Source: Streptomyces vilmorinianum
Lineage (GTDB): Bacteria; Actinomycetota; Actinomycetes; Streptomycetales; Streptomycetaceae
Direction of reading: 5' to 3'
Length of the DNA stretch: 64,000 bases
Assembly: GCF_005517195.1 (NCBI RefSeq)
Contig: NZ_CP040244.1
Location: 5,226,001 to 5,290,000, forward strand
Below are positions 1-64,000 of the stretch, piece by piece. How positions within the stretch are numbered: the stretch's first letter is position 1; each line of letters begins with the position of its first letter. Made by a program: the position numbers and the translations under genes. Under the pieces are notes generated by a model. The model was not told where the DNA came from, searched no databases, and saw only the letters and a program-made list of their open reading frames with translations.

Positions 1-183
1 CGGCGGCCGCTGTTCCGCCGGACCGCTTCGTCGCGGTCGCCACACTCACAGAATCGACCTCATTGCGCCGTTTGCCGCATCGCATCGGGCTCCGTCATGG
101 TCCTGACGGGCCGTCGGTTCGTCAAGGCGACCTGCGTGGATGCGAGACTTTGGCTGATTCGCACACGTACCGGGGAGAGACGG

Positions 184-1059
184 ATGGACGAGGCGCGGGC
201 ACGGGAGATCCTGGCCGCCGTGGGGCTGCCGGTGGAGCTGCCGGGGCGCGCACCGGAGGCACCGCTCCTCGCGCTCGGCGAGAACGCGGTCTTCGCCGTG
301 GGCGATCTGGTGGTGAAGATCGGCCGGGACGCGGAGCTGCTCCCCCGGGCCGAGCGGGAGCTCGCGCTCGCGGACTGGCTGGCGGAGACGGGCGTCCCGG
401 CGGTACGGGCGGCGGAGCCGAAGCCACGTCTGGTGGAGGGCCACCCGGTCACCCTCTGGCACCGGCTCCCGGAGGCCGTGCGGCCGGCCGAGCCGCGGGA
501 CCTTGCCCCGCTGCTGCTGCGGATCCACGCCCTGCCGGAGCCCGCGTCCTTCACGCTCCCGCGCCGTGAACTGCTCGGCGGCGTCGAGCGGTGGCTGCGG
601 CTCGCGGGGGACGCCATCGACCCGGCCGACGCGGCGTTCCTGCGCGAGCGGCGTGACTCCTTCGCCCCGGCGGCGGCCGCGCTCACCCCGCATCTGCCGC
701 CCGGCCCGATCCACGGCGACGCGCTCCCCCGCAATGTCCATGTCGGCCCGGACGGGCCGGTCCTGGTCGACCTGGAGACCTTCTCCTCCGATCTGCGCGA
801 GCACGACCTGGTGGTGCTCGCCCTCTCCCGTGACCGGTACGGGCTCGATCCGGCCGCGTACGACGCCTTCACCGAGGCGTACGGCTGGGACGTACGGGAG
901 TGGGAGGGGTGCGCGGTGCTGCGCGGGGCCCGGGAGACCGCGAGCTGCGCCTGGGTGGCCCAGCACGCGCCGACGAACCCCCAGGCCCTGGCCGAGTTCG
1001 AGCGGCGGGTGACCTCGCTGCGGCACGGCGACCCCGAGGTGCGCTGGTACCCGTTCTGA
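184..1059 (+). CDS. aminoglycoside phosphotransferase (APH)-family kinase-like protein
   Basis: 291-residue protein of the APH/choline-kinase fold. The N-lobe has a lysine in VVKIGRD near residue 45. The catalytic loop IHGDALPRN sits near residue 177 and a metal-binding D in VLVDLETF near residue 196, so the phosphotransfer residues are present. The substrate cannot be read from sequence; many streptomycete members are of unknown substrate, and drug resistance should not be assumed. The ATG at 184 is chosen because GGGGAGAG lies just upstream; the frame is open further upstream without conserved-looking sequence. It is followed by a same-strand hydrolase after 46 bp, so they may be co-transcribed. 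Confidence 0.85.
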   Translation: MDEARAREILAAVGLPVELPGRAPEAPLLALGENAVFAVGDLVVKIGRDAELLPRAERELALADWLAETGVPAVRAAEPKPRLVEGHPVTLWHRLPEAVRPAEPRDLAPLLLRIHALPEPASFTLPRRELLGGVERWLRLAGDAIDPADAAFLRERRDSFAPAAAALTPHLPPGPIHGDALPRNVHVGPDGPVLVDLETFSSDLREHDLVVLALSRDRYGLDPAAYDAFTEAYGWDVREWEGCAVLRGARETASCAWVAQHAPTNPQALAEFERRVTSLRHGDPEVRWYPF

Positions 1060-1105
1060 CATCATGTCCGGGGCTCGGAGTCCCTGACAGAAACGGGGTG
1101 TTGGG

Positions 1106-1939
1106 ATGCGCGTGGAACTTTCCGAGGTGACGCTCGACGTCGAGGTGAGCGGCGAGAGCGGCCCGGCCGTCCTGCTGGTGCACGGCTTCCCGGACAGCCG
1201 CGACCTCTGGCGCCACCAGGTGCGGGCCCTGACCGCGGCCGGGTACAGGTGCGTCGCTCCCACCCTGCGCGGCTTCGGCTCCTCGGACCGGCCGGAGGGC
1301 GGCCCGGAGGCGTACCACCCGGCCAAGCACGTCGGCGACCTGCTGGAGCTGCTGGACCGGCTCGAGATCGAGCGCGCCCATCTGGTCGGCCACGACTGGG
1401 GCTCGGGCGTGGTCCAGGGGATCACGCAGGTCGCGCCGGACCGGGTGGTGAGTCTGACGCTCCTCTCGGTGGGGAACATCGCGTCGATCCTCGGCTCGGG
1501 CTGGGAGCAGAGGCAGCGCCTGTGGCACCTGCTCCTGTTCCAGCTGCGGGGGCTCGCCGAGGAGTGGCTCGCGCGGGACGACTTCGCGGCCCTGCGCGAG
1601 ATGCTCGGGGATCACCCCGACGCGGAGGCGGTGCTCTCGCCTCTGCGTGCGCCGGGCGCACTCACCGCCGCCCTGAACATCTACCGCGCGGGCCTGCCCG
1701 CCGAGGCCCAGTTGGCCGCCCCGCGGCCGCCGGCCCCGCTGCGCGGCCCGGTCATGGGCATGTGGAGCGCCGGCGACCGCTTCCTCACCGAGCAGTCCAT
1801 GACGGGCACCGGCAAGCACGTGGACGGCACCTGGCGCTACGAGCGCGTCGAGAACGCGGGCCACTGGTTCCCGCTGGACGCCCCGGAGCTGGTCAGTGAG
1901 CTGCTCCTGGACTTCTTCGCGGAGAACCCGGCGGGCTGA
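1106..1939 (+). CDS. alpha/beta hydrolase, epoxide-hydrolase-like
   Basis: 277-residue cytosolic alpha/beta hydrolase. HGFPD near residue 26 supplies the oxyanion hole. The nucleophile elbow is GHDWGS near residue 95, with aspartate in place of serine, the arrangement seen in soluble epoxide hydrolases and haloalkane dehalogenases. The base histidine is in NAGHWFPLD near residue 252. Family knowledge makes epoxide or ester hydrolysis through an aspartyl intermediate likely, but the substrate is unknown. Nearly abuts the convergent exonuclease gene (6 bp), with no clear terminator between them. Confidence 0.85.
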   Translation: MRVELSEVTLDVEVSGESGPAVLLVHGFPDSRDLWRHQVRALTAAGYRCVAPTLRGFGSSDRPEGGPEAYHPAKHVGDLLELLDRLEIERAHLVGHDWGSGVVQGITQVAPDRVVSLTLLSVGNIASILGSGWEQRQRLWHLLLFQLRGLAEEWLARDDFAALREMLGDHPDAEAVLSPLRAPGALTAALNIYRAGLPAEAQLAAPRPPAPLRGPVMGMWSAGDRFLTEQSMTGTGKHVDGTWRYERVENAGHWFPLDAPELVSELLLDFFAENPAG

Positions 1940-1945
1940 GGCCCG

Positions 1946-2668
1946 TCAGCCGGCCACCGGCGCGAACTCCCGCAGCGGCCACGACGGGTCGACGACCGCC
2001 TCCGGGCTGCCCTTGCGGCGCAGGAAGTCCTGGAAGTCCTCGGCCCAGACGCGGTACCAGCCGATCTGACGCTCATGCAGCTCCGCTGGGGTCAGCGCCG
2101 CCACCGACGCGTGCCGTTCGGCTATCGCGACCGCCACCCGCACCGCGGCCAGCGCGTCGGCCGCCGCCTGGTGGGCCGCTTCCAGGACGACGCCGTACTC
2201 CGCGCAGACCGCCTCCAGCGTCCGCTTCCCGCGGCGGTAGCGGTCGACGGCCCGGTCGATGGTGTACGGATCGATGACCGGGCCTATCGGGGCGCCGCCA
2301 AGGCGTGAGCTCAGTGAGGGAAGTCCGTGGCGGCGCAGCTCGGCCGAGAGCAGGGTGAGGTCGAACGAGGCGTTGTACGCCACGACCGGGACGCCCTGGG
2401 TCCAGTATCCCGTCAGGGTCTCGGCGATCTCGTCGGCGACCTCGACGACCGGCCGCCCCTCGGCGGCCGCGCGCTCGCTGCTGATGCCGTGGATCGCGGA
2501 CGCCTGCGCCGGGATACGGATCCCGGGATCGGCGAGCCAGTCCCGCTGCCGCACCACCCGCCCGCCGTGGACGCCGACGACCGAGGCCGTCACGATCCGC
2601 GCCTCCAGCGGTTCGGTGCCGGTCGTCTCCAGGTCGAATCCGACCAGCTCTTCCCCGTGCCAAGCCAT
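1946..2668 (-). CDS. DEDDh 3'-5' exonuclease (DnaQ-like)
   Basis: 240-residue exonuclease of the DnaQ/RNase T superfamily. The first motif, FDLETTG, gives D12 and E14. The second acidic residue is in YNASFDLTLL near residue 102 and the H...D pair is in HQAAADALAAV, so the DEDDh metal-binding set appears complete. It has no polymerase domain, so it probably acts as a stand-alone repair or RNA/DNA-trimming nuclease rather than as a replicase proofreading subunit. The start is fixed by an AAGGAGG ribosome binding site 7 nt upstream. A short SAV2148-type gene lies upstream on the same strand. Confidence 0.88.
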   Translation of the reverse strand: MAWHGEELVGFDLETTGTEPLEARIVTASVVGVHGGRVVRQRDWLADPGIRIPAQASAIHGISSERAAAEGRPVVEVADEIAETLTGYWTQGVPVVAYNASFDLTLLSAELRRHGLPSLSSRLGGAPIGPVIDPYTIDRAVDRYRRGKRTLEAVCAEYGVVLEAAHQAAADALAAVRVAVAIAERHASVAALTPAELHERQIGWYRVWAEDFQDFLRRKGSPEAVVDPSWPLREFAPVAG

Positions 2669-2755
2669 CGGGTCCTCCTTACGTGATCTCCCCCGTGGTG
2701 TCACACACCCTCGCACGAGCCACTGACAATGCACCGTGCCCGGTGCGGACAAAGC

Positions 2756-4006
2756 TCATGAAACAGGACGAGAGTCGAGCCAGACCGACTCGAACTCCTC
2801 CCGATATGTCACGAAAAGTCCGTGATCGGCGTCCTGCCCCTGCGGGCCGGCCCGCACCACGTTCCGCCCGCCCCCGCGCAGCACCAGGACCGGCGCCTCC
2901 ATGCCGCGCGCCCGGCGCAGATAGGACTGGACGACGGCGACACCGTCCGGGCCGTCCCCGTCCACCAGGTACGCGGTGAAGCGCGGGGTCTCGTCGAAGA
3001 CATGGATCTGGAAGGCATCCGGGTCGCGCAGCCGGGAGCGCACCCGCCGCATGTGGAGGATGTTCATCTCCACCGAGCGGCTCAGCTCGCCCTTCTTCAG
3101 GCCGAGTTCCCGCTCGCGCCGCTTGACCGCGCTGCTCGCCGGGTTCAGGAACAGCAGCCGTATCCGGCAGCCGGACTCGGCCAGCCGGACCAGGCGCCGT
3201 CCGGAGAAGTTCTGCACGAGCAGGTTCAGGCCTATGCCGGTGGCGTCGAGGCGCCGGGCCCCGCCGAAGAGGTCCTCGGCCGGCAGCTGCCGCTGCAGCC
3301 GGACCCGGTCGGGGTGGACGGAGACCACGTCCGCGTACCGGTCGCCGACGAGGTCCTCGACCGCGTCGACCGGCAGCCGGTCGGCGGACGGCACCCCCGC
3401 CCCGCTCCCGAGGATCTCCAGGAGCCGGGCGGAGGCCCGCTCGGACTGGGCCAGGACGGTCAGCGAGAGGGCGCGGTTGCGGGAGACGACGTTGCGGGTC
3501 ACCTCCAGCTCGTCCAGGGCGAGTTCGACCTCGCGCCGGTCGTCGAAGTACGGCTCGAAGCACGGCCAGTGCTGCACCATCAGCTCCCGCAGCTGCGGGA
3601 GCGTGAGGAAGCTGAGGACGTTGTCGTCGGCCGGGTCGAGGAGGTAGCCCTTGCGCCGCGAGACCTCGCGGACGGCGACGGCCCGCTGGACCCACTCCTG
3701 CCCGGCCGGCCCGGCCGCGGCCACCACCCAGTCGTCGCCGTGCACCGGCTCGTACACCGGCCGCAGCACGGCGGCGACCACGGCCCGCAGCCGCTGCTCG
3801 ACGAGGTTCAGCCAGATGTAGGCCCGCCCGGCCCGCTGGGCGCGCGTGCGCACCTCGCTCCAGGCTTCGGCGCCCCAGTCGAGCTCCGCCCCGATCTCCA
3901 TCGGCCTGGCGACGGAGACCGCTCCGGGCGGGACGTCCACGGGTTCGGGGGAGCCCCCCTCCTGACCCGCGTCCCCTGGGGGCAGCTCCAGACCTCCCGA
4001 GCTCAC
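2756..4006 (-). CDS. SAV2148-family HEPN-domain protein
   Basis: 416-residue conserved streptomycete protein of the SAV2148 HEPN family. The N-terminal helical part contains ELEVTRNVVSRNRALS, resembling a HEPN active-site helix although the expected Rx4-6H histidine is not evident. The C-terminal half (about residues 250-410) resembles the ligand- or nucleotide-sensing domain seen in several actinobacterial regulators. Function is unknown; HEPN domains are often RNA-binding or RNase modules. I chose the GTG at 4006, preceded by AAGG, over an upstream in-frame TTG at 4054. The 87-bp gap to the exonuclease gene suggests a separate transcript or loose operon. Confidence 0.75.
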   Translation of the reverse strand: MSSGGLELPPGDAGQEGGSPEPVDVPPGAVSVARPMEIGAELDWGAEAWSEVRTRAQRAGRAYIWLNLVEQRLRAVVAAVLRPVYEPVHGDDWVVAAAGPAGQEWVQRAVAVREVSRRKGYLLDPADDNVLSFLTLPQLRELMVQHWPCFEPYFDDRREVELALDELEVTRNVVSRNRALSLTVLAQSERASARLLEILGSGAGVPSADRLPVDAVEDLVGDRYADVVSVHPDRVRLQRQLPAEDLFGGARRLDATGIGLNLLVQNFSGRRLVRLAESGCRIRLLFLNPASSAVKRRERELGLKKGELSRSVEMNILHMRRVRSRLRDPDAFQIHVFDETPRFTAYLVDGDGPDGVAVVQSYLRRARGMEAPVLVLRGGGRNVVRAGPQGQDADHGLFVTYREEFESVWLDSRPVS

Positions 4007-4115
4007 CCGCGCACCGCCTTCTGCTCCTGAACGCCCGATCCGACCGTCTGTCAACGATCAAGGAAGGGTACTCCGGGAGCGGTGGGCGGTGCAGCAGGAT
4101 CGACAGGCTGCTTCC

Positions 4116-5423
4116 TCAACTGCCCTGTCGCGGAGCCCCGTTCTGGCCGGCGAGATCGGGCGGAGTGAGCGGATTCATAGCGGTAACGTCCCTGGGTGCG
4201 AGCTGGAAGCCCTGCCAGTGCACCGGCATCGGCTGCTGGTCCTCGTCGCGGGCGATGTGGTGGAACCCGATGTTGACCCAGACGGCGGGGTCGGTCAGCG
4301 TCTCGCCGTTGACCCACTTGTCGACGCTGTCGGGTTTGCCGGGCCCGCAGTCGAGGATGTTGTTGCTGGCGAACTGCTCGCAGGGGCGGGACTGCGTGAA
4401 GTAGATGTCGTGTCGGGTGAAGCCGCGGCCCGCGTGCGTGCTGGAGGGTCCGGGCACGATCTCGTACGAGCGGGCGTGACCGTCCTTGTTCTTGCCGGTC
4501 GCGCTGACCACCCGCCACCAGCGCATGGTCTTGGCGTCCCCGGCGAGTTCCTTGGTGACGGGGGTGCGGGTGGTCTTCACGGTCGGACCGCCCTCCCCGG
4601 CCGGCGCGGTGACCTTGGAGTCGAACTGCTCGATACGGTCCTTGACGCTGCCGTCGAGGCCGAAGTCGAGCCGCCAGAAGACGTTGTGGGCATGGCTCGT
4701 GGCGTACGAGCGGGCGCCGGGGCCGATGGGCCAGCCGCGGCCGTCGGTGGCGTTGTAGTCGACGGGCGACAGGGAGCCCGTGGCGCCGACGTTGGCGGAG
4801 ATGGTGCCGTCGGAGGAGAACCGCCACTCGCTGATGTACTCGTACCAGCCCACCTTGTTGACGGTGTAGACGAGCAGGTCCTTGCCCTGCGCCTGCCAGA
4901 CCTTGCCGCCCTCGTCGGCGGCCATCCGGTACGCGTGGCCACGGGCGCGCGTCGTGGTGCACAGGCCGTTGACCTTGCCCATGTCCGGCACCTTCACGGA
5001 GGTGATGGTGCCGCCGGGGCACTCGGCGGGCTTGAGGTTCTGCAGGCCCCAGCCGAACCCGGCGCCGGTGAGGTCGTCGTACTCGGCGTTTCCGTCGTCG
5101 TACGGCACATGGATCTGGGCGAGCTTGGCGCTGGTCAGAACGCGGATCGGGGTGCTCGCGCCCTTGGGCTGGTAGGTGACCTTGTCCAGGACGAGCCCGG
5201 CGTCGGTGCTGTAGCGCCAGCACATGCGCCAGGTGGTGCCGCCGTCGAGCTTCTGCTCGATGCGGTACGCGGCGGAGCAGTCGGGCCGGGGCGGTGCGGG
5301 GGGCGTGGGCGCCGCGGTGGCGGCGGTCACCGGGCCCGCGGCGGTCGTGGCGCCGGCCAGCAGGGCGGCGGCGCCGAGCAGGGCGCCCTGCCTGCGGGCG
5401 CGCGAGAGGAACGGCTTGGGCAT
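4116..5423 (-). CDS. exported copper-amine-oxidase catalytic-domain protein
   Basis: 435 residues with an N-terminal signal (SRARRQGALLGAAALLAG, ending near an alanine-rich cleavage region), then essentially only the catalytic domain of copper amine oxidases. The copper ligands appear as SHAH followed by FWRLD and as GFHHIARDED with MPVHW downstream. The topaquinone-forming tyrosine is likely the Y of VGWYEY; the usual asparagine before it is replaced by tryptophan. The family oxidatively deaminates primary amines to aldehyde, ammonia and peroxide. The usual N-terminal D2/D3 domains are missing, so activity is uncertain. The ATG at 5423 follows GAGGGAG. Lies 86 bp downstream of another exported protein gene, probably one transcription unit. 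Confidence 0.8.
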   Translation of the reverse strand: MPKPFLSRARRQGALLGAAALLAGATTAAGPVTAATAAPTPPAPPRPDCSAAYRIEQKLDGGTTWRMCWRYSTDAGLVLDKVTYQPKGASTPIRVLTSAKLAQIHVPYDDGNAEYDDLTGAGFGWGLQNLKPAECPGGTITSVKVPDMGKVNGLCTTTRARGHAYRMAADEGGKVWQAQGKDLLVYTVNKVGWYEYISEWRFSSDGTISANVGATGSLSPVDYNATDGRGWPIGPGARSYATSHAHNVFWRLDFGLDGSVKDRIEQFDSKVTAPAGEGGPTVKTTRTPVTKELAGDAKTMRWWRVVSATGKNKDGHARSYEIVPGPSSTHAGRGFTRHDIYFTQSRPCEQFASNNILDCGPGKPDSVDKWVNGETLTDPAVWVNIGFHHIARDEDQQPMPVHWQGFQLAPRDVTAMNPLTPPDLAGQNGAPRQGS

Positions 5424-5462
5424 GACGAACGAACTCCCTCGTACGGAAGCGCGGAGACGCGA

Positions 5463-5486
5463 AGATACGGAGATGCGGAGATGCGG
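5463..5486. repeat. octamer tandem repeat
   Basis: Three head-to-tail copies of the octamer AGATRCGG lie in the 86-bp gap upstream of the amine-oxidase-like gene, embedded in a wider stretch of similar CGGAG/GCGAAG elements. No function is evident; it could vary in copy number and change leader length. Confidence 0.6.
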
Positions 5487-5509
5487 AACGAGAAGAAGGC
5501 GTCGGGTGG

Positions 5510-6337
5510 TCAGCCGACGCGCGTGACGGTCCTGGCGCTGAGGTCGACGATCAGGTTCCGCGTGTCGATCCAGGAGCCGTTGACGACCTTGGTGACCAGG
5601 CGGACGCACCGGTGCTCGCCGCACTTCGCGAGCGGTGCGGGGACGTTCGCCTCGCGGTAGGTGCGGTAGACGTCGCCGTTGAACCAGAGCTGGCCGGTCG
5701 AGGTCAGCTCCTTGCCGGTGGCGTCCTTGTAGTCCTCCTTGACGCCCTTGCCGAGCGGGCTCGCCAGGATGAGCTCCAGGGCCTCGCGCAGCTCCTCGGG
5801 GTGCGCCGACGGCTGCACTCCGCGCTGCACGGCGGCTTTCTCGACCTTGCCGGTCTCCAGATTGACGGTCCGGGTGATCAGAGCGTCGGATTCGTAGTCG
5901 TAGAAGCGCACCTCGGCGCGGCGCGGCGCGCCGGGCTCGTCGGCCTCCTCCGGCAGCGGATCGGCCAGTTCGGTGGCCAGATGCTGGGGGCCGCGGCCCC
6001 CCTCGACGTCGCGCTGGGCGGAGGCGGCCGGCGGGGTCAGCGCCAGGGCCTCGGCCCGCTTCAGTTCGTCGTCGGTGAGCGGGTCGGTGCCCACTCCCTT
6101 CGTCCCCTCGGGCGGCGCGACGGCCAGCGTGGCGGGCTCCGGCGCGGTAGCGGACCCCGGGGCGTCCGCCGACTGCGACGGTGCGGACGGCACGGACGCG
6201 CCGGTACGGCCCCGGGAGGTGTCCTCCGCCCCTGCGGTACCCGGCAGGGTGATCCCGACCATCACGGCGGTCCCCGTCACCGCGATGGCCGCGCCCGCCA
6301 CCACCTTCCCCAGGTGGCGGCGCACTATTTCGTACAC
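5510..6337 (-). CDS. exported protein of unknown function, partner of amine-oxidase-like gene
   Basis: 275 residues. It starts with a positively charged segment and hydrophobic stretch (KVVAGAAIAVTGTAVMVG) ending in AGAED, a good signal peptide or anchor. The rest is acidic and low in complexity (Glu/Ala/Pro-rich) with a more ordered C-terminal half containing FYDYESDALITRTVNL and LWFNGDVYRTYRE. I do not recognise the domain. A GTG start at 6337 is preceded by GAGGGGGAA. It is the first gene of a probable two-gene unit with the copper-amine-oxidase-like gene downstream, so it may be an exported chaperone or accessory subunit; that role is inference. Confidence 0.75.
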   Translation of the reverse strand: MYEIVRRHLGKVVAGAAIAVTGTAVMVGITLPGTAGAEDTSRGRTGASVPSAPSQSADAPGSATAPEPATLAVAPPEGTKGVGTDPLTDDELKRAEALALTPPAASAQRDVEGGRGPQHLATELADPLPEEADEPGAPRRAEVRFYDYESDALITRTVNLETGKVEKAAVQRGVQPSAHPEELREALELILASPLGKGVKEDYKDATGKELTSTGQLWFNGDVYRTYREANVPAPLAKCGEHRCVRLVTKVVNGSWIDTRNLIVDLSARTVTRVG

Positions 6338-6475
6338 ACTTCCCCCTCTGTTCCCCCTATTGAGCTGCGGTCACCCGGTAGGACGGGCCGAAGTCCTAGG
6401 AGGTTGCCCCACTTTCGGGCAGGATCTGGCCGGAGTGCACCCCAACACCCGGATCAGAATGGAAGAGTCTTATCT

Positions 6476-8596
<2,121 letters not shown>

Positions 8597-8625
8597 CGGG
8601 GGGGGCGCCCCCGCCCTCCCCGGGT

Positions 8626-8660
8626 TGTGGTCGCCCGTTCCGCCGGGGCGATCGGCCACA
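8626..8660 (+). terminator. imperfect hairpin between convergent genes
   Basis: TGTGG-TCGCCC (8626-8636) pairs with GGGCGA (8646-8651) and, after a four-base bulge, CCACA (8656-8660). It sits between convergent glgX and the MFS gene, so a bidirectional terminator role is plausible. No U-tract is present, which is common in high-GC genomes. Confidence 0.4.
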
Positions 8661-8682
8661 GTCCGGGCGGAGGCGCCGGCGT

Positions 8683-9903
8683 TCAGGGGCTGGTCGTCAG
8701 CTCAGGGGCGGTGGGCGTCGGGATGTGGGGGCGGGTCGTCCAGGACAGGGCCGCGCAGAGGACCGCCGCGACCACCGCCACCGTGAAGGCCGCCGGCGCG
8801 CCGTGCGTGTCCGCGAGGCGGCCCGAGAGCGCGAGCGCGAGGGCCTGACCGCCCACGACTCCGCTGGTCAGAAAGGCCATCGACTCCGCGAGCCGCGAGG
8901 CCGGCACGGTCCGCTCGGTCAGGCCGAAGACCGTGATCAGGTGGGGCGCGTACGCCGCGCCGAGGACGACCACGGCGACGTACAGGCCGACGAGCGAGTC
9001 GACGAGAACCAACGGCACGGAGAGCACGACGAGCGCGCCCGTCGCGGCCCGCCAGCGCACGGCCGGCCCGATCCGCGCCGGCACGGCGGCCATCGAGAGC
9101 CCGGCCGCGGCGCTCATCACCCCCATCGCCGCGTAGACGAGCCCGGCCTGCGCCGGCGCCCCGAGCTTCTCGGTGAGCGCGGTGATCCCGGCCTGCGAGG
9201 CGCCGAACATGGCGCCCTGGAGCACCATCGTGACCCGAAGGGCGTACGCGGATCGCGGCAGCCGCCCCCGTTCGGCGGCGACCGAACGGGTGGCGGTGGG
9301 CCGGGCCGCGCCGGCCGACGGGTGCAGCGCGAAGGCCGTACCGCAGCAGGCAAGGAGCGCGGCGGCCAGGAGGAGAGCGGCGGCCGGGTGGGCGAGTGCG
9401 GCGGCGAGGCCGACGAGCGCCGGGCCGAGGACGAACGAGACCTCGTCGAGGGTGCCTTCGAACGAGAGGACCGTGGTGACCGTCCGGTCGTCCGCCCCCG
9501 AGCGCCGGGCCAGCGCGACCGAACGGGTCCGGGCCAGCGGCCCGACCTGCGGGACGGTCGCCCCGGCGAGCGCGCCGAGGACGACCAGCCAGCCGGTCGC
9601 CGCGTGCGCGAGTGCCGCGAGGACGAGCCCGGCGACGGCCACCGCGTTGGCGAGGGACGCGGCGAGGACCACCCCGCGCTGTCCCCGCCGGTCCGCGAGC
9701 CGCCCGATGACCGGCCCAGCGACCGTCTGTCCCGCCGCGAGCGCCCCGCCCGCGAGCCCCGCCGTCGTCAGGGACCCGCTCGTCTCGGCGACCAGGAGCA
9801 GGGAGCCGAGCTGGCACATGGCGGTGGGCAACCGCCCCAGAAAGGAGACGACCGGCAGTACCGGTCCGAGCAGGGACAAGGTGTCGCGATACATCCGGAG
9901 CAT
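8683..9903 (-). CDS. MFS transporter
   Basis: About 406 residues with roughly twelve hydrophobic segments and the MFS signature GRLADRRGQRG between TM2 and TM3. The first half contains PVSFLGRLPTAM, typical of streptomycete drug- or metabolite-efflux paralogues. Substrate unknown. The ATG at 9903 is taken as the start, but a GTG immediately upstream (9906) is equally possible: no Shine-Dalgarno precedes either, and the shared leader motif TACGTTCGC abuts that GTG. It is divergent from treY with about 80 bp between them. Confidence 0.85.
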   Translation of the reverse strand: MLRMYRDTLSLLGPVLPVVSFLGRLPTAMCQLGSLLLVAETSGSLTTAGLAGGALAAGQTVAGPVIGRLADRRGQRGVVLAASLANAVAVAGLVLAALAHAATGWLVVLGALAGATVPQVGPLARTRSVALARRSGADDRTVTTVLSFEGTLDEVSFVLGPALVGLAAALAHPAAALLLAAALLACCGTAFALHPSAGAARPTATRSVAAERGRLPRSAYALRVTMVLQGAMFGASQAGITALTEKLGAPAQAGLVYAAMGVMSAAAGLSMAAVPARIGPAVRWRAATGALVVLSVPLVLVDSLVGLYVAVVVLGAAYAPHLITVFGLTERTVPASRLAESMAFLTSGVVGGQALALALSGRLADTHGAPAAFTVAVVAAVLCAALSWTTRPHIPTPTAPELTTSP

Positions 9904-9906
9904 CAC

Positions 9907-9984
9907 GCGAACGTAACGCGATGCACACGAACGGACGCATGAGGCGATGACACAGAAGCCGTCCTGCCGGGTACGTACGTTCGC
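9907..9984. promoter_or_regulatory. divergent intergenic region with inverted octamers at both start codons
   Basis: GCGAACGT at 9907-9914 and its reverse complement ACGTTCGC at 9977-9984 flank this intergenic region, so each divergent gene carries the same TACGTTCGC directly against its start codon. Neither gene has a recognisable ribosome binding site. The element may be a shared operator or part of near-leaderless promoters. Confidence 0.4.
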
Positions 9985-12345
9985 ATGACGTCCTCGCTCA
10001 CCGCCCCGACGGTCCCCACCGCCACCTACCGGCTCCAACTCCAGCCGGAGTTCCCCTTCGCCGCAGCCGAGCGAGCCGTCCCCCACCTCGCCGGCCTCGG
10101 AGTGTCCCACCTCCACCTGTCGCCGGTCCTGGAGGCCGTGCCCGGCTCCACCCACGGCTACGACGTGACCGACCACCGCGCGATCCGGGCCGAGCTGGGC
10201 GGCGAGGAGGGGCTGCGGGCGCTCGCGGCGACCGCCCGGGCCCACGGGCTGGGCCTGGTCGTGGACCTGGTGCCCAACCACATGGCGGCGTCCCCCCGGC
10301 ACAACCACGCCCTGCGCGAGGTGCTCCGCGAGGGCCCCGACTCGCCGTACGCCCGCTGGTTCGACATCGACTGGGAGGCGGAGGACGGCCGGATCCTGCT
10401 GCCCGTGCTGCCGGGCAGGCTGCCGGAGGTGCGGGAACGGATGCGGGTGGCGGACGGCGCGCTGCACCTGGACGGGCAGGACTTCCCGCTGCGCGCGGGC
10501 ACGGAGGGGCTGCCCCTGGCCGAGCTGCTCGATGCCCAGTGGTACCGCCTCGGCTGGTGGCGGCTGGCCCGCACCGAGCTCAACTACCGCCGGTTCTTCA
10601 CGATTTCGGAGCTGATCGGAGTACGGGTCGAGGACCCCGAGGTCTTCGAGGCGACGCACCGCACGATCGTGGAGCTGGTACGGGACGGGGTGATCGAGGG
10701 GCTGCGGATCGACCACCCCGACGGACTCGCCGATCCCGAGGGCTATCTGGAGCAACTGCACGAGGCGACCGGCGGTCGCTGCTGGACGGTCGTGGAGAAG
10801 ATCCTCACGGGTACGGAACCGCTGCCGCCGACCTGGCCGGTCGCGGGAACGACCGGCTACGACGCCCTGCGCCATGTGGACGGGGTCTTCGTGGACGCCG
10901 TCGGCGCCGACGAACTCCTCGATGTGTACCGGGAGTTCGCGGGGCGGGCCGGGGACAGGGGCGGCTACTGGGAGGCGACCGCACGCCGCGCCGCGTACAA
11001 GGTCGTGACGCACGAGCTGGCGGCGGAGACGGCCGCGCTGACCCGGCTCGCCGGACGGATCTGCGCCGCCGACCCGGGGCTGCGCGACCACGCGCCCTGG
11101 GCGCTGCTGACCGCGATCCGCGAACTACTCGTCCGTGTCCCCGTCTACCGCACCTACCGCGCCGGCGGCGAGACGGTCCTGACCCCGGACGCGGCCCGCG
11201 GAGCCAAGGCGGCCTTCGCGGTGCCGGAGGAGGCCACGGCGGTCGACACCGTACGGGACCTGGCGCTCGGGCGGCTCGGCGACGGACCGGAACACCGGGC
11301 GTTCCGGGCGAGGTTCGCCCAGACCTCCTCCGCGCTGCGCGCCAAGTCGGTGGAGGACACCGCCTTCTACCGCTACACCCCGCTCCTGTCGGCGAACGAG
11401 GTGGGCGGCGACCCGGGGCGGCCCGCGGTCTCGCCCGAGGAGTTCCACGCGTACTGCCTGCGGCTCACCCGGGACTGGCCGGCGACCGGGACGGTGCTGT
11501 CCACGCACGACACCAAGCGCAGCGCGGACGTCCGGGCCGGGATCGCGGTGCTCTCCCAATGCCCGTCGGTCTGGGCGGAGTTGCTGCGTGAGGTGGCCGG
11601 GGTGCAGGCGCCCGATCCGCATCTGGCGTGGACGGCGTGGCAGACCGCGTTCGGCTTCGGCACGCCGGACCCGCAGCGGCTCGGTCCCGCGGTGCTGAAG
11701 TCCGTACGGGAGGCGGGGCTGCACACCAGCTGGACCGAGCCCGATGTGGTGTACGAACGGGCCGTGACCGATTTCGTGGCGGCCGGGCCCGGCCGGATTC
11801 CGCTCCGGGCGGCGTCGGAGGCGGCCTTCGCCCTGGAGCCGCACATCCAGGCGCAGATGCTGGGCGCGACCCTCGTCCAGCTGACGATGCCCGGGGTGCC
11901 GGAGCTCTACCAGGGGACCGAGCGGGAGTACCGGGCGCTGGTCGACCCGGACAACCGGAAGCCGTTCACGATCGGGGCGGACGACGACAAGACGGCGGTC
12001 GTGCGGGCGGCGCTCGCGCTGCGGCGGCGGCACCCCGAGGTGTTCGGCGCGCCGGGGAGCTACGCGGCGCTGACCGCGTCGGGGCCCGCGGCGCCGCACT
12101 GTCTGGCCTTCGCCCGGGCGGGAGAGGTGGTCACGGCCGTCACCCGGCTGCCGCTGCGGCTCGCGGAGGCCGGCGGCTGGCAGGACACGGAGCTGTCGCT
12201 GCCGGAGGGCCGCTGGTTCGATCTCCTCGACGGCGTACGGGAGTTCACGGGCGGCGCGGTCAAGCTGGCCGAGCTCTTCGCCGAGCGGCCGGTGGCGCTG
12301 CTCAGCCGCCTGGCCGTACGAGAAGACTCCGCGGGGCTCGGGTGA
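9985..12345 (+). CDS. treY: maltooligosyl trehalose synthase TreY
   Basis: 786-residue GH13_26 enzyme that isomerises the reducing-end alpha-1,4 bond of maltooligosaccharides to alpha,alpha-1,1, yielding maltooligosyl trehalose for TreZ. Landmarks are the N-terminal TYRLQL; HGYDVTDH; VVDLVPNHMA; the nucleophile region IEGLRIDHPDGLADP; the acid/base region TVVEKIL; and LSTHDTKRSADVRA. Length is normal for the family. There is no convincing ribosome binding site at the ATG. Its 3' end overlaps the convergent P450 gene by 44 bp. Works with treZ about 4 kb downstream and glgX upstream. Confidence 0.95.
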   Translation: MTSSLTAPTVPTATYRLQLQPEFPFAAAERAVPHLAGLGVSHLHLSPVLEAVPGSTHGYDVTDHRAIRAELGGEEGLRALAATARAHGLGLVVDLVPNHMAASPRHNHALREVLREGPDSPYARWFDIDWEAEDGRILLPVLPGRLPEVRERMRVADGALHLDGQDFPLRAGTEGLPLAELLDAQWYRLGWWRLARTELNYRRFFTISELIGVRVEDPEVFEATHRTIVELVRDGVIEGLRIDHPDGLADPEGYLEQLHEATGGRCWTVVEKILTGTEPLPPTWPVAGTTGYDALRHVDGVFVDAVGADELLDVYREFAGRAGDRGGYWEATARRAAYKVVTHELAAETAALTRLAGRICAADPGLRDHAPWALLTAIRELLVRVPVYRTYRAGGETVLTPDAARGAKAAFAVPEEATAVDTVRDLALGRLGDGPEHRAFRARFAQTSSALRAKSVEDTAFYRYTPLLSANEVGGDPGRPAVSPEEFHAYCLRLTRDWPATGTVLSTHDTKRSADVRAGIAVLSQCPSVWAELLREVAGVQAPDPHLAWTAWQTAFGFGTPDPQRLGPAVLKSVREAGLHTSWTEPDVVYERAVTDFVAAGPGRIPLRAASEAAFALEPHIQAQMLGATLVQLTMPGVPELYQGTEREYRALVDPDNRKPFTIGADDDKTAVVRAALALRRRHPEVFGAPGSYAALTASGPAAPHCLAFARAGEVVTAVTRLPLRLAEAGGWQDTELSLPEGRWFDLLDGVREFTGGAVKLAELFAERPVALLSRLAVREDSAGLG

Positions 12346-13354
12346 TCAGCCCGGTCCGCCGGGGCCGGAAGCCGTCGGCGAGGCGGAGCCGGGGCATGGC
12401 GTCGAGGAGCGCCCGCAGGGCGTACTCGGCCTCGAAGCGGGCGAGGAGGACGGCGGGGCAGGTGCCGCTGCCGTAGGTGAGCTGGCCGGGGTCGTCGCGG
12501 TGCGGGTCGTAGCGGTCGGGTGCGCGGAACCGTTCGGGGTCGCGGCCCGCGGCTCCGATCAGCAGGGCGACGGGCTCCCCCGCCGGGATCGTGCCGCCGC
12601 TGACCCGCACCTCGGCGCCGGTGCGCCGGACGGCGATCTGCACAGGCGGGTCGCGGCGCAGCGACTCGGTCCAGGCGCGGGCGATCTGTCCGGCCGGGGC
12701 GTCGTGGAGCGCCACCGCCCGCTCCCGGTCGGCGAGGACGTTGGCGAGGAAGGAGGCGAGGGCCTTCTCCCGTACCGCGATCTGGCCGGTGCACTGGCCG
12801 GCGAGCGCGGAGGCGGCGCGGCCGCGTACCAGGCGCATCATGTCCCGGTAGGGCACGCCGACGGCGGCGGCGACGGTGCCGGCGGGCAGCCAGTGGCAGA
12901 AGTCCGCGACCAGATCGGCCTGGGGCCGGTCGGCGATCCGGCGGGCGAGGACGTACGCGGTGCGCGCGGCGACGGCCCTCAGTTCGGCCTCGTCGATGTC
13001 CTGGTGGGTCTCGGCGCAGGGCGGGTCGCCGGGCCGGTGGCCGTGGGTGAACCGGGCGTCGGTGAGGGCGGTGGCGACGTCGGCGTACCGGCTGAGGACC
13101 CAGGCGCGCAGCAGCGGGTCGTAGGTGAGCGGGAACTCCTCGCGCAGGACACGGTGGACGCGGTACGGGTTCCCGGTGGCGCCGGGGTCCAGGGGGCTGG
13201 GCGCGACGGTCCGGCCGGCAGACCGCTCGGCGGCGAACGGCCCGGAGCTCCTGACCTGCCCCGCGGCACGTGAGCTCCGGCCCGCGTCGGGGGCCATGCG
13301 CGGAAGGTCCGTCCACCGGTCCTGTCCCGTGCCCGGGTTCGTTTCCTCGCGCAT
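12302..13354 (-). CDS. atypical cytochrome P450
   Basis: 350 residues, shorter than the usual ~400. The K-helix ExxR is ESLRRDPPVQ near residue 225, the PERF-like segment is DPERFRAPDRYDP, and a haem-cysteine region, YGSGTCPAVLLAR, lies near residue 295. Compared with FxxGxxxCxG, two residues before the cysteine (including the usual His) are missing and the following Gly is Ala. The I-helix AGxxT oxygen-activating motif is absent: sequence jumps from the G/H-helix region to the K-helix. It may bind haem but be inactive as a monooxygenase, or be decaying. The ATG at 13354 follows AGGGGG. The C-terminus overlaps treY on the other strand. Confidence 0.75.
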   Translation of the reverse strand: MREETNPGTGQDRWTDLPRMAPDAGRSSRAAGQVRSSGPFAAERSAGRTVAPSPLDPGATGNPYRVHRVLREEFPLTYDPLLRAWVLSRYADVATALTDARFTHGHRPGDPPCAETHQDIDEAELRAVAARTAYVLARRIADRPQADLVADFCHWLPAGTVAAAVGVPYRDMMRLVRGRAASALAGQCTGQIAVREKALASFLANVLADRERAVALHDAPAGQIARAWTESLRRDPPVQIAVRRTGAEVRVSGGTIPAGEPVALLIGAAGRDPERFRAPDRYDPHRDDPGQLTYGSGTCPAVLLARFEAEYALRALLDAMPRLRLADGFRPRRTGLITRAPRSLLVRPGG

Positions 13355-13505
13355 CGAGCCCCCTGTCGGTCCGCCGTGGTTCGCGGCCGGAGGTCCTGGC
13401 GCGCGTCTCCCCACCCCATCACCGAGTGCCGCCGCCCGCAGGCCGCATACCGCCGAACGGGTGACGCCGACGACGTCTCGCTTTGGCGGCTCAGGGTTCC
13501 TGCCC

Positions 13506-13536
13506 GATCCGAACCGAACGATCGGATCGCGTTCGG
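13506..13536. promoter_or_regulatory. two interleaved perfect inverted repeats
   Basis: Arm GATCCGA (13506-13512) is the exact reverse complement of TCGGATC (13522-13528), and CCGAACG (13514-13520) of CGTTCGG (13530-13536). The four 7-nt arms are separated by single bases, so the pairs interleave. As DNA this is a pair of overlapping operators; as RNA it has H-type pseudoknot topology. It lies in the 262-bp divergent gap, 80 bp before the CPBP gene and 150 bp before the P450 gene. Nothing else is evident in this gap. Confidence 0.6.
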
Positions 13537-13616
13537 AAAGCGGAAGCCTTTCTCACAGCCCGGGGCGGGGCGCGTTGCGGGCCTTCGCCGGGACCTGTCG
13601 GCGATCCTGGGGGACC

Positions 13617-14315
13617 ATGTGGATGCTGTTCCTGGTCGTCTTGGTGCTCGCCGCCGTCAACGCGGTCAACAACCGGTTGGCCCCCGGCCTCTACGTGCCG
13701 GTCTGCGTCACCACGGCGGCCCTGCTCGTGCTGATCGCGCGGCTCTCCGGACTGACGGCGGACGATCTGGGTCTCGGGAGGGACACTGTCCGCCGCGGAC
13801 TGCGATGGGGGCTGATCCTGGCCGCGGCCGTCGTCACGGTGTACCTGGCGGGGCTCGCCGTGCCGTTCACCCGGGATGTCTTCCAGGACCGGCGTGCGGC
13901 GGGTCTGACCGTCGGCGAGCTGGTGTACCACGCCCTGGTCCGCGTGCCGCTCGGCACGGTGCTGCTGGAGGAGATCGCCTTCCGTGGCGTGCTGTGGGCC
14001 ATGCTGGAACGACGATGGGGCCACCTCTGGGCGACGGCCCTCTCCTCCTTCCTCTTCGGCCTCTGGCACGTCCTGCCCTCACGCGGGTTGACTCGCGCCA
14101 ACGCGGCGGCCGCGGCGGTCTTCGGCACCGGCCCCGCCGGCGTGACCCTGTCGGTGGTGACGGCGGTCGCCGTCACGGCCCTTGCCGGTGTCCTGCTCTG
14201 CGAACTCCGCCGCCGATCGGGGAGCCTGATTCCGCCCATGGCACTGCATGGCGCGCTGAACAGCACGGGGTACGTGCTGGCCTGGGCGGCTGGACGCTGG
14301 TGGGGTTCCCCATAG
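13617..14315 (+). CDS. CPBP-family intramembrane glutamic endopeptidase
   Basis: 232-residue polytopic membrane protein of the CPBP (CAAX/abortive infection) family. The signature motifs are EEIAFRG (motif 1, catalytic EE and R) near residue 122, FGLWHVL (motif 2) near residue 148, and HGALNS near the C-terminus. Members cleave prenylated or membrane substrates in some bacteria, but most bacterial CPBPs are uncharacterised. The ATG at 13617 follows GGGGGA and leads straight into the first membrane segment. Divergent from the P450 gene and preceded by the interleaved inverted repeats. Confidence 0.88.
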   Translation: MWMLFLVVLVLAAVNAVNNRLAPGLYVPVCVTTAALLVLIARLSGLTADDLGLGRDTVRRGLRWGLILAAAVVTVYLAGLAVPFTRDVFQDRRAAGLTVGELVYHALVRVPLGTVLLEEIAFRGVLWAMLERRWGHLWATALSSFLFGLWHVLPSRGLTRANAAAAAVFGTGPAGVTLSVVTAVAVTALAGVLLCELRRRSGSLIPPMALHGALNSTGYVLAWAAGRWWGSP

Positions 14316-14462
14316 CCCCCTCCCAGGCTCCGAGCCCACGGCACCGGACGCCGCGGCTGCAGCATCGACGGCGGGCAGCGCGCCCATCGATCAGGACCTG
14401 CTCGAAGCCTCGCGTCGGAGGCCGTCGGCGGTCACTGGTGGACTCCGGTGCACTGGAAGGGG

Positions 14463-14476
14463 CCCTACGCGTAGGG
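14463..14476. other. 14-bp perfect palindrome
   Basis: CCCTACGCGTAGGG is a perfect palindrome, followed after six bases by a half copy CCCTAC (14483-14488). It lies in the 186-bp gap between the convergent CPBP and FHA genes. It has no loop, so it is a poor terminator; it looks more like a protein-binding site in an unexpected place. Confidence 0.5.
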
Positions 14477-14501
14477 GAATTGCCCTACATGTCAAGGCAG
14501 T

Positions 14502-15050
14502 TCAGCGGACCGAGAGGCGGAAGGACATCTGCCCGAAGCCGACCATGTCCCCCGCCCGGACCGCCACCGCGCCCGTGACCCGGCGGCCGTTGACGGTCGT
14601 GCCGTTGGTCGAGCCGAGGTCGCGCAGGACCCAGAGCCCACCCTGGAGGGAGAGTTCGGCGTGCAGGCGGGAGACCGTCTCGTGGCTGAGCCGCAGTCCG
14701 TTCGCCGGGTCGCGGCCGATCCGCAGCGGGTGCGGGCCCGGTTCGGGCAGCAGCAGCTTCGGCAGCCGTTCGGCCTGCCAGGCGCGGCCGACCTTGGCCG
14801 TGAACGCGGACATCTTCTCGACCGCGCCCACCACGCGCTGCGTCCAGGTGGACTCGGTCTGCAGATCGGCGGTGAGGAGCGCGAGTTCGTCCGGCCGGCG
14901 CGCGGCGAGCGCCCGCTCCATCCGGAAGAGGAAGGTGTCGTGCGAGAGCCTCCCCTGCGCGGCACCCTCACGGAGCAGCACCAGCGCACGGTCCCGCTCG
15001 GCGTCGGAGAGCCGAGGGGAGTGCGTGGGGATCTCGAAAGGCGTCGTCAC
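14502..15050 (-). CDS. DUF1707 and FHA-domain protein
   Basis: 182 residues. The N-terminal DUF1707 module (LSDAERDRALVLLREGAAQGRL ... ALAARRPDELALLTADL, residues ~12-60) is an actinobacterial element usually at the N-terminus of small regulatory or membrane proteins. The C-terminal FHA domain (about residues 95-180) has RIGRDP, LSHETVSRLHAEL and DLGSTNGT, the phosphothreonine-binding signature. Likely a Ser/Thr-kinase signalling adaptor. A GTG at 15050 gives a protein starting just before DUF1707; there is no strong ribosome binding site. Divergent from the GNAT gene. Confidence 0.85.
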   Translation of the reverse strand: MTTPFEIPTHSPRLSDAERDRALVLLREGAAQGRLSHDTFLFRMERALAARRPDELALLTADLQTESTWTQRVVGAVEKMSAFTAKVGRAWQAERLPKLLLPEPGPHPLRIGRDPANGLRLSHETVSRLHAELSLQGGLWVLRDLGSTNGTTVNGRRVTGAVAVRAGDMVGFGQMSFRLSVR

Positions 15051-15171
15051 ATCGTGATTGTCGGGCCGAGGGACCTGAAGTGTCCAGAACGGGGCCCACG
15101 GGCAAACCCGCATGCCCACCGAACAAGATCGCTGTTACGGTCTGCGGACTCGACTTCCTGGGGGATATGAC

Positions 15172-16221
15172 GTGACCACGTCCTCGACCATGCACGACGG
15201 TTCCGACGGTTCCGACGGTTCCGACGGTTCCGACGGTTCCGACGGTTCCGACGGTCTGATACTGCGCCCGCTCTCCGGACCGGAGGAGCTGGCCCTGTTC
15301 TGCCGCCTCAGGTACGTCCTCGACCACGAACTCGAGGACGACCTCGCCACGGGCCGCCGACTGCCCGCGTGGATGTGGGTCGCCCTGCGCGGCGACCGCG
15401 TCCTGGCCAGGATCGCCTGGTGGACCAACAAGGAGGGCGGCGACCCGCTCGCCCTCGACTTCTTCGACCTCGACCCCACGCTGCCCGAGCCCGAGCGCGC
15501 CGAGATCGGCCTGCGCCTGCTCGAGACGGCGACCGCCGCGGTCGTACCGGCGGGCGCGGAGCGCGCAGCACGCCCGGAGTTCGGCCGGTTCCTGCCGGCG
15601 GACTGGCGCGAGGTGCCCGAGACGCGCGAGCAGCTGGAGACCCTCTTCGGCGTCCTGGAGCGCTCCGGGGCCCGCCCGCTGGTCGAGCGGCTGCGCCTGG
15701 AGTGGCGGCCCGGCACTCCCGTACCCGAGCCGAAGGGCCGGCTGGCGTTCCGCCCGGTACGGGACCGCGAGGACCTGGTCGCGCTGATGACCCCGGTCAT
15801 GGAGGGCACGCTCGACGCGCACAGCCAGGCCGACCTGGCCTCCGGCCTCTCCGCGCGCGAGGCGGCGGAGAAGCACTACGACGAGGAGTTCCCGCACTAC
15901 GCCTCGCCCCGCGAGTGGTGGCAGGTCGCCGAGCTCCCGGAGACCGGGGAGCCGGTGGGCTTCGTCATCCCGGCGCGGAACAACTACCACCACACGATCG
16001 CCTACATCGGTGTGCTCCCCACCCACCGCGGCAAGGGCTACATCGACGACATCCTGGTGGAGGGAACCCGCATCCTGGCCGGTCAGAATGTGCCGCGCAT
16101 CCGTGCGGCGACCGACCTCGGCAATGTCCCGATGGCGAACGCCTTCGCCCGCGCGGGCTACGTGACCTTCGAGCGGGCGATCAACTTCGTCTGGGATGCG
16201 CCGGGCGCGGCCGGGTCCTGA
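15172..16221 (+). CDS. GNAT-family acetyltransferase with DGS-repeat N-terminus
   Basis: 349 residues. The N-terminus has a DGS tripeptide repeated six times, then two GNAT-like halves; the C-terminal one carries IAYIGVLPTHRGKGYIDDIL, the acetyl-CoA-binding R/QxxGxG/A signature, near residue 285. Such double-GNAT proteins in Streptomyces have unknown acyl acceptors. The GTG at 15172 follows GGGGGAT. It lies between the FHA gene (divergent) and treZ (same strand, 52 bp downstream), so it may be co-transcribed with treZ. Confidence 0.82.
   Translation: MTTSSTMHDGSDGSDGSDGSDGSDGSDGLILRPLSGPEELALFCRLRYVLDHELEDDLATGRRLPAWMWVALRGDRVLARIAWWTNKEGGDPLALDFFDLDPTLPEPERAEIGLRLLETATAAVVPAGAERAARPEFGRFLPADWREVPETREQLETLFGVLERSGARPLVERLRLEWRPGTPVPEPKGRLAFRPVRDREDLVALMTPVMEGTLDAHSQADLASGLSAREAAEKHYDEEFPHYASPREWWQVAELPETGEPVGFVIPARNNYHHTIAYIGVLPTHRGKGYIDDILVEGTRILAGQNVPRIRAATDLGNVPMANAFARAGYVTFERAINFVWDAPGAAGS
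15196..15255 (+). repeat. 9-bp tandem repeat in coding sequence
   Basis: Six identical head-to-tail copies of GACGGTTCC plus a partial seventh encode (DGS)n at residues ~9-28 of the GNAT protein. The unit is a multiple of three, so copy-number change would alter only tail length. Perfect identity of the units implies recent expansion or active slippage. Confidence 0.85.
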
Positions 16222-16273
16222 CTGCCAGGATGGACGCCGTAATCGTGTGGTCCATCGACGAGGGGATCGGCCG

Positions 16274-18025
16274 GTGCTGTTCGAGGTGTGGGCCCCGCAG
16301 GCCCGTGACCGGGTGACGCTGGAACTCAACGGTGCCGGACACCCCCTGGAGCGGGACGCCGAGCGGGCCGGCTGGTGGACGGGCCTCGCGACGGCCGGGA
16401 ACGGCGACCGGTACGGCTTCTCCCTGGACGGCGGCCCCGTGCTGCCCGACCCCCGGTCCCGCCGCCAGCCGGACGGACCCGACGGCCTGAGCGCGGTCGT
16501 CGACCACGACGCGTACGTCTGGTTCAACGAAGCCCCTCGGCTGCGGCTGCGCGCCGGGGTCCTGTACGAGCTGCACATCGGGACCTTCACCCCCGACGGG
16601 ACCCTGGACGCGGCGGCTGAGCGGCTCGGGGAGCTGGCGGGACTCGGCGTCACCCATGTGGAGCTGATGCCGCTGTGTCCTTTCCCCGGGACGCGCGGCT
16701 GGGGGTACGACGGCGTCGCGCCGTGGGCGGTCCACGAGCCGTACGGCGGGCCCACGGCGCTCAAGCGGTTCGTCGACACGGCGCACGGGCTCGGGATGGG
16801 CGTGATCCTGGACGTGGTCCACAACCACCTGGGCCCGTCCGGGAACCATCTGCCGTCCTTCGGCCCGTACTTCACCGACACCCATCACACGCCGTGGGGC
16901 GCGGCGGTGAACCTGGACGCGCCCGGCTCGGACGAGGTCCGCGCGTATCTGATCGGCAGCGCGCTCGCCTGGCTGCGGGACTACCGGATCGACGGGCTCC
17001 GCCTGGACGCGGTGCACGCTCTCGCCGACACCCGGGCGCTGACGTTCCTGGAGGAGCTCTCGGAGGCGGTGGACGAGCTGGCGCGGGAGCAGGGCCGCCA
17101 GCACTTCCTGATCGCCGAGTCGGACCTCGCCGATCCGCGCACGACGACGCCGCGCGTGGCCGGCGGCCTCGGCGTCCACGCGCAGTGGAACGACGACTTC
17201 CACCACGCCCTGCACACGGCGCTGACCGGCGAGTCGCAGGGCTACTACGCCGACTTCGCGCGCGCGCCGCTGGCGGCGCTCGCCAAGACGCTGACGCACG
17301 TCTTCTTCCACGACGGTACGTACTCGAGCTTCCGTGGCCGCCACCACGGCCGCCCCGTGGACCGGGTCCGCACGCCCGCGCACCGCTTCCTGGGCTACGC
17401 CCAGACGCACGACCAGATCGGCAACCGAGCGCTGGGCGACCGGCTCTCCGCGACCCTCTCCCCCGGTCTGCTCGCCTGCGCGGCGACGCTGGTCCTGACC
17501 GGGCCCTCGGTGCCGATGCTGTTCATGGGCGAGGAGTGGGGGGCGTCGACCCCCTGGATGTACTTCACCGACCACACGGACCCCGAGCTCGCGGAGGCGG
17601 TACGGCAGGGCAGGCGGCGGGAGTTCGCGGCGCACGGCTGGGCGGAGGAGGACATCCCCGACCCGCAGGAGGCGGCCACCCGGGACCGCTCCGTCCTGGA
17701 CCGCTCGGAGCGCGAGCGCGCCCCGCACAACCGGCTCCTGGCCTGGCACCGCGAGCTGATCGCCCTGCGCCGCACGCTCCCGGACCTCACGGACCCGGAC
17801 CTGGCCGCGGTCCGGGTCGCCTTCGACGAGGAGGCCCGCTGGCTGGCGTTCCGCCGCGGGGTGCTGCGGATCGCGGTCAACCTGGGCAAGGAGCCGGCGG
17901 AGATCCCCCTGGGCACGAACGGCCGCGACCGCGTCCTCGCGGCCTGGGACCCGGCCGACGCCCCGGGCACGGACGGCCTCCTACGCCTCCCGGCGGAGTC
18001 CGCGGTGATCCTGACGGACGCCTGA
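16274..18025 (+). CDS. treZ: malto-oligosyltrehalose trehalohydrolase TreZ
   Basis: 583-residue GH13_10 enzyme that releases trehalose from the TreY product. Begins FEVWAPQARDRV, the typical N-terminal E-set domain. Catalytic landmarks: VILDVVHNHLGPSGN; IDGLRLDAVHAL with the nucleophile; LIAESDLADPR with the acid/base glutamate; and TQTHDQIGNR. A GTG at 16274 is preceded by GAGGGG. Completes the TreY/TreZ pathway with treY about 4 kb upstream; the two genes are separated by four unrelated genes, unlike the compact operons in many bacteria. Confidence 0.95.
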   Translation: MLFEVWAPQARDRVTLELNGAGHPLERDAERAGWWTGLATAGNGDRYGFSLDGGPVLPDPRSRRQPDGPDGLSAVVDHDAYVWFNEAPRLRLRAGVLYELHIGTFTPDGTLDAAAERLGELAGLGVTHVELMPLCPFPGTRGWGYDGVAPWAVHEPYGGPTALKRFVDTAHGLGMGVILDVVHNHLGPSGNHLPSFGPYFTDTHHTPWGAAVNLDAPGSDEVRAYLIGSALAWLRDYRIDGLRLDAVHALADTRALTFLEELSEAVDELAREQGRQHFLIAESDLADPRTTTPRVAGGLGVHAQWNDDFHHALHTALTGESQGYYADFARAPLAALAKTLTHVFFHDGTYSSFRGRHHGRPVDRVRTPAHRFLGYAQTHDQIGNRALGDRLSATLSPGLLACAATLVLTGPSVPMLFMGEEWGASTPWMYFTDHTDPELAEAVRQGRRREFAAHGWAEEDIPDPQEAATRDRSVLDRSERERAPHNRLLAWHRELIALRRTLPDLTDPDLAAVRVAFDEEARWLAFRRGVLRIAVNLGKEPAEIPLGTNGRDRVLAAWDPADAPGTDGLLRLPAESAVILTDA

Positions 18026-18776
18026 CGGGGACGCGGCGCGGGTTGCCCGGGCTCCGAGGAGACCCCGTGGCCGGTGACTCCGCCGGCCCGGCGGGCCGGC
18101 GGGCGGGTTGACCCGACGGCACGGGCGAGCGGGCGGCCCGGGTTGGCCCGGCGGCCGGGGCGCGGCGGTCTCCGGGGGCCTCCGTGCGGTCGGCGGTCCG
18201 GCCGGGCCGGGGCCCCGGGCTCCGGCAGCCCCGGCGTGCCGGTGACTCCGGTGCGCCCGACGGCCTGGCGTTCCAACGGCGGATTGGCCCGGCGGCCTGG
18301 CGGGCCCGGGTTCGCCCGGCGGCCGGGGCGCGGCGGTCTCCGGGGGCCTCCGTGCGGTCGGCGGTCCGGCCGGGCCGGGGCCCCGGGCTCCGGCAGCCCC
18401 GGCGTGCCGGTGACTCCGGTGCGCCCGACGGCCTGGCGTTCCAACGGCGGGTTGGCCCGGCGGCCTGGCGGGCCCGGGTTCGCCCGGCGGCCGGGGCGCG
18501 GCGGTCTCTGGAGGCCTCGGTACGCCGACAGTCCGGCGGCACTGGTTCGCCCGACGGCCCGGTTGGCCCGGCGTCGCGGTTGACCGCCCGAGCGGCGCCG
18601 GGGCACCGGCAGCCGGGGTTGCCCCGGGCCCGGCGGCGGCTGGGCGGCGGGTCGGTGGGCCTCGTGGGCCAGTTGGACCAGCATCGGCCTGTCTTCGGCG
18701 CGGCGCGCTCGGCGCGTGGTGGGCTGGGACGGGCGGGGGGAGTCCGGTACGTCGACCTCCGTTCGGGGACTCGCGC
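18026..18776. repeat. gene-poor block with 168-bp tandem duplication
   Basis: A 751-bp region without a convincing gene. Two consecutive 168-bp units (18161-18328 and 18329-18496) differ at only one base that I can see (A at 18283, G at 18451); a third copy starts at 18497 and diverges after about 20 bases. Within and around the units, a shorter GGGTTSGCCCGGCGGC-like element recurs (18105, 18140, 18308, 18449, 18476). Composition is extremely GC-rich and several frames on both strands are open, as expected from composition alone. 168 is a multiple of three, so a repetitive peptide is formally possible. Confidence 0.85.
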
Positions 18777-19592
18777 ATGACCACGCTCATCACTGTCGCC
18801 GCGATGGCCGTCGCCCTCGCCGTCGGCCTGATCGCCAACCACGTCCGCAGTCGCCGCACGGCGGACGAGGAGGAGGACGCCGAGGCGTCCGTCAGCGATC
18901 TCATCAGCCCGCTGGAGACCCTCGCCGTCCTCCTGGTCGCCTTCGTCATCGTCGTCGCCGCCGAGTCGTTCGGCGCGGCCGGTCAGGCCGTGCAGCTGGA
19001 GGCGCGGCGGGTCGACCAGCTCTACGAGGTGGCCGACTACGCGCCCGAGCCGCAGCGGGAGCGGCTGCAGGCCGCCGCCGTCTGCTACGCACGCGCCATC
19101 GAGACCCACGAGTGGCCCACCATGGCGGACGGCGGCGCCCAGGCCTCGCCCCGTGCCTCCGTGTGGTCCACCGAGTTCCGCAGGTCCTTCAAGGACCTCG
19201 CCCACCAGGGCGACGCCACGTTCGACGCGCTGGTCCAGGCCGACGACGAGCGCTCCCAGGCCCGGCACACCCGGCTCGGCGAGGCGACCCCCGCCATCCC
19301 CACCGTCGTCTACTGGTTCATGGTCGTGTCGCTCGCCGCCACGGTCGGCGCCTTCGCCTTCGGCCTGCCCCGCAGACGCGGGCCTGCGCACCTGCTCCTC
19401 CTGTGCACCCTCGCCGTCCTGTTCACCGGCTCCCTGCTGCTGATCGAGGACATCGACCGGCCCTTCACCGGACAGATCCGCATCACGGGCGACGCCATGC
19501 TGGAGACGGCGAACGACATCTCCGAGGACTTCTCCACCGACCACCCCGCCTCCGCGCTCCCCTGCGACGAGGGCGGTACGCGCGTCACCTGA
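18777..19592 (+). CDS. DUF4239 (bestrophin-like) membrane protein
   Basis: 271 residues. Two N-terminal membrane segments (residues ~3-22 and ~45-65) and two C-terminal ones (~180-200, ~205-225) flank a helical cytosolic region with the family segment QLEARRVDQLYEVADYAPEPQR. DUF4239 proteins resemble bestrophin-type channels in architecture, but transport has not been shown for this group. The ATG start overlaps the last bases of an unlikely upstream reading frame. Convergent with the M24 peptidase gene. Confidence 0.82.
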   Translation: MTTLITVAAMAVALAVGLIANHVRSRRTADEEEDAEASVSDLISPLETLAVLLVAFVIVVAAESFGAAGQAVQLEARRVDQLYEVADYAPEPQRERLQAAAVCYARAIETHEWPTMADGGAQASPRASVWSTEFRRSFKDLAHQGDATFDALVQADDERSQARHTRLGEATPAIPTVVYWFMVVSLAATVGAFAFGLPRRRGPAHLLLLCTLAVLFTGSLLLIEDIDRPFTGQIRITGDAMLETANDISEDFSTDHPASALPCDEGGTRVT

Positions 19593-19602
19593 TCACCCGC
19601 CC

Positions 19603-19650
19603 CTCGCTTCACCCCACCCTCGCTTCACCCCACCCTCGCTTCACTCCACG
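19603..19650. repeat. 16-bp tandem repeat overlapping a stop codon
   Basis: Three copies of CTCGCTTCACCCCACC (19603, 19619, 19635; the third has one T for C change) fill the gap between convergent genes. The third copy contains the stop codon of the M24 peptidase gene, so repeat contraction or expansion would touch its 3' end. Confidence 0.75.
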
Positions 19651-20774
19651 ATCGCCATCTCCCGCGGCGTGTTGTTGAAGCGACGGCCCGAGCCGTCCTC
19701 GTTCACCGTCACGATGTCCTCGATCCGGACCCCGAAGCGTCGCGGCAGATAGATGCCCGGCTCGATGGAGAAGCACATGCCGGGCACGACCGGCCGCTCC
19801 TCGCCCTCGATCATGTACGGGGGTTCGTGCGTCGTGACCCCGATGCCGTGGCCGGTGCGGTGGATGAAGTACTCGCCGTAACCGGCGTCCGTGATGACCT
19901 TGCGGGCCGCCCGGTCCACGTCCTGGCAGGCCACGCCGGGCCGGACGGCCTCGAAGCCGGCCTGCTGGGCCTCGCGGACGATGTCGTGGACGCGCCGCTC
20001 CTCGGCGTTCGGCTCGCCGACGTGGACGGTACGGGTGGTGTCGGAGCCGTACCCGTGCTTGAGGCCGCCGAAGTCGAGGACCACCATGTCCCCGCGCTCG
20101 ATGACCCGCTCCCCCGCCTCGTGGTGCGGGTTGGCGCCGTTCGGCCCGGAGCCGACGACGGTGAAGTCGACCTGGGAGTGGCCGAAGCGCATGAGCAGCG
20201 CGGCGAGGTCGGCCGCCACCTCGGTCTCCCTGCGGCCCGCGAACCGGACCGTGAGGATCTCCTCGTACGCCTGGTCGGCGGCGGCGCCGGCGGCGGCGAT
20301 CCGCTCCAGTTCGTGCGCGTCCTTGACGGCCCGGAGCATGGGCAGCGCCTCGGTCAGCGACACGTACGAGGTGGCGGGCAACTCCTTCTGCAGGCCGAGC
20401 AGGTGCATCGCCCAGGCGTTGTCGCTGACGCCGAAGCGGCCGGCGACGTCGAGCAGCGGCGCGGTGACGGCGTACGGGTCCTTGCCGTCGGTCCAGTCGC
20501 GCAGGGTGAGCGCGGCGGCGCCCGGGGCCTTCTCTGCGTCCGGCGCCTCCAGCGTCGGCACGACGAGGACCGGGTCCCGGTCCACGGCGAGGACGAGGAC
20601 GGTGAGACGTTCGGTGATCGCGGTCGGCTGGTACCCCGTCAGATAGACCAGGTCGGGGCCGGGGGCGACGAGAACGCCGGCGAGTCCCGCGTCGGCCGCG
20701 GACGCGACGGCGCGGGCCATCCGGGCCCGGTAGTCCTCGGCGGTGAACGGAGCGGGTGCGGGCGTGCTCGGCAT
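19641..20774 (-). CDS. M24-family Xaa-Pro aminopeptidase-like protein
   Basis: 377 residues with a creatinase-type N-domain (~1-140) and the pita-bread metallopeptidase domain. The five metal ligands are visible: D in VVLDFGG, D in GSDTTR, H in RTGHGIG, E in SIEPGI and E in RIEDIV. Releases N-terminal residues before proline or acts as a related dipeptidase; cytosolic. A GGAGGAGG ribosome binding site precedes the ATG. Stands alone between the convergent DUF4239 gene and an upstream same-strand hypothetical gene. Confidence 0.92.
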   Translation of the reverse strand: MPSTPAPAPFTAEDYRARMARAVASAADAGLAGVLVAPGPDLVYLTGYQPTAITERLTVLVLAVDRDPVLVVPTLEAPDAEKAPGAAALTLRDWTDGKDPYAVTAPLLDVAGRFGVSDNAWAMHLLGLQKELPATSYVSLTEALPMLRAVKDAHELERIAAAGAAADQAYEEILTVRFAGRRETEVAADLAALLMRFGHSQVDFTVVGSGPNGANPHHEAGERVIERGDMVVLDFGGLKHGYGSDTTRTVHVGEPNAEERRVHDIVREAQQAGFEAVRPGVACQDVDRAARKVITDAGYGEYFIHRTGHGIGVTTHEPPYMIEGEERPVVPGMCFSIEPGIYLPRRFGVRIEDIVTVNEDGSGRRFNNTPREMAIVE

Positions 20775-20834
20775 GGGGCCTCCTCCTCGGCGTACCCCAG
20801 CATCCTGCCCGCCGGGGGCGCGCGCCGCGACCTC

Positions 20835-21794
20835 TCAGCGCGGGTCCGGCCCCTGGGTGATGAGCCGTTCGAGCAGAGCGTGGAAGTCGTCGCCGACGAC
20901 GATCCGCAGGTCTCCGCCGTCCTCGTCGCGGTCGCTGAGCTGGGTGAGCGTGCCGCCGCGCCACCAGAAGACGTACGGGCTGATGGCGCCCGGCGTGTCC
21001 TCGTAGCCGGAGGCGGCGAAGGAGGCCATCGCGCCGAGCGCGGGCACGATCGTGGTGTCGCGGATGGGGTGGAAGGCGAGCTGGTGGCGGAACGGCATCG
21101 CCACCAGGGCCCCGTCCTCGCCGAGCGGCCGGCCGGTGACGCGCCGTACGACCGCGTCCAGGTCGAGGACGCGGCTCGCGGTGTAGAACGAGTCGCCGAG
21201 GATCACCTCGAAGCACATGCCGTCGGCGTCCCGTACCGTCTCGTGGCCTTCCAGGGGCAGCCCGCGCAGGTTGACGAGCGCCCGGTCGCGCAGCTTCTGG
21301 ACGTCGCCGAGCGGCTCGATGGCCTCGTCGGTGAGCATCATGACGCTCTCCGGCAGGTCGAGGGCGAGGATCTCGTACAGTCCGGGCGCGACGGTCCGGG
21401 CGTAGCCGAAGGTCGCGGGGTCGATGCCGTCGCCGCTGACCACCCGGGGGTAGAGCTGGGCGCGGATCTGCTCGGCCGGGAGGGTGTCGAGGGCGGACGG
21501 GCCGTCCATGGTGCGTACGACCAGGCCGACGTGGCGGCGGATGAGCGCGGGCCAGACACGCGGTCCGCGGCGGTCGTTGTGGCAGACGGCGGCGAGGTTG
21601 CCGAGCCCGAAGCGGCGGCCGTTGTCGTCGGTCACCAGGTCGGCGTAGACGGTCACTTCGAGGCCGAGCTCGGCGAAGGTCTCGCGGACCCGGCTGCGGA
21701 ACAGGGCGGCCTCGCGCTCGGAGAAGTACGCGAACTCGGGGTCCCGGGGCACGTCGTCGCCGTCCCGCCTGGGTCCTCGCCGGAACAACCCCAC
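20835..21794 (-). CDS. conserved actinobacterial protein of unknown function
   Basis: 319 residues, soluble, begins with a GTG preceded by GGGAAGG. Contains FSEREAALFRSRVRETFAELGLEVTVYADLV and VICHND-like and WPALIRRHVG segments that suggest a DUF1444-type fold, but I cannot assign it firmly. No catalytic motif stands out. Located 60 bp upstream of the M24 peptidase gene on the same strand, so a bicistronic unit is possible. Confidence 0.7.
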   Translation of the reverse strand: MGLFRRGPRRDGDDVPRDPEFAYFSEREAALFRSRVRETFAELGLEVTVYADLVTDDNGRRFGLGNLAAVCHNDRRGPRVWPALIRRHVGLVVRTMDGPSALDTLPAEQIRAQLYPRVVSGDGIDPATFGYARTVAPGLYEILALDLPESVMMLTDEAIEPLGDVQKLRDRALVNLRGLPLEGHETVRDADGMCFEVILGDSFYTASRVLDLDAVVRRVTGRPLGEDGALVAMPFRHQLAFHPIRDTTIVPALGAMASFAASGYEDTPGAISPYVFWWRGGTLTQLSDRDEDGGDLRIVVGDDFHALLERLITQGPDPR

Positions 21795-21855
21795 GTCCGC
21801 CCGCCTTCCCTCGTCTCGCTCGGCCTGAGGAACAGCGTAGGGGGTGTCCTGTGGA

Positions 21856-22752
21856 TCAGGCAGGCAGTCGCAGTCGCAGTCGCAGTCGCAGTCGCCGGGC
21901 CAACTCGGCCGCCGGGCCGCCCGGTTCCGTGCCCGTGTGGAGGAGTTCGACGCGGTGGACCAGGCGGGGCGCGCTCAGCGGTACAGCGACGGCGCCCGCG
22001 ATCCCGGCGGCGAGGGAGACCGGAAGCAGCGTCAGTCCGTGCCCGGCGGCGGCCAGGGCGCCGACGATGCGGGTGTCGGTGCCTTCGTGGCGCAGGGCGG
22101 TACGGAAGCCGTGGCCGGTGGGGCCGCCGTGCGCGGCGCGCAGCCGGTCGAGCGGGAAACCGGCGTCGGGGGCGTCGAGCCAGCGCGCGTCGACGAGGTC
22201 GGCGAGGCGCAGGCCGGGCCGTCCGGCGAGCGGGTGGCCGTCGGGCAGGACCACGGCGAGCGGCTCCTCGGCGACGCGTACGGCGGTGAGCGGGGCGATG
22301 TCGGGGAGCGGCAACGGGTCGCTGGGGGCGGCGAGTCCGTCGATCAGGCCGAGGTCCGCGGCTCCGGTCGCGACGGCGGCGGGCACGTCGTCCCGGGGCA
22401 GGGTCCGCAGAGTGACGCCGACGGCGGGAAGGGCGGCGAGGGTACGGGGGTGCAGGGCGAGCGGGGAGGCGGCGAGGGTCAGCCGCTCGGGGGGCGCGGC
22501 GGCGAACCGGGCGAGGTCGGCGCGGGCGGCGTCGAGCCGGAGGAGGAGGGACCCGGCGTGTTCGAGGAGGCGCTCGCCGGCGGGGGTGGGGACGACGGGC
22601 CGGCGGCCGAGGAGCGACTGGCCGAGGTCGCTCTCCAGGGCGGCGATGTGCTGGGAGACGGCGGACTGGGTGTAGCCCAGCTCCCGGGCGGCCTCGGAGA
22701 AGGAGGTGAGCCGGGCGACGGTGACGAAGGTGCGGAGGTGGTGCGGGTCCAT
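21856..22752 (-). CDS. LysR-family transcriptional regulator
   Basis: 298 residues. The N-terminal winged HTH (residues 1-60: HHLRTFVTVARLTSFSEAARELGYTQSAVSQHIAALE) is classical LysR; the rest is a periplasmic-binding-like effector domain. The C-terminus RLRLRLRLRL comes from a hexanucleotide repeat. The ATG at 22752 gives the standard LTTR start; on its strand TATGCT lies nine bases upstream and could be the -10. Divergent from the GATase-like gene, the usual LTTR target arrangement; GTTCAC (22771-22776) and GTGAAC (22806-22811) form a spaced inverted repeat between them. Confidence 0.9.
   Translation of the reverse strand: MDPHHLRTFVTVARLTSFSEAARELGYTQSAVSQHIAALESDLGQSLLGRRPVVPTPAGERLLEHAGSLLLRLDAARADLARFAAAPPERLTLAASPLALHPRTLAALPAVGVTLRTLPRDDVPAAVATGAADLGLIDGLAAPSDPLPLPDIAPLTAVRVAEEPLAVVLPDGHPLAGRPGLRLADLVDARWLDAPDAGFPLDRLRAAHGGPTGHGFRTALRHEGTDTRIVGALAAAGHGLTLLPVSLAAGIAGAVAVPLSAPRLVHRVELLHTGTEPGGPAAELARRLRLRLRLRLPA
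21865..21894. repeat. hexanucleotide tandem repeat at 3' end of LysR gene
   Basis: Five head-to-tail copies of CAGTCG encode an alternating Arg-Leu tail at the C-terminus of the LysR protein. In-frame microsatellite; copy changes alter only tail length. Confidence 0.85.
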
Positions 22753-22828
22753 GGCGAGTTGAGCATAAGCGTTCACGATCGGGAGTGCAGGAATCATCGT
22801 TGGACGTGAACCAGGCTCCGCGACGAGC

Positions 22829-23557
22829 ATGGTCGGCATGAACCCGAACCGCACTCCTTGTATCGCCCTGGTCGGCGACCGCTCCCCGCACGTGAAGTCC
22901 CATGTCCGCGTCCCCGCCCTGCTCGACGCGCTGGCCGAGCGGGACGGCCTCGTCCTCGACGCCTACTGGATCCCGAGCGGGGACGCGGAGGCGCCGGGCG
23001 CGGTGAAGGGGTTCGACGCGGTGTGGCTGCTGCCGGGGAGCCCGTACGCGAGCGAGGCGGGCGCGCTGGCGGCGATCCGCACGGCCCGCGAGGACGGCAT
23101 CCCCTTCCTGGGCACCTGCGCGGGCTTCCAGCACGCGCTCCTCGAGTTCGCCCGCGACGTCTGCGGTCTGAGCGGCGCCGCGCACGCCGAGAACGACCCG
23201 GAGGCGGACGGCGACGACCTGCTGATCGCGCCGCTCGCCTGCTCGCTGGTCGGACACGAGGGCGCGGTGCGGGTGACTCCGGGTTCGCTCGCCGAGTCGG
23301 TGCTCGGCGCCGAGCGGACGACGGAGCGGTACCACTGCAACTACGGCCCGGACGGCCGTCATCTCGACACACTGCGGGCGCACGGCCTGCGGTTCACGGG
23401 CGAGGACGAGGACGGCCGGGTCCGGATCGCGGAGCTGCCCGGGCACCCCTTCTTCATGGCCACGCTCTTCCAGCCGGAGCTGGCGGGCGACGGCTCGCGC
23501 CCGCACCCGATCGTGCGGGCGCTGGCCCGGGCGGCGACGGAGAAGAGCCTCCGGTAA
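22829..23557 (+). CDS. CTP synthase C-terminal-like glutamine amidotransferase protein
   Basis: 242 residues related to the class-I glutamine amidotransferase domain found at the C-terminus of CTP synthase, without the synthetase part. The nucleophile elbow is GTCAGFQHALLEF (C near residue 95), and FFMATLFQPEL lies near the C-terminus where GATases have their His/Glu pair; the expected HPEx is replaced by QPEL, so the His is missing. Hence it may not hydrolyse glutamine. Starts at ATG 22829 or 22838; neither has a strong ribosome binding site. Divergent from the LysR gene and a likely target of it. Confidence 0.8.
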   Translation: MVGMNPNRTPCIALVGDRSPHVKSHVRVPALLDALAERDGLVLDAYWIPSGDAEAPGAVKGFDAVWLLPGSPYASEAGALAAIRTAREDGIPFLGTCAGFQHALLEFARDVCGLSGAAHAENDPEADGDDLLIAPLACSLVGHEGAVRVTPGSLAESVLGAERTTERYHCNYGPDGRHLDTLRAHGLRFTGEDEDGRVRIAELPGHPFFMATLFQPELAGDGSRPHPIVRALARAATEKSLR

Positions 23558-23580
23558 CGGTACGGCTCAGGCGATCGCTG

Positions 23581-24486
23581 CTACAGCGAGTCGAGGCCGC
23601 GCTCGTGGCGGTCGACGGCTTCGCGTACGGCGTTGACGAAGGCGTTCCAGAAGTGGGCCTCGTTGGCGGATCCGACGCCGGCGCTCGTCCGCCGGCCGGA
23701 GGCGCTGGTGAAGTCACCGAACATCGCCTTGCGCAGTTCGGTGGATATCTCCAGCTGCGCGCCGGCACCGGTGCGGGTGCGGTTGACGATGTTCGCCGGG
23801 TCGTCGCCGTTCAGCGGGCTGTTGACGCCCGCGATGGTCACCGTCACGTCCAGCGCGGCGTTGCTGTTGCCGGTGGTGAGCCCGTACTTGGCGAAGGCCG
23901 CCCCGAGGTTGCGCATCAGCCGCGTGTCCCGGCCGCCGATGAGGATCTGCTTGGCCGGGGTGCCCGCGTCCGGCGCGAAGCCGTGCAGGGAGACGGCGTA
24001 CATGTTGGCGCCGCAGACGGCCAGGGCGGCCGGGTCGTCGCAGTGGGTCGAGGTGACGTGGAGCGAGCTGGAGGACGCCAGGCCCTCGAACATCCAGTAG
24101 TCGCGCTGCGGCACGGCGGTGTCCGCCACCGGGTCGGTTCCGGCGCCGACGCGCGAGTAGCCGGCGAGGGTGAGGCAGAGCTCGCTGGTGCCCGCCTCGA
24201 TGCCGCCGCCGTGCGGCGCGATGATCGCCGTGCTGCGGACCGGGTTGCTGGTGGCGCTCACGTTGTCGAAGAGTTCGGTCCGGGGGTGGGTGCGGAAGCG
24301 CCGCATCCAGTGGACGCCCTCCTGGTAGTCGGTGCTGCTGTACAGCGCCGCGTTCGAGGGGAAGTTGTCCGCGGTGGTGGCCGCGGCGGCGGTGCTGCCG
24401 TTCCCTGCGAGGTCGTTCAGCAGGGGGAGGGTGGCGGCCGCGGCGGCCACGGAGGTCAGGAGAGTGCGTCTGCTGGTGAGATTCAT
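23581..24486 (-). CDS. exported poly-gamma-glutamate hydrolase-family protein
   Basis: 301 residues with a twin-arginine signal (SRRTLLTSVAAAAATLPLL). The mature domain matches the phage-type poly-gamma-glutamate hydrolase/DUF867 group: IIAPHGGGIEAGTSEL carries the zinc-binding His and Glu, AVSLHGF and ILIGGRD follow, and the C-terminal part contains NRTRTGAGAQLEIS and LRKAMFG. Expected to cleave gamma-glutamyl polymers or related wall peptides outside the cell. Ends 24 bp from the convergent GATase-like gene. Possible operon with the kinase gene upstream (21 bp). Confidence 0.85.
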   Translation of the reverse strand: MNLTSRRTLLTSVAAAAATLPLLNDLAGNGSTAAAATTADNFPSNAALYSSTDYQEGVHWMRRFRTHPRTELFDNVSATSNPVRSTAIIAPHGGGIEAGTSELCLTLAGYSRVGAGTDPVADTAVPQRDYWMFEGLASSSSLHVTSTHCDDPAALAVCGANMYAVSLHGFAPDAGTPAKQILIGGRDTRLMRNLGAAFAKYGLTTGNSNAALDVTVTIAGVNSPLNGDDPANIVNRTRTGAGAQLEISTELRKAMFGDFTSASGRRTSAGVGSANEAHFWNAFVNAVREAVDRHERGLDSL

Positions 24487-24507
24487 GCGGAGATCATCTC
24501 AACAGGG

Positions 24508-25134
24508 TCAGCTCATCCGTACGACGAGGTGGGCACGGTCCCGGCCGCGGGCCACCAGGCGGGCGTTGGTCTCGTCGGAGTCCCGTACCCAGCGCTCGGC
24601 GTGGGCCCGCTCCTTGCCGAAGCGGACATGGCGCTCGACGAGCCGCGGCACCCGGCGGCGGTCGTCCAGTTCCAGGAACCACACCTCGTCGAGGAGCGGG
24701 AGGACCGTGGCCCACGGGCCCTCGTCGTGGAGCAGGTAGTTGCCCTCGGTGACGACGAGCGGGACGTCCGGACCGACGGCTATCGCCCCGGCGACGGGCT
24801 CCTCCAGGACGCGGTCGAAGGCGGGGGCGTAGACGGTGGTGCCGGGCTCGGGGGCGCGGAGGCGGGCGAGCAGCGCGGTGTACCCGGCGGCGTCGAAGGT
24901 GTCGGGTGCCCCCTTGCGCTCCGCGCGGCCGAGCCGCACCAGCTCGCTCCGGGCCAGGTGGAAGCCGTCCATCGGCACGAGGGCGGCGAGCCCGTCGAGC
25001 CGGGCGACGAGGCGGGCGGCGAGCGTGGACTTCCCGGCTCCGGGCGCACCGGAGAGCCCGAGGATCCGCCGCCGCCCGGGCACGGCGAGCAGCCGGGCGC
25101 GTGCGGTGAGCTCGGCGAGCAGTTGGGCGTCCAT
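24508..25134 (-). CDS. P-loop nucleoside/nucleotide kinase-like protein
   Basis: 208 residues. The Walker A motif is SGAPGAGKSTLA near residue 28; VPMDGFHLA and VTEGNYLLHDEGPW are typical of the uridine kinase/pantothenate kinase-like family often annotated as nucleoside/nucleotide kinase. The substrate cannot be told. Start uncertain: ATG 25134 or ATG 25143. Divergent from the VOC gene; poly-gamma-glutamate hydrolase gene follows after 21 bp. Confidence 0.8.
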   Translation of the reverse strand: MDAQLLAELTARARLLAVPGRRRILGLSGAPGAGKSTLAARLVARLDGLAALVPMDGFHLARSELVRLGRAERKGAPDTFDAAGYTALLARLRAPEPGTTVYAPAFDRVLEEPVAGAIAVGPDVPLVVTEGNYLLHDEGPWATVLPLLDEVWFLELDDRRRVPRLVERHVRFGKERAHAERWVRDSDETNARLVARGRDRAHLVVRMS

Positions 25135-25155
25135 GCGAGGCATTCTCGCACCGTT

Positions 25156-25182
25156 TTGCGACCATGAGGTCATACGTATAAC
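25156..25182 (+). promoter_or_regulatory. putative promoter of VOC gene
   Basis: TTGCGA (25156-25161) and TATAAC (25177-25182) are 15 bp apart. The predicted start of transcription falls within a couple of bases of the ATG at 25191, fitting the lack of a Shine-Dalgarno there (near-leaderless mRNA). Confidence 0.4.
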
Positions 25183-25190
25183 GTGACGAC

Positions 25191-25583
25191 ATGTCCTCCA
25201 TCGCGCTCGTCACCCTCGTCGTCCGTGACTACGACGAGGCCCTCGCCTTCTACACCGACGCCCTCGGCTTCGACCTCGTCGAGGACACGGACCGCGGCGA
25301 CGGCTCCCGCTGGGTCGTCGTCCGCCCCCCGGGCGACCCCGCCGGCACGGCCCTCCTCCTGGCCCGCGCGAAGGGCCCGTCCCAGGAGTCCCGCGTGGGC
25401 ACCCAGACGGGCGGCCGGGTCGGCTTCTTCCTCCACACCGACGACTTCACCCGCGACCACACCCGCATGACCACGGCCGGCGTCCACTTCCTGGAGGAAC
25501 CACGCCACGAGCCGTACGGCACGGTGGCGGTCTTCGAGGACCTGTACGGCAACACCTGGGACCTGCTGCAGCCGGCGTCCTGA
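25191..25583 (+). CDS. VOC/glyoxalase-family protein
   Basis: 130-residue protein made of two beta-alpha-beta-beta-beta modules of the vicinal oxygen chelate superfamily: VRDYDEALAFYTDALGFDLVED then HTDDFTRDHTRMTTAGVHF and VFEDLYGNTWDLLQP, whose final Glu/Asp-Asn region is where metal ligands lie. Could be a dioxygenase, glyoxalase or resistance-type binding protein; substrate unknown. No ribosome binding site at the ATG. A good hairpin terminator follows ten bases after the stop. Confidence 0.88.
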   Translation: MSSIALVTLVVRDYDEALAFYTDALGFDLVEDTDRGDGSRWVVVRPPGDPAGTALLLARAKGPSQESRVGTQTGGRVGFFLHTDDFTRDHTRMTTAGVHFLEEPRHEPYGTVAVFEDLYGNTWDLLQPAS

Positions 25584-25592
25584 ACGGGGCCG

Positions 25593-25618
25593 TCCGGCAT
25601 GTCACGGAGTGCCGGACA
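25593..25618 (+). terminator. hairpin terminator after VOC gene
   Basis: GTCCGGCA (25593-25600) and TGCCGGAC (25611-25618) form a perfect 8-bp stem with a 10-nt loop, ten bases beyond the stop codon. There is no U-tract, as is common in streptomycetes. Confidence 0.7.
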
Positions 25619-25731
25619 CCGGAATCGGCGAGATCTCCTGAGGGGGAGTACACCGGCGCGTACACGCCGCGGGCCGCCGACTCTTCCTCTCCCCACCTCT
25701 TTCGCACGAAGAGGGCGTCCGCTGATCGTCT

Positions 25732-25759
25732 TGATCGTTTTCTGGGTGGCGCCTAGGCT
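25732..25759 (+). promoter_or_regulatory. putative promoter of pentapeptide-repeat gene
   Basis: TTGATC (25732-25737) and TAGGCT (25754-25759) are 16 bp apart, a good principal-sigma-like match. Transcription would begin around 25766, just before the ATG at 25769, implying a nearly leaderless transcript and favouring that start over the ATG at 25763. Confidence 0.5.
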
Positions 25760-25768
25760 CCCATGCCC

Positions 25769-26932
25769 ATGGAAACGGGGGAACCGGCACACGGCCGGCG
25801 GGGATGGCGTCGTGGTGCCGCGGCTCTGCTGGCCGGGGCGGCGGGGCTGGTCGTTCTGGGCACGGTGTTCGTCGTACTGCCGAGTGTGGTGGTCGACCAC
25901 GATCTCGCCGGGGCGAGCGTCGCCGCGCAGGATCGGCTGAAGGCGGTGAACGATGTCCGTACGACGCTTCTGCAGGTGGTCGGCGGTCTGGTCGTGCTCT
26001 TCGGCGCGTACGCCACGTGGCGGCAACTGCGGGTGAGTCAGGACGGCTTGCGCGCCACTCAGGAGGGCTACGTCACCGACCGGTTCAGCCGGGCGGTCGA
26101 CCAGCTCGGCAGCGACAAGCTGGATGTGCGCATCGGCGGGTTGCACGCGCTGTGGCGGATCGCGGAGCATTCCGCCCGCGACCGGGAGGCCATCATCTCG
26201 ATCCAGGCCGCGTACCTGCGTACTCACCTGCCCTGGCCGCCCGCCACACCCGCCGCACCCGCCGGGCAGCCGGAATCGCCGGCGGCGGACGTCCCCATCA
26301 ACGACATCGCACCGCTGGAGACCCGCGCCGCCGACGCCCAGGTGGCGCTGACCGCGCTCGGCGTGCTGTGCCAGAACCGGGAGCAGTCCTGGGTCAATCT
26401 CAGCATCACCGACCTGCGCCGGGCCGACTGCGACGGGCTGTGGTTTCCCGAGGTCAACTTCGACCGCGCGTGCCTGGAGGCGGCGGGCCTGTACCGCGCC
26501 AATCTGACCCAGGCGTCCCTGGTCTCGGTCAACCTCCGGCACGCCGACCTCACGACCGCGATTCTCCGCCGTGCCCGGTGCGTGCTGGCCGACCTGCGGG
26601 GCGCGAAGATGGTCGAAACCGACGTGCGTGACGCCGACTTCACCGAGACCGACCTGCGCGAGGCGAACCTGCGCAAGGCCGACGCCCAGGGCGCGGTGTT
26701 CCGCCGCGCCGACCTCCGCATGGCCGACGTGCGCGGCACCGACCTGAGCACCGCCGACCTTGTCGGCGCCCGCCTGACCGGCGCCCTGGCCAGCGAGCAC
26801 ACCCGCTGGCCCGCCGACTTCGACCCCGCGGCCGCCGGGGTCGTCGACGCCGACGACCCCGGCCCCGAGCCCTCCCCCCTGCTCCAGCCGACGGTGACGT
26901 GGCAGGCCCCGCCACTGCGTTCCGCGCCGTGA
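25769..26932 (+). CDS. membrane-anchored pentapeptide-repeat protein
   Basis: 387 residues. Two membrane segments near residues 15-40 and 65-85 precede a soluble part; from about residue 225 to 330 there is a run of A(D/N)Lxx pentapeptides (ADLTTA, ADLRGA, ADFTETDLREANLRKAD and so on), which fold into a right-handed quadrilateral beta helix. The segment FSRAVDQLGSDKLDVRIGGLHALWRIAEHS is the conserved module that accompanies many actinobacterial pentapeptide membrane proteins. Function unknown. The upstream promoter motif suggests its own transcript. Confidence 0.85.
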   Translation: METGEPAHGRRGWRRGAAALLAGAAGLVVLGTVFVVLPSVVVDHDLAGASVAAQDRLKAVNDVRTTLLQVVGGLVVLFGAYATWRQLRVSQDGLRATQEGYVTDRFSRAVDQLGSDKLDVRIGGLHALWRIAEHSARDREAIISIQAAYLRTHLPWPPATPAAPAGQPESPAADVPINDIAPLETRAADAQVALTALGVLCQNREQSWVNLSITDLRRADCDGLWFPEVNFDRACLEAAGLYRANLTQASLVSVNLRHADLTTAILRRARCVLADLRGAKMVETDVRDADFTETDLREANLRKADAQGAVFRRADLRMADVRGTDLSTADLVGARLTGALASEHTRWPADFDPAAAGVVDADDPGPEPSPLLQPTVTWQAPPLRSAP

Positions 26933-26975
26933 CCAAGAGGCCCGGTCCGGACGGCTGCCACGCCTCCCCGGCCGC

Positions 26976-27383
26976 TCAGGCGGGGACGGGCTCCGCGGCG
27001 GCATCGTCGAAGGGTGGGTAGCTCGCGTCGCCCATGCGCTCGGCCGCGTCGATGTAGTCGACGAGAGCGTTACGGGATTGAGCGAGCCTCTTCATCTGCT
27101 CGTCCAGTCGCCGCAGCCGCGACCGCATCGCGGTCAGCAGCTCGGAACAGCCGGGCAGCTCCGGGGCCTCCCCGACCGCGCAGGGCAGCAGGTACGCGAT
27201 GTCCTGGGAGGATAAGCCGGCACCGAGCAGGTGCCGGATCTGCTTCACGCGCAGCACGGCGCTCTCGTCGTACTCGCGATATCCGTTCGCGCCGCGGTCC
27301 GCCTCCAGCAGGCCCTGGGCCTCGTAGTAGCGCAACTGATGGGCGTTGACGCCCGTCCGGCGACTCAGTTCCCCGATCCGCAT
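26976..27383 (-). CDS. MerR-family transcriptional regulator
   Basis: 135 residues: N-terminal winged HTH (MRIGELSRRTGVNAHQLRYYEAQGLL, residues 1-26), then a dimerisation coiled coil (about residues 75-120). A single C-terminal region has cysteines in LLPCAVGEAPELPGCSELL, possibly effector-binding, but not a clear metal site. Divergent from the imine-reductase-like gene with a 16-bp palindrome between, so it likely controls that gene and itself. Confidence 0.92.
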   Translation of the reverse strand: MRIGELSRRTGVNAHQLRYYEAQGLLEADRGANGYREYDESAVLRVKQIRHLLGAGLSSQDIAYLLPCAVGEAPELPGCSELLTAMRSRLRRLDEQMKRLAQSRNALVDYIDAAERMGDASYPPFDDAAAEPVPA

Positions 27384-27400
27384 CGCAACCTCGCTTGACC

Positions 27401-27416
27401 TTCACACCGGTATGAA
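27401..27416. promoter_or_regulatory. probable MerR operator
   Basis: TTCACACCGGTATGAA is a palindrome with one mismatched pair, centred between the divergent MerR and reductase genes and directly after TTGACC (27395-27400), a -35-like hexamer. MerR proteins typically bind such dyads inside the spacer of the target promoter, which fits. No good -10 is seen for either direction. Confidence 0.5.
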
Positions 27417-27432
27417 CATCGACGATGCTGCC

Positions 27433-28317
27433 ATGACCAACGAAACCACCACTCCCGTGACAGTCATCGGACTCGGACGGATGGGCCAGGCACTCGCCGG
27501 CGCGTTCCTGAAAGCCGGGCATCCCACAACCGTGTGGAACCGTACGGCCTCCAAGGCCGACCAGTTGGTGGCCGAGGGCGCACGGCCGGCGCCGACGGTC
27601 GGCGACGCGCTCAGGGCAGGGGCCCTGACGATCGTCTGTGTCACCGGCTACCAGGCCATGTACGAGCTGCTCGGCGCGAGCGATGTCGAGCTGGGCGGCA
27701 CGACGCTGATCAACCTGACCTCGGGCGACTCGGCCCAGGCCAGGGACGCCGCCCGATGGGCCGAACAGCGCGGCGCCCGTTACCTGGACGGCGCCATCAT
27801 GGCCATCCCGCCGGCGATCGGGACCTCCGAGGCGGTGATCCTGCACAGCGGGCCGCAGTCGGACTTCGAGGCACACAGGTCGACACTCGACGCGCTCGGC
27901 ACCGTCACCCACCTCGGCGCGGACCATGGGCTGGCGTCCCTGTACGACGTGGCAGGCCTGGCCATGATGTGGAGCGTCCTGAACGCCTGGCTCCAAGGCA
28001 CCGCCCTGCTCAGGACGGCCGGTGTCGACGCCGCGACGTACGCGCCGTTCGCGCGGCAGATCGCGGCCGGGGTGGCCGAGTGGCTGCCGGGGTACGCCGA
28101 GCAGATCGACAGCGGCGCCTTCCCGGCCGAGGTGTCGGCCCTGGAGACCGACGCGCGGGCCATGGCACACCTGATCGCGGAGAGCGAGGCTGCGAGCGTC
28201 AACGCCGAACTGCCGAAGCTGATGAAGGCGATGGCCGACCGCTCGATCGCCGCCGGACACGGTGGGGAGCAGTATCCGGTGCTGATCGAGGAGTTCGGCA
28301 AACCCCGCGCCGACTGA
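27433..28317 (+). CDS. NADPH-dependent reductase, imine reductase/beta-hydroxyacid dehydrogenase superfamily
   Basis: 294 residues. The N-terminal Rossmann motif is VIGLGRMGQALAGAFLKAGH with WNRT at the NADP phosphate position (residues ~10-38), and a helical C-terminal domain follows. Architecture and length match bacterial imine reductases and related beta-hydroxyacid dehydrogenases; the substrate is unknown. ATG 27433 is used; an in-frame ATG at 27412 lies inside the operator palindrome. It is the presumed target of the divergent MerR regulator, so expression is probably inducible. Confidence 0.85.
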   Translation: MTNETTTPVTVIGLGRMGQALAGAFLKAGHPTTVWNRTASKADQLVAEGARPAPTVGDALRAGALTIVCVTGYQAMYELLGASDVELGGTTLINLTSGDSAQARDAARWAEQRGARYLDGAIMAIPPAIGTSEAVILHSGPQSDFEAHRSTLDALGTVTHLGADHGLASLYDVAGLAMMWSVLNAWLQGTALLRTAGVDAATYAPFARQIAAGVAEWLPGYAEQIDSGAFPAEVSALETDARAMAHLIAESEAASVNAELPKLMKAMADRSIAAGHGGEQYPVLIEEFGKPRAD

Positions 28318-28390
28318 CCGCCCCCGACCCCGACCCCGCCCCCGCCCCCGGGCTCGCGCCTCGCGCCACGCGCCACGCGCCACGCGCTGT

Positions 28391-28987
28391 TCAGACGGTC
28401 GCCGCGGTCCCGTCCGCCCGGGCGATCAGCATGTCGAGGAGCGAGAGCAGGGCGCCCCGGACGTCGTCGCGGGAGCGGGCGTCGAGCATGAGGATGGGGG
28501 TGTTCGGGTCGCGCAGGTGCAGGGCCGCTCCGATCTCCTCGGCGGTGTAGTGCTGTTCGCCGTGGAAGCAGTTCGCGCCGACCACGAACGGAAGCCCACG
28601 GCTCTCGAAGAAGTCGACGGCCGGGAAGCTGCGGTCCAGGCGGCGCGTGTCGACCAGCACGATCGCCCCGAGCGCCCCGTTCAGCAGGTCGTCCCACATG
28701 AACCAGAAGCGCTCCTGGCCCGGTGTGCCGAACAGGTACAGGACGACTCCGGCGTCGGTGAGCGTGATCCGGCCGAAGTCCATCGCCACCGTGGTGACCG
28801 ACTTGGACTCGATGCCGTCGAGGTCGTCGACGCCGACCCCCGCGGCCGTCAGCCGTTCCTCCGTACGCAGCGGCTCGATCTCCGAGACCGTCTCGACCAG
28901 GGTCGTCTTGCCGACGCCGAATCCTCCGGCGATGAGGATCTTGACGGGGGCCGTGACGTCGTCGGCAGAGGTGTCATATCCGGGCAA
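28391..28987 (-). CDS. cvnD: conservon GTPase CvnD
   Basis: 198-residue Ras-like GTP-binding protein, fourth gene of the conservon. Motifs: G1 GGFGVGKTTL near residue 22, G3 region LFGTPGQERFWFMW near 85, G4-like region VGANCFHG near 133. CvnD proteins are thought to cycle with the CvnA sensor and CvnB/C in a membrane complex resembling eukaryotic G-protein systems. The start overlaps the end of cvnC by 14 bp, so the two are translationally linked. Confidence 0.93.
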   Translation of the reverse strand: MPGYDTSADDVTAPVKILIAGGFGVGKTTLVETVSEIEPLRTEERLTAAGVGVDDLDGIESKSVTTVAMDFGRITLTDAGVVLYLFGTPGQERFWFMWDDLLNGALGAIVLVDTRRLDRSFPAVDFFESRGLPFVVGANCFHGEQHYTAEEIGAALHLRDPNTPILMLDARSRDDVRGALLSLLDMLIARADGTAATV

Positions 28988-29429
28988 GGTTGTCCCTGAT
29001 TCTCATGAGCAGGTGGACGTTGGTGGTCGCGGCCGCCTCCAGGGGCGGCCGGTGGTGGATCAGCCCGCGGTCCGCGAGTTCGCCGAGCAGAAGCGTCATC
29101 GGGGTGAGGCGGATCCGCATCCGGGCGGCGATCTCGGCGACCGCCCTCCCGTTCGGCGGCGCGCACAGGGCGAGGACGGCCTGCCACTCGGTGGGCAGAC
29201 CACTGTGGGCGTCCGCGGGCATCGCCGCCGTGATGGTGGTGTCCATGGTGAGGACGGTGGCCGCCGCGGCTGTACGCCCATCGGTCAGGGCGTACAGCCG
29301 CGTACGGCGCCGGCTGCCGCGCCGCGGCTCCCGGGACTCGTGCGGCTCGTGCGACTCCCGGGACTCGTGCGACTCCCGGAACTCGTGCGGCTCCCGCGGC
29401 TCGTGCGACTCGTGCGGCTCGTCCGCCAT
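28974..29429 (-). CDS. cvnC: conservon DUF742 protein CvnC
   Basis: 151 residues. The DUF742 core (SRRRTRLYALTDGR ... MRIRLTPMTLLLGELADRGLIHHRPP) is a winged-helix-like domain of unknown biochemical role. The first 40 residues are an unusual His/Glu/Ser/Arg-rich repeat (HESHEPREPHEFRESHESRES), built from tandem GACTCGTG-type units at 29335-29425; it could bind metal or RNA-like ligands, but this is a guess. The ATG overlaps the cvnB stop codon by one base (TAATG). Confidence 0.9.
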   Translation of the reverse strand: MADEPHESHEPREPHEFRESHESRESHEPHESREPRRGSRRRTRLYALTDGRTAAAATVLTMDTTITAAMPADAHSGLPTEWQAVLALCAPPNGRAVAEIAARMRIRLTPMTLLLGELADRGLIHHRPPLEAAATTNVHLLMRIRDNLARI

Positions 29430-29833
29430 TACGAGCTCGGCGTCTGGGCGCGCTCGGGCGTGCCCAGCCACTCGCCGAGGGCCTGCGCGGTCCGTACGGC
29501 CTCCCCGCCCAGCTCGCCGAGGCGCGCCTTGCGGGAGGTCACCACGATGAGCGTGCTGCCCTCGCCGCAGCCGACGATGCAGAGGTAGCTCTCGTCCATC
29601 TCGACCAGTTGGCGGATGACCCGGCCGCCGCCGACCTCCCGGGAGATCGCCTTCATGGTGGCCGCGACTCCGGAGGAGGCGGCGGCGATGCGCTCGGCAC
29701 GGTCCCGTTCCAGCAGGTAGGCGCTGAGCTTGATGCCGTCGTTGGACAGGAGCACGGCGCCCTGGATGCCGGCGATCCTGCTCAGGTTGTTGTCCAGGAC
29801 GCTGTAGATCATGTCGTTGGGTGTCGTCGTCAT
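29429..29833 (-). CDS. cvnB: conservon roadblock/LC7 protein CvnB
   Basis: 134 residues of the roadblock/LC7 (MglB-like) fold: LDNNLSRIAGIQGAVLLSNDGIKLSAY, then the long central helix and MDESYLCIVGCGEGSTLIVV. Such proteins act as dimeric partners or GAPs of small GTPases, here presumably CvnD. The start overlaps the cvnA stop by four bases (ATGA), and the stop overlaps the cvnC start, giving a tightly coupled operon. Confidence 0.93.
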   Translation of the reverse strand: MTTTPNDMIYSVLDNNLSRIAGIQGAVLLSNDGIKLSAYLLERDRAERIAAASSGVAATMKAISREVGGGRVIRQLVEMDESYLCIVGCGEGSTLIVVTSRKARLGELGGEAVRTAQALGEWLGTPERAQTPSS

Positions 29834-32226
29834 GGCTGATCCCGTCGGAGCTCTTCTTCGACTGTCTGGGTCCCGTGTTCGTAGTCCGCCCAGGCATCGG
29901 CGACCTCTTCCGGGGTCGCCTTGTCCTGTACGACGGTCTCCTCGGGTGCGCGGGGCGCGCGGAGTTGCTCGGCGATGTGGGTCTGCGGGACGCGCTCGGG
30001 GAGGGCCGGGCGCGAGGTGCCGTCCGAGACGCCGTCCCGGGTGCCGTCCGAGCTGCCGGCCCGGGTGGCGGCGCCGACGGGCCGCTCGGGTGCCCGGTTC
30101 GCCACTCGGCGGCTCGGCAGACCGGAGCCTGTGTGCAGGACCAGTTCCGGCTTGCGCTCCTCCGGCGGACGCGGCGCGGGGACGGACGACGGTACGGGGA
30201 AGGAGGGTGGTACGGGCGCACCCGACGGCTCCCGCACGGGCTCCGTCCGCGAGTCCGCCCCCGACTCCGTCCGCGAGTCCGTCCGTACCAGTAGGTCCTT
30301 CGGCAGGATCACCACCGCCGACGTGCCTCCGAAGACCGAGCGGCGCAGCGTGACCGTGGCCCCCAGCTGGTCGGCGAGGTGGCCGACCACGAAGAGTCCG
30401 AGCCGGTGGGCGTTCTCCGCCAGGACGGAGTACGGCGGAGCCGAGTGCAGGCGGGCGTTCATCTCCTCGTAGCGCTCGGCGGAGACGCGCGGCCCGCGGT
30501 CCTCGATCTCGACGGACAGCCCGTCCGCCACGGCCTCGGCGCGGATGACGACCTTCGACCTCGGCGGGGAGAAGCGCGTGGCGTTGTCGAGCAGTTCGGC
30601 CAGGAGGTGACTGATCTGGCTGATCACGCGCGGCTCCACGCTGATCTCGTCCAGCGCCTGCCGCTCGATCCGCCGGAACTCCTCGACCTCCGCCGCCGCC
30701 TCGCGCAGCAGGTCGGCGACGCGCATGGGCTCGGTGTGCGGGTCGGGGATCTCGCCGTCCGCGAGGATGAGCAGGTTCTCGATCTGTCGCCGCATGCCCA
30801 CCGTCAACTGGTCGGACTTCATCAGCTGGGCGAGGAGCGCTTCGTTGTGGCCGAAGGCGTCCTGGAGGTCCTCGGTGAGGCTCAGCTGGCGGCTGACGAG
30901 GTTTCCGGTGCGCGAGGCGATGCCGGCGGCGAACATGCCGAAGCCCTGGCGCTCCGCCGCGAGCTGCTGGTGTCCGTCCACGGATACGGCGACGACACGT
31001 GCGAACGCGTCGCTGATACGCCCCACTTCGTCCCGGTCTCCGCCGACCGTCGGTAGCGCGTCGGCCGCCACGCTCTGCCCACGCTGCAGTCGGTCGACGA
31101 CGTCCGGCAGTGTCGTGTCGGCGACGGTCACCGTGCGCTCGTGCAGGCCGCGCAGGCGGCGCAGCACCGAGCGGGTGGTGAAGGTGACGACGAGCACGAC
31201 GAGCAGCAGCGCACTGCCGCTTCCCACGATCAGCCAGGTGACCTCGGCTTCGAGCTCGGCCGCCTTGGCGTCGGCGCGGGCGACCACGGCCCGCGACCGA
31301 TCGGCGTTGAGCGCGGCGAGGCCGGCGGCGAACTCCTGGTGCGCGGCCCGCCAGCCACCGACCTCGCGGGGCAGCCTCACACCCCCGGAGTCGAGGTCCT
31401 TGTGCTCGGAGACGACGGCGTCCTCGATCGCGGTCTTGGTACGCCAGGCGTCCGAGCCCGTCAACTGCGCGTAGAACGCTCGCTCCTCGGCCGGCAGATA
31501 CGGCACGATCCACATGGCGTACAGGTACCGGTGGGCCCCGACGGCGTTGGCGAAGTCGGCGAACGCGGTGGGGCTGAGCTGCCTGGAAGGCCCGGCGAGG
31601 GCGAGGATCGTGTCCTCGCGGGCCACCATCTCGGATGCGGAGAACATGGCGACCATCGGCCGGCTCTCCTGGGCCAGCTCACCGTCCTCGCCGTGGCTGA
31701 ACGCGTCCTGGTAGACGAGGACGATCCGGTCGATCACGCCGTTGTAGTAGGCGATCGCACCATGGGCGCCGCCGCTGTGGGCGTCGGCGCGCTCGCGGTA
31801 CGCGGCCAGGTCGCCGAGGTCGCTCGTCACCTCCTGGATACGACCGCCCGCGTGCTCGGCCCCCTCGGGACCGGCGGGCACGACCGCGCGGAGCGCGGCC
31901 GCGGCCCGGTCCGTGGCGGCGCGCCGGTCCCGCAGGTCGGTCTCGGACACGGACGCGCCGGCCCACCGGGCGGCGGTCATCCTCCGCTCGGCCTGCAACT
32001 CGGTCATGAGCGTGTACAGGGGTGCGCCGTACCGCTCGCCGGCCGCCACGTCGGCGCGCAGGTGCTGCGACCGGTCAAGGAGCTGACCGACGATCACGAC
32101 GACCTGGGCGCCCATGGCCAGGATGGGGACGACCGCCAGCCAGATGAGCAGCGTACGCAGGCGCACGGTACGCCGTCGACGGGCCGTCGACCGCGCGGGT
32201 GCGCCGTGAGGTTCTATGGAAGACAT
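29830..32226 (-). CDS. cvnA: conservon sensor histidine kinase-like protein CvnA
   Basis: 798 residues. TM1 (about 23-48), an extracytoplasmic nitrate/nitrite-sensor-like domain (PSRQLSPTAFADFANAVGAHRYLY), TM2 (about 325-345), HAMP-like linker, a dimerisation region around TGNLVSRQLSLTEDLQ without an obvious phospho-accepting His, and an HATPase domain (AELLDNATRFSPP near 545; RLGLFVVGHLADQLG near 600). The last ~150 residues are a Pro/Arg-rich disordered tail. First gene of cvnABCD. ATG 32226 follows GAGGG; 277 bp upstream is gene-free. There is no adjacent cvnE P450. Confidence 0.92.
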   Translation of the reverse strand: MSSIEPHGAPARSTARRRRTVRLRTLLIWLAVVPILAMGAQVVVIVGQLLDRSQHLRADVAAGERYGAPLYTLMTELQAERRMTAARWAGASVSETDLRDRRAATDRAAAALRAVVPAGPEGAEHAGGRIQEVTSDLGDLAAYRERADAHSGGAHGAIAYYNGVIDRIVLVYQDAFSHGEDGELAQESRPMVAMFSASEMVAREDTILALAGPSRQLSPTAFADFANAVGAHRYLYAMWIVPYLPAEERAFYAQLTGSDAWRTKTAIEDAVVSEHKDLDSGGVRLPREVGGWRAAHQEFAAGLAALNADRSRAVVARADAKAAELEAEVTWLIVGSGSALLLVVLVVTFTTRSVLRRLRGLHERTVTVADTTLPDVVDRLQRGQSVAADALPTVGGDRDEVGRISDAFARVVAVSVDGHQQLAAERQGFGMFAAGIASRTGNLVSRQLSLTEDLQDAFGHNEALLAQLMKSDQLTVGMRRQIENLLILADGEIPDPHTEPMRVADLLREAAAEVEEFRRIERQALDEISVEPRVISQISHLLAELLDNATRFSPPRSKVVIRAEAVADGLSVEIEDRGPRVSAERYEEMNARLHSAPPYSVLAENAHRLGLFVVGHLADQLGATVTLRRSVFGGTSAVVILPKDLLVRTDSRTESGADSRTEPVREPSGAPVPPSFPVPSSVPAPRPPEERKPELVLHTGSGLPSRRVANRAPERPVGAATRAGSSDGTRDGVSDGTSRPALPERVPQTHIAEQLRAPRAPEETVVQDKATPEEVADAWADYEHGTQTVEEELRRDQP

Positions 32227-32503
32227 CAGCCCTCGGGAGCAGGGAGGCATGGGGACAGCCGCCGGCCGGACAGGTGCGCGATCCTGGGGTGCGGACTGCG
32301 GGGGAAACACCTGAAGCGACGTCGGCGGGATATGCGGAGGGATCATAACCAGCCACACCGAGTAATCGGAGGGATTGATTCCACCCTCGGTGCGTGGTAA
32401 TGGGGCCGAGGGTGTTGCGCGCCGTTTGCCGTATCGGAACCCAACCGGTATCTGTTCGCGTACGGGTGTCGGCTCGTCAGCTCTCGGCCGGGCCGTCGGA
32501 CGT

Positions 32504-33889
32504 TCAGCGCCTGCCCCACCACGATCGGCCCTGGGCCTGGCGGATGTCGGTCACCTTCGCGAGGCCGTCGCCGTTCGACGGCCCGCTGCGCGGCTCCAGA
32601 TGCTTCAACTGCGCCCGCCACGGACCGTCCGCCATCTCCAGGTGCACGATGAGCGGCCCCTCGGGGAGCGGTACGGTCTCCCGTCGCTTGCCGATCTCGT
32701 TGACCACGTTGTCGTCCGTGGGCAGGGCCGTGGGGTCGTCGTGGCCCGCCAGTTCGTAGAGGTTGACGATGAGGTTCTCGTCGCCGCGGTAGTGGAGGGC
32801 GAGGTCGGCCGTTCCCCCGGTGTGCAGCAGGACGTCGGGGCCGCGGCACTCCAGCTGTTCCTCCGTCAGGCGCCGGGCCGCCGCCAGCGGCAGCACCCGG
32901 AGCTGCCAGGGGCCCTCCGCCTTCAGCTGCAGGCGCAGCCGCCCGTTCCCTGGGACCTGGGCGAGCACTCGGCCCTGGAAGTCCTCCTCGGTGCTGTTGA
33001 CGAGGGTGTCCCCCTCCTTGTTGAACCGGGTGAGGGGCCACAGACCGGTGTACCCGTCGCCCCGGATGGCGAGTTCGACCACGACCGGCCCCGGCGGGAG
33101 CCCGTCCACGGTGATCACGTCGTTGTCGCGGCCGGTCTGCGTGTACGGCTCGAAGACGGCACCGAAGGTCCAGTCCGGCGCTCCCGCATGCGCCGGCACG
33201 GGATGCGAAGGCGGCTCGGAGACGGAGGCCGGGGCGACCGGGGGTGGGGTGGCCGGAGCCGGAGCGGCCATGGGCGGGACCTGGAACGGCACCGGAGCCG
33301 GGGTGGCCGGAGCCGGGACCTGGAACGGCACCGGAGCCGGAGACGGCGTGACCGGAGCCGAGGCGGCCTGGACCGGCGTCGGCGCCTCGTCCGCCACGTC
33401 CGCCACGTCCGCCACGTCCACGCCGTGGTCCGCCACCAGGCCGGCGAGGCCGTTCACGTAGCCCTGGCCCACCGCGCGGAACTTCCAGCCCCCCGCCCGC
33501 CGGTACAGCTCCGCGAGCACCATCGCCGTCTCGCCGCCGCCGTCGGTCACCTCGTACCGCGCGACCGACGTACCGTCCGGCGCGAACGCCTCCACCGACA
33601 GCCCGTCCACGTCCCGCATCGCGCCGCGCTCCGTCGACCCGACCACCAGGACGCGGACGATCTCCTCCTCGATCGCGGTGAGGCCGGCCTCCAGCCACAC
33701 CGTGCCGTTCTCCTCCCCCATCAGCCGCACCGCGCCCGAGGGATGGACCGTCGCACCGTGGAACACGATGTCGCCGTCCCCCCGGACCCTGCCCTTCTCC
33801 GTCAGCAGCAGCGCCGCGACGTCCAGCCCGTTCCGCACGGCGATCCGCAGCGGCACGGTCGGAACGAAGGCATTGGCCCCCTTGATCAT
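32504..33889 (-). CDS. TerD-domain protein with Pro-rich linker and C-terminal jelly-roll-like domain
   Basis: 461 residues. The N-terminal ~170 residues resemble a TerD (tellurium-resistance, Ca-binding stress) domain, with LRIAVRNGLDVAALLL at the start and MRDVDGLSVEAFAPDGTSVARYEV ... MVLAELYRRAGGWKFRAVGQGY. A Pro/Ala-rich linker follows, with PAPVPFQVP occurring twice, then a ~210-residue C-terminal domain (FEPYTQTGRDNDVITVDGLPPGPVVVEL) of unknown function. Probably part of a streptomycete stress-response family. GGGAGGGG precedes ATG 33889. Divergent from benE. Confidence 0.85.
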   Translation of the reverse strand: MIKGANAFVPTVPLRIAVRNGLDVAALLLTEKGRVRGDGDIVFHGATVHPSGAVRLMGEENGTVWLEAGLTAIEEEIVRVLVVGSTERGAMRDVDGLSVEAFAPDGTSVARYEVTDGGGETAMVLAELYRRAGGWKFRAVGQGYVNGLAGLVADHGVDVADVADVADEAPTPVQAASAPVTPSPAPVPFQVPAPATPAPVPFQVPPMAAPAPATPPPVAPASVSEPPSHPVPAHAGAPDWTFGAVFEPYTQTGRDNDVITVDGLPPGPVVVELAIRGDGYTGLWPLTRFNKEGDTLVNSTEEDFQGRVLAQVPGNGRLRLQLKAEGPWQLRVLPLAAARRLTEEQLECRGPDVLLHTGGTADLALHYRGDENLIVNLYELAGHDDPTALPTDDNVVNEIGKRRETVPLPEGPLIVHLEMADGPWRAQLKHLEPRSGPSNGDGLAKVTDIRQAQGRSWWGRR

Positions 33890-33977
33890 TTCCCCTCCCC
33901 GAAATCGATCACGCATGGATCTTGCGGCCTTCCCGGCCCGGGGGACAAGGCTTGCGGTGTGCCACGATGCCGTAGCC

Positions 33978-35234
33978 ATGACCTTCATACGACACCTCCG
34001 GTCCATACGACACGTCCGTTCCGCCGCGCCGACCACCGCAGTCTCCGCCGGATTCCTCGCCGTCCTCATCGGTGTCACCAGCTCCGTGGCCGTCGTGTTC
34101 ACGGCCGCCAAGGCCGCCGGGGCCACCTCCGCGCAGCTCACCTCCTGGGTGTTCGCGCTGGGCATCGGCATGGGCATCACCTGCATCGCCCTGTCCCTGC
34201 GCTACCGCGCGCCGATCGTCACGGCCTGGTCGACGCCGGGTGCCGCCCTGCTCGCCACCGGGCTGCAGGGGGTGACGATGGCGCAGGCGGTCGGGGCGTT
34301 CCTGCTGTCCGCCGTACTCATCGTGATCAGCGGGGTCACGGGCTGGTTCGAGCGGATCATGAACCGGATTCCGGTGCCGCTCGCCTCCGCGCTGCTCGCC
34401 GGGGTGCTCCTGCAGTTCGGCACCGAGCTGTTCACGCAGATGGAGAGGAACGGCGCCATCGCCGTCCCCATGTTCCTGGCCTATCTCGCGGGCCGGCGGT
34501 GGTTCCCCCGGTACGCCGTCGTCGCCGCGCTCGCCGTGGGCGTCGCGGCGACCGCGTGGCAAGGCTCCTGGAAGCTCGACGGCTTCGAGCTCACGCTCGC
34601 CGAACCGTCCTTCGTACGCCCGGAGTTCGACTGGCAGGTCCTCGTCGGTGTCGGTCTGCCGCTCTTCGCCGTGACGATGGCGTCGCAGAATCTGCCGGGT
34701 GTGGCCGTGCTGCGCAACGCCGGTTACTCCACCCCGATCTCGCCCCTGCTCACCTGGACGGGCACGGTCAACACCGTCCTCGCCCCCTTCGGCTGCTTCG
34801 GCCTGAACCTGGCCGCGATCACCGCCGCCATCTGCAGCGGCGAGCCCGCCCACCCCGACCCCCGCAGGCGCTACGTCGCGGGCGTCTGGGCGGGGATCTT
34901 CTACCTTCTGGTCGGCCTCTTCGGCGGAACGGTCGGCTGGCTGCTCACCGCGATGCCTCCGGCCCTGGTCCTCGGGATCGCCGGCATCGGCCTGCTCGGC
35001 ACCATCGGGAGCTCCCTCACCTCGGCCCTCCTGGACGAGCGCCTCCGCGAGCCGGCCGTGGTCACTCTGCTCGCCACCGCGTCGGGGTTCACGCTCTTCG
35101 GGATCGGCTCGACCTTCTGGGGGCTCCTGGCAGGCGTTCTGACCCTCGCCGTGGGTGACCTGACCCGGCGCAAGCCCCCGAGGGACGCGGCCGCACTCCC
35201 CCGGCAGATCACGACCCCGGCGAAGAGGCCCTGA
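33978..35234 (+). CDS. benE: BenE-family benzoate/H+ symporter-like transporter
   Basis: 418 residues with about twelve hydrophobic segments. Characteristic BenE sequences include AVSAGFLAVLIGVTSSVAVVF, APIVTAWSTPGAALL and GCFGLNLAAITAAICSG, the last near the functional site. Expected to take up aromatic acids such as benzoate with a proton; no aromatic-degradation genes lie nearby, so another carboxylate is possible. ATG 33978 has only a weak upstream ribosome binding site. Convergent with msrB, with a strong terminator between. Confidence 0.85.
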   Translation: MTFIRHLRSIRHVRSAAPTTAVSAGFLAVLIGVTSSVAVVFTAAKAAGATSAQLTSWVFALGIGMGITCIALSLRYRAPIVTAWSTPGAALLATGLQGVTMAQAVGAFLLSAVLIVISGVTGWFERIMNRIPVPLASALLAGVLLQFGTELFTQMERNGAIAVPMFLAYLAGRRWFPRYAVVAALAVGVAATAWQGSWKLDGFELTLAEPSFVRPEFDWQVLVGVGLPLFAVTMASQNLPGVAVLRNAGYSTPISPLLTWTGTVNTVLAPFGCFGLNLAAITAAICSGEPAHPDPRRRYVAGVWAGIFYLLVGLFGGTVGWLLTAMPPALVLGIAGIGLLGTIGSSLTSALLDERLREPAVVTLLATASGFTLFGIGSTFWGLLAGVLTLAVGDLTRRKPPRDAAALPRQITTPAKRP

Positions 35235-35292
35235 CGTCACACCGAACGGACCGGCTCGGCCGCCCGCGCCAGGTGCTGCGCCTTCCGTACGT

Positions 35293-35319
35293 GTGACCGG
35301 CCCCGTCGAGGCCGGTCAC
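35293..35319. terminator. bidirectional hairpin terminator
   Basis: GTGACCGGCC (35293-35302) and GGCCGGTCAC (35310-35319) form a perfect 10-bp stem with a seven-base loop. It lies between the convergent benE and msrB genes, so it can serve both strands. Confidence 0.8.
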
Positions 35320-35354
35320 GAACGCGTCGAGCAACGTGCGTCACGCGTCACGCG

Positions 35355-35777
35355 TCACGCATCCGCACCCGTATCCCCGTCCGGAGTCAGCCTCAGCGAG
35401 ATCGAGTTGATGCAGTACCGCTGGTCCGTCGGGGTCGGGTAGCCCTCGCCCTCGAAGACATGGCCCAGGTGCGAGCCGCAGCGGGCGCAGCGGACCTCGG
35501 TGCGGACCATGCCGTGCGAGCGGTCCTCGATCAGCTCGACGGCCGCGCTGTCCTTCGGGTCGTAGAAGGACGGCCAGCCGCAGTGCGACTCGAACTTCTC
35601 CGTCGACGTGAAGAGCTCCGCGCCGCACGCCCGGCAGGAGTAGACGCCCTTGGTCGTGGTGTCGGTGTACTCACCCCGGAAGGCCGGTTCCGTGCCCGCC
35701 TGGCGCAGCACCTGGTACTCCGCCGGGGTCAGCTCCGTACGCCACTGCTCGTCCGGCTTCTCGACCTCGTACGACAT
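35355..35777 (-). CDS. msrB: peptide-methionine (R)-S-oxide reductase MsrB
   Basis: 140 residues. Zinc is bound by two CxxC pairs (C48/C51 in CRAC; C97/C100 in CARC). The nucleophile is C122 in RYCINS, and SHCGWPSF holds the second cysteine (C66), a possible resolving residue. Reduces R-methionine sulfoxide in proteins using thioredoxin. It begins 15 bp after murC on the same strand, so cell-wall ligase and oxidative repair are probably on one mRNA. The 3' end lies in GCGTCAC tandem repeats. Confidence 0.95.
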   Translation of the reverse strand: MSYEVEKPDEQWRTELTPAEYQVLRQAGTEPAFRGEYTDTTTKGVYSCRACGAELFTSTEKFESHCGWPSFYDPKDSAAVELIEDRSHGMVRTEVRCARCGSHLGHVFEGEGYPTPTDQRYCINSISLRLTPDGDTGADA

Positions 35778-35792
35778 GAGCTCTCTCCCTGA

Positions 35793-37184
35793 TCAGTCGG
35801 AAAGGCGGGCCAGGATCCTCGGGCCGAGGTCCGTGACGTCACCCGCGCCCATCGTCAGAACGAGATCGCCGGGCCTGGCCATTCCCGCGACGACGTCCGG
35901 GACGGCCGCCTTGTCGTGCACGGCCGTCACGTCGGCGCCGGCCGCGCGGGCCGCCGTGATGATCAGGTCGCTGGTGATGCCGGGGATCGGGTCCTCGCGG
36001 GCCGGGTAGATGTCGAGGACCACGGACTGGTCGGCGAGGGCCAGGGCGTCGCCCATCTCCTTGCCCAGTTCCTGGGTGCGGGAAAAGAGGTGCGGCTGGA
36101 AGACGACCAGCAGGCGCGAGGCCCCGGCGGCGCCGCGCATGGCCTCCAGGTCGGCGGTCATCTCGGTGGGGTGGTGGGCGTACGAGTCGATGACCTGGAC
36201 GCCCGCCGCCTCGCCCTTGAGCTGGAGGCGACGGCCGACACCGGTGTACGCGGTGAGGGCCTGGGCCAGCTCCGCCGGGTCGATGCCCACGCGAGCGCCG
36301 GCGGCGAGGGCGGCCGCCGCGTTGTGCGCGTAGTGGCGGCCGGGGACCGAGACGGTGAAGGTGTGCCGGACGCCGTCGAGGAGGACGACGACCTGGCTCG
36401 TCATGCCGTTCGGGGTGATGGAGAGGATCCGGGCGTCGGAGTCCTCGGACTCGCCGACCGTGATCACGTTCAGGTCCGCGCGGCCGGCGACCCGGGCGGC
36501 CAGCTCGCGGGCGCCCGCGTGCTCACCGACGACCAGGGTGCCGCCGGGGCGGATCTTGGCGGTGAAGGCCTCGAAGGACTCGTAGATCTCGTCCATCGAC
36601 GCGTAGTTCGCGTGGTGGTCCAGCTCGACGTTGAGGACGATCGCGACCTCGGGGTCGTACTTCTGGAAGCTGCGGTCGCTCTCGTCGGCCTCGGCGACGA
36701 AGACCGCCCCCTCGCCGTGCCGGGCGTTGGTGCCGGGGCCCGCGAGGTCGCCGCCGATGGCGTACGAGGGGTCCAGGCCGAGCTCGGTGAGCGCGACGGC
36801 CAGCATGGAGGTGGTCGTGGTCTTGCCGTGCGTACCGGCGACCGCGATCGCGCGCAGGCCGTCCATGAGGGAGGCGAGCGCGTCGGAGCGGTGGACCACC
36901 GGGATGCCCAGCTCGGCGGCGCGGGCCAGCTCCGGGTTGTCGGCGCGGATGGCGCTGGAGACGACCACGGCGGAGGCGTCGTCGGCGAGGTGGGCGGCGG
37001 CGTGCCCGATGTGCACCGTGACGCCGAGCGCCCGCAGCGCCTCGGCGGTCGCGGACTCCTTCGCGTCGCTGCCGGCCACCTTCGCCCCGCGTTGGGCCAG
37101 GATCTTGGCGATGCCCGACATTCCGGCACCGCCGATGCCGATGAAGTGCGGCCGTTCCATGGCGGCAGGGATGGCGGGTGCCAT
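35793..37184 (-). CDS. murC: UDP-N-acetylmuramate-L-alanine ligase MurC
   Basis: 463-residue Mur ligase adding L-Ala to UDP-MurNAc in peptidoglycan synthesis. The N-terminal Rossmann-like domain has FIGIGGAGMSGIA; the ATP-binding P-loop is AGTHGKTTT near residue 117; and the mid-domain motif VFVAEADESDRSF and the DHHANY loop are typical. The C-terminal ligase domain includes YAHHPTEM and FQPHLFSRT. It lies outside the usual dcw cluster, as in other streptomycetes. msrB follows after 15 bp. Confidence 0.97.
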   Translation of the reverse strand: MAPAIPAAMERPHFIGIGGAGMSGIAKILAQRGAKVAGSDAKESATAEALRALGVTVHIGHAAAHLADDASAVVVSSAIRADNPELARAAELGIPVVHRSDALASLMDGLRAIAVAGTHGKTTTTSMLAVALTELGLDPSYAIGGDLAGPGTNARHGEGAVFVAEADESDRSFQKYDPEVAIVLNVELDHHANYASMDEIYESFEAFTAKIRPGGTLVVGEHAGARELAARVAGRADLNVITVGESEDSDARILSITPNGMTSQVVVLLDGVRHTFTVSVPGRHYAHNAAAALAAGARVGIDPAELAQALTAYTGVGRRLQLKGEAAGVQVIDSYAHHPTEMTADLEAMRGAAGASRLLVVFQPHLFSRTQELGKEMGDALALADQSVVLDIYPAREDPIPGITSDLIITAARAAGADVTAVHDKAAVPDVVAGMARPGDLVLTMGAGDVTDLGPRILARLSD

Positions 37185-37250
37185 GTGGATCTCTCCCCGG
37201 GGTGCGACGTACAGGAGGTGCCCAGCCTAGTGGCTCCTTCCGACACCCCC

Positions 37251-37290
37251 GGGCGCCGCGCCCCGGGCGCCGCGCCCCGGGCGCCGCTCC
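37251..37290. repeat. 14-bp tandem GC repeat
   Basis: GGGCGCCGCGCCCC occurs with a 14-bp period (37251, 37265 and a partial copy from 37279) between murC and the next upstream gene. Each unit is itself palindromic, so the run could form strong hairpins and act as a terminator for the upstream gene. Confidence 0.6.
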
Positions 37291-37362
37291 GAGCCCCGCG
37301 CCGCACCCTGCGCCGCGCCCCGCGCCCGCCCGGGGCCAGGGCGCGGTGCCCGCGCTGCTCGG

Positions 37363-37833
37363 TCACTCGCTGTGCGCGAAGAGTTTCAGGACCGGTACGC
37401 CGACCTTGTGACGTGCCCGCGAGGCCCAGTCCCGGTGGAAGAACTCCTCCACGTAGTGCGGGGCCGTCAGGACGATCACCTCGTCGGCGTCCGACTCGTC
37501 GACGACGGCCTTCATCTTGTTGAGGGGATGGTCCTCGACGACCTGGCCGACCGCCTCGCAGCCGACGTCCCGCAAGGCCTGGAGCGAGTGCTCCAGAGCC
37601 GCCTCGGCGGGGAGGCGGGCGGCCTTGCCCTCGGGCTCCTCGCCCTCGTGGGCCGCTTCCTTCAGTTCGCCCAGGGCGACGTCGTCGATGGCGCGCAGCA
37701 GCACATCTGCCTGGTCACCGCGCGGCTGCATCAGCACGATGAAGGACACGGGCTCGTCACCGTGCAGGGTCGTGACGAATTCCACGTCGACGGACGTCAG
37801 GGGCTTCTCGATCATCAAAACGCTTGTGAACAC
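37363..37833 (-). CDS. small conserved actinobacterial protein (often misnamed indole-3-glycerol-phosphate synthase)
   Basis: 156 residues, soluble, alpha/beta, about half the length of a TIM-barrel indole-3-glycerol-phosphate synthase and without its active-site motifs. Contains FIVLMQPRGDQADVLLRAIDDV and DADEVIVLTAPHYVEEFFHRDWASRAR, reminiscent of a universal-stress-like fold. Function unknown. The GTG at 37833 gives FTSVLMIEKP at the N-terminus, which I recall as the common start in streptomycetes; an ATG at 37815 is the alternative and lacks a ribosome binding site. Confidence 0.75.
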   Translation of the reverse strand: MFTSVLMIEKPLTSVDVEFVTTLHGDEPVSFIVLMQPRGDQADVLLRAIDDVALGELKEAAHEGEEPEGKAARLPAEAALEHSLQALRDVGCEAVGQVVEDHPLNKMKAVVDESDADEVIVLTAPHYVEEFFHRDWASRARHKVGVPVLKLFAHSE

Positions 37834-37937
37834 CTCAGGAGCCCTTCTGCGGAAACCATCCTTCCCCGTGCGCCCACGGGGTCTGCAGGGTAAGTGTGCC
37901 CAGCGGAAGCTAACCGGAACGACAAATTCCGGTGACT

Positions 37938-38717
37938 TCAGATCCGACGGTAGCGGGTGTAGAGGAACCCGGCCTCTTCCAGCACGGACGCCATGGCGAA
38001 GCGCTGCGGGACGGCCACCGGAGGGCCCCCCGCGATCCGCTGCGCGGTGCCCGCCGTCATCGTCGGCGAGACCGTCAGGCACAGCTCGTCGAGCACCTCG
38101 GCCGCCACGAACTGACCGAGCAGCCGGGGGCCTCCCTCGGTCAGCTGGCGCCGCAGGCCGCGCTCCGCGAGCGCCGCCACCGCCCGGGCCGGCTCCACTC
38201 CGGGGCCGTCGCCCGCGATCACCACCTCCGCGCCCGCCTTCCCGGCCGCGTGCACGCTCTCGGCGGGCGCCGCGGCGCCGGTCAGGACCAGCGTCGGCAC
38301 CAGCGGCTCGGTGAACAGCGGCAGCGAGAAGTCGAGGTCCAGGGAGGCGCTGACCACGGCGATCACCGGGGCCGGTCCCTGACCGGCGGCCGCCCGGCGC
38401 GCCGCGAAGGCCTCCCGCGCGCGGGCCGGCCGGTACTCCTCCTGGCGTACGGTCTGCGCCCCCACCACGATCACGTCGGCCAGGCCGCGCAGCGTGCCGA
38501 AGATCCGCATGTCGGTGTCCGAGGAGAGGGGCTGGGAGCGGCCCTCGTGCTGTCCGGCGCCGTCGAGCGAGGAGACCATGTTGGCGCGCAGCCACACGCC
38601 GCCCGGGGGCAGCTCCGGGTACGCGTAGGCGTCGGCCAGCTCGTCGAGGGACCACTCCCGGTCCCCGGCACCGGCGTCGTCGGCTGTCATGTCCGTCACA
38701 GGGAACAGGCGTCGCAT
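37938..38717 (-). CDS. RibD C-terminal-like pyrimidine reductase family protein
   Basis: 259 residues of the dihydrofolate-reductase-like RibD reductase fold. NMVSSLDGAGQHEGRSQPLSSDTDMRIFGTLRGLADVIVVGAQTVR gives the substrate and NADPH binding region (about residues 48-95), and LTEGGPRLLGQ lies near residue 195. Could take part in riboflavin, folate-like or secondary metabolism, but no partner genes are adjacent. Divergent from zapE, sharing a short intergenic region. Confidence 0.85.
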   Translation of the reverse strand: MRRLFPVTDMTADDAGAGDREWSLDELADAYAYPELPPGGVWLRANMVSSLDGAGQHEGRSQPLSSDTDMRIFGTLRGLADVIVVGAQTVRQEEYRPARAREAFAARRAAAGQGPAPVIAVVSASLDLDFSLPLFTEPLVPTLVLTGAAAPAESVHAAGKAGAEVVIAGDGPGVEPARAVAALAERGLRRQLTEGGPRLLGQFVAAEVLDELCLTVSPTMTAGTAQRIAGGPPVAVPQRFAMASVLEEAGFLYTRYRRI

Positions 38718-38753
38718 CCTCGCAGTCTGACACGGCGCTTACAGTGGGGAACT

Positions 38754-39878
38754 GTGTCGACCCGTGCCTCCCATGCCTCCCGCGCCCCGCGCGCCATAAC
38801 CGAAGCGGCTTCCACCGAAGCGGTTCCGGTCTCCCTCTGCGCCCGGGAGCCCCGTGTCCCCGCCGACCGCCTCGTCGCGGAGATGGTGCCGCCGCCGCGG
38901 TTCGACTCGGTGCGCTTCGACACGTACATCCCCGACCCGAACCAGCCGAGCCAGACCGACGCGGTCAAGGCCCTGAGCTCGTTCGCCGAGGGGCTCGGCG
39001 GCGCCCACGCCACCGGCGCCGGCAAGCGCCCGGCCCTCAGCCGCTGGTTCGCGAAGAAGCCGGCCGCCCCGGCCGGTCCCCGCGGGATCTACCTCGACGG
39101 CGGCTACGGCGTCGGCAAGACCCACCTGCTGGCCTCCCTCTGGCACGCGACGCCCGCCGAGCCGGGGCTGAAGGCCTTCGGCACGTTCGTGGAGCTGACC
39201 AACCTCGTCGGCGCGCTCGGCTTCCAGCAGACCGTGCAGACCCTCAGCGGGCACCGGCTGCTCTGCATCGACGAATTCGAGCTGGACGACCCGGGCGACA
39301 CCGTCCTCGTCTCCTCCCTGCTCAGCAGGCTCGTCGAGTCGGGTGTCGCGCTGGCCGCCACCTCCAACACGCTGCCGGGCAAGCTGGGCGAGGGCCGTTT
39401 CGCCGCCGCCGACTTCCTGCGCGAGATCCAGGGCCTCTCGGCCCACTTCCGCCCGCTGCGGATCGACGGCGAGGACTACCGCCACCGCGGGCTGCCCGAG
39501 GCGCCCGCCCCGTACTCCGACGAACAGGTGACGAAGGCGGCGTACGCGACCCCGGGCGCCTCGCTCGACGACTTCCCGCACCTGCTCGACCACCTGGCCA
39601 AGGTCCACCCCAGCCGGTACGGCGCGCTCACGGACTCGCTGAGCGCGGTCTGCCTGACCGACGTCCAGGCGGTCCCCGACCAGTCCACGGCGCTGCGGCT
39701 CGTCGTCCTCGCCGACCGGCTGTACGACCGCGAGGTCCCGGTGCTCGCCTCCGGCCTCCCCTTCGACCGGCTGTTCAGTGAAGAGATGCTGAAGGGCGGG
39801 TACCGCAAGAAGTACTTCCGGGCGATCTCGCGGCTCACCGCGCTCGCTCGCGACGCAAAGGGGTTGGTGGCGCAGTAG
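38754..39878 (+). CDS. zapE: ZapE/AFG1-family AAA ATPase
   Basis: 374 residues. Walker A is GGYGVGKTH near residue 117 and Walker B LLCIDEFELDD near residue 172; SSLLSRLVESG and TSNTLPGKL follow as the sensor region. ZapE binds FtsZ and promotes constriction in enterobacteria; the mitochondrial homologue AFG1 handles misfolded membrane proteins. The role in mycelial growth is not known. The GTG at 38754 follows GGGGA; TACAGT at 38740-38745 could be a -10, making the mRNA almost leaderless. Confidence 0.9.
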   Translation: MSTRASHASRAPRAITEAASTEAVPVSLCAREPRVPADRLVAEMVPPPRFDSVRFDTYIPDPNQPSQTDAVKALSSFAEGLGGAHATGAGKRPALSRWFAKKPAAPAGPRGIYLDGGYGVGKTHLLASLWHATPAEPGLKAFGTFVELTNLVGALGFQQTVQTLSGHRLLCIDEFELDDPGDTVLVSSLLSRLVESGVALAATSNTLPGKLGEGRFAAADFLREIQGLSAHFRPLRIDGEDYRHRGLPEAPAPYSDEQVTKAAYATPGASLDDFPHLLDHLAKVHPSRYGALTDSLSAVCLTDVQAVPDQSTALRLVVLADRLYDREVPVLASGLPFDRLFSEEMLKGGYRKKYFRAISRLTALARDAKGLVAQ

Positions 39879-39881
39879 GTT
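39876..39881 (+). promoter_or_regulatory. possible -10 of OsmC gene
   Basis: TAGGTT overlaps the zapE stop codon (TAG) and lies about 31 bp before the OsmC start, which also has GAAAGGGA as ribosome binding site. The -35 region is weak, so this is tentative. Confidence 0.3.
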
Positions 39882-39911
39882 GGGGCCATACCCGATCGAA
39901 AGGGATTCACC

Positions 39912-40337
39912 ATGGCCGCAACGCGCTCCGCTCACGCCGTCTGGGAGGGCGACCTCCTCAAGGGCTCCGGCGTCGTCACCCTCGACTCCTCCGGCCTCGG
40001 CTCGTACGACGTCTCCTGGCCGGCCCGCACCGAGGAGCCGAACGGCAAGACCAGCCCGGAAGAGCTGATCGCCGCCGCGCACTCCTCCTGCTTCAACATG
40101 GCGTTCTCCAACATCCTGGCCAAGGCCGGCAACGCGCCGACCCGCCTGGAGACCAAGGCCGACGTCACCTTCGTGCCGGGCCAGGGCATCACGGGCAGCC
40201 ACCTCACCGTGCGCGGCGAGGTCCCGGGCCTGGACGCGGACGAGTTCCAGTCCCTGGCCGAGGACGCCAAGAAGAACTGCCCCGTGAGCCAGGCTTTGGC
40301 GGGAACGACGATCACGCTCACCGCCGAACTCGTCTGA
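39912..40337 (+). CDS. OsmC-family peroxiredoxin-like protein
   Basis: 141 residues of the OsmC/Ohr group. The reactive cysteines are in AAHSSCFNMAFS (C near 55) and DAKKNCPVSQAL (C near 119), the pair expected for an organic-hydroperoxide reductase. TSPEELIAAAHS is the family signature. Reduces organic peroxides with dithiol donors. GAAAGGGA precedes the ATG. It sits 33 bp after zapE but may have its own promoter. Confidence 0.92.
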   Translation: MAATRSAHAVWEGDLLKGSGVVTLDSSGLGSYDVSWPARTEEPNGKTSPEELIAAAHSSCFNMAFSNILAKAGNAPTRLETKADVTFVPGQGITGSHLTVRGEVPGLDADEFQSLAEDAKKNCPVSQALAGTTITLTAELV

Positions 40338-40475
40338 TCGCCTGATCCCTCGCGTCCCATGAGGCCGTGTCGACCCGCATGGTTCACGTGTCACCACAGT
40401 GCGTGATACACACATGCGGGTCACACGTCGCACGTCATCTTCTTGCCTGTCCGCCAACAGGGGAGCTGTTGCCTC

Positions 40476-41834
40476 ATGTCCGCAACACGACGTCAGATCC
40501 TGTCCCGCACCGGCGCGTCCGTCGCCGGCATCGCCTTCTCGGGCGCGCTCGGCGAGCTCTTCGCGGGCAGCGCCGCGGCGAGGGAACGAGCCGGTTACGG
40601 CCCGCTGATCCCGGACCCCGCCGGTCTCCTCGACCTTCCCGAGGGCTTCCGCTACAAGGTCCTCTCCCGCCAGGGCGACCCCCTCCGCTCCGGCGAGGGT
40701 CTCGTCCCCAGCAACCACGACGGCATGGGCGCCTTCGCCGGTCGCCGCGGCCGCGTGCACCTGGTCCGCAACCACGAGAACCGGGTCACCGGCAAGATCG
40801 GCGTCCCGACCGTCGAGGGGCTGACGTACGACCCCGCCGCGAAGGGCGGCTGTACGGCGCTCGAACTCGACGGCCGCGGCAACGTCCTCGGCGAGCGCGT
40901 CGCCATCGCCGGCACGGCCGTCAACTGCGCGGGCGGGCCCACGCCTTGGGGCACCTGGCTCACCTGCGAGGAGACCGAGGACAAGGCCGGCACCAACGGC
41001 TACACCAAGGACCACGGCTTCATCTTCGAGGTCGACGGCGCCGACCCGCACCGCACCGGAGCCGTACCGCTCACCGCCATGGGCCGCTTCCAGCACGAGG
41101 CGATCGCCGTCGACCCGCGCAGCGGGATCGTGTACGAGACGGAGGACGCCTTCCAGAAGCCCTTCGGCCTCTTCTACCGCTTCCTGCCCGAGAAGCCGCT
41201 CGGCGGCCACGGTTCGCTGCGCGCGGGCGGGGCCTTGGAGGCCATGCGGGTGCCGGGCGTGCCCGACCTGTCCGTGATCCAGGAGACCGGCGCGCGCTTC
41301 GACGGCGTCGAGTGGGTACCCGTACCCGATCCGCTGGCGGCCGAGACGCCCATCAGGCTGCAGGACTTCGGGCCGAAGGGCATCACGCACGCGCAGAAGC
41401 TGGAGGGCTGCTACTGGGGTGGCGGGTCGGTCTACTTCGTCTCGTCCTTCGCCCGCACCGGCGACGGCTCGGGCGCGACCCACTTCGGCCAGGTGTGGAA
41501 GTACGAGCCGTACCGGCGCCGTCTCACGCTCGTCGTCGTCTTCGGACCGAGCACGGACATCCAGCTGCCGGGCGAGTCGCCGGACAACATCTGTCTCGCC
41601 CCGAGCGGCGGCCTGATGGTCAGCGAGGACGGCGACGGCGCGCAGCACGTCTACGGCGTGAGCCGGAAGGGCGAGGTGTACGCGGTGGCACGCGGGGCGC
41701 AGAACATCGGGACCCCGGAGGCCCCGGAGTGGGGTGAGTTCGCGGGTGTCACGTTCTCCCCGGACGGGCGGACGATGTACGTCAACTGCTATACGCCCGG
41801 TACGACGTTCGCGGTGACGGGCCCGTGGTGCTGA
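40476..41834 (+). CDS. exported DUF839/PhoX-type alkaline phosphatase-family protein
   Basis: 452 residues with a twin-arginine signal (SATRRQILSRTGASVAGIAFSG). The mature part resembles the PhoX beta-propeller phosphatases: LVRNHEN, GGCTALELD, AVNCAGGPTPWGTWLTCEE (acidic metal ligands), GRFQHEAIAVDPRSG and YETEDA. Expected to be a Ca/Fe-dependent phosphatase freeing phosphate outside the cell. Length fits. The ATG at 40476 is used with GGGGAG about 15 bp upstream; a longer upstream frame would put residues before the Tat motif. Region 40338-40475 holds no other gene. Confidence 0.85.
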   Translation: MSATRRQILSRTGASVAGIAFSGALGELFAGSAAARERAGYGPLIPDPAGLLDLPEGFRYKVLSRQGDPLRSGEGLVPSNHDGMGAFAGRRGRVHLVRNHENRVTGKIGVPTVEGLTYDPAAKGGCTALELDGRGNVLGERVAIAGTAVNCAGGPTPWGTWLTCEETEDKAGTNGYTKDHGFIFEVDGADPHRTGAVPLTAMGRFQHEAIAVDPRSGIVYETEDAFQKPFGLFYRFLPEKPLGGHGSLRAGGALEAMRVPGVPDLSVIQETGARFDGVEWVPVPDPLAAETPIRLQDFGPKGITHAQKLEGCYWGGGSVYFVSSFARTGDGSGATHFGQVWKYEPYRRRLTLVVVFGPSTDIQLPGESPDNICLAPSGGLMVSEDGDGAQHVYGVSRKGEVYAVARGAQNIGTPEAPEWGEFAGVTFSPDGRTMYVNCYTPGTTFAVTGPWC

Positions 41835-41950
41835 CTCGTGGTGCCGGCTCGTGGTGCTGACGTAGGCGCGTAACGGACCGGCAACCCGCCGAAAACGATC
41901 TCCTGCGTCAATGCAGGTCCCCCGCACCCGTACTCGGAGGACCCGCACGC

Positions 41951-43396
41951 ATGACCACCACCCACCCCGTCGATCAACGCCCGCCTCTCGGACGCCTCGC
42001 GGCCCTCGGCGCGCAGCACGTCCTCATCATGTACACCGGCTGCATCACCGTCCCGCTGGTCTTCGGTGGTGCGGCCGGTCTGGAACCCTCGGCGATCGCC
42101 CTGCTCATCAACGCCGACCTGCTGGTCGCCGGTCTGGTGACGCTGATCCAGAGCCTCGGCATCGGGAGGATCCTCGGCATCCGGCTGCCGATCGTCACCG
42201 GCGCCACCTTCGCGGGCGTCACCCCGATGATCCTCATCGAGCAGGAGTACGGCATGCGGGCCGTGTACGGCTCCATGCTCGCCGCCGGGTTCTTCGGGCT
42301 CCTTGTCGCGGTGCCGTTCGCGCGGCTCGTGCGCTTCTTCCCGCCGCTGGTGAGCGGCACGGTCATCACGGTCGTCGGGCTCTCGCTGATCGGGGTCGCG
42401 GCCGGGCTGATCACGGGCAACGACCCGAAGGCTCCGGACCACGCCTCCGGCGGGCGACTCGCCCTGGCGGCGGGCGTGCTGGTCTTCATCGTGCTGTTCG
42501 CTCGCTTCACGCGCGGCTTCCTCGGCCAGATCGGGATCCTGCTCGCGCTGGTGCTCGGCACGCTGGCCGCCGTACCGATGGGGCTCACGGACTTCTCCCG
42601 GGTCTCCGGCACGGACTGGCTGGGGCTGGCGGCGCCGTTCCACTTCGGGGCGCCGGAGTTCCCGCCGACCGCCGTCATCGCGATGTGCGTGGTGATGCTG
42701 GTGATCTTCACCGAGTCGACGGCCTCGATGCTCGCGGTCGGCGAGGCGACGGGCCGGCCGGTCACGGACAAGGACCTGGCGCGCGGCCTGGCGGCGGACG
42801 GTGTCTCCGGGGTCCTCGGCGGCGCGATGAACTCCTTCATGGACACGGTCTTCACCCAGAACGTGGGCCTGATCGGCATCACGAAGGTCGCCAGCCGGTA
42901 CGTCACCGCCGTCGCGGGCGGTCTCCTCGTGGCCCTCGGCCTGGTCCCGCGCCTGGGCGCGCTGGTCGCCGCGCTGCCGGGTCCGGTGGTGGGCGCGGCG
43001 GGCCTGGTCCTGTTCGCGACGGTGACGATGGTCGGCGTCAACACCCTGCGCCGGGTGGACCTGGACCGGGGCCACAACCTCACGATCGCGGCGGTCGCGC
43101 TCGGGGTGGGCCTGCTGCCGGAGGTGGCGGACGGGATCTACGACGGCTTCCCCGCCTGGTCGCGGATCATCCTGGGCAGCGGGATCACGAGCGCGGCCCT
43201 GGCGGCGTTCCTGCTGAACCTGCTCTTCCACCACACAGGGTTCGCGGGCCCGTCGATTCCGTCGCAGGATCGGGGGGAGGCGAGGGACGGACGGGAAGGG
43301 GCGCAGGGTGGCGCGGAAGAACGGGAAGAGGAACGCCGGGAAGGACGAGGCGAAGCCGCGGGCAGCTCCGGTGCGGCGGCCCCTGGTCCTGCGTGA
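41951..43396 (+). CDS. NCS2-family nucleobase (purine) permease
   Basis: 481 residues with 14 predicted hydrophobic segments and NCS2/AzgA-xanthine permease motifs, including GATFAGVTPMI and MNSFMDTVFTQNVGLIGITKVASRYV near residue 300. Imports a purine or xanthine-type base with a cation. The final ~45 residues are a charged Glu/Arg/Gly tail whose DNA also encodes the start of ppk2 (89-bp overlap). GGAGGAC lies nine bases before the ATG. May supply bases for the nucleotide kinase-like activity of the following PPK2. Confidence 0.9.
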   Translation: MTTTHPVDQRPPLGRLAALGAQHVLIMYTGCITVPLVFGGAAGLEPSAIALLINADLLVAGLVTLIQSLGIGRILGIRLPIVTGATFAGVTPMILIEQEYGMRAVYGSMLAAGFFGLLVAVPFARLVRFFPPLVSGTVITVVGLSLIGVAAGLITGNDPKAPDHASGGRLALAAGVLVFIVLFARFTRGFLGQIGILLALVLGTLAAVPMGLTDFSRVSGTDWLGLAAPFHFGAPEFPPTAVIAMCVVMLVIFTESTASMLAVGEATGRPVTDKDLARGLAADGVSGVLGGAMNSFMDTVFTQNVGLIGITKVASRYVTAVAGGLLVALGLVPRLGALVAALPGPVVGAAGLVLFATVTMVGVNTLRRVDLDRGHNLTIAAVALGVGLLPEVADGIYDGFPAWSRIILGSGITSAALAAFLLNLLFHHTGFAGPSIPSQDRGEARDGREGAQGGAEEREEERREGRGEAAGSSGAAAPGPA

Positions 43397-44222
43397 CCTG
43401 CTGCGCCTCCCCGTCGGCAGAGCCGTCGACCTCTCCTCGTACGACACCTCGTCGATCGCCCCGGGCGGCCCCGCCGACAAGGCGGCCGGGATCGAGGCCA
43501 TGACCGCGCTGGCCCCGCGCCTCGCCGGCCTCCAGGAACGCCTGTACGCGGCGAGCACGGCCGGCGACCGCCGCCGGCTGCTGCTCGTCCTGCAGGGCAT
43601 GGACACGAGCGGCAAGGGCGGCACGGTCAAGCATGTGATCGGCTTCCTCAACCCCTCCGGCTGCCGGATCCGCGCCTTCAAGACCCCCACCGCCGAGGAG
43701 CGTCGCCACTCCTTCCTGTGGCGGATCACCCGGGCCCTGCCGATGCCGGGCGAGATCGGCATCTTCGACCGCTCCCACTACGAGGACGTCCTCATCGCCC
43801 GCGTCCGCGGACTGGTCCCCCGCCGCGACCTCGGCGCCCGCTACGGCCGGATCAACCGCTGGGAGAAGTCCCTCGCCGACGACGGCGTCACCGTCGTCAA
43901 GGTCTTCCTCCACCTCTCGTACGAGGAGCAGCGCAACCGGCTCCTGGCGCGCCTGGACAACCCGGAGAAGCACTGGAAGTTCAGTCCGGCCGACATCGAG
44001 GAGCGGGCGCTGTGGCCGGCGTACCAGCAGGCGTACGAGCTGGCGCTCGAGCGCTGCTCGACGGACGCGTCGCCGTGGTACCTGATCCCGGCCGACCGCA
44101 AGTGGTACCGCAACTGGGCGGTCAGCACGCTGCTCCTGGAGCATTTGGAGGCGTTGGATCCGCAGTACCCGAAGGGCGACTTCGACGTGGAGGAGTGCCG
44201 CAGGCTGCTGTTGGAGTGGTGA
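43308..44222 (+). CDS. ppk2: PPK2-family polyphosphate:nucleotide phosphotransferase
   Basis: 304 residues. P-loop GMDTSGKGG (residues ~97-105), EIGIFDRSHYEDVL with Asp/Arg near 158 and the lid RINRWEKSL. PPK2 enzymes transfer phosphate between polyphosphate and nucleoside mono- or diphosphates; the exact substrate class is not readable by eye. The GTG at 43308 with AAGGGG lies inside the 3' end of the permease gene in another frame, so the two genes overlap by 89 bp and are translationally coupled. A hairpin follows the stop. Confidence 0.92.
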   Translation: MARKNGKRNAGKDEAKPRAAPVRRPLVLRDLLRLPVGRAVDLSSYDTSSIAPGGPADKAAGIEAMTALAPRLAGLQERLYAASTAGDRRRLLLVLQGMDTSGKGGTVKHVIGFLNPSGCRIRAFKTPTAEERRHSFLWRITRALPMPGEIGIFDRSHYEDVLIARVRGLVPRRDLGARYGRINRWEKSLADDGVTVVKVFLHLSYEEQRNRLLARLDNPEKHWKFSPADIEERALWPAYQQAYELALERCSTDASPWYLIPADRKWYRNWAVSTLLLEHLEALDPQYPKGDFDVEECRRLLLEW

Positions 44223-44241
44223 CCCTCGCCGGCGCGGCTGT

Positions 44242-44261
44242 AGCCGGGCAGGGACCCGGCT
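44242..44261 (+). terminator. hairpin after ppk2
   Basis: AGCCGGG (44242-44248) and CCCGGCT (44255-44261) form a 7-bp stem with a six-base loop twenty bases past the ppk2 stop, and before the promoter of the deacetylase gene. Confidence 0.5.
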
Positions 44262-44304
44262 CGGTCACGCGGCCCGGCAGCGCACCTCCGGAACATCGAT
44301 CAGT

Positions 44305-44310
44305 TAACTT
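44305..44310 (+). promoter_or_regulatory. -10-like element of leaderless deacetylase gene
   Basis: TAACTT fits the TANNNT consensus and is followed by exactly six bases and the GTG at 44317, the geometry of leaderless streptomycete genes. No ribosome binding site is seen there. The -35 region (around 44282) is weak. Confidence 0.4.
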
Positions 44311-44316
44311 GCGTTC

Positions 44317-45210
44317 GTGACCATTTCTGTACGAAAGATGTCGGCGCTCGCGCTGCTGAGCGCAGTTCTCGTCGGCTGTGGCGGGGGCACGGCCGACACG
44401 GCGGCCCCCGTGCGCCCGGCGGCGAGTGCGAGCGAGGCGGCGCCGAGCGCGTCCGCGAGCGCCGGTGCCGCGCCCGGGCCGGCGACCGTGCGCAAGGCGC
44501 CGCCCACCCTGGCGCCCGGGCCCGGGGGCCTCACGCCCGTGTTCGAGCGGGCGCCCAAGGGCGGGGAGAAGGTCGTGGCGCTGACCTTCGACGCCGACAT
44601 GACGGCCGACCAGGGGGCGCGGGCCGCGGGCGGAGAGCGCTTCGACAACCCCCAGCTGATCCAGACGCTGCGGCGCCTCAAGGTCGACTCCACCGTCTTC
44701 ATGACGGGCCGCTGGGCCGAGGAGTACCCGGACCAGGCCCGGTCCATCGGCAACGACCCCCGCTTCGAGATCGCCAACCACTCCTACAGCCACCACGCCT
44801 TCGCCTCGCCCTGCTACGGCCTGCCGGCGGTGGAGCGGACGGCCATGGCCGCCGACGTCCAGCGCGCCTTCGACGCCTTCCGTGACGCGGGGGCGCGCAA
44901 TGTCGTGCCGTACTTCCGCTTCCCCGGCGGCTGCTACGACGACGCGGCGCTGCGCGCGCTCGCGCCCGCGAAGGTCACGGCGGTGCAGTGGGACGTGGTC
45001 AGCGGCGACGCCTTCGCCAAGGACGGACACGCGGTCGCCCGGCAGGTGCTCGACGGCGTGAAGCCCGGCTCTCTCGTGGTGATGCACTGCACCCGCAGCG
45101 CCGCCCCCGTCACGGAGCAGGCGGTCCGCACGATCGTGCCGGAGCTGCGGGCCAGGGGCTACCGCTTCGTGAAGGTCTCCGAGCTGATGGCGCTGAAGAG
45201 CACCGCCTGA
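44317..45210 (+). CDS. lipoprotein polysaccharide deacetylase (NodB/CE4)
   Basis: 297 residues. A lipobox LSAVLVGCG puts Cys21 as the lipid attachment site; then an Ala/Ser/Pro linker and a CE4 domain. Motif 1 TFDADMTADQ holds the catalytic Asp and metal Asp, motif 2 NHSYSHHAF is HxxxH, motif 3 RFPGGCYD, and VVMHC is near the C-terminus. Removes acetyl groups from cell-wall or exopolysaccharide glycans on the outer face of the membrane. The GTG at 44317 is chosen because of the leaderless -10; ATG 44338 would still leave a lipobox. Confidence 0.88.
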   Translation: MTISVRKMSALALLSAVLVGCGGGTADTAAPVRPAASASEAAPSASASAGAAPGPATVRKAPPTLAPGPGGLTPVFERAPKGGEKVVALTFDADMTADQGARAAGGERFDNPQLIQTLRRLKVDSTVFMTGRWAEEYPDQARSIGNDPRFEIANHSYSHHAFASPCYGLPAVERTAMAADVQRAFDAFRDAGARNVVPYFRFPGGCYDDAALRALAPAKVTAVQWDVVSGDAFAKDGHAVARQVLDGVKPGSLVVMHCTRSAAPVTEQAVRTIVPELRARGYRFVKVSELMALKSTA

Positions 45211-45243
45211 GCGTGCTCGGCCCCGCTCGGGGACGATGCCTGC

Positions 45244-46323
45244 CTACGGCGTGCCGGGAAGCCGGACCGTGACGAGGAGACCGCCGGCGGGGAGGGGGGC
45301 GAGGTCGAGGGTCCCGTCGTGGGCGCGGACGATGCTGTGCACGATGGCGAGGCCGAGGCCGACGCCGGCGTGCTCGTCGGCGCGTACGCGTTCCGTTCCG
45401 CGCTGGAAGGGTTCGGTGAGGGTCGGTACCAGTTCCGGTGGGAGCGGATGCCCCGTGTTCTCGACCCGCACCACGCTCGCGTCGCCCCGCGCCTCGGTGT
45501 GGACCGTCACGGTGCCGCCGGCGGGGAGGTTGTGGACGACGGCGTTCTGGACGAGGTTCGTCATCAGCCGCAGCAGGAGCTCCGCGGAGCCGCTGGTCCG
45601 TGTCGCTCCGCCGGTGACGTCGAGCGTGATCCCGCGCTGTTCGGCCAGGGGGAGCAGGGCTTCGGCGGCCTCTTCGGCGACGAGGGAGAGGTCGACGCTC
45701 TCGCGGGTGACGTTCCCGCGGTCGCTGCGGCTGAGCAGCAGGAGGGCCTCGGTGAGGTCGATCGCGCGCGTATTGACAGCCTGCAGGCGTCGGATGAGTT
45801 CGCCCCGGTCCCGCGTGGGGTCCTTGCGGGCGACGTCGAGGAGCGTCCGCGAGATGGCCAGCGGGGTGCGCAGTTCGTGGGAGGCGTTCGCGGCGAACCG
45901 CTGCTGCTCGGCGACGTGGGACTCGAGTTGTTCGAGCATCGAGTCGAACGCGTCGGAGAGTTCACGGAATTCGTCCTGGCGGCCTTCCATGCGGATCCGG
46001 TGGGCCAGCGATCCGGTCCCGGCCCTCCGTGCCGCGGCCGTGATCCGTGTGAGCGGTGCCAGCATCCGGCCGGCGAGGATCCACCCCCCGACGAGGCCGA
46101 ACACGAGCAGGAAGACCATCGCCACGGCCGCCGCGGGGGCGAAGGTGCGCACGAGGAGGTAGCGGTTGGGCGCGATCCCGAGAAGGCCCTGGGAGTTGTC
46201 GGGTACGTAGCGCAGCAGGAATCCCCACACCACGGCCAGCAGGAGAGCGCCGGCGACGGCGAGGAACCCGGCGTAGCTGAGGGTGAGTCTCAGTCGGGCG
46301 CTGAGCCCTGGACGTCTACGCAT
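45244..46323 (-). CDS. sensor histidine kinase
   Basis: 359 residues. Two membrane segments (about 15-38 and 62-88), HAMP, a phospho-accepting His in FAANASHELRTPLA near residue 147, N-box LVQNAVVHN near 248, and G-box GVGLGLAIVHSIV near 330. The short periplasmic loop (about 25 residues) suggests membrane or membrane-proximal sensing. The ATG at 46323 overlaps the response-regulator stop by eight bases, so the two are translationally coupled. Cognate partner of the adjacent OmpR-type regulator. Confidence 0.92.
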   Translation of the reverse strand: MRRRPGLSARLRLTLSYAGFLAVAGALLLAVVWGFLLRYVPDNSQGLLGIAPNRYLLVRTFAPAAAVAMVFLLVFGLVGGWILAGRMLAPLTRITAAARRAGTGSLAHRIRMEGRQDEFRELSDAFDSMLEQLESHVAEQQRFAANASHELRTPLAISRTLLDVARKDPTRDRGELIRRLQAVNTRAIDLTEALLLLSRSDRGNVTRESVDLSLVAEEAAEALLPLAEQRGITLDVTGGATRTSGSAELLLRLMTNLVQNAVVHNLPAGGTVTVHTEARGDASVVRVENTGHPLPPELVPTLTEPFQRGTERVRADEHAGVGLGLAIVHSIVRAHDGTLDLAPLPAGGLLVTVRLPGTP

Positions 46324-47011
46324 GCGTACGGCCGGGGCGGGTGGCGTCGGGGCCGGTGTCGATGCGGTAGCCGACACCCGGCACCGTGGCGATGACCCAT
46401 GGTTCGCCGAGCCGCTTGCGCAGTGCGGATACGGTGATGCGGACGGCGTTGGTGAAGGGGTGGGCATTCTCGTCCCAGGCCCGTTCCAGCAGCTCTTCGG
46501 CGCTGACGACCCCGCCTTCGGCGGCGACGAGGACGTCGAGCACGGCGAACTGTTTACGGGTGAGCGCGACGTAGCGTCCGTCGCGGAAGACCTCCCGGCG
46601 GAAGGGGTCGAGCCGCAGGCCCGCGATCTCGCGGACCGGGGGCCGGGCGTACGCGCGCCTGCGGTCGAGCGCCCTCAGCCGCAGGACGAGCTCCCGCAGC
46701 TCGAACGGCTTGGTGAGGTAGTCGTCGGCACCGAGCTCGAACCCGGACGCCTTGTCGTCGATCCGGTCGGCGGCGGTGAGCATGAGGATCGGGATGCCGC
46801 TGCCGGAGGCGACGATGCGCCGGGCGACCTCGTCGCCGGAGGGGCCCGGGATGTCGCGGTCGAGGACCGCGAGGTCGTAGGAGTTGACGCCGAGCAGTTC
46901 CAGGGCGGAGTCGCCGTCGCCTGCGATGTCGGCGGCGATCGCCTCGAGCCGCAGACCGTCACGGACGGCTTCGGCCAGGTAGGGCTCGTCCTCCACGATC
47001 AGTACACGCAT
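46316..47011 (-). CDS. OmpR-family response regulator
   Basis: 231 residues. Receiver domain with D8/D9 acidic pocket, phosphorylatable D51 in LAVLDRDIPG, T80 and K101 in LTKPF; C-terminal winged helix (about 130-225: RKQFAVLDVLVAAEGGVVSAEELLERAW ... VGYRID). The start has TAGGCT exactly six bases before the ATG and no ribosome binding site, so the mRNA is probably leaderless. An 11-bp motif shared with vanZ lies in the -35 region, suggesting auto-regulation. Confidence 0.95.
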   Translation of the reverse strand: MRVLIVEDEPYLAEAVRDGLRLEAIAADIAGDGDSALELLGVNSYDLAVLDRDIPGPSGDEVARRIVASGSGIPILMLTAADRIDDKASGFELGADDYLTKPFELRELVLRLRALDRRRAYARPPVREIAGLRLDPFRREVFRDGRYVALTRKQFAVLDVLVAAEGGVVSAEELLERAWDENAHPFTNAVRITVSALRKRLGEPWVIATVPGVGYRIDTGPDATRPGRTHA

Positions 47012-47017
47012 GCCTGA

Positions 47018-47053
47018 AGCCTAAGCAGCACGACATATCGCCGGCGTATGCGA
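47018..47053 (-). promoter_or_regulatory. leaderless RR promoter with putative activator site
   Basis: On the minus strand TAGGCT (47023-47018) is six bases before the ATG. No consensus -35 is found; instead GGCGTATGCGA (plus-strand 47043-47053) occupies that position. The same 11-mer occurs 32 bp before vanZ. An activator-dependent, auto-regulated promoter is the simplest reading. Confidence 0.55.
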
Positions 47054-47079
47054 AGACGTCTGCCCACCGGACACGCGAC

Positions 47080-47790
47080 TCAGCCCGCCGGTGCCGCCGC
47101 CGGCGCGGGGTGAGGCCGGTCCGATCGCGCTTCCGCCGTGGTGCGCCACCAGCGGCGCGACGCGAGCGCGGCCAGGACGGCGCCGGCGGCGTTGACCAGT
47201 ACGTCGTCCACGGAGGACACCCGGTCGAGGCGCAGGACGTACTGTGCGGTTTCGACCAGGACCGAGCCGCCCGCCCCGAGCGCCAGGATCCGCGGCACGG
47301 ACGCCAGGGCCACGAACCGCATCGGGGCGAAGAACCCCAGCGCCGCGAAGATCAGCAGGTTGCCGATGATCCCGCCCGGCCCCATGGTGACCAGGTCCCG
47401 CAGCGGCACCAGGCTCACCCGGGCGGGGACGATGCCGGCCCCGGCGCCCGGCATCATGGTCATCCACAGGAACGGCACCGTCCCATGGACCATGCCCACC
47501 TCGGCCAGCGACATCCGCCACGCCGACGCGACACCGGCGGCACGCCGACGACGCGCCAGGGCCCACACCACCAGCGCCGCCAGCGGCAGCGCGACCAACG
47601 TGATGAGCACCACGCCGTTGAACGTGTCGAAGCAGCCGTGCCACCGCCCGGCCATGCACATCGGAGCGGACATCATGAGCGGCCGCCGCACGACGAACAC
47701 GGCGCTCGCCGCGCCGAGGATCGCCGGACCGAGGAGCACGATCCTGCGCGTGCGGCGGGGCGGTGCCGACAGGGATGCGTTGTGGTTCAT
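47080..47790 (-). CDS. VanZ-family membrane protein
   Basis: 236 residues with about five to six membrane segments. VSLVPLRDLVTMGPGGIIGNLLIFAALGFFAPM and VLVETAQYVLRLDRVSSVDDVLVNAAGAVLA contain the hydrophilic motifs of the VanZ domain. VanZ confers low-level teicoplanin resistance in enterococci; here there is no VanHAX, so the role is unknown, possibly envelope-related. The ATG at 47790 has GGGGGG immediately upstream. Lies 69 bp before the response regulator gene, same strand, and shares its upstream motif. Confidence 0.85.
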   Translation of the reverse strand: MNHNASLSAPPRRTRRIVLLGPAILGAASAVFVVRRPLMMSAPMCMAGRWHGCFDTFNGVVLITLVALPLAALVVWALARRRRAAGVASAWRMSLAEVGMVHGTVPFLWMTMMPGAGAGIVPARVSLVPLRDLVTMGPGGIIGNLLIFAALGFFAPMRFVALASVPRILALGAGGSVLVETAQYVLRLDRVSSVDDVLVNAAGAVLAALASRRWWRTTAEARSDRPHPAPAAAPAG

Positions 47791-47821
47791 GCCCCCCATT
47801 GGAGACGGAGGGCCGTTGCGG

Positions 47822-47847
47822 GGGCGTATGCGATTTTCGATACGCCC
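47822..47847. promoter_or_regulatory. inverted repeat and shared 11-mer upstream of vanZ
   Basis: GGGCGTAT (47822-47829) and ATACGCCC (47840-47847) are perfect reverse complements separated by ten bases. Included is GGCGTATGCGA (47823-47833), identical to the sequence upstream of the response-regulator gene at the same distance (32 bp) from the start codon. A likely binding site for that regulator; further GATAC/CGAAAT half-like sites follow at 47850-47862. Confidence 0.55.
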
Positions 47848-47896
47848 GCGATACACGAAATCCCCGGCATCGACCCGTCACGGGGAGGGACGTCCG

Positions 47897-48055
47897 TCAG
47901 CCGGAGCAGGCGGTGCGCTGGGCCTCCTGCCACTCGCACTCCGGGCAGAGGGTGATCCCCTTGGTCGACTCGGGGTACTCGGTCGGCTTCCGGCACAGCA
48001 CGCACTCGGCGTACGGCGGTCCACCGACATCCGTGTACGACGTCTCCTCGTCCAT
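47897..48055 (-). CDS. small CxxC zinc-ribbon protein
   Basis: 52 residues: acidic N-terminus, then two CxxC pairs (ECVLCRKP and LCPEC) 16 residues apart, and a lone C near the end (RTACSG). Looks like a treble-clef or zinc-ribbon mini-protein. A GAAGG ribosome binding site lies ahead of the ATG. It starts 14 bp downstream of the ABC permease gene stop, so it is probably the last gene of that operon. Role unknown; may bind protein or RNA. Confidence 0.75.
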   Translation of the reverse strand: MDEETSYTDVGGPPYAECVLCRKPTEYPESTKGITLCPECEWQEAQRTACSG

Positions 48056-48069
48056 GCCTTCGAGCGTAC

Positions 48070-48720
48070 TCACTCGCGCCAGGCCGTCGCCTTGCACGCT
48101 AGCGCCACCGCGGCGCCCGCGATCACCAGGGCGCCGAGGAACGCGAGCCAGGGCACGTGGACGGTCGCGGTGAGGGAGCCGGTGACCAGACCCGTCACGG
48201 CGTGCTTCGCCGGCGAACCGCTCGTCACCAGCGCCAGCAGCGAGCCCAGGACCAGGGCCGCCAGCGACCAGCCGGGGGCGTGCAGGACGGGCCGGGTGCA
48301 CAGGGCGCCCAGGGCCGCGCCGGTCAGGACGCAGACCCCGGCGGCGAGCAGCCCGGCGGTACCGGCGGCGAACGGGTCGACCCCGCGCAGGTCGCTCACC
48401 GCCGTCACGCCGAGCACGGCGACCGTGCCGAGCAGCACCATGCACCCGACGGCGGCGAGGGACGCCGCGAGGTGGGCCCGCTGCCGGCCGGCCGTGGCCG
48501 CCACCACGTGCCGCGCGGCGGCCGGTTCCTGGTTGAGGCAGATCCGTACGACCCAGGCGGTGACGGGGAGCAGCGCGGCTGCCGCGTACCCGAGGGCGCC
48601 GAGCACGGGCTCCCCGGCGCGCACGCCCACGCCGAGGAAGACCGCGTACAGCAGCAGCGGCGCGAGCCAGCGCTGCGAACGCAGGAACAGATCGGTCTGG
48701 TAGCGCAGAAGAGCTGTCAT
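48070..48720 (-). CDS. ABC transporter membrane protein
   Basis: 216 residues, mostly hydrophobic with about six membrane segments. Begins TALLRYQTDLFLRSQRWLAPLLLYAVFLG, typical of ABC-2-like permeases in actinobacteria. No extracellular binding protein gene is present. The ATGA overlap with the ATPase gene (4 bp) shows they form one transporter. Substrate unknown; the small zinc-ribbon gene follows. Confidence 0.82.
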   Translation of the reverse strand: MTALLRYQTDLFLRSQRWLAPLLLYAVFLGVGVRAGEPVLGALGYAAAALLPVTAWVVRICLNQEPAAARHVVAATAGRQRAHLAASLAAVGCMVLLGTVAVLGVTAVSDLRGVDPFAAGTAGLLAAGVCVLTGAALGALCTRPVLHAPGWSLAALVLGSLLALVTSGSPAKHAVTGLVTGSLTATVHVPWLAFLGALVIAGAAVALACKATAWRE

Positions 48721-49595
48721 ACCCGGACGCCTTCGGTGCTCAGCCGGTGAATGTGCCAGGAGGCGTCGAGCAGCGCCCGGAGCAGTTCGTCGGAGTGGGC
48801 CGCGTCGACGCCGCAGACGGTCGTACCGTCGGATCCCGGCTCGTACGAGGGCGAGCCCGGCAGCCCGCCGGGGAGCGCGCGCCCGCCGGAGACCACGATC
48901 CGCACCCGTACCCCTCCCCCTGTCCGTGGCCGCGCCGTGCCGGCGGGTCCGGCGGGTCCGGCAGGTCCGGCAGGTCCGGCAGGTCCGGCAGATCCGGCGG
49001 GCTCGGTCCGTACCCGCCCCGCCTCCACCGTGCACACCACGTCGGCCTCCCCGGCCAGCCGGCGCGGGTCGTGGTCGACGAAGACGACCGTCCCGCCGGC
49101 CGCGACCCGTTCGCGGACCGCGCCGTCGAGTTCCTGCCGGGCGGCCGTGTCCAGGCCGGTCCACGCCTCGTCCAGGACCAGCAGGGCGGGGCCCGCGAGC
49201 AGGGCCTGGGCGACGGCGACCTTCTGGCTGCTGCCCTTGGAGAGTTCGTCGAGCGGGGTGTCGGCGAAGGAGCCCGCGCCGAAGCGGTCCAGCCACTCCC
49301 CCGCCCTGCGCGCCGCGTCCGCCCGCCCGAGCCCCTGGACGCGGCCGAGGTGGACCAGATAGCCGGTCGCGGTGAAGGGCAGCGCGGCCGCGAAGCGTTC
49401 GGGGACGTACGCCGTGCGCTGAGGCCGGCCCGTGATCCGGCCCTCCGTGGGCGCGTCGATGCCCGCGATCAGGCGGAGCAGCGTCGACTTGCCCGTGCCA
49501 TTCGTGCCGGTGATCCGGACGAGGGCGCCGGCGGGCAGGGCGAGGCCCACCTCGCGCAGCACCCACGGTCCGCGCAGGCCGTAACGGCGGCCCAC
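48717..49595 (-). CDS. ABC transporter ATP-binding protein with GPA-repeat linker
   Basis: About 292 residues from the GTG at 49595. Walker A TGTNGTGKSTLL near residue 30, signature LSKGSSQKVAVAQAL near 117, Walker B LLVLDEAW near 137, and switch His in VFVDHD. A GPA/AGP collagen-like stretch links to a C-terminal segment (VRIVVSGGRALPGG ... ELLRALLDASWHIHRL) resembling a regulatory domain. The start is uncertain: the expected first strand LNLERVGRRYG would be included only if a CTG at 49622, overlapping the AIM24 stop, were used. Confidence 0.85.
   Translation of the reverse strand: MGRRYGLRGPWVLREVGLALPAGALVRITGTNGTGKSTLLRLIAGIDAPTEGRITGRPQRTAYVPERFAAALPFTATGYLVHLGRVQGLGRADAARRAGEWLDRFGAGSFADTPLDELSKGSSQKVAVAQALLAGPALLVLDEAWTGLDTAARQELDGAVRERVAAGGTVVFVDHDPRRLAGEADVVCTVEAGRVRTEPAGSAGPAGPAGPAGPAGPAGTARPRTGGGVRVRIVVSGGRALPGGLPGSPSYEPGSDGTTVCGVDAAHSDELLRALLDASWHIHRLSTEGVRV
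48941..49005. repeat. 9-bp tandem repeat encoding Gly-Pro-Ala-type tripeptides
   Basis: Seven units of the CGGCRGGTC type in tandem encode an AGP repeat in the ABC ATPase, about residues 197-217. Units differ only at one wobble base. A collagen-like flexible linker between the ATPase and its C-terminal domain. Confidence 0.7.
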
Positions 49596-49618
49596 CCGTT
49601 CCAGGTTCAGCTTCGGGT

Positions 49619-50296
49619 TCAGTTCGACGACGCCTTCTGCGGGGTGAGCTCGCTCGGGCGGACGATGACGAAGCCCTGGCCCTCCAGCCGCAGCTGGACG
49701 GCCTCTCCCGAGCCGCCCCGGATCATCGAGCCGATGGACTGCGAGCGGTGCAGCGAGGTCTGCAGCTGCTCGCTCCACCCGACGACCGCGTCGGTGTCGA
49801 CGCACACCGGCGCCTGCGGGGTGACGGGGATGACGATCGGGCTGCCCTCGCAGATCAGGGCGATCTTTCCGTACCCGGTGAAGACGCTGTTGAAGAGGCC
49901 GCCGCCGGTCATGCCGGCGCCCTTCACCGTCTTGATCTCGTACGAGAGGGTGGAGTCGAAGCAGAGCACGTTGCGGCCGTTCACGGTGAGCGCGTCGCCC
50001 TGCTCGATCTCGACGATGAAGCAGTTCTGCGCCTCGTGCGCGAACCACGCCTCGCCCTGGCCCCGGACGGCCATCAGCGCCAGGCCCTCGCCGGTGACGG
50101 CGCGCTTGAGCATGCCGCCGATGCCCTGGCCCTTGCGCTCGAACTGCAGGTCGCCGCGGAAGGCGATCATCGAGCCCTGGCGTGCGTGCATCTCGCCGTT
50201 GACGGCGTACTTGACGGCCTTGGAGTTCTGCAGGCTCATGCCGGGGAACGTCGCGGTCTCGGCAAGGTGTTCGCTGGCAAAAAGATCGCTCTTCAT
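49619..50296 (-). CDS. AIM24-family protein
   Basis: 225 residues. Beta-rich protein with VKYAVNGEMHARQGSMIAFRGDLQFERKG at the start and a Gly-rich IGGMLKRAVTGEGLALMAVRG middle; DAVVGWSEQLQTSL is the family's C-terminal signature. AIM24 domains are also called TerB-/tryptophan-RNA-binding-attenuator-like in some tools; the bacterial function is unknown. First gene of the AIM24-ATPase-permease-ribbon unit. Its stop overlaps the possible CTG start of the ATPase. Confidence 0.88.
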   Translation of the reverse strand: MKSDLFASEHLAETATFPGMSLQNSKAVKYAVNGEMHARQGSMIAFRGDLQFERKGQGIGGMLKRAVTGEGLALMAVRGQGEAWFAHEAQNCFIVEIEQGDALTVNGRNVLCFDSTLSYEIKTVKGAGMTGGGLFNSVFTGYGKIALICEGSPIVIPVTPQAPVCVDTDAVVGWSEQLQTSLHRSQSIGSMIRGGSGEAVQLRLEGQGFVIVRPSELTPQKASSN

Positions 50297-50366
50297 GCGG
50301 GCATCCTGTCCCGGAAGCTCTGATTCCTACAAGAAGCCCTGATACGCGCAGTGGCAGACTTGGCGG

Positions 50367-51074
50367 GTGAGCAGCAACGAGACCGACGCACGTGACCAGA
50401 AGCCGCAGTTCGTCCTGCCCCTCGTCGTACGGATCGAGCGGGCCGAACCCCCGGCCCGTACCGACGCCCTGGAGACGGCGGCCCACGCCGTCCTGGAGAT
50501 CCTCGCCGACGAACGCTCGACCGGCGACGGGGAGTGGGCGCAGGCCATGACGGACTGGCAGGACGCCCGGATCCGCAAGGTCGTGCGCCGGGCGCGCGGC
50601 GCGGAGTGGCGGCGGGCGGAGGCGCTGCCGGGGATCACGGTGACCGGTACGGCCGCGGAGGTACGGGTGTTCCCGCCGGTCCCGCTGGACGGCTGGCCCA
50701 AGGAGCTGGCCAAGCTGCAGGTGTCGGGCACCGACCTGGAGGACCCGGCCGAGCCCGGCGACGTACCGCCCGGGGCCGCGCTGCTCTGGCTCAACCCGGA
50801 GCTCGACATGTCCGCGGGCAAGACGATGGCCCAGGCGGGCCACGGGGCGCAGCTGCTGTGGTGGGCGATGTCGGAGGCGGACCGCAAGGCGTGGCGGGAG
50901 GCGGGCTTCCCGCTGGCCGTGCGCACCGCGGAGCCGGAGCGCTGGGCCGAGCTGGCCACGAGCGGGCTGCCGGTGGTGCGGGACGCGGGGTTCACCGAGA
51001 TCGCCCCCGGGCCGACTTTCGCGGTCGAGGGGAGCGAGCATTTCGGCTCTCACCTGCGCCTGCGGCAGGTCTGA
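50367..51074 (+). CDS. peptidyl-tRNA hydrolase PTH2-like protein
   Basis: 235 residues, with the PTH2 motif LDMSAGKTMAQAGHGAQ near residue 148 (K and the His region match the archaeal-type Pth2 catalytic set). The N-terminal ~100 residues are an added helical region. Pth2 recycles peptidyl-tRNA; in actinobacteria such proteins are extra to Pth1, and activity is not assured. GTG start at 50367. Divergent from the AIM24 gene; a hairpin with an A-run follows. Confidence 0.8.
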   Translation: MSSNETDARDQKPQFVLPLVVRIERAEPPARTDALETAAHAVLEILADERSTGDGEWAQAMTDWQDARIRKVVRRARGAEWRRAEALPGITVTGTAAEVRVFPPVPLDGWPKELAKLQVSGTDLEDPAEPGDVPPGAALLWLNPELDMSAGKTMAQAGHGAQLLWWAMSEADRKAWREAGFPLAVRTAEPERWAELATSGLPVVRDAGFTEIAPGPTFAVEGSEHFGSHLRLRQV

Positions 51075-51093
51075 GGGCTGTCCCACAAAAAAA

Positions 51094-51124
51094 CCGGACC
51101 GCGATGTCGAGAACTCGCGTCCGG
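51094..51124 (+). terminator. hairpin terminator after PTH2 gene
   Basis: CCGGAC (51094-51099) and GCGA (51101-51104) pair with TCGC (51115-51118) and GTCCGG (51119-51124), with one bulged C and a ten-base loop. An A-run (51086-51093) precedes it, so on the opposite strand it would be a hairpin followed by a U-tract. Confidence 0.55.
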
Positions 51125-51183
51125 CTCCGTCCCCGGGGTGAACGCGACCACAATGGGTCGCACGAGCACCGAGGAGAACCACG

Positions 51184-51597
51184 ATGGCCAAGTACCTGCT
51201 GCTGAAGCACTACCGCGGCGCCCCGGCCGCGGTCAACGACGTGCCCATGGACCGGTGGACGCCGGAGGAGATCTCGGCGCACGTGCGGTACATGAACGAC
51301 TTCGCGGCCCGGCTCGAGAAGACCGGTGAGTTCGTCGACGGTCAGGCGCTCGCCCCCGAGGGGACGTGGGTCCGGTACGACGGCGAGGGGCGCCCGCCGG
51401 TCACCGACGGGCCGTTCGCCGAGACGAAGGACCTCATCGCCGGCTGGATGGTGATCGACGTCGACAGCTACGAGCGCGCCGTCGAGCTGGCCGGGGAGCT
51501 GTCGGCCGCCCCTGGGGCAGGCGGGAAGCCGATCCACGAGTGGCTCGAGCTGCGCCCGTTCCTGGCCGCGGCGCCCACCATCACGGAGTGCCACTGA
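51184..51597 (+). CDS. YciI/DGPF-domain protein, partner of ECF sigma factor
   Basis: 137 residues of the YCII-related DGPF family: KYLLLKHYRG at the N-terminus and DGPFAETKDLIAGW near residues 76-89. Members are nearly always encoded just upstream of an ECF42-type sigma factor, with one codon or less between, as here (1 bp). Biochemical function unknown; possibly a small-molecule sensor or enzyme that affects the sigma factor. GAGGAGAACC precedes the ATG. Confidence 0.92.
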   Translation: MAKYLLLKHYRGAPAAVNDVPMDRWTPEEISAHVRYMNDFAARLEKTGEFVDGQALAPEGTWVRYDGEGRPPVTDGPFAETKDLIAGWMVIDVDSYERAVELAGELSAAPGAGGKPIHEWLELRPFLAAAPTITECH

Positions 51598-51598
51598 A

Positions 51599-52807
51599 GT
51601 GGACGAGGCCCTGCTCAGGAGCCTCACGCCGAGCGTGCTCGCCATCCTCGTCCGCCGCGGAGCCGACTTCGCGGCGGCCGAGGACGCCGTGCAGGACGCT
51701 CTGGTCGAGGCGCTCCGCGTCTGGCCGGCCGACCCTTCCCCAAGCTCTTCGAGCAGGGGAGACCCCATGCGGGATCCGAAGGGCTGGCTGGTCACCGTGG
51801 CCTGGCGCCGGTTCCTCGACGCGACGCGGGCGGACGCCGCCCGCCGCCGGCGTGAGGACCGCGTCGAGGAGGAGCCGGCGCCCGGGCCGGCGCCCGCGGT
51901 GGACGACACGCTCCAGCTCTACTTCCTGTGCGCCCACCCGTCGCTGACGCCGTCGTCCGCGGTCGCCCTCACGCTGCGCGCCGTCGGCGGGCTGACCACC
52001 CGCCAGATCGCCGAGGCCTATCTGGTGCCCGAGGCGACCATGGCGCAGCGCATCAGCCGTGCCAAGCGCACCGTCTCCGGCGTGCGGTTCGACCAGCCCG
52101 GCGACGTCGCCACCGTGCTGCGCGTCCTCTACCTGGTCTTCAACGAGGGCTACTCCGGCGACGTCGACCTCGCCGCCGAGGCCATCCGGCTCACCCGGCA
52201 GCTCGCGGCCGCGATCGACCACCCCGAGGTGGCGGGGCTGCTCGCCCTCATGCTGCTCCACCACGCCCGGCGCGCCGCCCGAACCGCGCCCGACGGCAGC
52301 CTGGTGCCGCTCGCCGAGCAGGACCGCGGCCGGTGGGACACCGAGTCGATCGCCGAGGGCGTCGAGATCCTGCAGGCGGCCCTCGCCCGCGACCGGCTGG
52401 GCGAGTTCCAGGCCCAGGCCGCCATCGCGGCACTCCACGCCGACGCGCCCACCGCCGAGGAGACCGACTGGGTGCAGATCGTCGAGTGGTACGACGAGCT
52501 CGCGCGCCTGACCGACAGCCCGGTCGTCCGGCTCAACCGCGCGGTGGCCGTCGGCGAGGCCGACGGACCGCGCGCCGGCCTCGCGGCGCTCGCGGCGCTC
52601 GACGACTCACTGCCCCGCCACACCGCGGTGGCGGCGTACCTCCACGAGCGCGACGGCGACCTGGCGACGGCGGCGCGGCTGTACGCGGAGGCGGCCCAGA
52701 AGGCACCCAACCTCGCCGAGCGCGACCACCTGACGCGCCAGGCCGCCCGGCTCAACGCGCAAGGCGAGGAGAGGTCGTCGAGTCCGGTTCAGGACGAGTC
52801 TCCGTAG
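51599..52807 (+). CDS. ECF42-type RNA polymerase sigma factor
   Basis: 402 residues: sigma2 (RRGADFAAAEDAVQDALVEALRVWP ... WLVTVAWRRFLDATR) and sigma4 (TLRAVGGLTTRQIAEAYLVPEATMAQRISRAKRTV) followed by the long TPR-like C-terminal extension (about 195-390) that defines the ECF42 group. No anti-sigma factor gene is near; the C-terminal extension replaces it. GTG start one base after the DGPF gene stop. Its end overlaps the convergent WYL regulator by 19 bp. Confidence 0.93.
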   Translation: MDEALLRSLTPSVLAILVRRGADFAAAEDAVQDALVEALRVWPADPSPSSSSRGDPMRDPKGWLVTVAWRRFLDATRADAARRRREDRVEEEPAPGPAPAVDDTLQLYFLCAHPSLTPSSAVALTLRAVGGLTTRQIAEAYLVPEATMAQRISRAKRTVSGVRFDQPGDVATVLRVLYLVFNEGYSGDVDLAAEAIRLTRQLAAAIDHPEVAGLLALMLLHHARRAARTAPDGSLVPLAEQDRGRWDTESIAEGVEILQAALARDRLGEFQAQAAIAALHADAPTAEETDWVQIVEWYDELARLTDSPVVRLNRAVAVGEADGPRAGLAALAALDDSLPRHTAVAAYLHERDGDLATAARLYAEAAQKAPNLAERDHLTRQAARLNAQGEERSSSPVQDESP

Positions 52808-53763
52808 CGGGTGGCCATCGCGGCGGCGCGGTCGCGCAGGGAGGTGCGCAACGACTGCGGGGCCAGGGCTTCCGCGTCCGTGCCGAGCTGCCACAGCGCC
52901 CATTCGGCGTGTCTCCGGTCCTGGAAGGTCACCTCCAGCCGCAGCCGGCCGTCTGCGTCGGGTTCTTCTGCGCGGACGGCCAGCCCGGTGTCCAGCAGGT
53001 CCTGCCGCCGCGCCGGGTTCACCCGTACCAGCACGGTGATGTGGTCGCCGCCGGAGAGGAACTGCTCGGAGCGTTCACGCCAGATCCGGTCCAGATCGAC
53101 TCGGTGCGGTCGTTGTGCCGCTTCGGGGAGTTCTTCGGCGGCCAAGACCCGGGACAGCCGGTAGGTGCGGTCCTCGCCCGATCTCGTGGCCAGCAAGTAG
53201 CCCTGGTCGCGTACGGTGACCAGGCCGATCGGGTCCACCGTGCGCCACTTCGGGGTCTGGTCCACGGCCGCGTAGTGGATGCGCAGCTTGTGTCCGGCGA
53301 GCACCGCGCGCCGGACCTCGATCATGGTGGTGTCGGGTACCCGCTCGGTGACCAGCGGGCGTGAGAGCAGATCGGTCTCCGGGTCGACGAGAAATCGCTG
53401 GGCCGCGTCGCTCGCGGTGGCCAGGTGGCTTTCGGGCAGTGCGTCGACCACCTTCCGCATGGCCGAGGCGAGCGCCGAGCCGAGCCCGAACACCTGCTCG
53501 CCGCGCCCCGATCCGGCGGCCAGCAGGGCAAGGGCCTCGTCGTGGTTCAGTCCCGTGAGCTCGGTCCGGAAACCGGGCAACAACGCGAACCCGCCGTGCC
53601 GACCGCGTTCGGCGTAGACCGGGACGCCGGCCGCGGACAGCGCCTCGATGTCGCGCAGCACGGTGCGGGTGGACACCTCAAGCTCGCGGGCGAGCGTGTC
53701 CGCTGTCAGCCGGCCGCGCCGGCGCAGGAGGAGCACCAGTGAGACCAGCCGGTCGGCACGCAT
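52789..53763 (-). CDS. WYL-domain HTH transcriptional regulator
   Basis: 324 residues of the YafY/DeoR-type WYL family: N-terminal HTH (LVSLVLLLRRRGRLTADTLARELEVSTRTVLRDIEAL), central WYL domain (IHYAAVDQTPKWRTVDPIGLVTVRDQGYLLATR) and WCX C-terminal extension. Such proteins bind nucleic-acid-like ligands and often regulate neighbours. It is divergent from the RidA gene 137 bp away, the likely target, and convergent with the ECF gene (19-bp overlap). Confidence 0.92.
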   Translation of the reverse strand: MRADRLVSLVLLLRRRGRLTADTLARELEVSTRTVLRDIEALSAAGVPVYAERGRHGGFALLPGFRTELTGLNHDEALALLAAGSGRGEQVFGLGSALASAMRKVVDALPESHLATASDAAQRFLVDPETDLLSRPLVTERVPDTTMIEVRRAVLAGHKLRIHYAAVDQTPKWRTVDPIGLVTVRDQGYLLATRSGEDRTYRLSRVLAAEELPEAAQRPHRVDLDRIWRERSEQFLSGGDHITVLVRVNPARRQDLLDTGLAVRAEEPDADGRLRLEVTFQDRRHAEWALWQLGTDAEALAPQSLRTSLRDRAAAMATRYGDSS

Positions 53764-53899
53764 ACGAGAACTCTAAAGGAATACATGACTGAGGGTGTCG
53801 TGATTTATGGGGAGGCTCGTCGACGCGACGTCGGAGCCGGCGGCTGTCGAGCCGATGGACGTACGCACTCCCGGTGAATCGAATGGAGCTGATGCAGCA

Positions 53900-54295
53900 G
53901 TGGAACGAACAGCGGTCAACCCGGTGACGTGGTCGCAGGAGTTGGGATTCAACCAGGGTGAGGTCGTCTCCGGGCACACACGGACCCTGTACATCTCGGG
54001 GCAGACCGCGATGAGCGGCGACGGCAAGCCCCGGCATGACGGTGACATCGCGGCGCAGTTGACGCTGAGCATCGACAACCTGGAGGCCGTGCTCGGCGAG
54101 GCCGGAATGTCTCTCGCGAACCTCGTCCGGCTCAACGTCTACACGACCGACGTCGATCAGCTCTTCCAGCACTACGGCGTGCTGGCGGCGCGGTTGGGTG
54201 CCGCCGGGGTGGCGCCGACCTCCACGATGCTCGGGGTGACGCGACTGGCGATCCCCGGCCAGATGGTCGAGCTCGAGGGAACCGCCGTGGCGTGA
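53900..54295 (+). CDS. RidA-family protein
   Basis: 131 residues of the YjgF/YER057c/UK114 (Rid) family. YISGQTAMSGDG, the central NLEAVLGEAGMSLANLVRLNVYTTD with the key Arg, and a C-terminal VELEGTAVA are visible. Rid proteins hydrolyse reactive enamine/imine intermediates or have related roles. The GTG at 53900 gives the standard length; an in-frame ATG upstream (53807) would add about 31 unconserved residues. A perfect hairpin terminator follows. Confidence 0.88.
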   Translation: MERTAVNPVTWSQELGFNQGEVVSGHTRTLYISGQTAMSGDGKPRHDGDIAAQLTLSIDNLEAVLGEAGMSLANLVRLNVYTTDVDQLFQHYGVLAARLGAAGVAPTSTMLGVTRLAIPGQMVELEGTAVA

Positions 54296-54316
54296 TGCGC
54301 CCTCGCCGCCCTGCCG

Positions 54317-54343
54317 CTCGTGCCGGTCGAACCGGCACGAGCA
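54317..54343 (+). terminator. strong hairpin terminator after RidA gene
   Basis: GCTCGTGCCGG (54317-54327) and CCGGCACGAGC (54333-54343) form a perfect 11-bp stem with a five-base loop, 21 bases past the stop codon. No U-tract. The remaining part of the gap to 54514 holds a second weaker inverted repeat (ACCGCC at 54463-54468 with GGCGGT at 54474-54479) and no gene. Confidence 0.8.
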
Positions 54344-54514
54344 GCAGGCGCACGTCCCCTCCATGACGGTCGTGTCCGAATTCCCCGTCCTCGGATCGCT
54401 CGGCGACTGAACACGGCCACCCCGCCGTACGTATCTCCCGATACCGCCAAGTAGGTTGAACGACCGCCTGGTTGGCGGTTCAGTCTGCGGTACACCGAAC
54501 GTACGGGAGACATC

Positions 54515-55270
54515 TTGTCGCTACGCGTCAACGGGACGGCACTCATCATCGCGGCGCTGGTCGCGACGGTCGGCGCGCTCGCCTTCCCCGTCTGGTCCTA
54601 CGCCGACCGCTCAGGAACGGGGCAGGCGAACCTCAACGCGTCGAGCGTGGCCACCCAGTGGGGTCCGCTCTCGGCCACGGACCGGGATCTGCTGGTCAAG
54701 GTCCGGCTGGCCGGCCTCTGGGAGCTCCCTGCCGGGCAGCAGGCGATCCAGCGCGCCCCGAGCCGGGCGATCGTGGAGTGCGGCGACCACCTCGTCGTCG
54801 GCCACACGGACCTGGACCGGCGGGCCAGGGACGTGGCGGCGAAGCTGGGCGTGGAGCTGCCGAACCAGCCGACCGAGCAGCAGCAGGGGTGGCTGCGGGA
54901 GCTGACGGCGGCGAGCGGGGAGGAGTACGAGCGCAAGTTCGCGAACATTCTGCGCAACGCGCACGGGAAGGTGTTCGCGCTGATCGCGGAGGTCCGGCAC
55001 ACCACACGCAACGCGCTGATCCGGCAGCTGGCGAGCGACGCGAACCAGACGGTGCTCGACCACATCACCATGCTGGAGGCGACCGGGATGGTCGACTACG
55101 ACGCGCTGGCGAACGAGGCGGCGGGGCGGAAGACGGCGCCGCCGACCGGGCCGCCGGTGGTGCCGTCGCCCGCGGTGCCCTCGCCGGCGCGGCCGTCGGG
55201 GACGGACCAGTCGTTCACGTCGCGGCCGGCGCCGGAGGCGGGGATCGTGACGCCGCATTCCCAGCCGTAG
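54515..55270 (+). CDS. DUF4142-like exported protein
   Basis: 251 residues. N-terminal signal or anchor ([23 protein letters not shown]), a DUF4142-type helical domain: [26 protein letters not shown] and [35 protein letters not shown] ... [18 protein letters not shown]. The last ~50 residues are Pro-rich and disordered. Function unknown. A TTG start at 54515 has GGGAGA about ten bases upstream. It lies 98 bp before the MNIO gene on the same strand; membership of that locus is suggested by orientation only. Confidence 0.8.
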
Positions 55271-55368
55271 CGCGCCGGAACCTCAAATCAACCTCTGAAC
55301 GTCCCCCCGACTGGATTCGAACGTATCCGGCCGGGCCATCAGGTGAGGGACTGAAGGAGGGGGACGAG

Positions 55369-57021
55369 ATGACGGCACGGAACACGGAACTCGGCATCGG
55401 CATCGGCTGGCGGCCGGAGATCGCGGAGGCGGTGGAGGCGCTGCCCGGGGTCGACTGGGTGGAGGTCGTCGCGGAGAACCTCTGCGCGGGCCACCTCCCC
55501 GACTCGCTGACGCGGCTGCGCGCGCGGGGCGTGACGGTGGTCCCGCACGGGGTGTCGCTGGGGCTCGGCGGCGCGGACCGGCCGGACGCGGGGCGGCTCG
55601 CCGAGCTGGCGGCGAAGGCGACGGCGCTGGGCGCGCCGCTGGTGACGGAGCACATCGCGTTCGTACGGGCCGGGGGGCCGCTGACCGCGTCCCCGCTCCT
55701 GGAGGCGGGCCACCTGCTGCCCGTGCCGCGCACGTGGGACGCGCTGGAGGTCCTGTGTGAGAACGTCCGGATCGCGCAGGACGCGCTGCCGGTGCCGCTG
55801 GCCCTGGAGAACATCGCGGCGCTGATCTCCTGGCCGGGCGAGGAGCTGACGGAGGGCCAGTTCCTGGCGGAGCTGGTGGAGCGTACGGGGGTACGGCTCC
55901 TCATCGACGTCGCCAACCTCCACACGAACCACGTCAACCGCGGCGAGGACCCGTCGAAGGCCCTCGCCGAACTCCCGGTCGAGGCCATCGCGTACGTCCA
56001 TGTCGCGGGCGGCGTCGAACGCGACGGCGTCTGGCACGACACCCACGCCCACCCGGTCCCCGCCCCGGTCCTCGCGATCCTGTCGGACCTGGCGTCCCGG
56101 GTCTCCCCGCCGGGCGTCCTTCTGGAGCGGGACGACGACTTCCCGCCGGCGCAGGAGCTGGCGGCTGAACTGTCGACGATCCGGACGACGGTGACGGGGG
56201 CGGGGGCGGGGGCGGCGCCGGCGGGGGCCGCCGTGGGCGCCCCGGCGCGCCCTGCGGTCTCCGCGGGCACGACCACGGCGGACGCGGCGGACGACGCTGC
56301 GACGCGGTCCGCCGATCGCCCGCTGCTCATCGGCGCGGGCGCCCGTGTCTCGGGCGGCCCGATGCCGCGGCCTCAGCGGGCGGCGGGCGAGTCGCTCGAC
56401 TCCGCGCCACCGGGCCCGCGCGGGGGCCCGGTGCCTGCCCCCGGCCCGGCGGCCACGTGCGCCCCCGAGGCGCAGGGGGCCCGGGGGCGTGCCCCCGGTT
56501 TCGGGGAGGGGCGGGGCGGGGGAAGGCCCCGCGCGGCGGAGGTGCCCGAGACACCTGGGCCCGAGGCACCTGGGCCCGAGGCGCAGGGGGGCCGCGCTCC
56601 CCGGGGCGGGGAGCGGGCCCGGGAGCGAGTCGGGGTCGCGCAGGTCGCGTTGTTGTCCGCGCTCGTCGCCGGGACGCCCGCGCCCGAGGGGTTCGACACG
56701 CGGCGGCTCGGCGTGCAGAGTCGCGCGCTCACGGCCAAGCGGGCCGACGTCGTCGCCAAGGTCGCCCCTGAGCTGCCCGAGATCCTCGGCGACGGCTACC
56801 GGCCCGCGTTCCGCGCGTACGCCAGGTCCCGCCCCATGACCGGCGGCTACCGGCGCGACGCCCTCGGCTTCGTCGAGCACCTGCTCGTCACCGGCCGCCC
56901 CGAGGACCCGGACGCCCGGCGCCTGCTCACCCGCTGGTGGCAGGAGCGCGCCGGCACCCGCCCGCCCGGCCGGGCGACCCGCCTGATCCACGCGGCCCGC
57001 GCCGCGCTCGTACGGAGGTAG
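55369..57021 (+). CDS. MNIO (DUF692) enzyme fused to a DUF2063-like domain
   Basis: 550 residues. Residues 1-270 form the MNIO triose-phosphate-isomerase-like domain with metal-binding candidates: H in VPHGVS near 59, EH in VTEHIAF near 93, E in LENIAAL, D and H in [13 protein letters not shown] near 180-188, H in AYVHVAGG near 211, D-H-H in WHDTHAHP, and E in LLERDDDFP. Residues ~271-420 are a Gly/Pro/Ala/Arg linker. Residues ~420-550 ([20 protein letters not shown] ... [17 protein letters not shown]) look like a DUF2063/BufC-type partner domain. GGAGGGGG precedes the ATG. The next gene starts six bases later. Confidence 0.85.
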
Positions 57022-57027
57022 AGAGAC

Positions 57028-58113
57028 ATGACCGGTTTCGCCGTACTCATCTGGGTCGCGGTTCTCGTCAGCTCGGGGCTGCTGATCGCCCGGGCCCGCT
57101 CCATCCGGTCGGACCGGGGCGGCGCCTCCGCGCACGACCTCGCCGAGGCCGCCTTCCTGGCCGGCGGCCCGCCCCGGGTCGTGGACACGGCCCTGGCGAC
57201 CCTGCACGCCGAGGGACTGATCGGGGTCGGCGGCCCCGGCCTCGTCGTCGTGCTCCGCCCCGACCTGCGGGCCCGGGACCATGTCGGCCGTGCCGTCCTG
57301 GAGCAGCTCGCCGCCGCCCCGAGCGGCGCCCTGCACGAGCTGCGCCTCGCGGTGATGCGGAGCCCCGCCGTGCAGGAGATCGGCGACGGTCTCGCGGCGC
57401 GCGGGCTGATGGTGGCACCGGAGCGGCGCCTCGCGGTCAGGCGGTGGTGCCTCGCCCAGGGGCTCGGCTCCTTCGCGGTGCTGGTCCTCTCCATGGTGAT
57501 CACCCTCGGCGTCGACGGTCCCTTCGGCGCGGTGCCGTTCGTCATCACGGTGATGCCCGTCCTCGTGCTGGGCGTGTTCGTCGCGCTCATCTGCGGCGCG
57601 TTCAACGCCGGGCGCATCACCCGCGCGGGGCAGCGGGCGGCGGCCGCGTACCACCGGGATCACGTCTATCTGCAGGACGCCGGCCACCAGGTCGCGCTGC
57701 GCGGGCTGCGCGCCGTGCCGGACCCGGAGCTGCGGGAGCAGCTGATCGCGGCGGCCCGGAGGTACGGCTCGCGCCCCGGGCAGCAGCCGTTCCCGCGCGC
57801 GTCGCGCAGCCGCTCCTCGCAGCACGGCTCGTCGGACACGGCGGCCCTCATGGTGCTCGCGTGGTGCGGCGGCAGCCCGGGCAACGGGGGTGCGTGCGGC
57901 GGCGCGAGCGGCGGAGGCGGCGGCGGATCCTCCTGCGGCGGCGGGTCCTCGTGCGGGGGCGGGGGCGGCTGCTCGGCGAGCGCCTGCTCCGGTGGAGGCG
58001 GCGGATCCAGTTGTTCGAGCTCGAGCGGCAGCTCCGGCAGCTCCTGTTCCAGCTCCAGCGGAAGCTCGTGCTCCAGCAGCAGCGGTTCGAGCTGCTCCAG
58101 TTCGAGCGGCTGA
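57028..58113 (+). CDS. TIGR04222-domain membrane protein with Cys/Ser/Gly-rich tail
   Basis: 361 residues. TM1 at residues 3-23; then the TIGR04222 core (SAHDLAEAAFLAGGPPRVVDTALATLHAEGLI, about 38-70), and two more membrane segments near 145-165 and 170-195. From about residue 278 the chain is Gly/Ser/Cys-rich and contains ten cysteines, ending in repeats of GSSCSSSS. Orientation suggests the tail may be exposed outside or inside the membrane; it resembles cysteine-rich RiPP-like substrates. A GGAGG overlapping the MNIO stop and a six-base gap make the two genes translationally coupled. Function unknown. Confidence 0.85.
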   Translation: MTGFAVLIWVAVLVSSGLLIARARSIRSDRGGASAHDLAEAAFLAGGPPRVVDTALATLHAEGLIGVGGPGLVVVLRPDLRARDHVGRAVLEQLAAAPSGALHELRLAVMRSPAVQEIGDGLAARGLMVAPERRLAVRRWCLAQGLGSFAVLVLSMVITLGVDGPFGAVPFVITVMPVLVLGVFVALICGAFNAGRITRAGQRAAAAYHRDHVYLQDAGHQVALRGLRAVPDPELREQLIAAARRYGSRPGQQPFPRASRSRSSQHGSSDTAALMVLAWCGGSPGNGGACGGASGGGGGGSSCGGGSSCGGGGGCSASACSGGGGGSSCSSSSGSSGSSCSSSSGSSCSSSSGSSCSSSSG

Positions 58114-58207
58114 CGAGGGGGCGCGTCCAGGGGGCGCATCGGGGGCATTGGCCCGACACCGCCCGTCGATCCTTTACTTCGGCGATCCGCCCTCCAACGA
58201 TCCCTCT

Positions 58208-59872
58208 GTGAGATCTTTCGCGCTCTTCGGTGCCGTCGGTGCGCTGGTGCTCTCGGCACCGGCGGCCGTCACCCCCGCACGGGCCCTCGACACCCCGACC
58301 GCCGAGACCCGCGGCACGCTGCTCGCCGCCCGGCGCGCCGCCGCCGAGGGCATCCGCTTCGGAGCCTGCCCGGCCGAGGAGAAGCTGCCGCCGTCCGTAC
58401 AGTGCGGCACCGTCCGGGTCCCGCTCGACTACGCGGACCCGGACGGCCCCCGGATCGGGCTGACCGTCAGCCGGGGCAAGGCCTCGGGTCCGGCCTCCGG
58501 GCGGCAGGGCGCGCTGGTGTACAACCCCGGTGGCCCCGGCGCCTCTTCGACGTACTTCCCGCTCGTCGCCGGGCTTCCGGCCTGGAAGCGGATCTCCGCC
58601 GCGTACGACCTGGTCGGCTACGCCCCGCGCGGCGTGGGCCGCTCCGCCCCGGTGTCCTGCCAGGACCCGGCCGACCGCGCCAAGGGCCCGACGCCTGCGC
58701 CCACCCATCCCTCCGAGGTCTTCAAGCGGGAGCGGATCGCCCGTGCGAAGACGTACGCCCAGGGCTGCGCGACCCGCACGGGCAAGGCGCTGCGCCACTA
58801 CCACTCGCTCAACAACGCCCGTGATCTGGAGGTGCTGCGCGCGGCGCTCGGCGAGCCGCGGCTGACGTACATGGGCGCCTCGTACGGGACGTACTTCGGC
58901 GCGCTGTACGCGACGCTCTTCCCGCACCGGGTGCGGCGGATGGTCTTCGACGCACCGGTCGATCCGAGGCCGAAGGAGATCTGGTACGCCAACAACCTCG
59001 ACCAGTCCCGGGCCTTCGAGCGGCGCTGGGCCGACTTCCGTACCTGGGTCGCCAAGCACGACAAGGTGTACGGCCTCGGCGCCACGGCGCAGGAGGTCCA
59101 GGAGAGTTACGAGAAGGTCCGCGCCGAACTCGCGGCGCGGCCCGCGGGCGGGCGGGTCGGCCAGGGGCAGCTGCACGCGGCGATGATCCAGACCGGGTAC
59201 CACGACGGTTTCTGGGCGCTGCGGGCCGGCGCCCTCTCGCGGTATCTGAAGGGTGATCCGAAGCCGCTGATCGAGCAGGCGGCGGGGCGGGAGAACCCCG
59301 AGAACCTCTCATCGGACGCGGGCAACGGGGTCGCCGTGTACACGGCGGTGGAGTGCAACGACGCTCCCTGGCCGGAGGACTTCGCCGTCTGGGACCGGGA
59401 CAACACCCGGCTCGCGAAGGTCGCTCCGTTCGAGACCTGGGACAACGTCTGGATGAATCTGCCCTGCGCCTACTGGCAGGCCCCGCGGCAGAAGCCGCTG
59501 GACGTGCGGACCGGTCCCGGCGTGCTGCCGCCGGTGCTGATCCTGGCCGCCGAGCGGGACGCGGCCACGCCGTACGACGGGGCGCTGGAGCTGCAGCGCA
59601 GGCTGTGGGGTTCGGCACTCGTGACCGAACGGGACGCCGGTACGCACGGCATCGGGGGCGGGGCGAACGCCTGCGTCAACGGGCATCTGGAGACGTACCT
59701 GCTGACGGGGGCCGTCCCCGGAGGGACGCCGGTGCGGCGCGCGTCGTGCGCGCCGCACCCGGAGCCGGACCCGGTGTCGCTGGAGCGGCGGTCGGAACCC
59801 CGTCCGCCGTCTGATCTTCCGGGTCAAGGGATGACGGCCCGGCTGGGAGCCGGGCCGTCACCGAGTCGGTAG
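58208..59872 (+). CDS. exported alpha/beta-hydrolase peptidase (S33, tripeptidyl aminopeptidase-like)
   Basis: 554 residues with an N-terminal signal (RSFALFGAVGALVLSAPAAVTPARA). S33 hydrolase: VYNPGGPGASS (oxyanion), nucleophile MGASYGTYFGALYA near residue 222, and RDAATPYDGA plus DAGTHGIGG with the Asp/His near the C-terminus; family members are SlpD/SlpE or Tap-like exo-peptidases secreted by streptomycetes. A GTG at 58208 gives the signal; no ribosome binding site is apparent. The reading frame continues through a strong terminator hairpin before the stop. 94 bp downstream of the TIGR04222 gene, possibly its processing peptidase. Confidence 0.88.
   Translation: MRSFALFGAVGALVLSAPAAVTPARALDTPTAETRGTLLAARRAAAEGIRFGACPAEEKLPPSVQCGTVRVPLDYADPDGPRIGLTVSRGKASGPASGRQGALVYNPGGPGASSTYFPLVAGLPAWKRISAAYDLVGYAPRGVGRSAPVSCQDPADRAKGPTPAPTHPSEVFKRERIARAKTYAQGCATRTGKALRHYHSLNNARDLEVLRAALGEPRLTYMGASYGTYFGALYATLFPHRVRRMVFDAPVDPRPKEIWYANNLDQSRAFERRWADFRTWVAKHDKVYGLGATAQEVQESYEKVRAELAARPAGGRVGQGQLHAAMIQTGYHDGFWALRAGALSRYLKGDPKPLIEQAAGRENPENLSSDAGNGVAVYTAVECNDAPWPEDFAVWDRDNTRLAKVAPFETWDNVWMNLPCAYWQAPRQKPLDVRTGPGVLPPVLILAAERDAATPYDGALELQRRLWGSALVTERDAGTHGIGGGANACVNGHLETYLLTGAVPGGTPVRRASCAPHPEPDPVSLERRSEPRPPSDLPGQGMTARLGAGPSPSR
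59832..59860. terminator. strong hairpin terminator located inside a CDS end
   Basis: TGACGGCCCGGC (59832-59843) and GCCGGGCCGTCA (59849-59860) form a perfect 12-bp stem with a five-base loop, between the convergent peptidase and hemQ genes. It is upstream of the peptidase stop codon (59870-59872), so translating ribosomes would run into it. Bidirectional use is likely. Confidence 0.8.
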
Positions 59873-59878
59873 GGCCGC

Positions 59879-60592
59879 TCAGGCCAGGCCCGCCACCAGT
59901 TCCGCCACGGAGCGGCGGCGGCCGGTGTAGAACGGGACCTCCTCGCGGACGTGCATCCGCGCCTCGGAGCCGCGCAGGTGGCGCATCAGGTCGACGATGC
60001 GGTGCAGCTCGTCGGCCTCGAAGGCGAGGAGCCACTCGTAGTCGCCGAGCGAGAACGAGGCGACCGTGTTGGCGCGGACGTCGGGGAAGCCGCGGGCCAT
60101 CTTGCCGTGGTCCGCGAGCATCCGGCGGCGGTCCTCGTCCGGCAGCAGGTACCAGTCGTAGGAGCGCACGAAGGGGTAGACGCTCACGTAGTCGCGGGGG
60201 GTCTCGTCGGCCAGGAAGGCCGGGATGTGCGACTTGTTGAACTCGGCGGGGCGGTGCAGCGCCATGTTCGACCAGACCGGCTCGAGGGCGCGGCCCAGCT
60301 TGGTGCGGCGGAAGAGGTTGTACGCCTCCTGGAGCTCGTCGCTCGTCTCGGCGTGCCACCAGATCATGACATCGGCGTCGGCGCGCAGACCGGAGAGGTC
60401 GTACGTGCCACGGACGGTGATGTCCTTGGCGGCGAGCTGGTCGAACAGCTCCTGGACCTCGTCGGCGTAGCCGGCACGGTCCTCGGGCAGGTTGTCGCGC
60501 AGCTTGAACACAGACCACAGGGTGTAGCGGATGACCTCGTTGAGGTCCTTCGCCTTCTTACCGGCGTTCGGGATCTTTTCGGGCGCACTCAT
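59879..60592 (-). CDS. hemQ: coproheme decarboxylase HemQ
   Basis: 237-residue chlorite-dismutase-family protein that converts coproheme to haem b in the actinobacterial coproporphyrin-dependent pathway. [15 protein letters not shown] at the N-terminus, a Tyr in [14 protein letters not shown] and the proximal-His region [14 protein letters not shown] are visible. Downstream of cgoX by 17 bp on the same strand, so both are likely on one mRNA. Converges with the exported peptidase gene at a strong terminator. Confidence 0.95.
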
Positions 60593-60609
60593 ACGCCTAT
60601 TCTCGCCCG

Positions 60610-62151
60610 TCACGGACAGTGCCCTGCACCAGGGTGGGTGGTTTCCGACGTGGCGATGATCTCGTCCAGGATCTCGTCGGCGGCGCGGTGGCCTGAGGCG
60701 ATGCAGGCGGGGATGCCGACACCTTCGTACACGGCCCCCGCGAGGCGCAGTCCGGGCAGCCCGGCGACGGCCTCGCGGACGCGGGCGACCCGGGCGAGGT
60801 GGCCGACGGGGTACTGGGGCAGACCGCCGGTCCAGCGGGTGACGGTGGTGGCGACGGGGCGGGCCGTCAGGCCGGCCGCCGCGCCGAGGTCCTTCAGCGA
60901 GGCCTCGACGAGGTCGGCGTCGTCGCGCAGGACCTGCTCCTCCTCGCCGTAGCGGCCGACGGAGGTACGGAGCACGAAGAGGTCGGGGGCCGCGTCGGAG
61001 ACCCACTGCCACTTCTGGCTGGAGAAGGTGGACGCCTTGATGGTGTGTCCGTCGACGGGCGGCACGAGGAACCCGGAGCCGGGCAGGGCCTGCACGTCGG
61101 AGCGCCGGAAGGCGAGGGTGACCAGGGCCATCGAGGCGTACTCGACGTCTCCGAGCTCGGCGGCGGCGCGGGGCGCCTCGCCGGAGAGCAGCTCGGCGGC
61201 GGACCAGGCGGGGCTCGCGACGACCACGCCGTCGGCGAGGAAGACCCGGTCGCCGGCGACGACGCGCCACCGCGTGCCGGCGGTGGCGCCGCGTGGGGCA
61301 GCGGGCTCGGGGCCGCGCCGGCCGCCGGGCTCCGCTGCGAAGGCCCCCGCGGGGCTCTCCGGGCCGTCCGCCGGCACGCGGCGGAGCTCGGTCACCGGGG
61401 TACGGGTCAGGATCTCGCCGCCCGCCGCGCGGATCGCGGCGGCGACGGCGTCGGGCAGGGTGCCGATGCCGCCCTCGATGCCCATGAAGGCGGAGCCGCC
61501 GAGGCCGGTGGCCGCGCCCGCCGCGTCCGAGGGGGTCGCGGCGCCCGCCTGCTGGACGGCGCGGACGGCCTCGGTGAGCGTCGGGTGGACGCGGGCGGCG
61601 GCGAAGAGCGCGGGGACGGCGGCCCGCATCGAGATCCGGTACGCGTCGCCCGCGTACACGCCGCCGAGCAGCGGCTCGACCAGCCGGTCGACGACCTCGT
61701 GGCCCATCCGGTCGGCGACGTACGCGCCGATCGCGATGTCCTCGCCGATCTCGGCGGGCGGCAGGTCGTGATCGTGGGCGACGCGGCGTACTCCCTCCTC
61801 GGAGAGGAGGTCCGTGAGCGCGGCGGCGTCGCCGGGGACGCCCATCACATGGCCCTTGGGCATCGGGCGCAGTGCCCCGCGGGTCCAGACGGACGCGGTG
61901 GTGGTGGCGGGCGGGCGCAGGCGGTCCCCGAGCCCGACGGCGCGGGCGAGCGCGACCGCCTCGGGGCGGCGGGCGAGCAGCGACTCGGCGCCGAGGTCGA
62001 CGGGGGCGCCGGCGATCTCTCCGGCGAGGAGCTTGCCGCCGGGCCGGTCGCCCGCTTCGAGCAGGGTCACCGAGAGGCCCGCCGACACCAGCCGGTGCGC
62101 GGCGGCGAGTCCGGCGATGCCGCCTCCGACGACAACAACGTGCGCGTTCAT
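60610..62151 (-). CDS. cgoX: coproporphyrinogen III oxidase/protoporphyrinogen oxidase (HemY/CgoX type)
   Basis: 513-residue FAD enzyme. The N-terminal dinucleotide motif is [20 protein letters not shown], followed by [12 protein letters not shown]; a C-terminal FAD segment [20 protein letters not shown] is present. Usually annotated hemG/hemY. In actinobacteria, which use HemQ, the enzyme oxidises coproporphyrinogen III to coproporphyrin III, so cgoX is the better name. Operon with hemQ. Divergent from the DUF4349 gene; GTTCCG/CGGAAC (62172-62187) forms a dyad between them. Confidence 0.94.
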
Positions 62152-62171
62152 GGCTCCACTCTCTCAAACCC

Positions 62172-62187
62172 GTTCCGAGGCCGGAAC
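62172..62187. promoter_or_regulatory. short inverted repeat between cgoX and DUF4349 gene
   Basis: GTTCCG (62172-62177) pairs with CGGAAC (62182-62187) around a four-base centre, about 20 bp upstream of cgoX. Possible operator for one or both divergent genes; no known consensus is recognised. Confidence 0.35.
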
Positions 62188-62279
62188 GTGACCGCTTCGC
62201 TATCGCCCGACGGCAACCCGCACCCCCTCCTCGTACGTCGAACCGGCAACACTCATCACCACCCCTGGGGGGGATCACT

Positions 62280-63242
62280 GTGCGTGGAGCGAGAATGGCG
62301 GCCGTGGCGCTGCTGACGGCCTCGCTGGCCCTGACCGGCTGCGGCGCCGGCGCGTCCGACAGCGGGACCGACAGAGGGACCGACAGCAAGCAGGGACTGA
62401 GCGCGGCCCGGCCCGCCGAGGGCGCCGAGGGGGCCGAGGGCGCCGCCGACCGGCGCGACGAGTCGGGCACGGACGGCGCGGCGGACCCGAAGAAGCCCGC
62501 CGAGGTTCCGCGGCAGCACATCATCCGTACCGCCGAGCTGTTCGTGGAGGTCGAGGACGCGTCCAAGGCGCTGGCCACGGCCCGCCGGGTCACGGAGGGC
62601 GCGGGCGGTCATGTCTCCAACGAGTCGACCGAGAGGATCGACGACGCGCGCGTGACCTCGCGGGTCGTGCTGCGGGTGCCGCAGGAGCGGTACGAGTCGG
62701 TGCTCAAGGAGCTGGCGGGGACGGGGAAGCTACTGTCCCGCAAGGCGGACGCCAAGGACGTCACCGAGCAGGTGGTGGACGTGGAGAGCCGGATCGCCAC
62801 CCAGCGGGCGAGCGTCGCCCGGGTGCGCGCGCTGATGGACAAGGCGACGAAGCTGAGCGATGTGGTCACCCTGGAGGGCGAGCTGAGTCGGCGTCAGGCG
62901 GATCTGGAGTCGCTGCTGGCTCAGCAGGCCTCGCTGAAGGACCGTACGACGCTGGCGACGATCACCCTCGAACTGACCGAGGAGGAGGGCGCGAAGGCGC
63001 CGGAGGACGACGACCGTCCGGGCGTCCTCGACGCCCTCGCCGGGGGCTGGAACGCGCTGACGGCGGCGGCGGCCTGGGTCGTGATCGTGCTGGCGGCGCT
63101 CGCGCCGTGGCTGGCGGTGGCCCTGATCCTGTACCTGGTGTGGCGGCTGGTGGTCCGGCCGAAGCTGCGCCGCCGCTCCGGACCGTCGGGCACCGAAGGA
63201 ACTGCCCCTTCCCCGGCCTCTTCCGCACAGAGCGGGGACTGA
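62280..63242 (+). CDS. DUF4349 lipoprotein
   Basis: 320 residues. Lipobox [11 protein letters not shown] (Cys near residue 22), acidic linker, then a DUF4349 domain: [37 protein letters not shown], a coiled coil (about 165-220: [50 protein letters not shown]), and a C-terminal membrane segment (about 258-290) followed by a basic tail. Likely an envelope protein tethered at both ends. GTG at 62280 with GGGGGGAT upstream; ATG 62295 is the alternative. Confidence 0.88.
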
Positions 63243-63258
63243 ACGACCCGCGCGACGT

Positions 63259-63264
63259 AGCGTG
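63259..63264 (+). promoter_or_regulatory. -10-like element of leaderless flavoprotein gene
   Basis: TAGCGT fits TANNNT and is exactly six bases before the ATG at 63271. No ribosome binding site. The -35 region overlaps the end of the DUF4349 gene. Confidence 0.45.
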
Positions 63265-63270
63265 TTCGTA

Positions 63271-64000
63271 TGAGCGAACGACTGGTGGTCATCGGGGGCG
63301 ACGCGGCGGGCATGTCCGCCGCGTCGCAGGCGCGCAGGCTCAAGGGGCCCGGGGAGCTGGAGATCGTCGCCTTCGAGCGCGGTCACTTCAGCTCCTTCTC
63401 GGCCTGCGGCATTCCGTACTGGGTCGGTGGCGACGTCGCCGAGCGCGACGAGCTGATCGCGCGCACCCCGGAGGAGCACCGGGCGCGGGACATCGATCTG
63501 CGGATGCGGACCGAGGTGACCGAGCTGGACGTGCCGGGGCAGCGGGTCCGTACCCGGGACCTGGAGTCGGGCGCGGAGGCGTGGACGGGCTTCGACAAGC
63601 TGGTGGTCGCGACCGGTGCCCGTCCGCTGCGGCCGGCGCTGCCGGGGATCGACGCGCCGGGCGTGCACGGGGTGCAGACCCTGGACGACGGGCAGGCGCT
63701 GCTCGACTCGCTCACGCGGACGGAGGGCCGGCGCGCGGTGGTTGTGGGCGCCGGGTACATCGGCGTGGAGATGGCCGAGGCGCTGCTGAACCGGGGGTAC
63801 GAGGTGACCGTGCTCAACCGGGGCAAGCAGCCGATGGCGACGCTCGACCCGGACATGGGACGGCTGGTCCACGAGGTGATGGACGACCTCGGCATCACGA
63901 CGGTCGGCTCCTCGGCCGTCACCAAGATCCTCACGGGTGCGAACGGCCGGGTCCGCGCGGTGGTGACGGAGGACGCCGAGTACCCGGCGGACGTGGTGGT
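63271..64000 (+). CDS. CoA-disulfide reductase-like pyridine nucleotide-disulfide oxidoreductase (partial)
   Basis: Runs off the end of the window; first 243 residues visible. FAD motif VVIGGDAAGMSAASQARRL, redox-active cysteine in SFSACGIPYWVGG (C near 46), ATGARPLRP, and the NAD motif VVVGAGYIGVEMAEAL near 155. The single-cysteine SxxxCGxPY pattern is that of CoA-disulfide reductase and NADH oxidase/peroxidase-type enzymes, with a regulatory or detoxifying role for CoA disulfides or persulfides. Whether a C-terminal rhodanese domain follows is not visible. Confidence 0.88.

Follow-up and report, generated by a model that had tools for sequence, protein, structure and literature searches.

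A fused MNIO enzyme in Streptomyces vilmorinianum and cysteine-tailed membrane proteins as its candidate substrates

Results

Genes and features at the locus

The window, i.e. the whole stretch of 64,000 nucleotides that was analysed, contains a gene in which an MNIO enzyme domain and a partner-like domain form one polypeptide, and directly behind it a gene for a TIGR04222 membrane protein with a cysteine-rich tail. The features, all on the plus strand, are as follows.

54515..55270, +, DUF4142 protein, 5' of the fusion gene (profile match, E 1e-18)
55369..57021, +, MNIO-partner fusion gene encoding 550 aa, with an enzyme domain, a low-complexity linker and a partner-like domain (ORF and translation, profile search)
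55393..56190, +, MNIO domain (MbnB_TglH_ChrH, PF05114), aa 9-274 (profile match)
56191..56616, +, low-complexity linker; the two domain matches lie about 145 residues apart (domain-match spacing)
56617..57018, +, partner-like (PME-type 2 / DUF2063-like) helical domain (model, fold comparison; separate ORF in other families)
57028..58113, +, TIGR04222 membrane protein of the type that we call A, 361 aa, candidate substrate carrier (profile, model)
57031..57108, +, predicted membrane helix 1, model residues 2-27 (AlphaFold2, hydropathy)
57418..57510, +, predicted membrane helix 2, model residues 131-161 (AlphaFold2, hydropathy)
57532..57603, +, predicted membrane helix 3, model residues 169-192, then basic residues (AlphaFold2, hydropathy)
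57781..58110, +, low-confidence, probably disordered C-terminal region with the Cys/Gly/Ser tail, aa 252-361 (model)

The fusion gene runs from the ATG at 55369 to the stop at 57019-57021, and the ATG of the TIGR04222 gene follows six bases past it, at 57028. An earlier note had read the pair as an MNIO enzyme with a built-in partner domain, followed six bases later by a TIGR04222 protein with ten cysteines in a Gly/Ser tail. The enzyme and the neighbour are borne out by the profiles: PF05114 matches the fusion protein with 265.3 bits against a curated cut-off of 25, and the TIGR04222 profile matches aa 7-231 of the neighbour with 148.9 bits against 43. Ten of the twelve cysteines of the neighbour lie past that domain, among Gly and Ser. 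At the 29 loci measured, the A-type gene begins no more than about a dozen bases from where the enzyme gene ends, or overlaps it. Many Streptomyces loci have a DUF4142 relative on the upstream or the downstream side of MNIO.

Residues H60, H95, E147, D180, N183, H211, D224, H226 and E253 of the fusion protein stand at the places of the TglH iron ligands, a correspondence made by eye via conserved motifs from the ligand list given in PMC10880893. Among the NCBIfam MNIO models BufB (NF050167) scores highest, its 182.1 bits staying below the equivalog cut-off of 310. As judged by eye the enzyme has no signal peptide. The linker varies between 28 and 237 residues among the Streptomyces relatives measured. 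The host genome, a single contig of 7.6 Mb, contains a single MNIO gene and two genes for TIGR04222 proteins, the second of which is encoded away from the enzyme gene and has no tail cysteine. A comparison of the TIGR04222 model with the PDB gave nothing significant (best E 0.27), and a search of the window for a CsoR-like operator gave three matches, a number reached in 28 of 100 shuffles.

The C-terminal domain

The C-terminal domain is very probably an MNIO partner, because elsewhere it is a separate adjoining gene and because its model fits best to the TglHI and MbnABC entries. From a class-level draw of 196 genomes, 44 of them with MNIO, the surroundings of 50 MNIO places were fetched, and the domain was detected at 45 of these loci, in the same ORF as MNIO at 26 (18 Streptomyces and 8 others) and as a separate ORF at 19; L189, where it lies in another frame, was not counted as fused. 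The five loci without it have lower MNIO scores and no TIGR04222 gene, and it is present at all 34 loci with TIGR04222 beside MNIO, the match at L059 being partial.

An AlphaFold2 model of the domain, built from 45 Streptomyces sequences (pLDDT 82.9), was compared with 160 chains by VIA-align. The first three ranks are chains 8hi7_A (Z 6.3) and 8hci_A (Z 6.2) of TglHI and 7dz9_C (Z 5.8) of MbnABC, followed by a row with Z 4.3, and a Z near 6 can for a helical domain reflect a common arrangement. From their lengths these chains would be TglI and MbnC, the MNIO chains of the entries being others. The Neisseria partner 3dee, the yardstick named in the text of PMC12452194, lies outside the VIA-align rows and is uninformative either way. 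The assignment is good rather than conclusive, since Foldseek found nothing significant for the model in the PDB (best E 2.2) and a sequence profile of the domain retrieved no partner protein from the PDB chains, only two unrelated rows with E near 0.9. The likeness to DUF2063 proposed in the earlier note has support from structure and falls short by sequence: PF09836 gives the fusion protein E 0.13 and 13.0 bits, where the cut-off is 27.2, so that the Pfam DUF2063 signature of a PME-type 1 partner (DUF2063 plus RRE) is not seen, and the trimmed domain reaches E 0.085, a hint rather than a match. Three of 31 aligned relatives match PF09836 at E up to 1.

Two membrane anchors with one kind of tail

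The same kind of tail is carried by single-helix proteins of about 70-120 residues, here called minis, in which a helix at the N-terminus is followed by a basic stretch, by a Trp-Trp-Ala-like motif and by a tail that closes with repeats such as SSCGGGGGCGGGS. The TIGR04222 and mini anchors are unrelated, and the tail is common to both. Minis were found via a DNA-pattern search of 15 genomes, from which repeated tail-like matches were picked by eye; the search itself was not enriched, a reversed control giving similar counts, and no NCBIfam model matched the three minis compared. Among 90 distinct minis from genomes with MNIO (none contributed by L249 and L315, and the genomes entered twice, G250 = G197 and G035 = G216, counted once), 89 have three to seven cysteines, the exception being a second short ORF in L324 with a single one, and 89 carry the Trp motif (Trp-Trp/Ala/Ser/Val). 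The A-type proteins have a Trp-Cys pair at the start of the tail region (aa 279-280 in the protein of the window), invariant in 18 of them.

Four MNIO loci without TIGR04222, in other genera, have a mini that overlaps the enzyme gene at its end (L034, L036, L043) or the partner ORF at its end (L045). Both tail families are linked in an operon with the enzyme in some genomes. In the Streptomyces loci inspected the minis lie away from MNIO, between an aminotransferase-like gene, named by eye, and a gene that we take to be DUF2617, and the window genome has a tandem pair of them at C1:255125-255397 and C1:255485-255709.

Hydropathy gives three hydrophobic helices in 17 of 18 A-type proteins, and for the TIGR04222 protein of the window AlphaFold2 likewise predicts three, with a tail of low confidence. 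Basic residues follow helices 1 and 3 and also precede helix 2, with few between helices 2 and 3. Of the 90 minis, 85 lack Lys and Arg ahead of the helix, and the median number behind it is six. By the positive-inside rule, charge bias tells the membrane side, and because the basic residues are distributed accordingly, the sequences suggest that both types of tail are cytoplasmic, on the side where an enzyme lacking a signal peptide would also be. A weak fourth segment is seen in some TIGR04222 proteins from other families, and there the published periplasmic view may hold.

Distribution of enzyme and tails

The earlier note had staked its proposal on co-occurrence beyond this lineage, and such co-occurrence is seen: a TIGR04222 protein with a Cys-Gly tail is present in 27 of the 44 genomes with MNIO and in 1 of the 152 without, a raw count, uncorrected for relatedness, in which the contrast spans eight families. 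The underlying table holds 72 TIGR04222 tails, below-cut-off matches and second pieces of one frame being excluded, and for partial matches the tail start is an estimate. Within 5 kb of MNIO, 14 of 38 have fewer than three tail cysteines, 11 of these being a second Streptomyces type, B; among the 34 unlinked ones eight have at least three, five of them in genomes with MNIO elsewhere. With both anchors considered, 42 of the 43 genomes with MNIO and partner domain have a Cys-tailed membrane protein, namely the 27 above, G034 (TIGR04222), 11 Streptomyces by the mini profile, G170 (a mini at the conserved chromosomal place) and G066 and G105 (minis in the MNIO locus). G160 is the only one of the 43 that has the enzyme and no Cys tail. 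The TIGR04222 and mini profiles, the latter insensitive, found a tail protein in the other 153 genomes in G067 only (MNIO absent, contig edge).

The MNIO gene is present in 143 of 150 Streptomyces genomes, mostly in a long open frame, which suggests the fused kind. A contrast set was made of all seven Streptomyces without MNIO and 26 with it, taken in order, skipping G270 with a weak MNIO match and G273, which matches MNIO of another kind better. The mini profile matches 20/26 genomes with MNIO and 1/7 without, an A-type gene is found in 10/26 (one, in G260, weak and with an internal stop) as against 0/7, and one or the other in 24/26 as against 1/7. The exception, G252, is a draft of 740 contigs in which MNIO was not found and a multi-Cys mini is cut by a contig end.

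Because the mini profile misses divergent minis, the side of the DUF2617-like gene was inspected in 30 genomes (29 distinct), i.e. those with MNIO that the profile had missed and six without MNIO. A mini with at least three tail cysteines stands there in 21 of the 23 distinct genomes with MNIO, its end being masked in G259, and none was seen beside the DUF2617-like gene in G256, at a contig edge, and G260. All six genomes without MNIO have a small one-helix protein at this place, with 0, 0, 1, 2, 2 and 2 tail cysteines, the two without any (G076 and G367) being recognised by eye. In the DUF2617 tree a single branch, found in 84% of bootstrap trees, separates the Streptomyces with MNIO from those without, and the contrast may therefore be one evolutionary event, in which tail cysteines may have been either lost or gained.

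Streptomyces without a cysteine-tailed neighbour

In the class sample, six of 18 Streptomyces that have MNIO carry a Cys-tailed A gene behind the enzyme, with 7-10 tail cysteines. Ten of the others have B-type TIGR04222 without such a tail, and two have no TIGR04222 at all; in G187, where the B type is unlinked, the contig breaks off 158 bases past the enzyme gene and the absence of A is less sure. Among named Streptomyces loci, taken as the best 80 of the 564 relatives found, the fusion is present in 79, and A is found in 36, B only in 32, neither in 8, while 4 are incomplete. The tree of the enzyme has one clade of 40 rows, including the window, with A in 35, and another of 35 rows with A in none. 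The median omega of the MNIO domain, obtained by a simple counting method from pairs with dS 0.1-1, is 0.115 in the A-less clade (595 pairs) against 0.167 in the A group, and the putative iron-ligand residues are kept in 35 of 35 rows in each of the two groups. The enzyme is still under purifying selection in the A-less clade.

The mini profile matches 12 of the 19 Streptomyces in the class sample. It seemed to suggest that minis replace the A gene one for one, matching 11/12 class-sample genomes without A as against 1/6 with it, and 21/25 named genomes without A as against 15/25 with it (50 of the 80 loci used; two of the 15 with internal stops). This idea was dropped when the conserved place showed minis in both groups, in 4/4 profile-missed genomes without A and in 8/8 that were inspected of the ten missed with A. 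A search for free small precursor peptides near the enzyme in A-less genomes, by comparing short ORFs all against all, gave 469 candidates, and the 60 listed look like shadow frames of other genes.

Discussion

The link between MNIO enzymes and TIGR04222 proteins, the cysteines in the Ser- and Gly-rich C-terminal regions of the latter and the PME-type 2 partners are already published (Antoine et al. 2025, PMC12452194, in the passages used here), and the locus of the window resembles the clusters described there in having a Cys Gly/Ser-tailed TIGR04222 beside MNIO and, probably, a partner of PME-type 2. What we add is the probable partner fused to the enzyme, candidate substrates beyond the neighbouring tail, a second anchor that bears the tail, and the prediction that the tails are cytoplasmic. 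The fusion of MNIO and partner is not named in the passages of PMC12452194 on fusions and chimaeras, and its text predicts the TIGR04222 tails to be periplasmic, whereas charge bias points to the cytoplasm here. That wider survey puts a partner in at least 10% of TIGR04222 clusters, as against 34 of 34 TIGR04222-linked loci in our actinobacterial sample. The same paper describes, as adjamnio-V, very small proteins without structural homology just after MNIO genes, which, compared by that text description, may include the minis within MNIO loci. Minis away from MNIO genes, as in Streptomyces, would escape a neighbour search. A full-text search for TIGR04222 gave only PMC12452194 and a Pseudonocardia genome paper, and adjamnio was found only in the former.

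There are likenesses to the bufferins and captophorins as well (BufABC, and the fontiphorin system FonABC of PMC13097082 as described in the part cited), in that BufB is the best model and there are several candidate cysteines and a DUF2063-like partner. Bufferin precursors, however, have Sec signal peptides and PME-type 1 (DUF2063 plus RRE) partners, whereas here the carriers are predicted integral membrane proteins and the DUF2063-like domain is short. With the TglHI and MbnBC holoenzymes the fusion shares the combination of MNIO and a probable partner and the iron-ligand positions of TglH, and these entries are the best fold matches of its C-terminal domain, but those are two separate polypeptides acting on soluble peptides and this is one.

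The reading that we prefer, with a probability of roughly 70%, is that the fusion is a self-contained MNIO holoenzyme which oxidises cysteines of membrane-anchored, cytoplasmic tails, perhaps with a metal sink as product. The partner domain, separate in other loci, would be tethered to MNIO by the flexible linker and would hold the tail, perhaps via the Trp motif that precedes the tail on both anchors, while the iron site would oxidise the cysteines of the Gly/Ser/Cys tails one by one on the cytoplasmic side. Candidate tails in the host genome are those of the adjoining TIGR04222 protein and of the two tandem minis elsewhere. BufB-kind enzymes install copper-binding 5-thiooxazoles, according to the cited part of PMC13097082, and by analogy the product might be a membrane-tethered array of such modified cysteines, perhaps binding copper, that would function as a metal sink on the inner face of the membrane.

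The tails are well supported, though unproven, as substrates, and the earlier proposal of an anchored rather than a free substrate is strengthened, with both TIGR04222 and single-helix anchors carrying the tail. The neighbouring tail, which that proposal took for the substrate, keeps its place as a likely one given the co-occurrence with MNIO, but it cannot be the only one: because the enzyme is conserved and under purifying selection without the A gene, another substrate must exist in the A-less Streptomyces, 12 of the 18 in the class sample. The minis, encoded elsewhere in the chromosome, are likely such further substrates. The close spacing of the A gene at the 29 measured loci is what one would expect if its tail were the sole substrate and the enzyme a relic elsewhere, but selection is no weaker in the clade without A and every ligand position is kept there, and we disfavour this explanation as very improbable.

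It is also conceivable that the enzyme acts on some other, unseen substrate and merely shares a metal- or redox-stress niche with the tails. Some species (L175, L198, L200, L207) have the enzyme gene by itself, only Cys-Gly/Ser tails were searched for, and the search for short Cys-rich ORFs was swamped by shadow frames, all of which leaves room for such a substrate. In four genomes, nevertheless, a tail gene overlaps that of MNIO or of the partner, a tail protein accompanies enzyme and partner in 42 of 43 genomes and was found by the profiles, with the insensitive mini profile among them, in a single one of the rest, and the six Streptomyces without MNIO keep the anchor with few or no tail cysteines, and we regard this explanation as unlikely. 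Somewhat less probable still is that the tails are unmodified metal ligands, with MNIO aiding their assembly or redox state and making no covalent change. Many cysteines in a flexible Gly/Ser/His context would suit plain metal binding, but covalent oxidation of the substrate is what characterised MNIO enzymes carry out (PMC12452194 and PMC13097082, in the parts cited), and the residues at the iron-ligand positions are invariant here.

In its wider form, for which we consider the chances to be about even, the preferred reading of a holoenzyme that oxidises anchored tails says that in Streptomyces and their actinobacterial relatives this one-protein enzyme, working partly in trans, builds arrays of modified cysteines on several cytoplasm-facing anchored tails, that the tail is a transferable unit set on unrelated anchors, and that the products are modified proteins resident in the membrane, a membrane-bound branch of the thiooxazole family of metal binders, and not exported peptides.

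The discussed part of PMC12452194 left open if TIGR04222 proteins undergo modification, and by what means, where a partner gene is not visible, and the presence of a partner-like domain at every TIGR04222-linked locus of our sample bears on that question. The minis, of roughly 90 residues, are a much simpler candidate substrate, which can be expressed and weighed directly. With the MNIO gene in nearly all of the Streptomyces genomes examined, 143 of 150, proteins resident in the membrane may commonly carry an undescribed modification in this genus.

TIGR04222 proteins without the cysteine-rich tail

The TIGR04222 paralogue of the tail-less B type (loci L071, L074 and L076, and other Streptomyces loci) is usually found close to the MNIO gene, and in those paralogues that were seen a Cys-x-x-x-Cys pair is kept at the end of the first helix. 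The second TIGR04222 gene of the window's own genome (G000:C1:5062096, L082) has a glycine-rich tail with 0 cysteines, and no MNIO gene was found near it. Downstream in the window, on the minus strand at 59879-62151, lie genes which we take, by eye, to resemble the coproheme decarboxylase HemQ and a porphyrinogen oxidase, and the same place is held by such genes in several Streptomyces loci.

Fused, diverged and interrupted forms

At G034:C1:5645744 (L137) the Cys-tailed TIGR04222 protein continues in-frame into a stretch that by eye resembles the partner domain, and the layout looks as if an MNIO gene had once been present between the two parts and has since been lost. In L189 the partner domain is in-frame with TIGR04222, with the MNIO in another frame, a split that would be either a real frameshift or an artefact of the draft assembly.

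In L249 (G063:C23) the open reading frame at 2182-3109 was judged by eye to encode a diverged TIGR04222-like protein with a CGGGCGGG-type tail; the part of it that was tested against the NCBIfam models gave no match. The genome, G063, is without the A type, the TIGR04222 protein with the Cys-rich tail. Two tandem minis, the short single-helix proteins with a Cys/Gly/Ser tail, are found in several genomes (L366, L368-L375 and others), and often one tail of the pair is rich in serine and cysteine and the other in glycine and cysteine.

A stop codon lies inside the A-type profile match at G289:C1:1413901 (L339) and G338:C1:1736014 (L340), both in Streptomyces without MNIO, and the A-type gene appears as if it were decaying in these two genomes.
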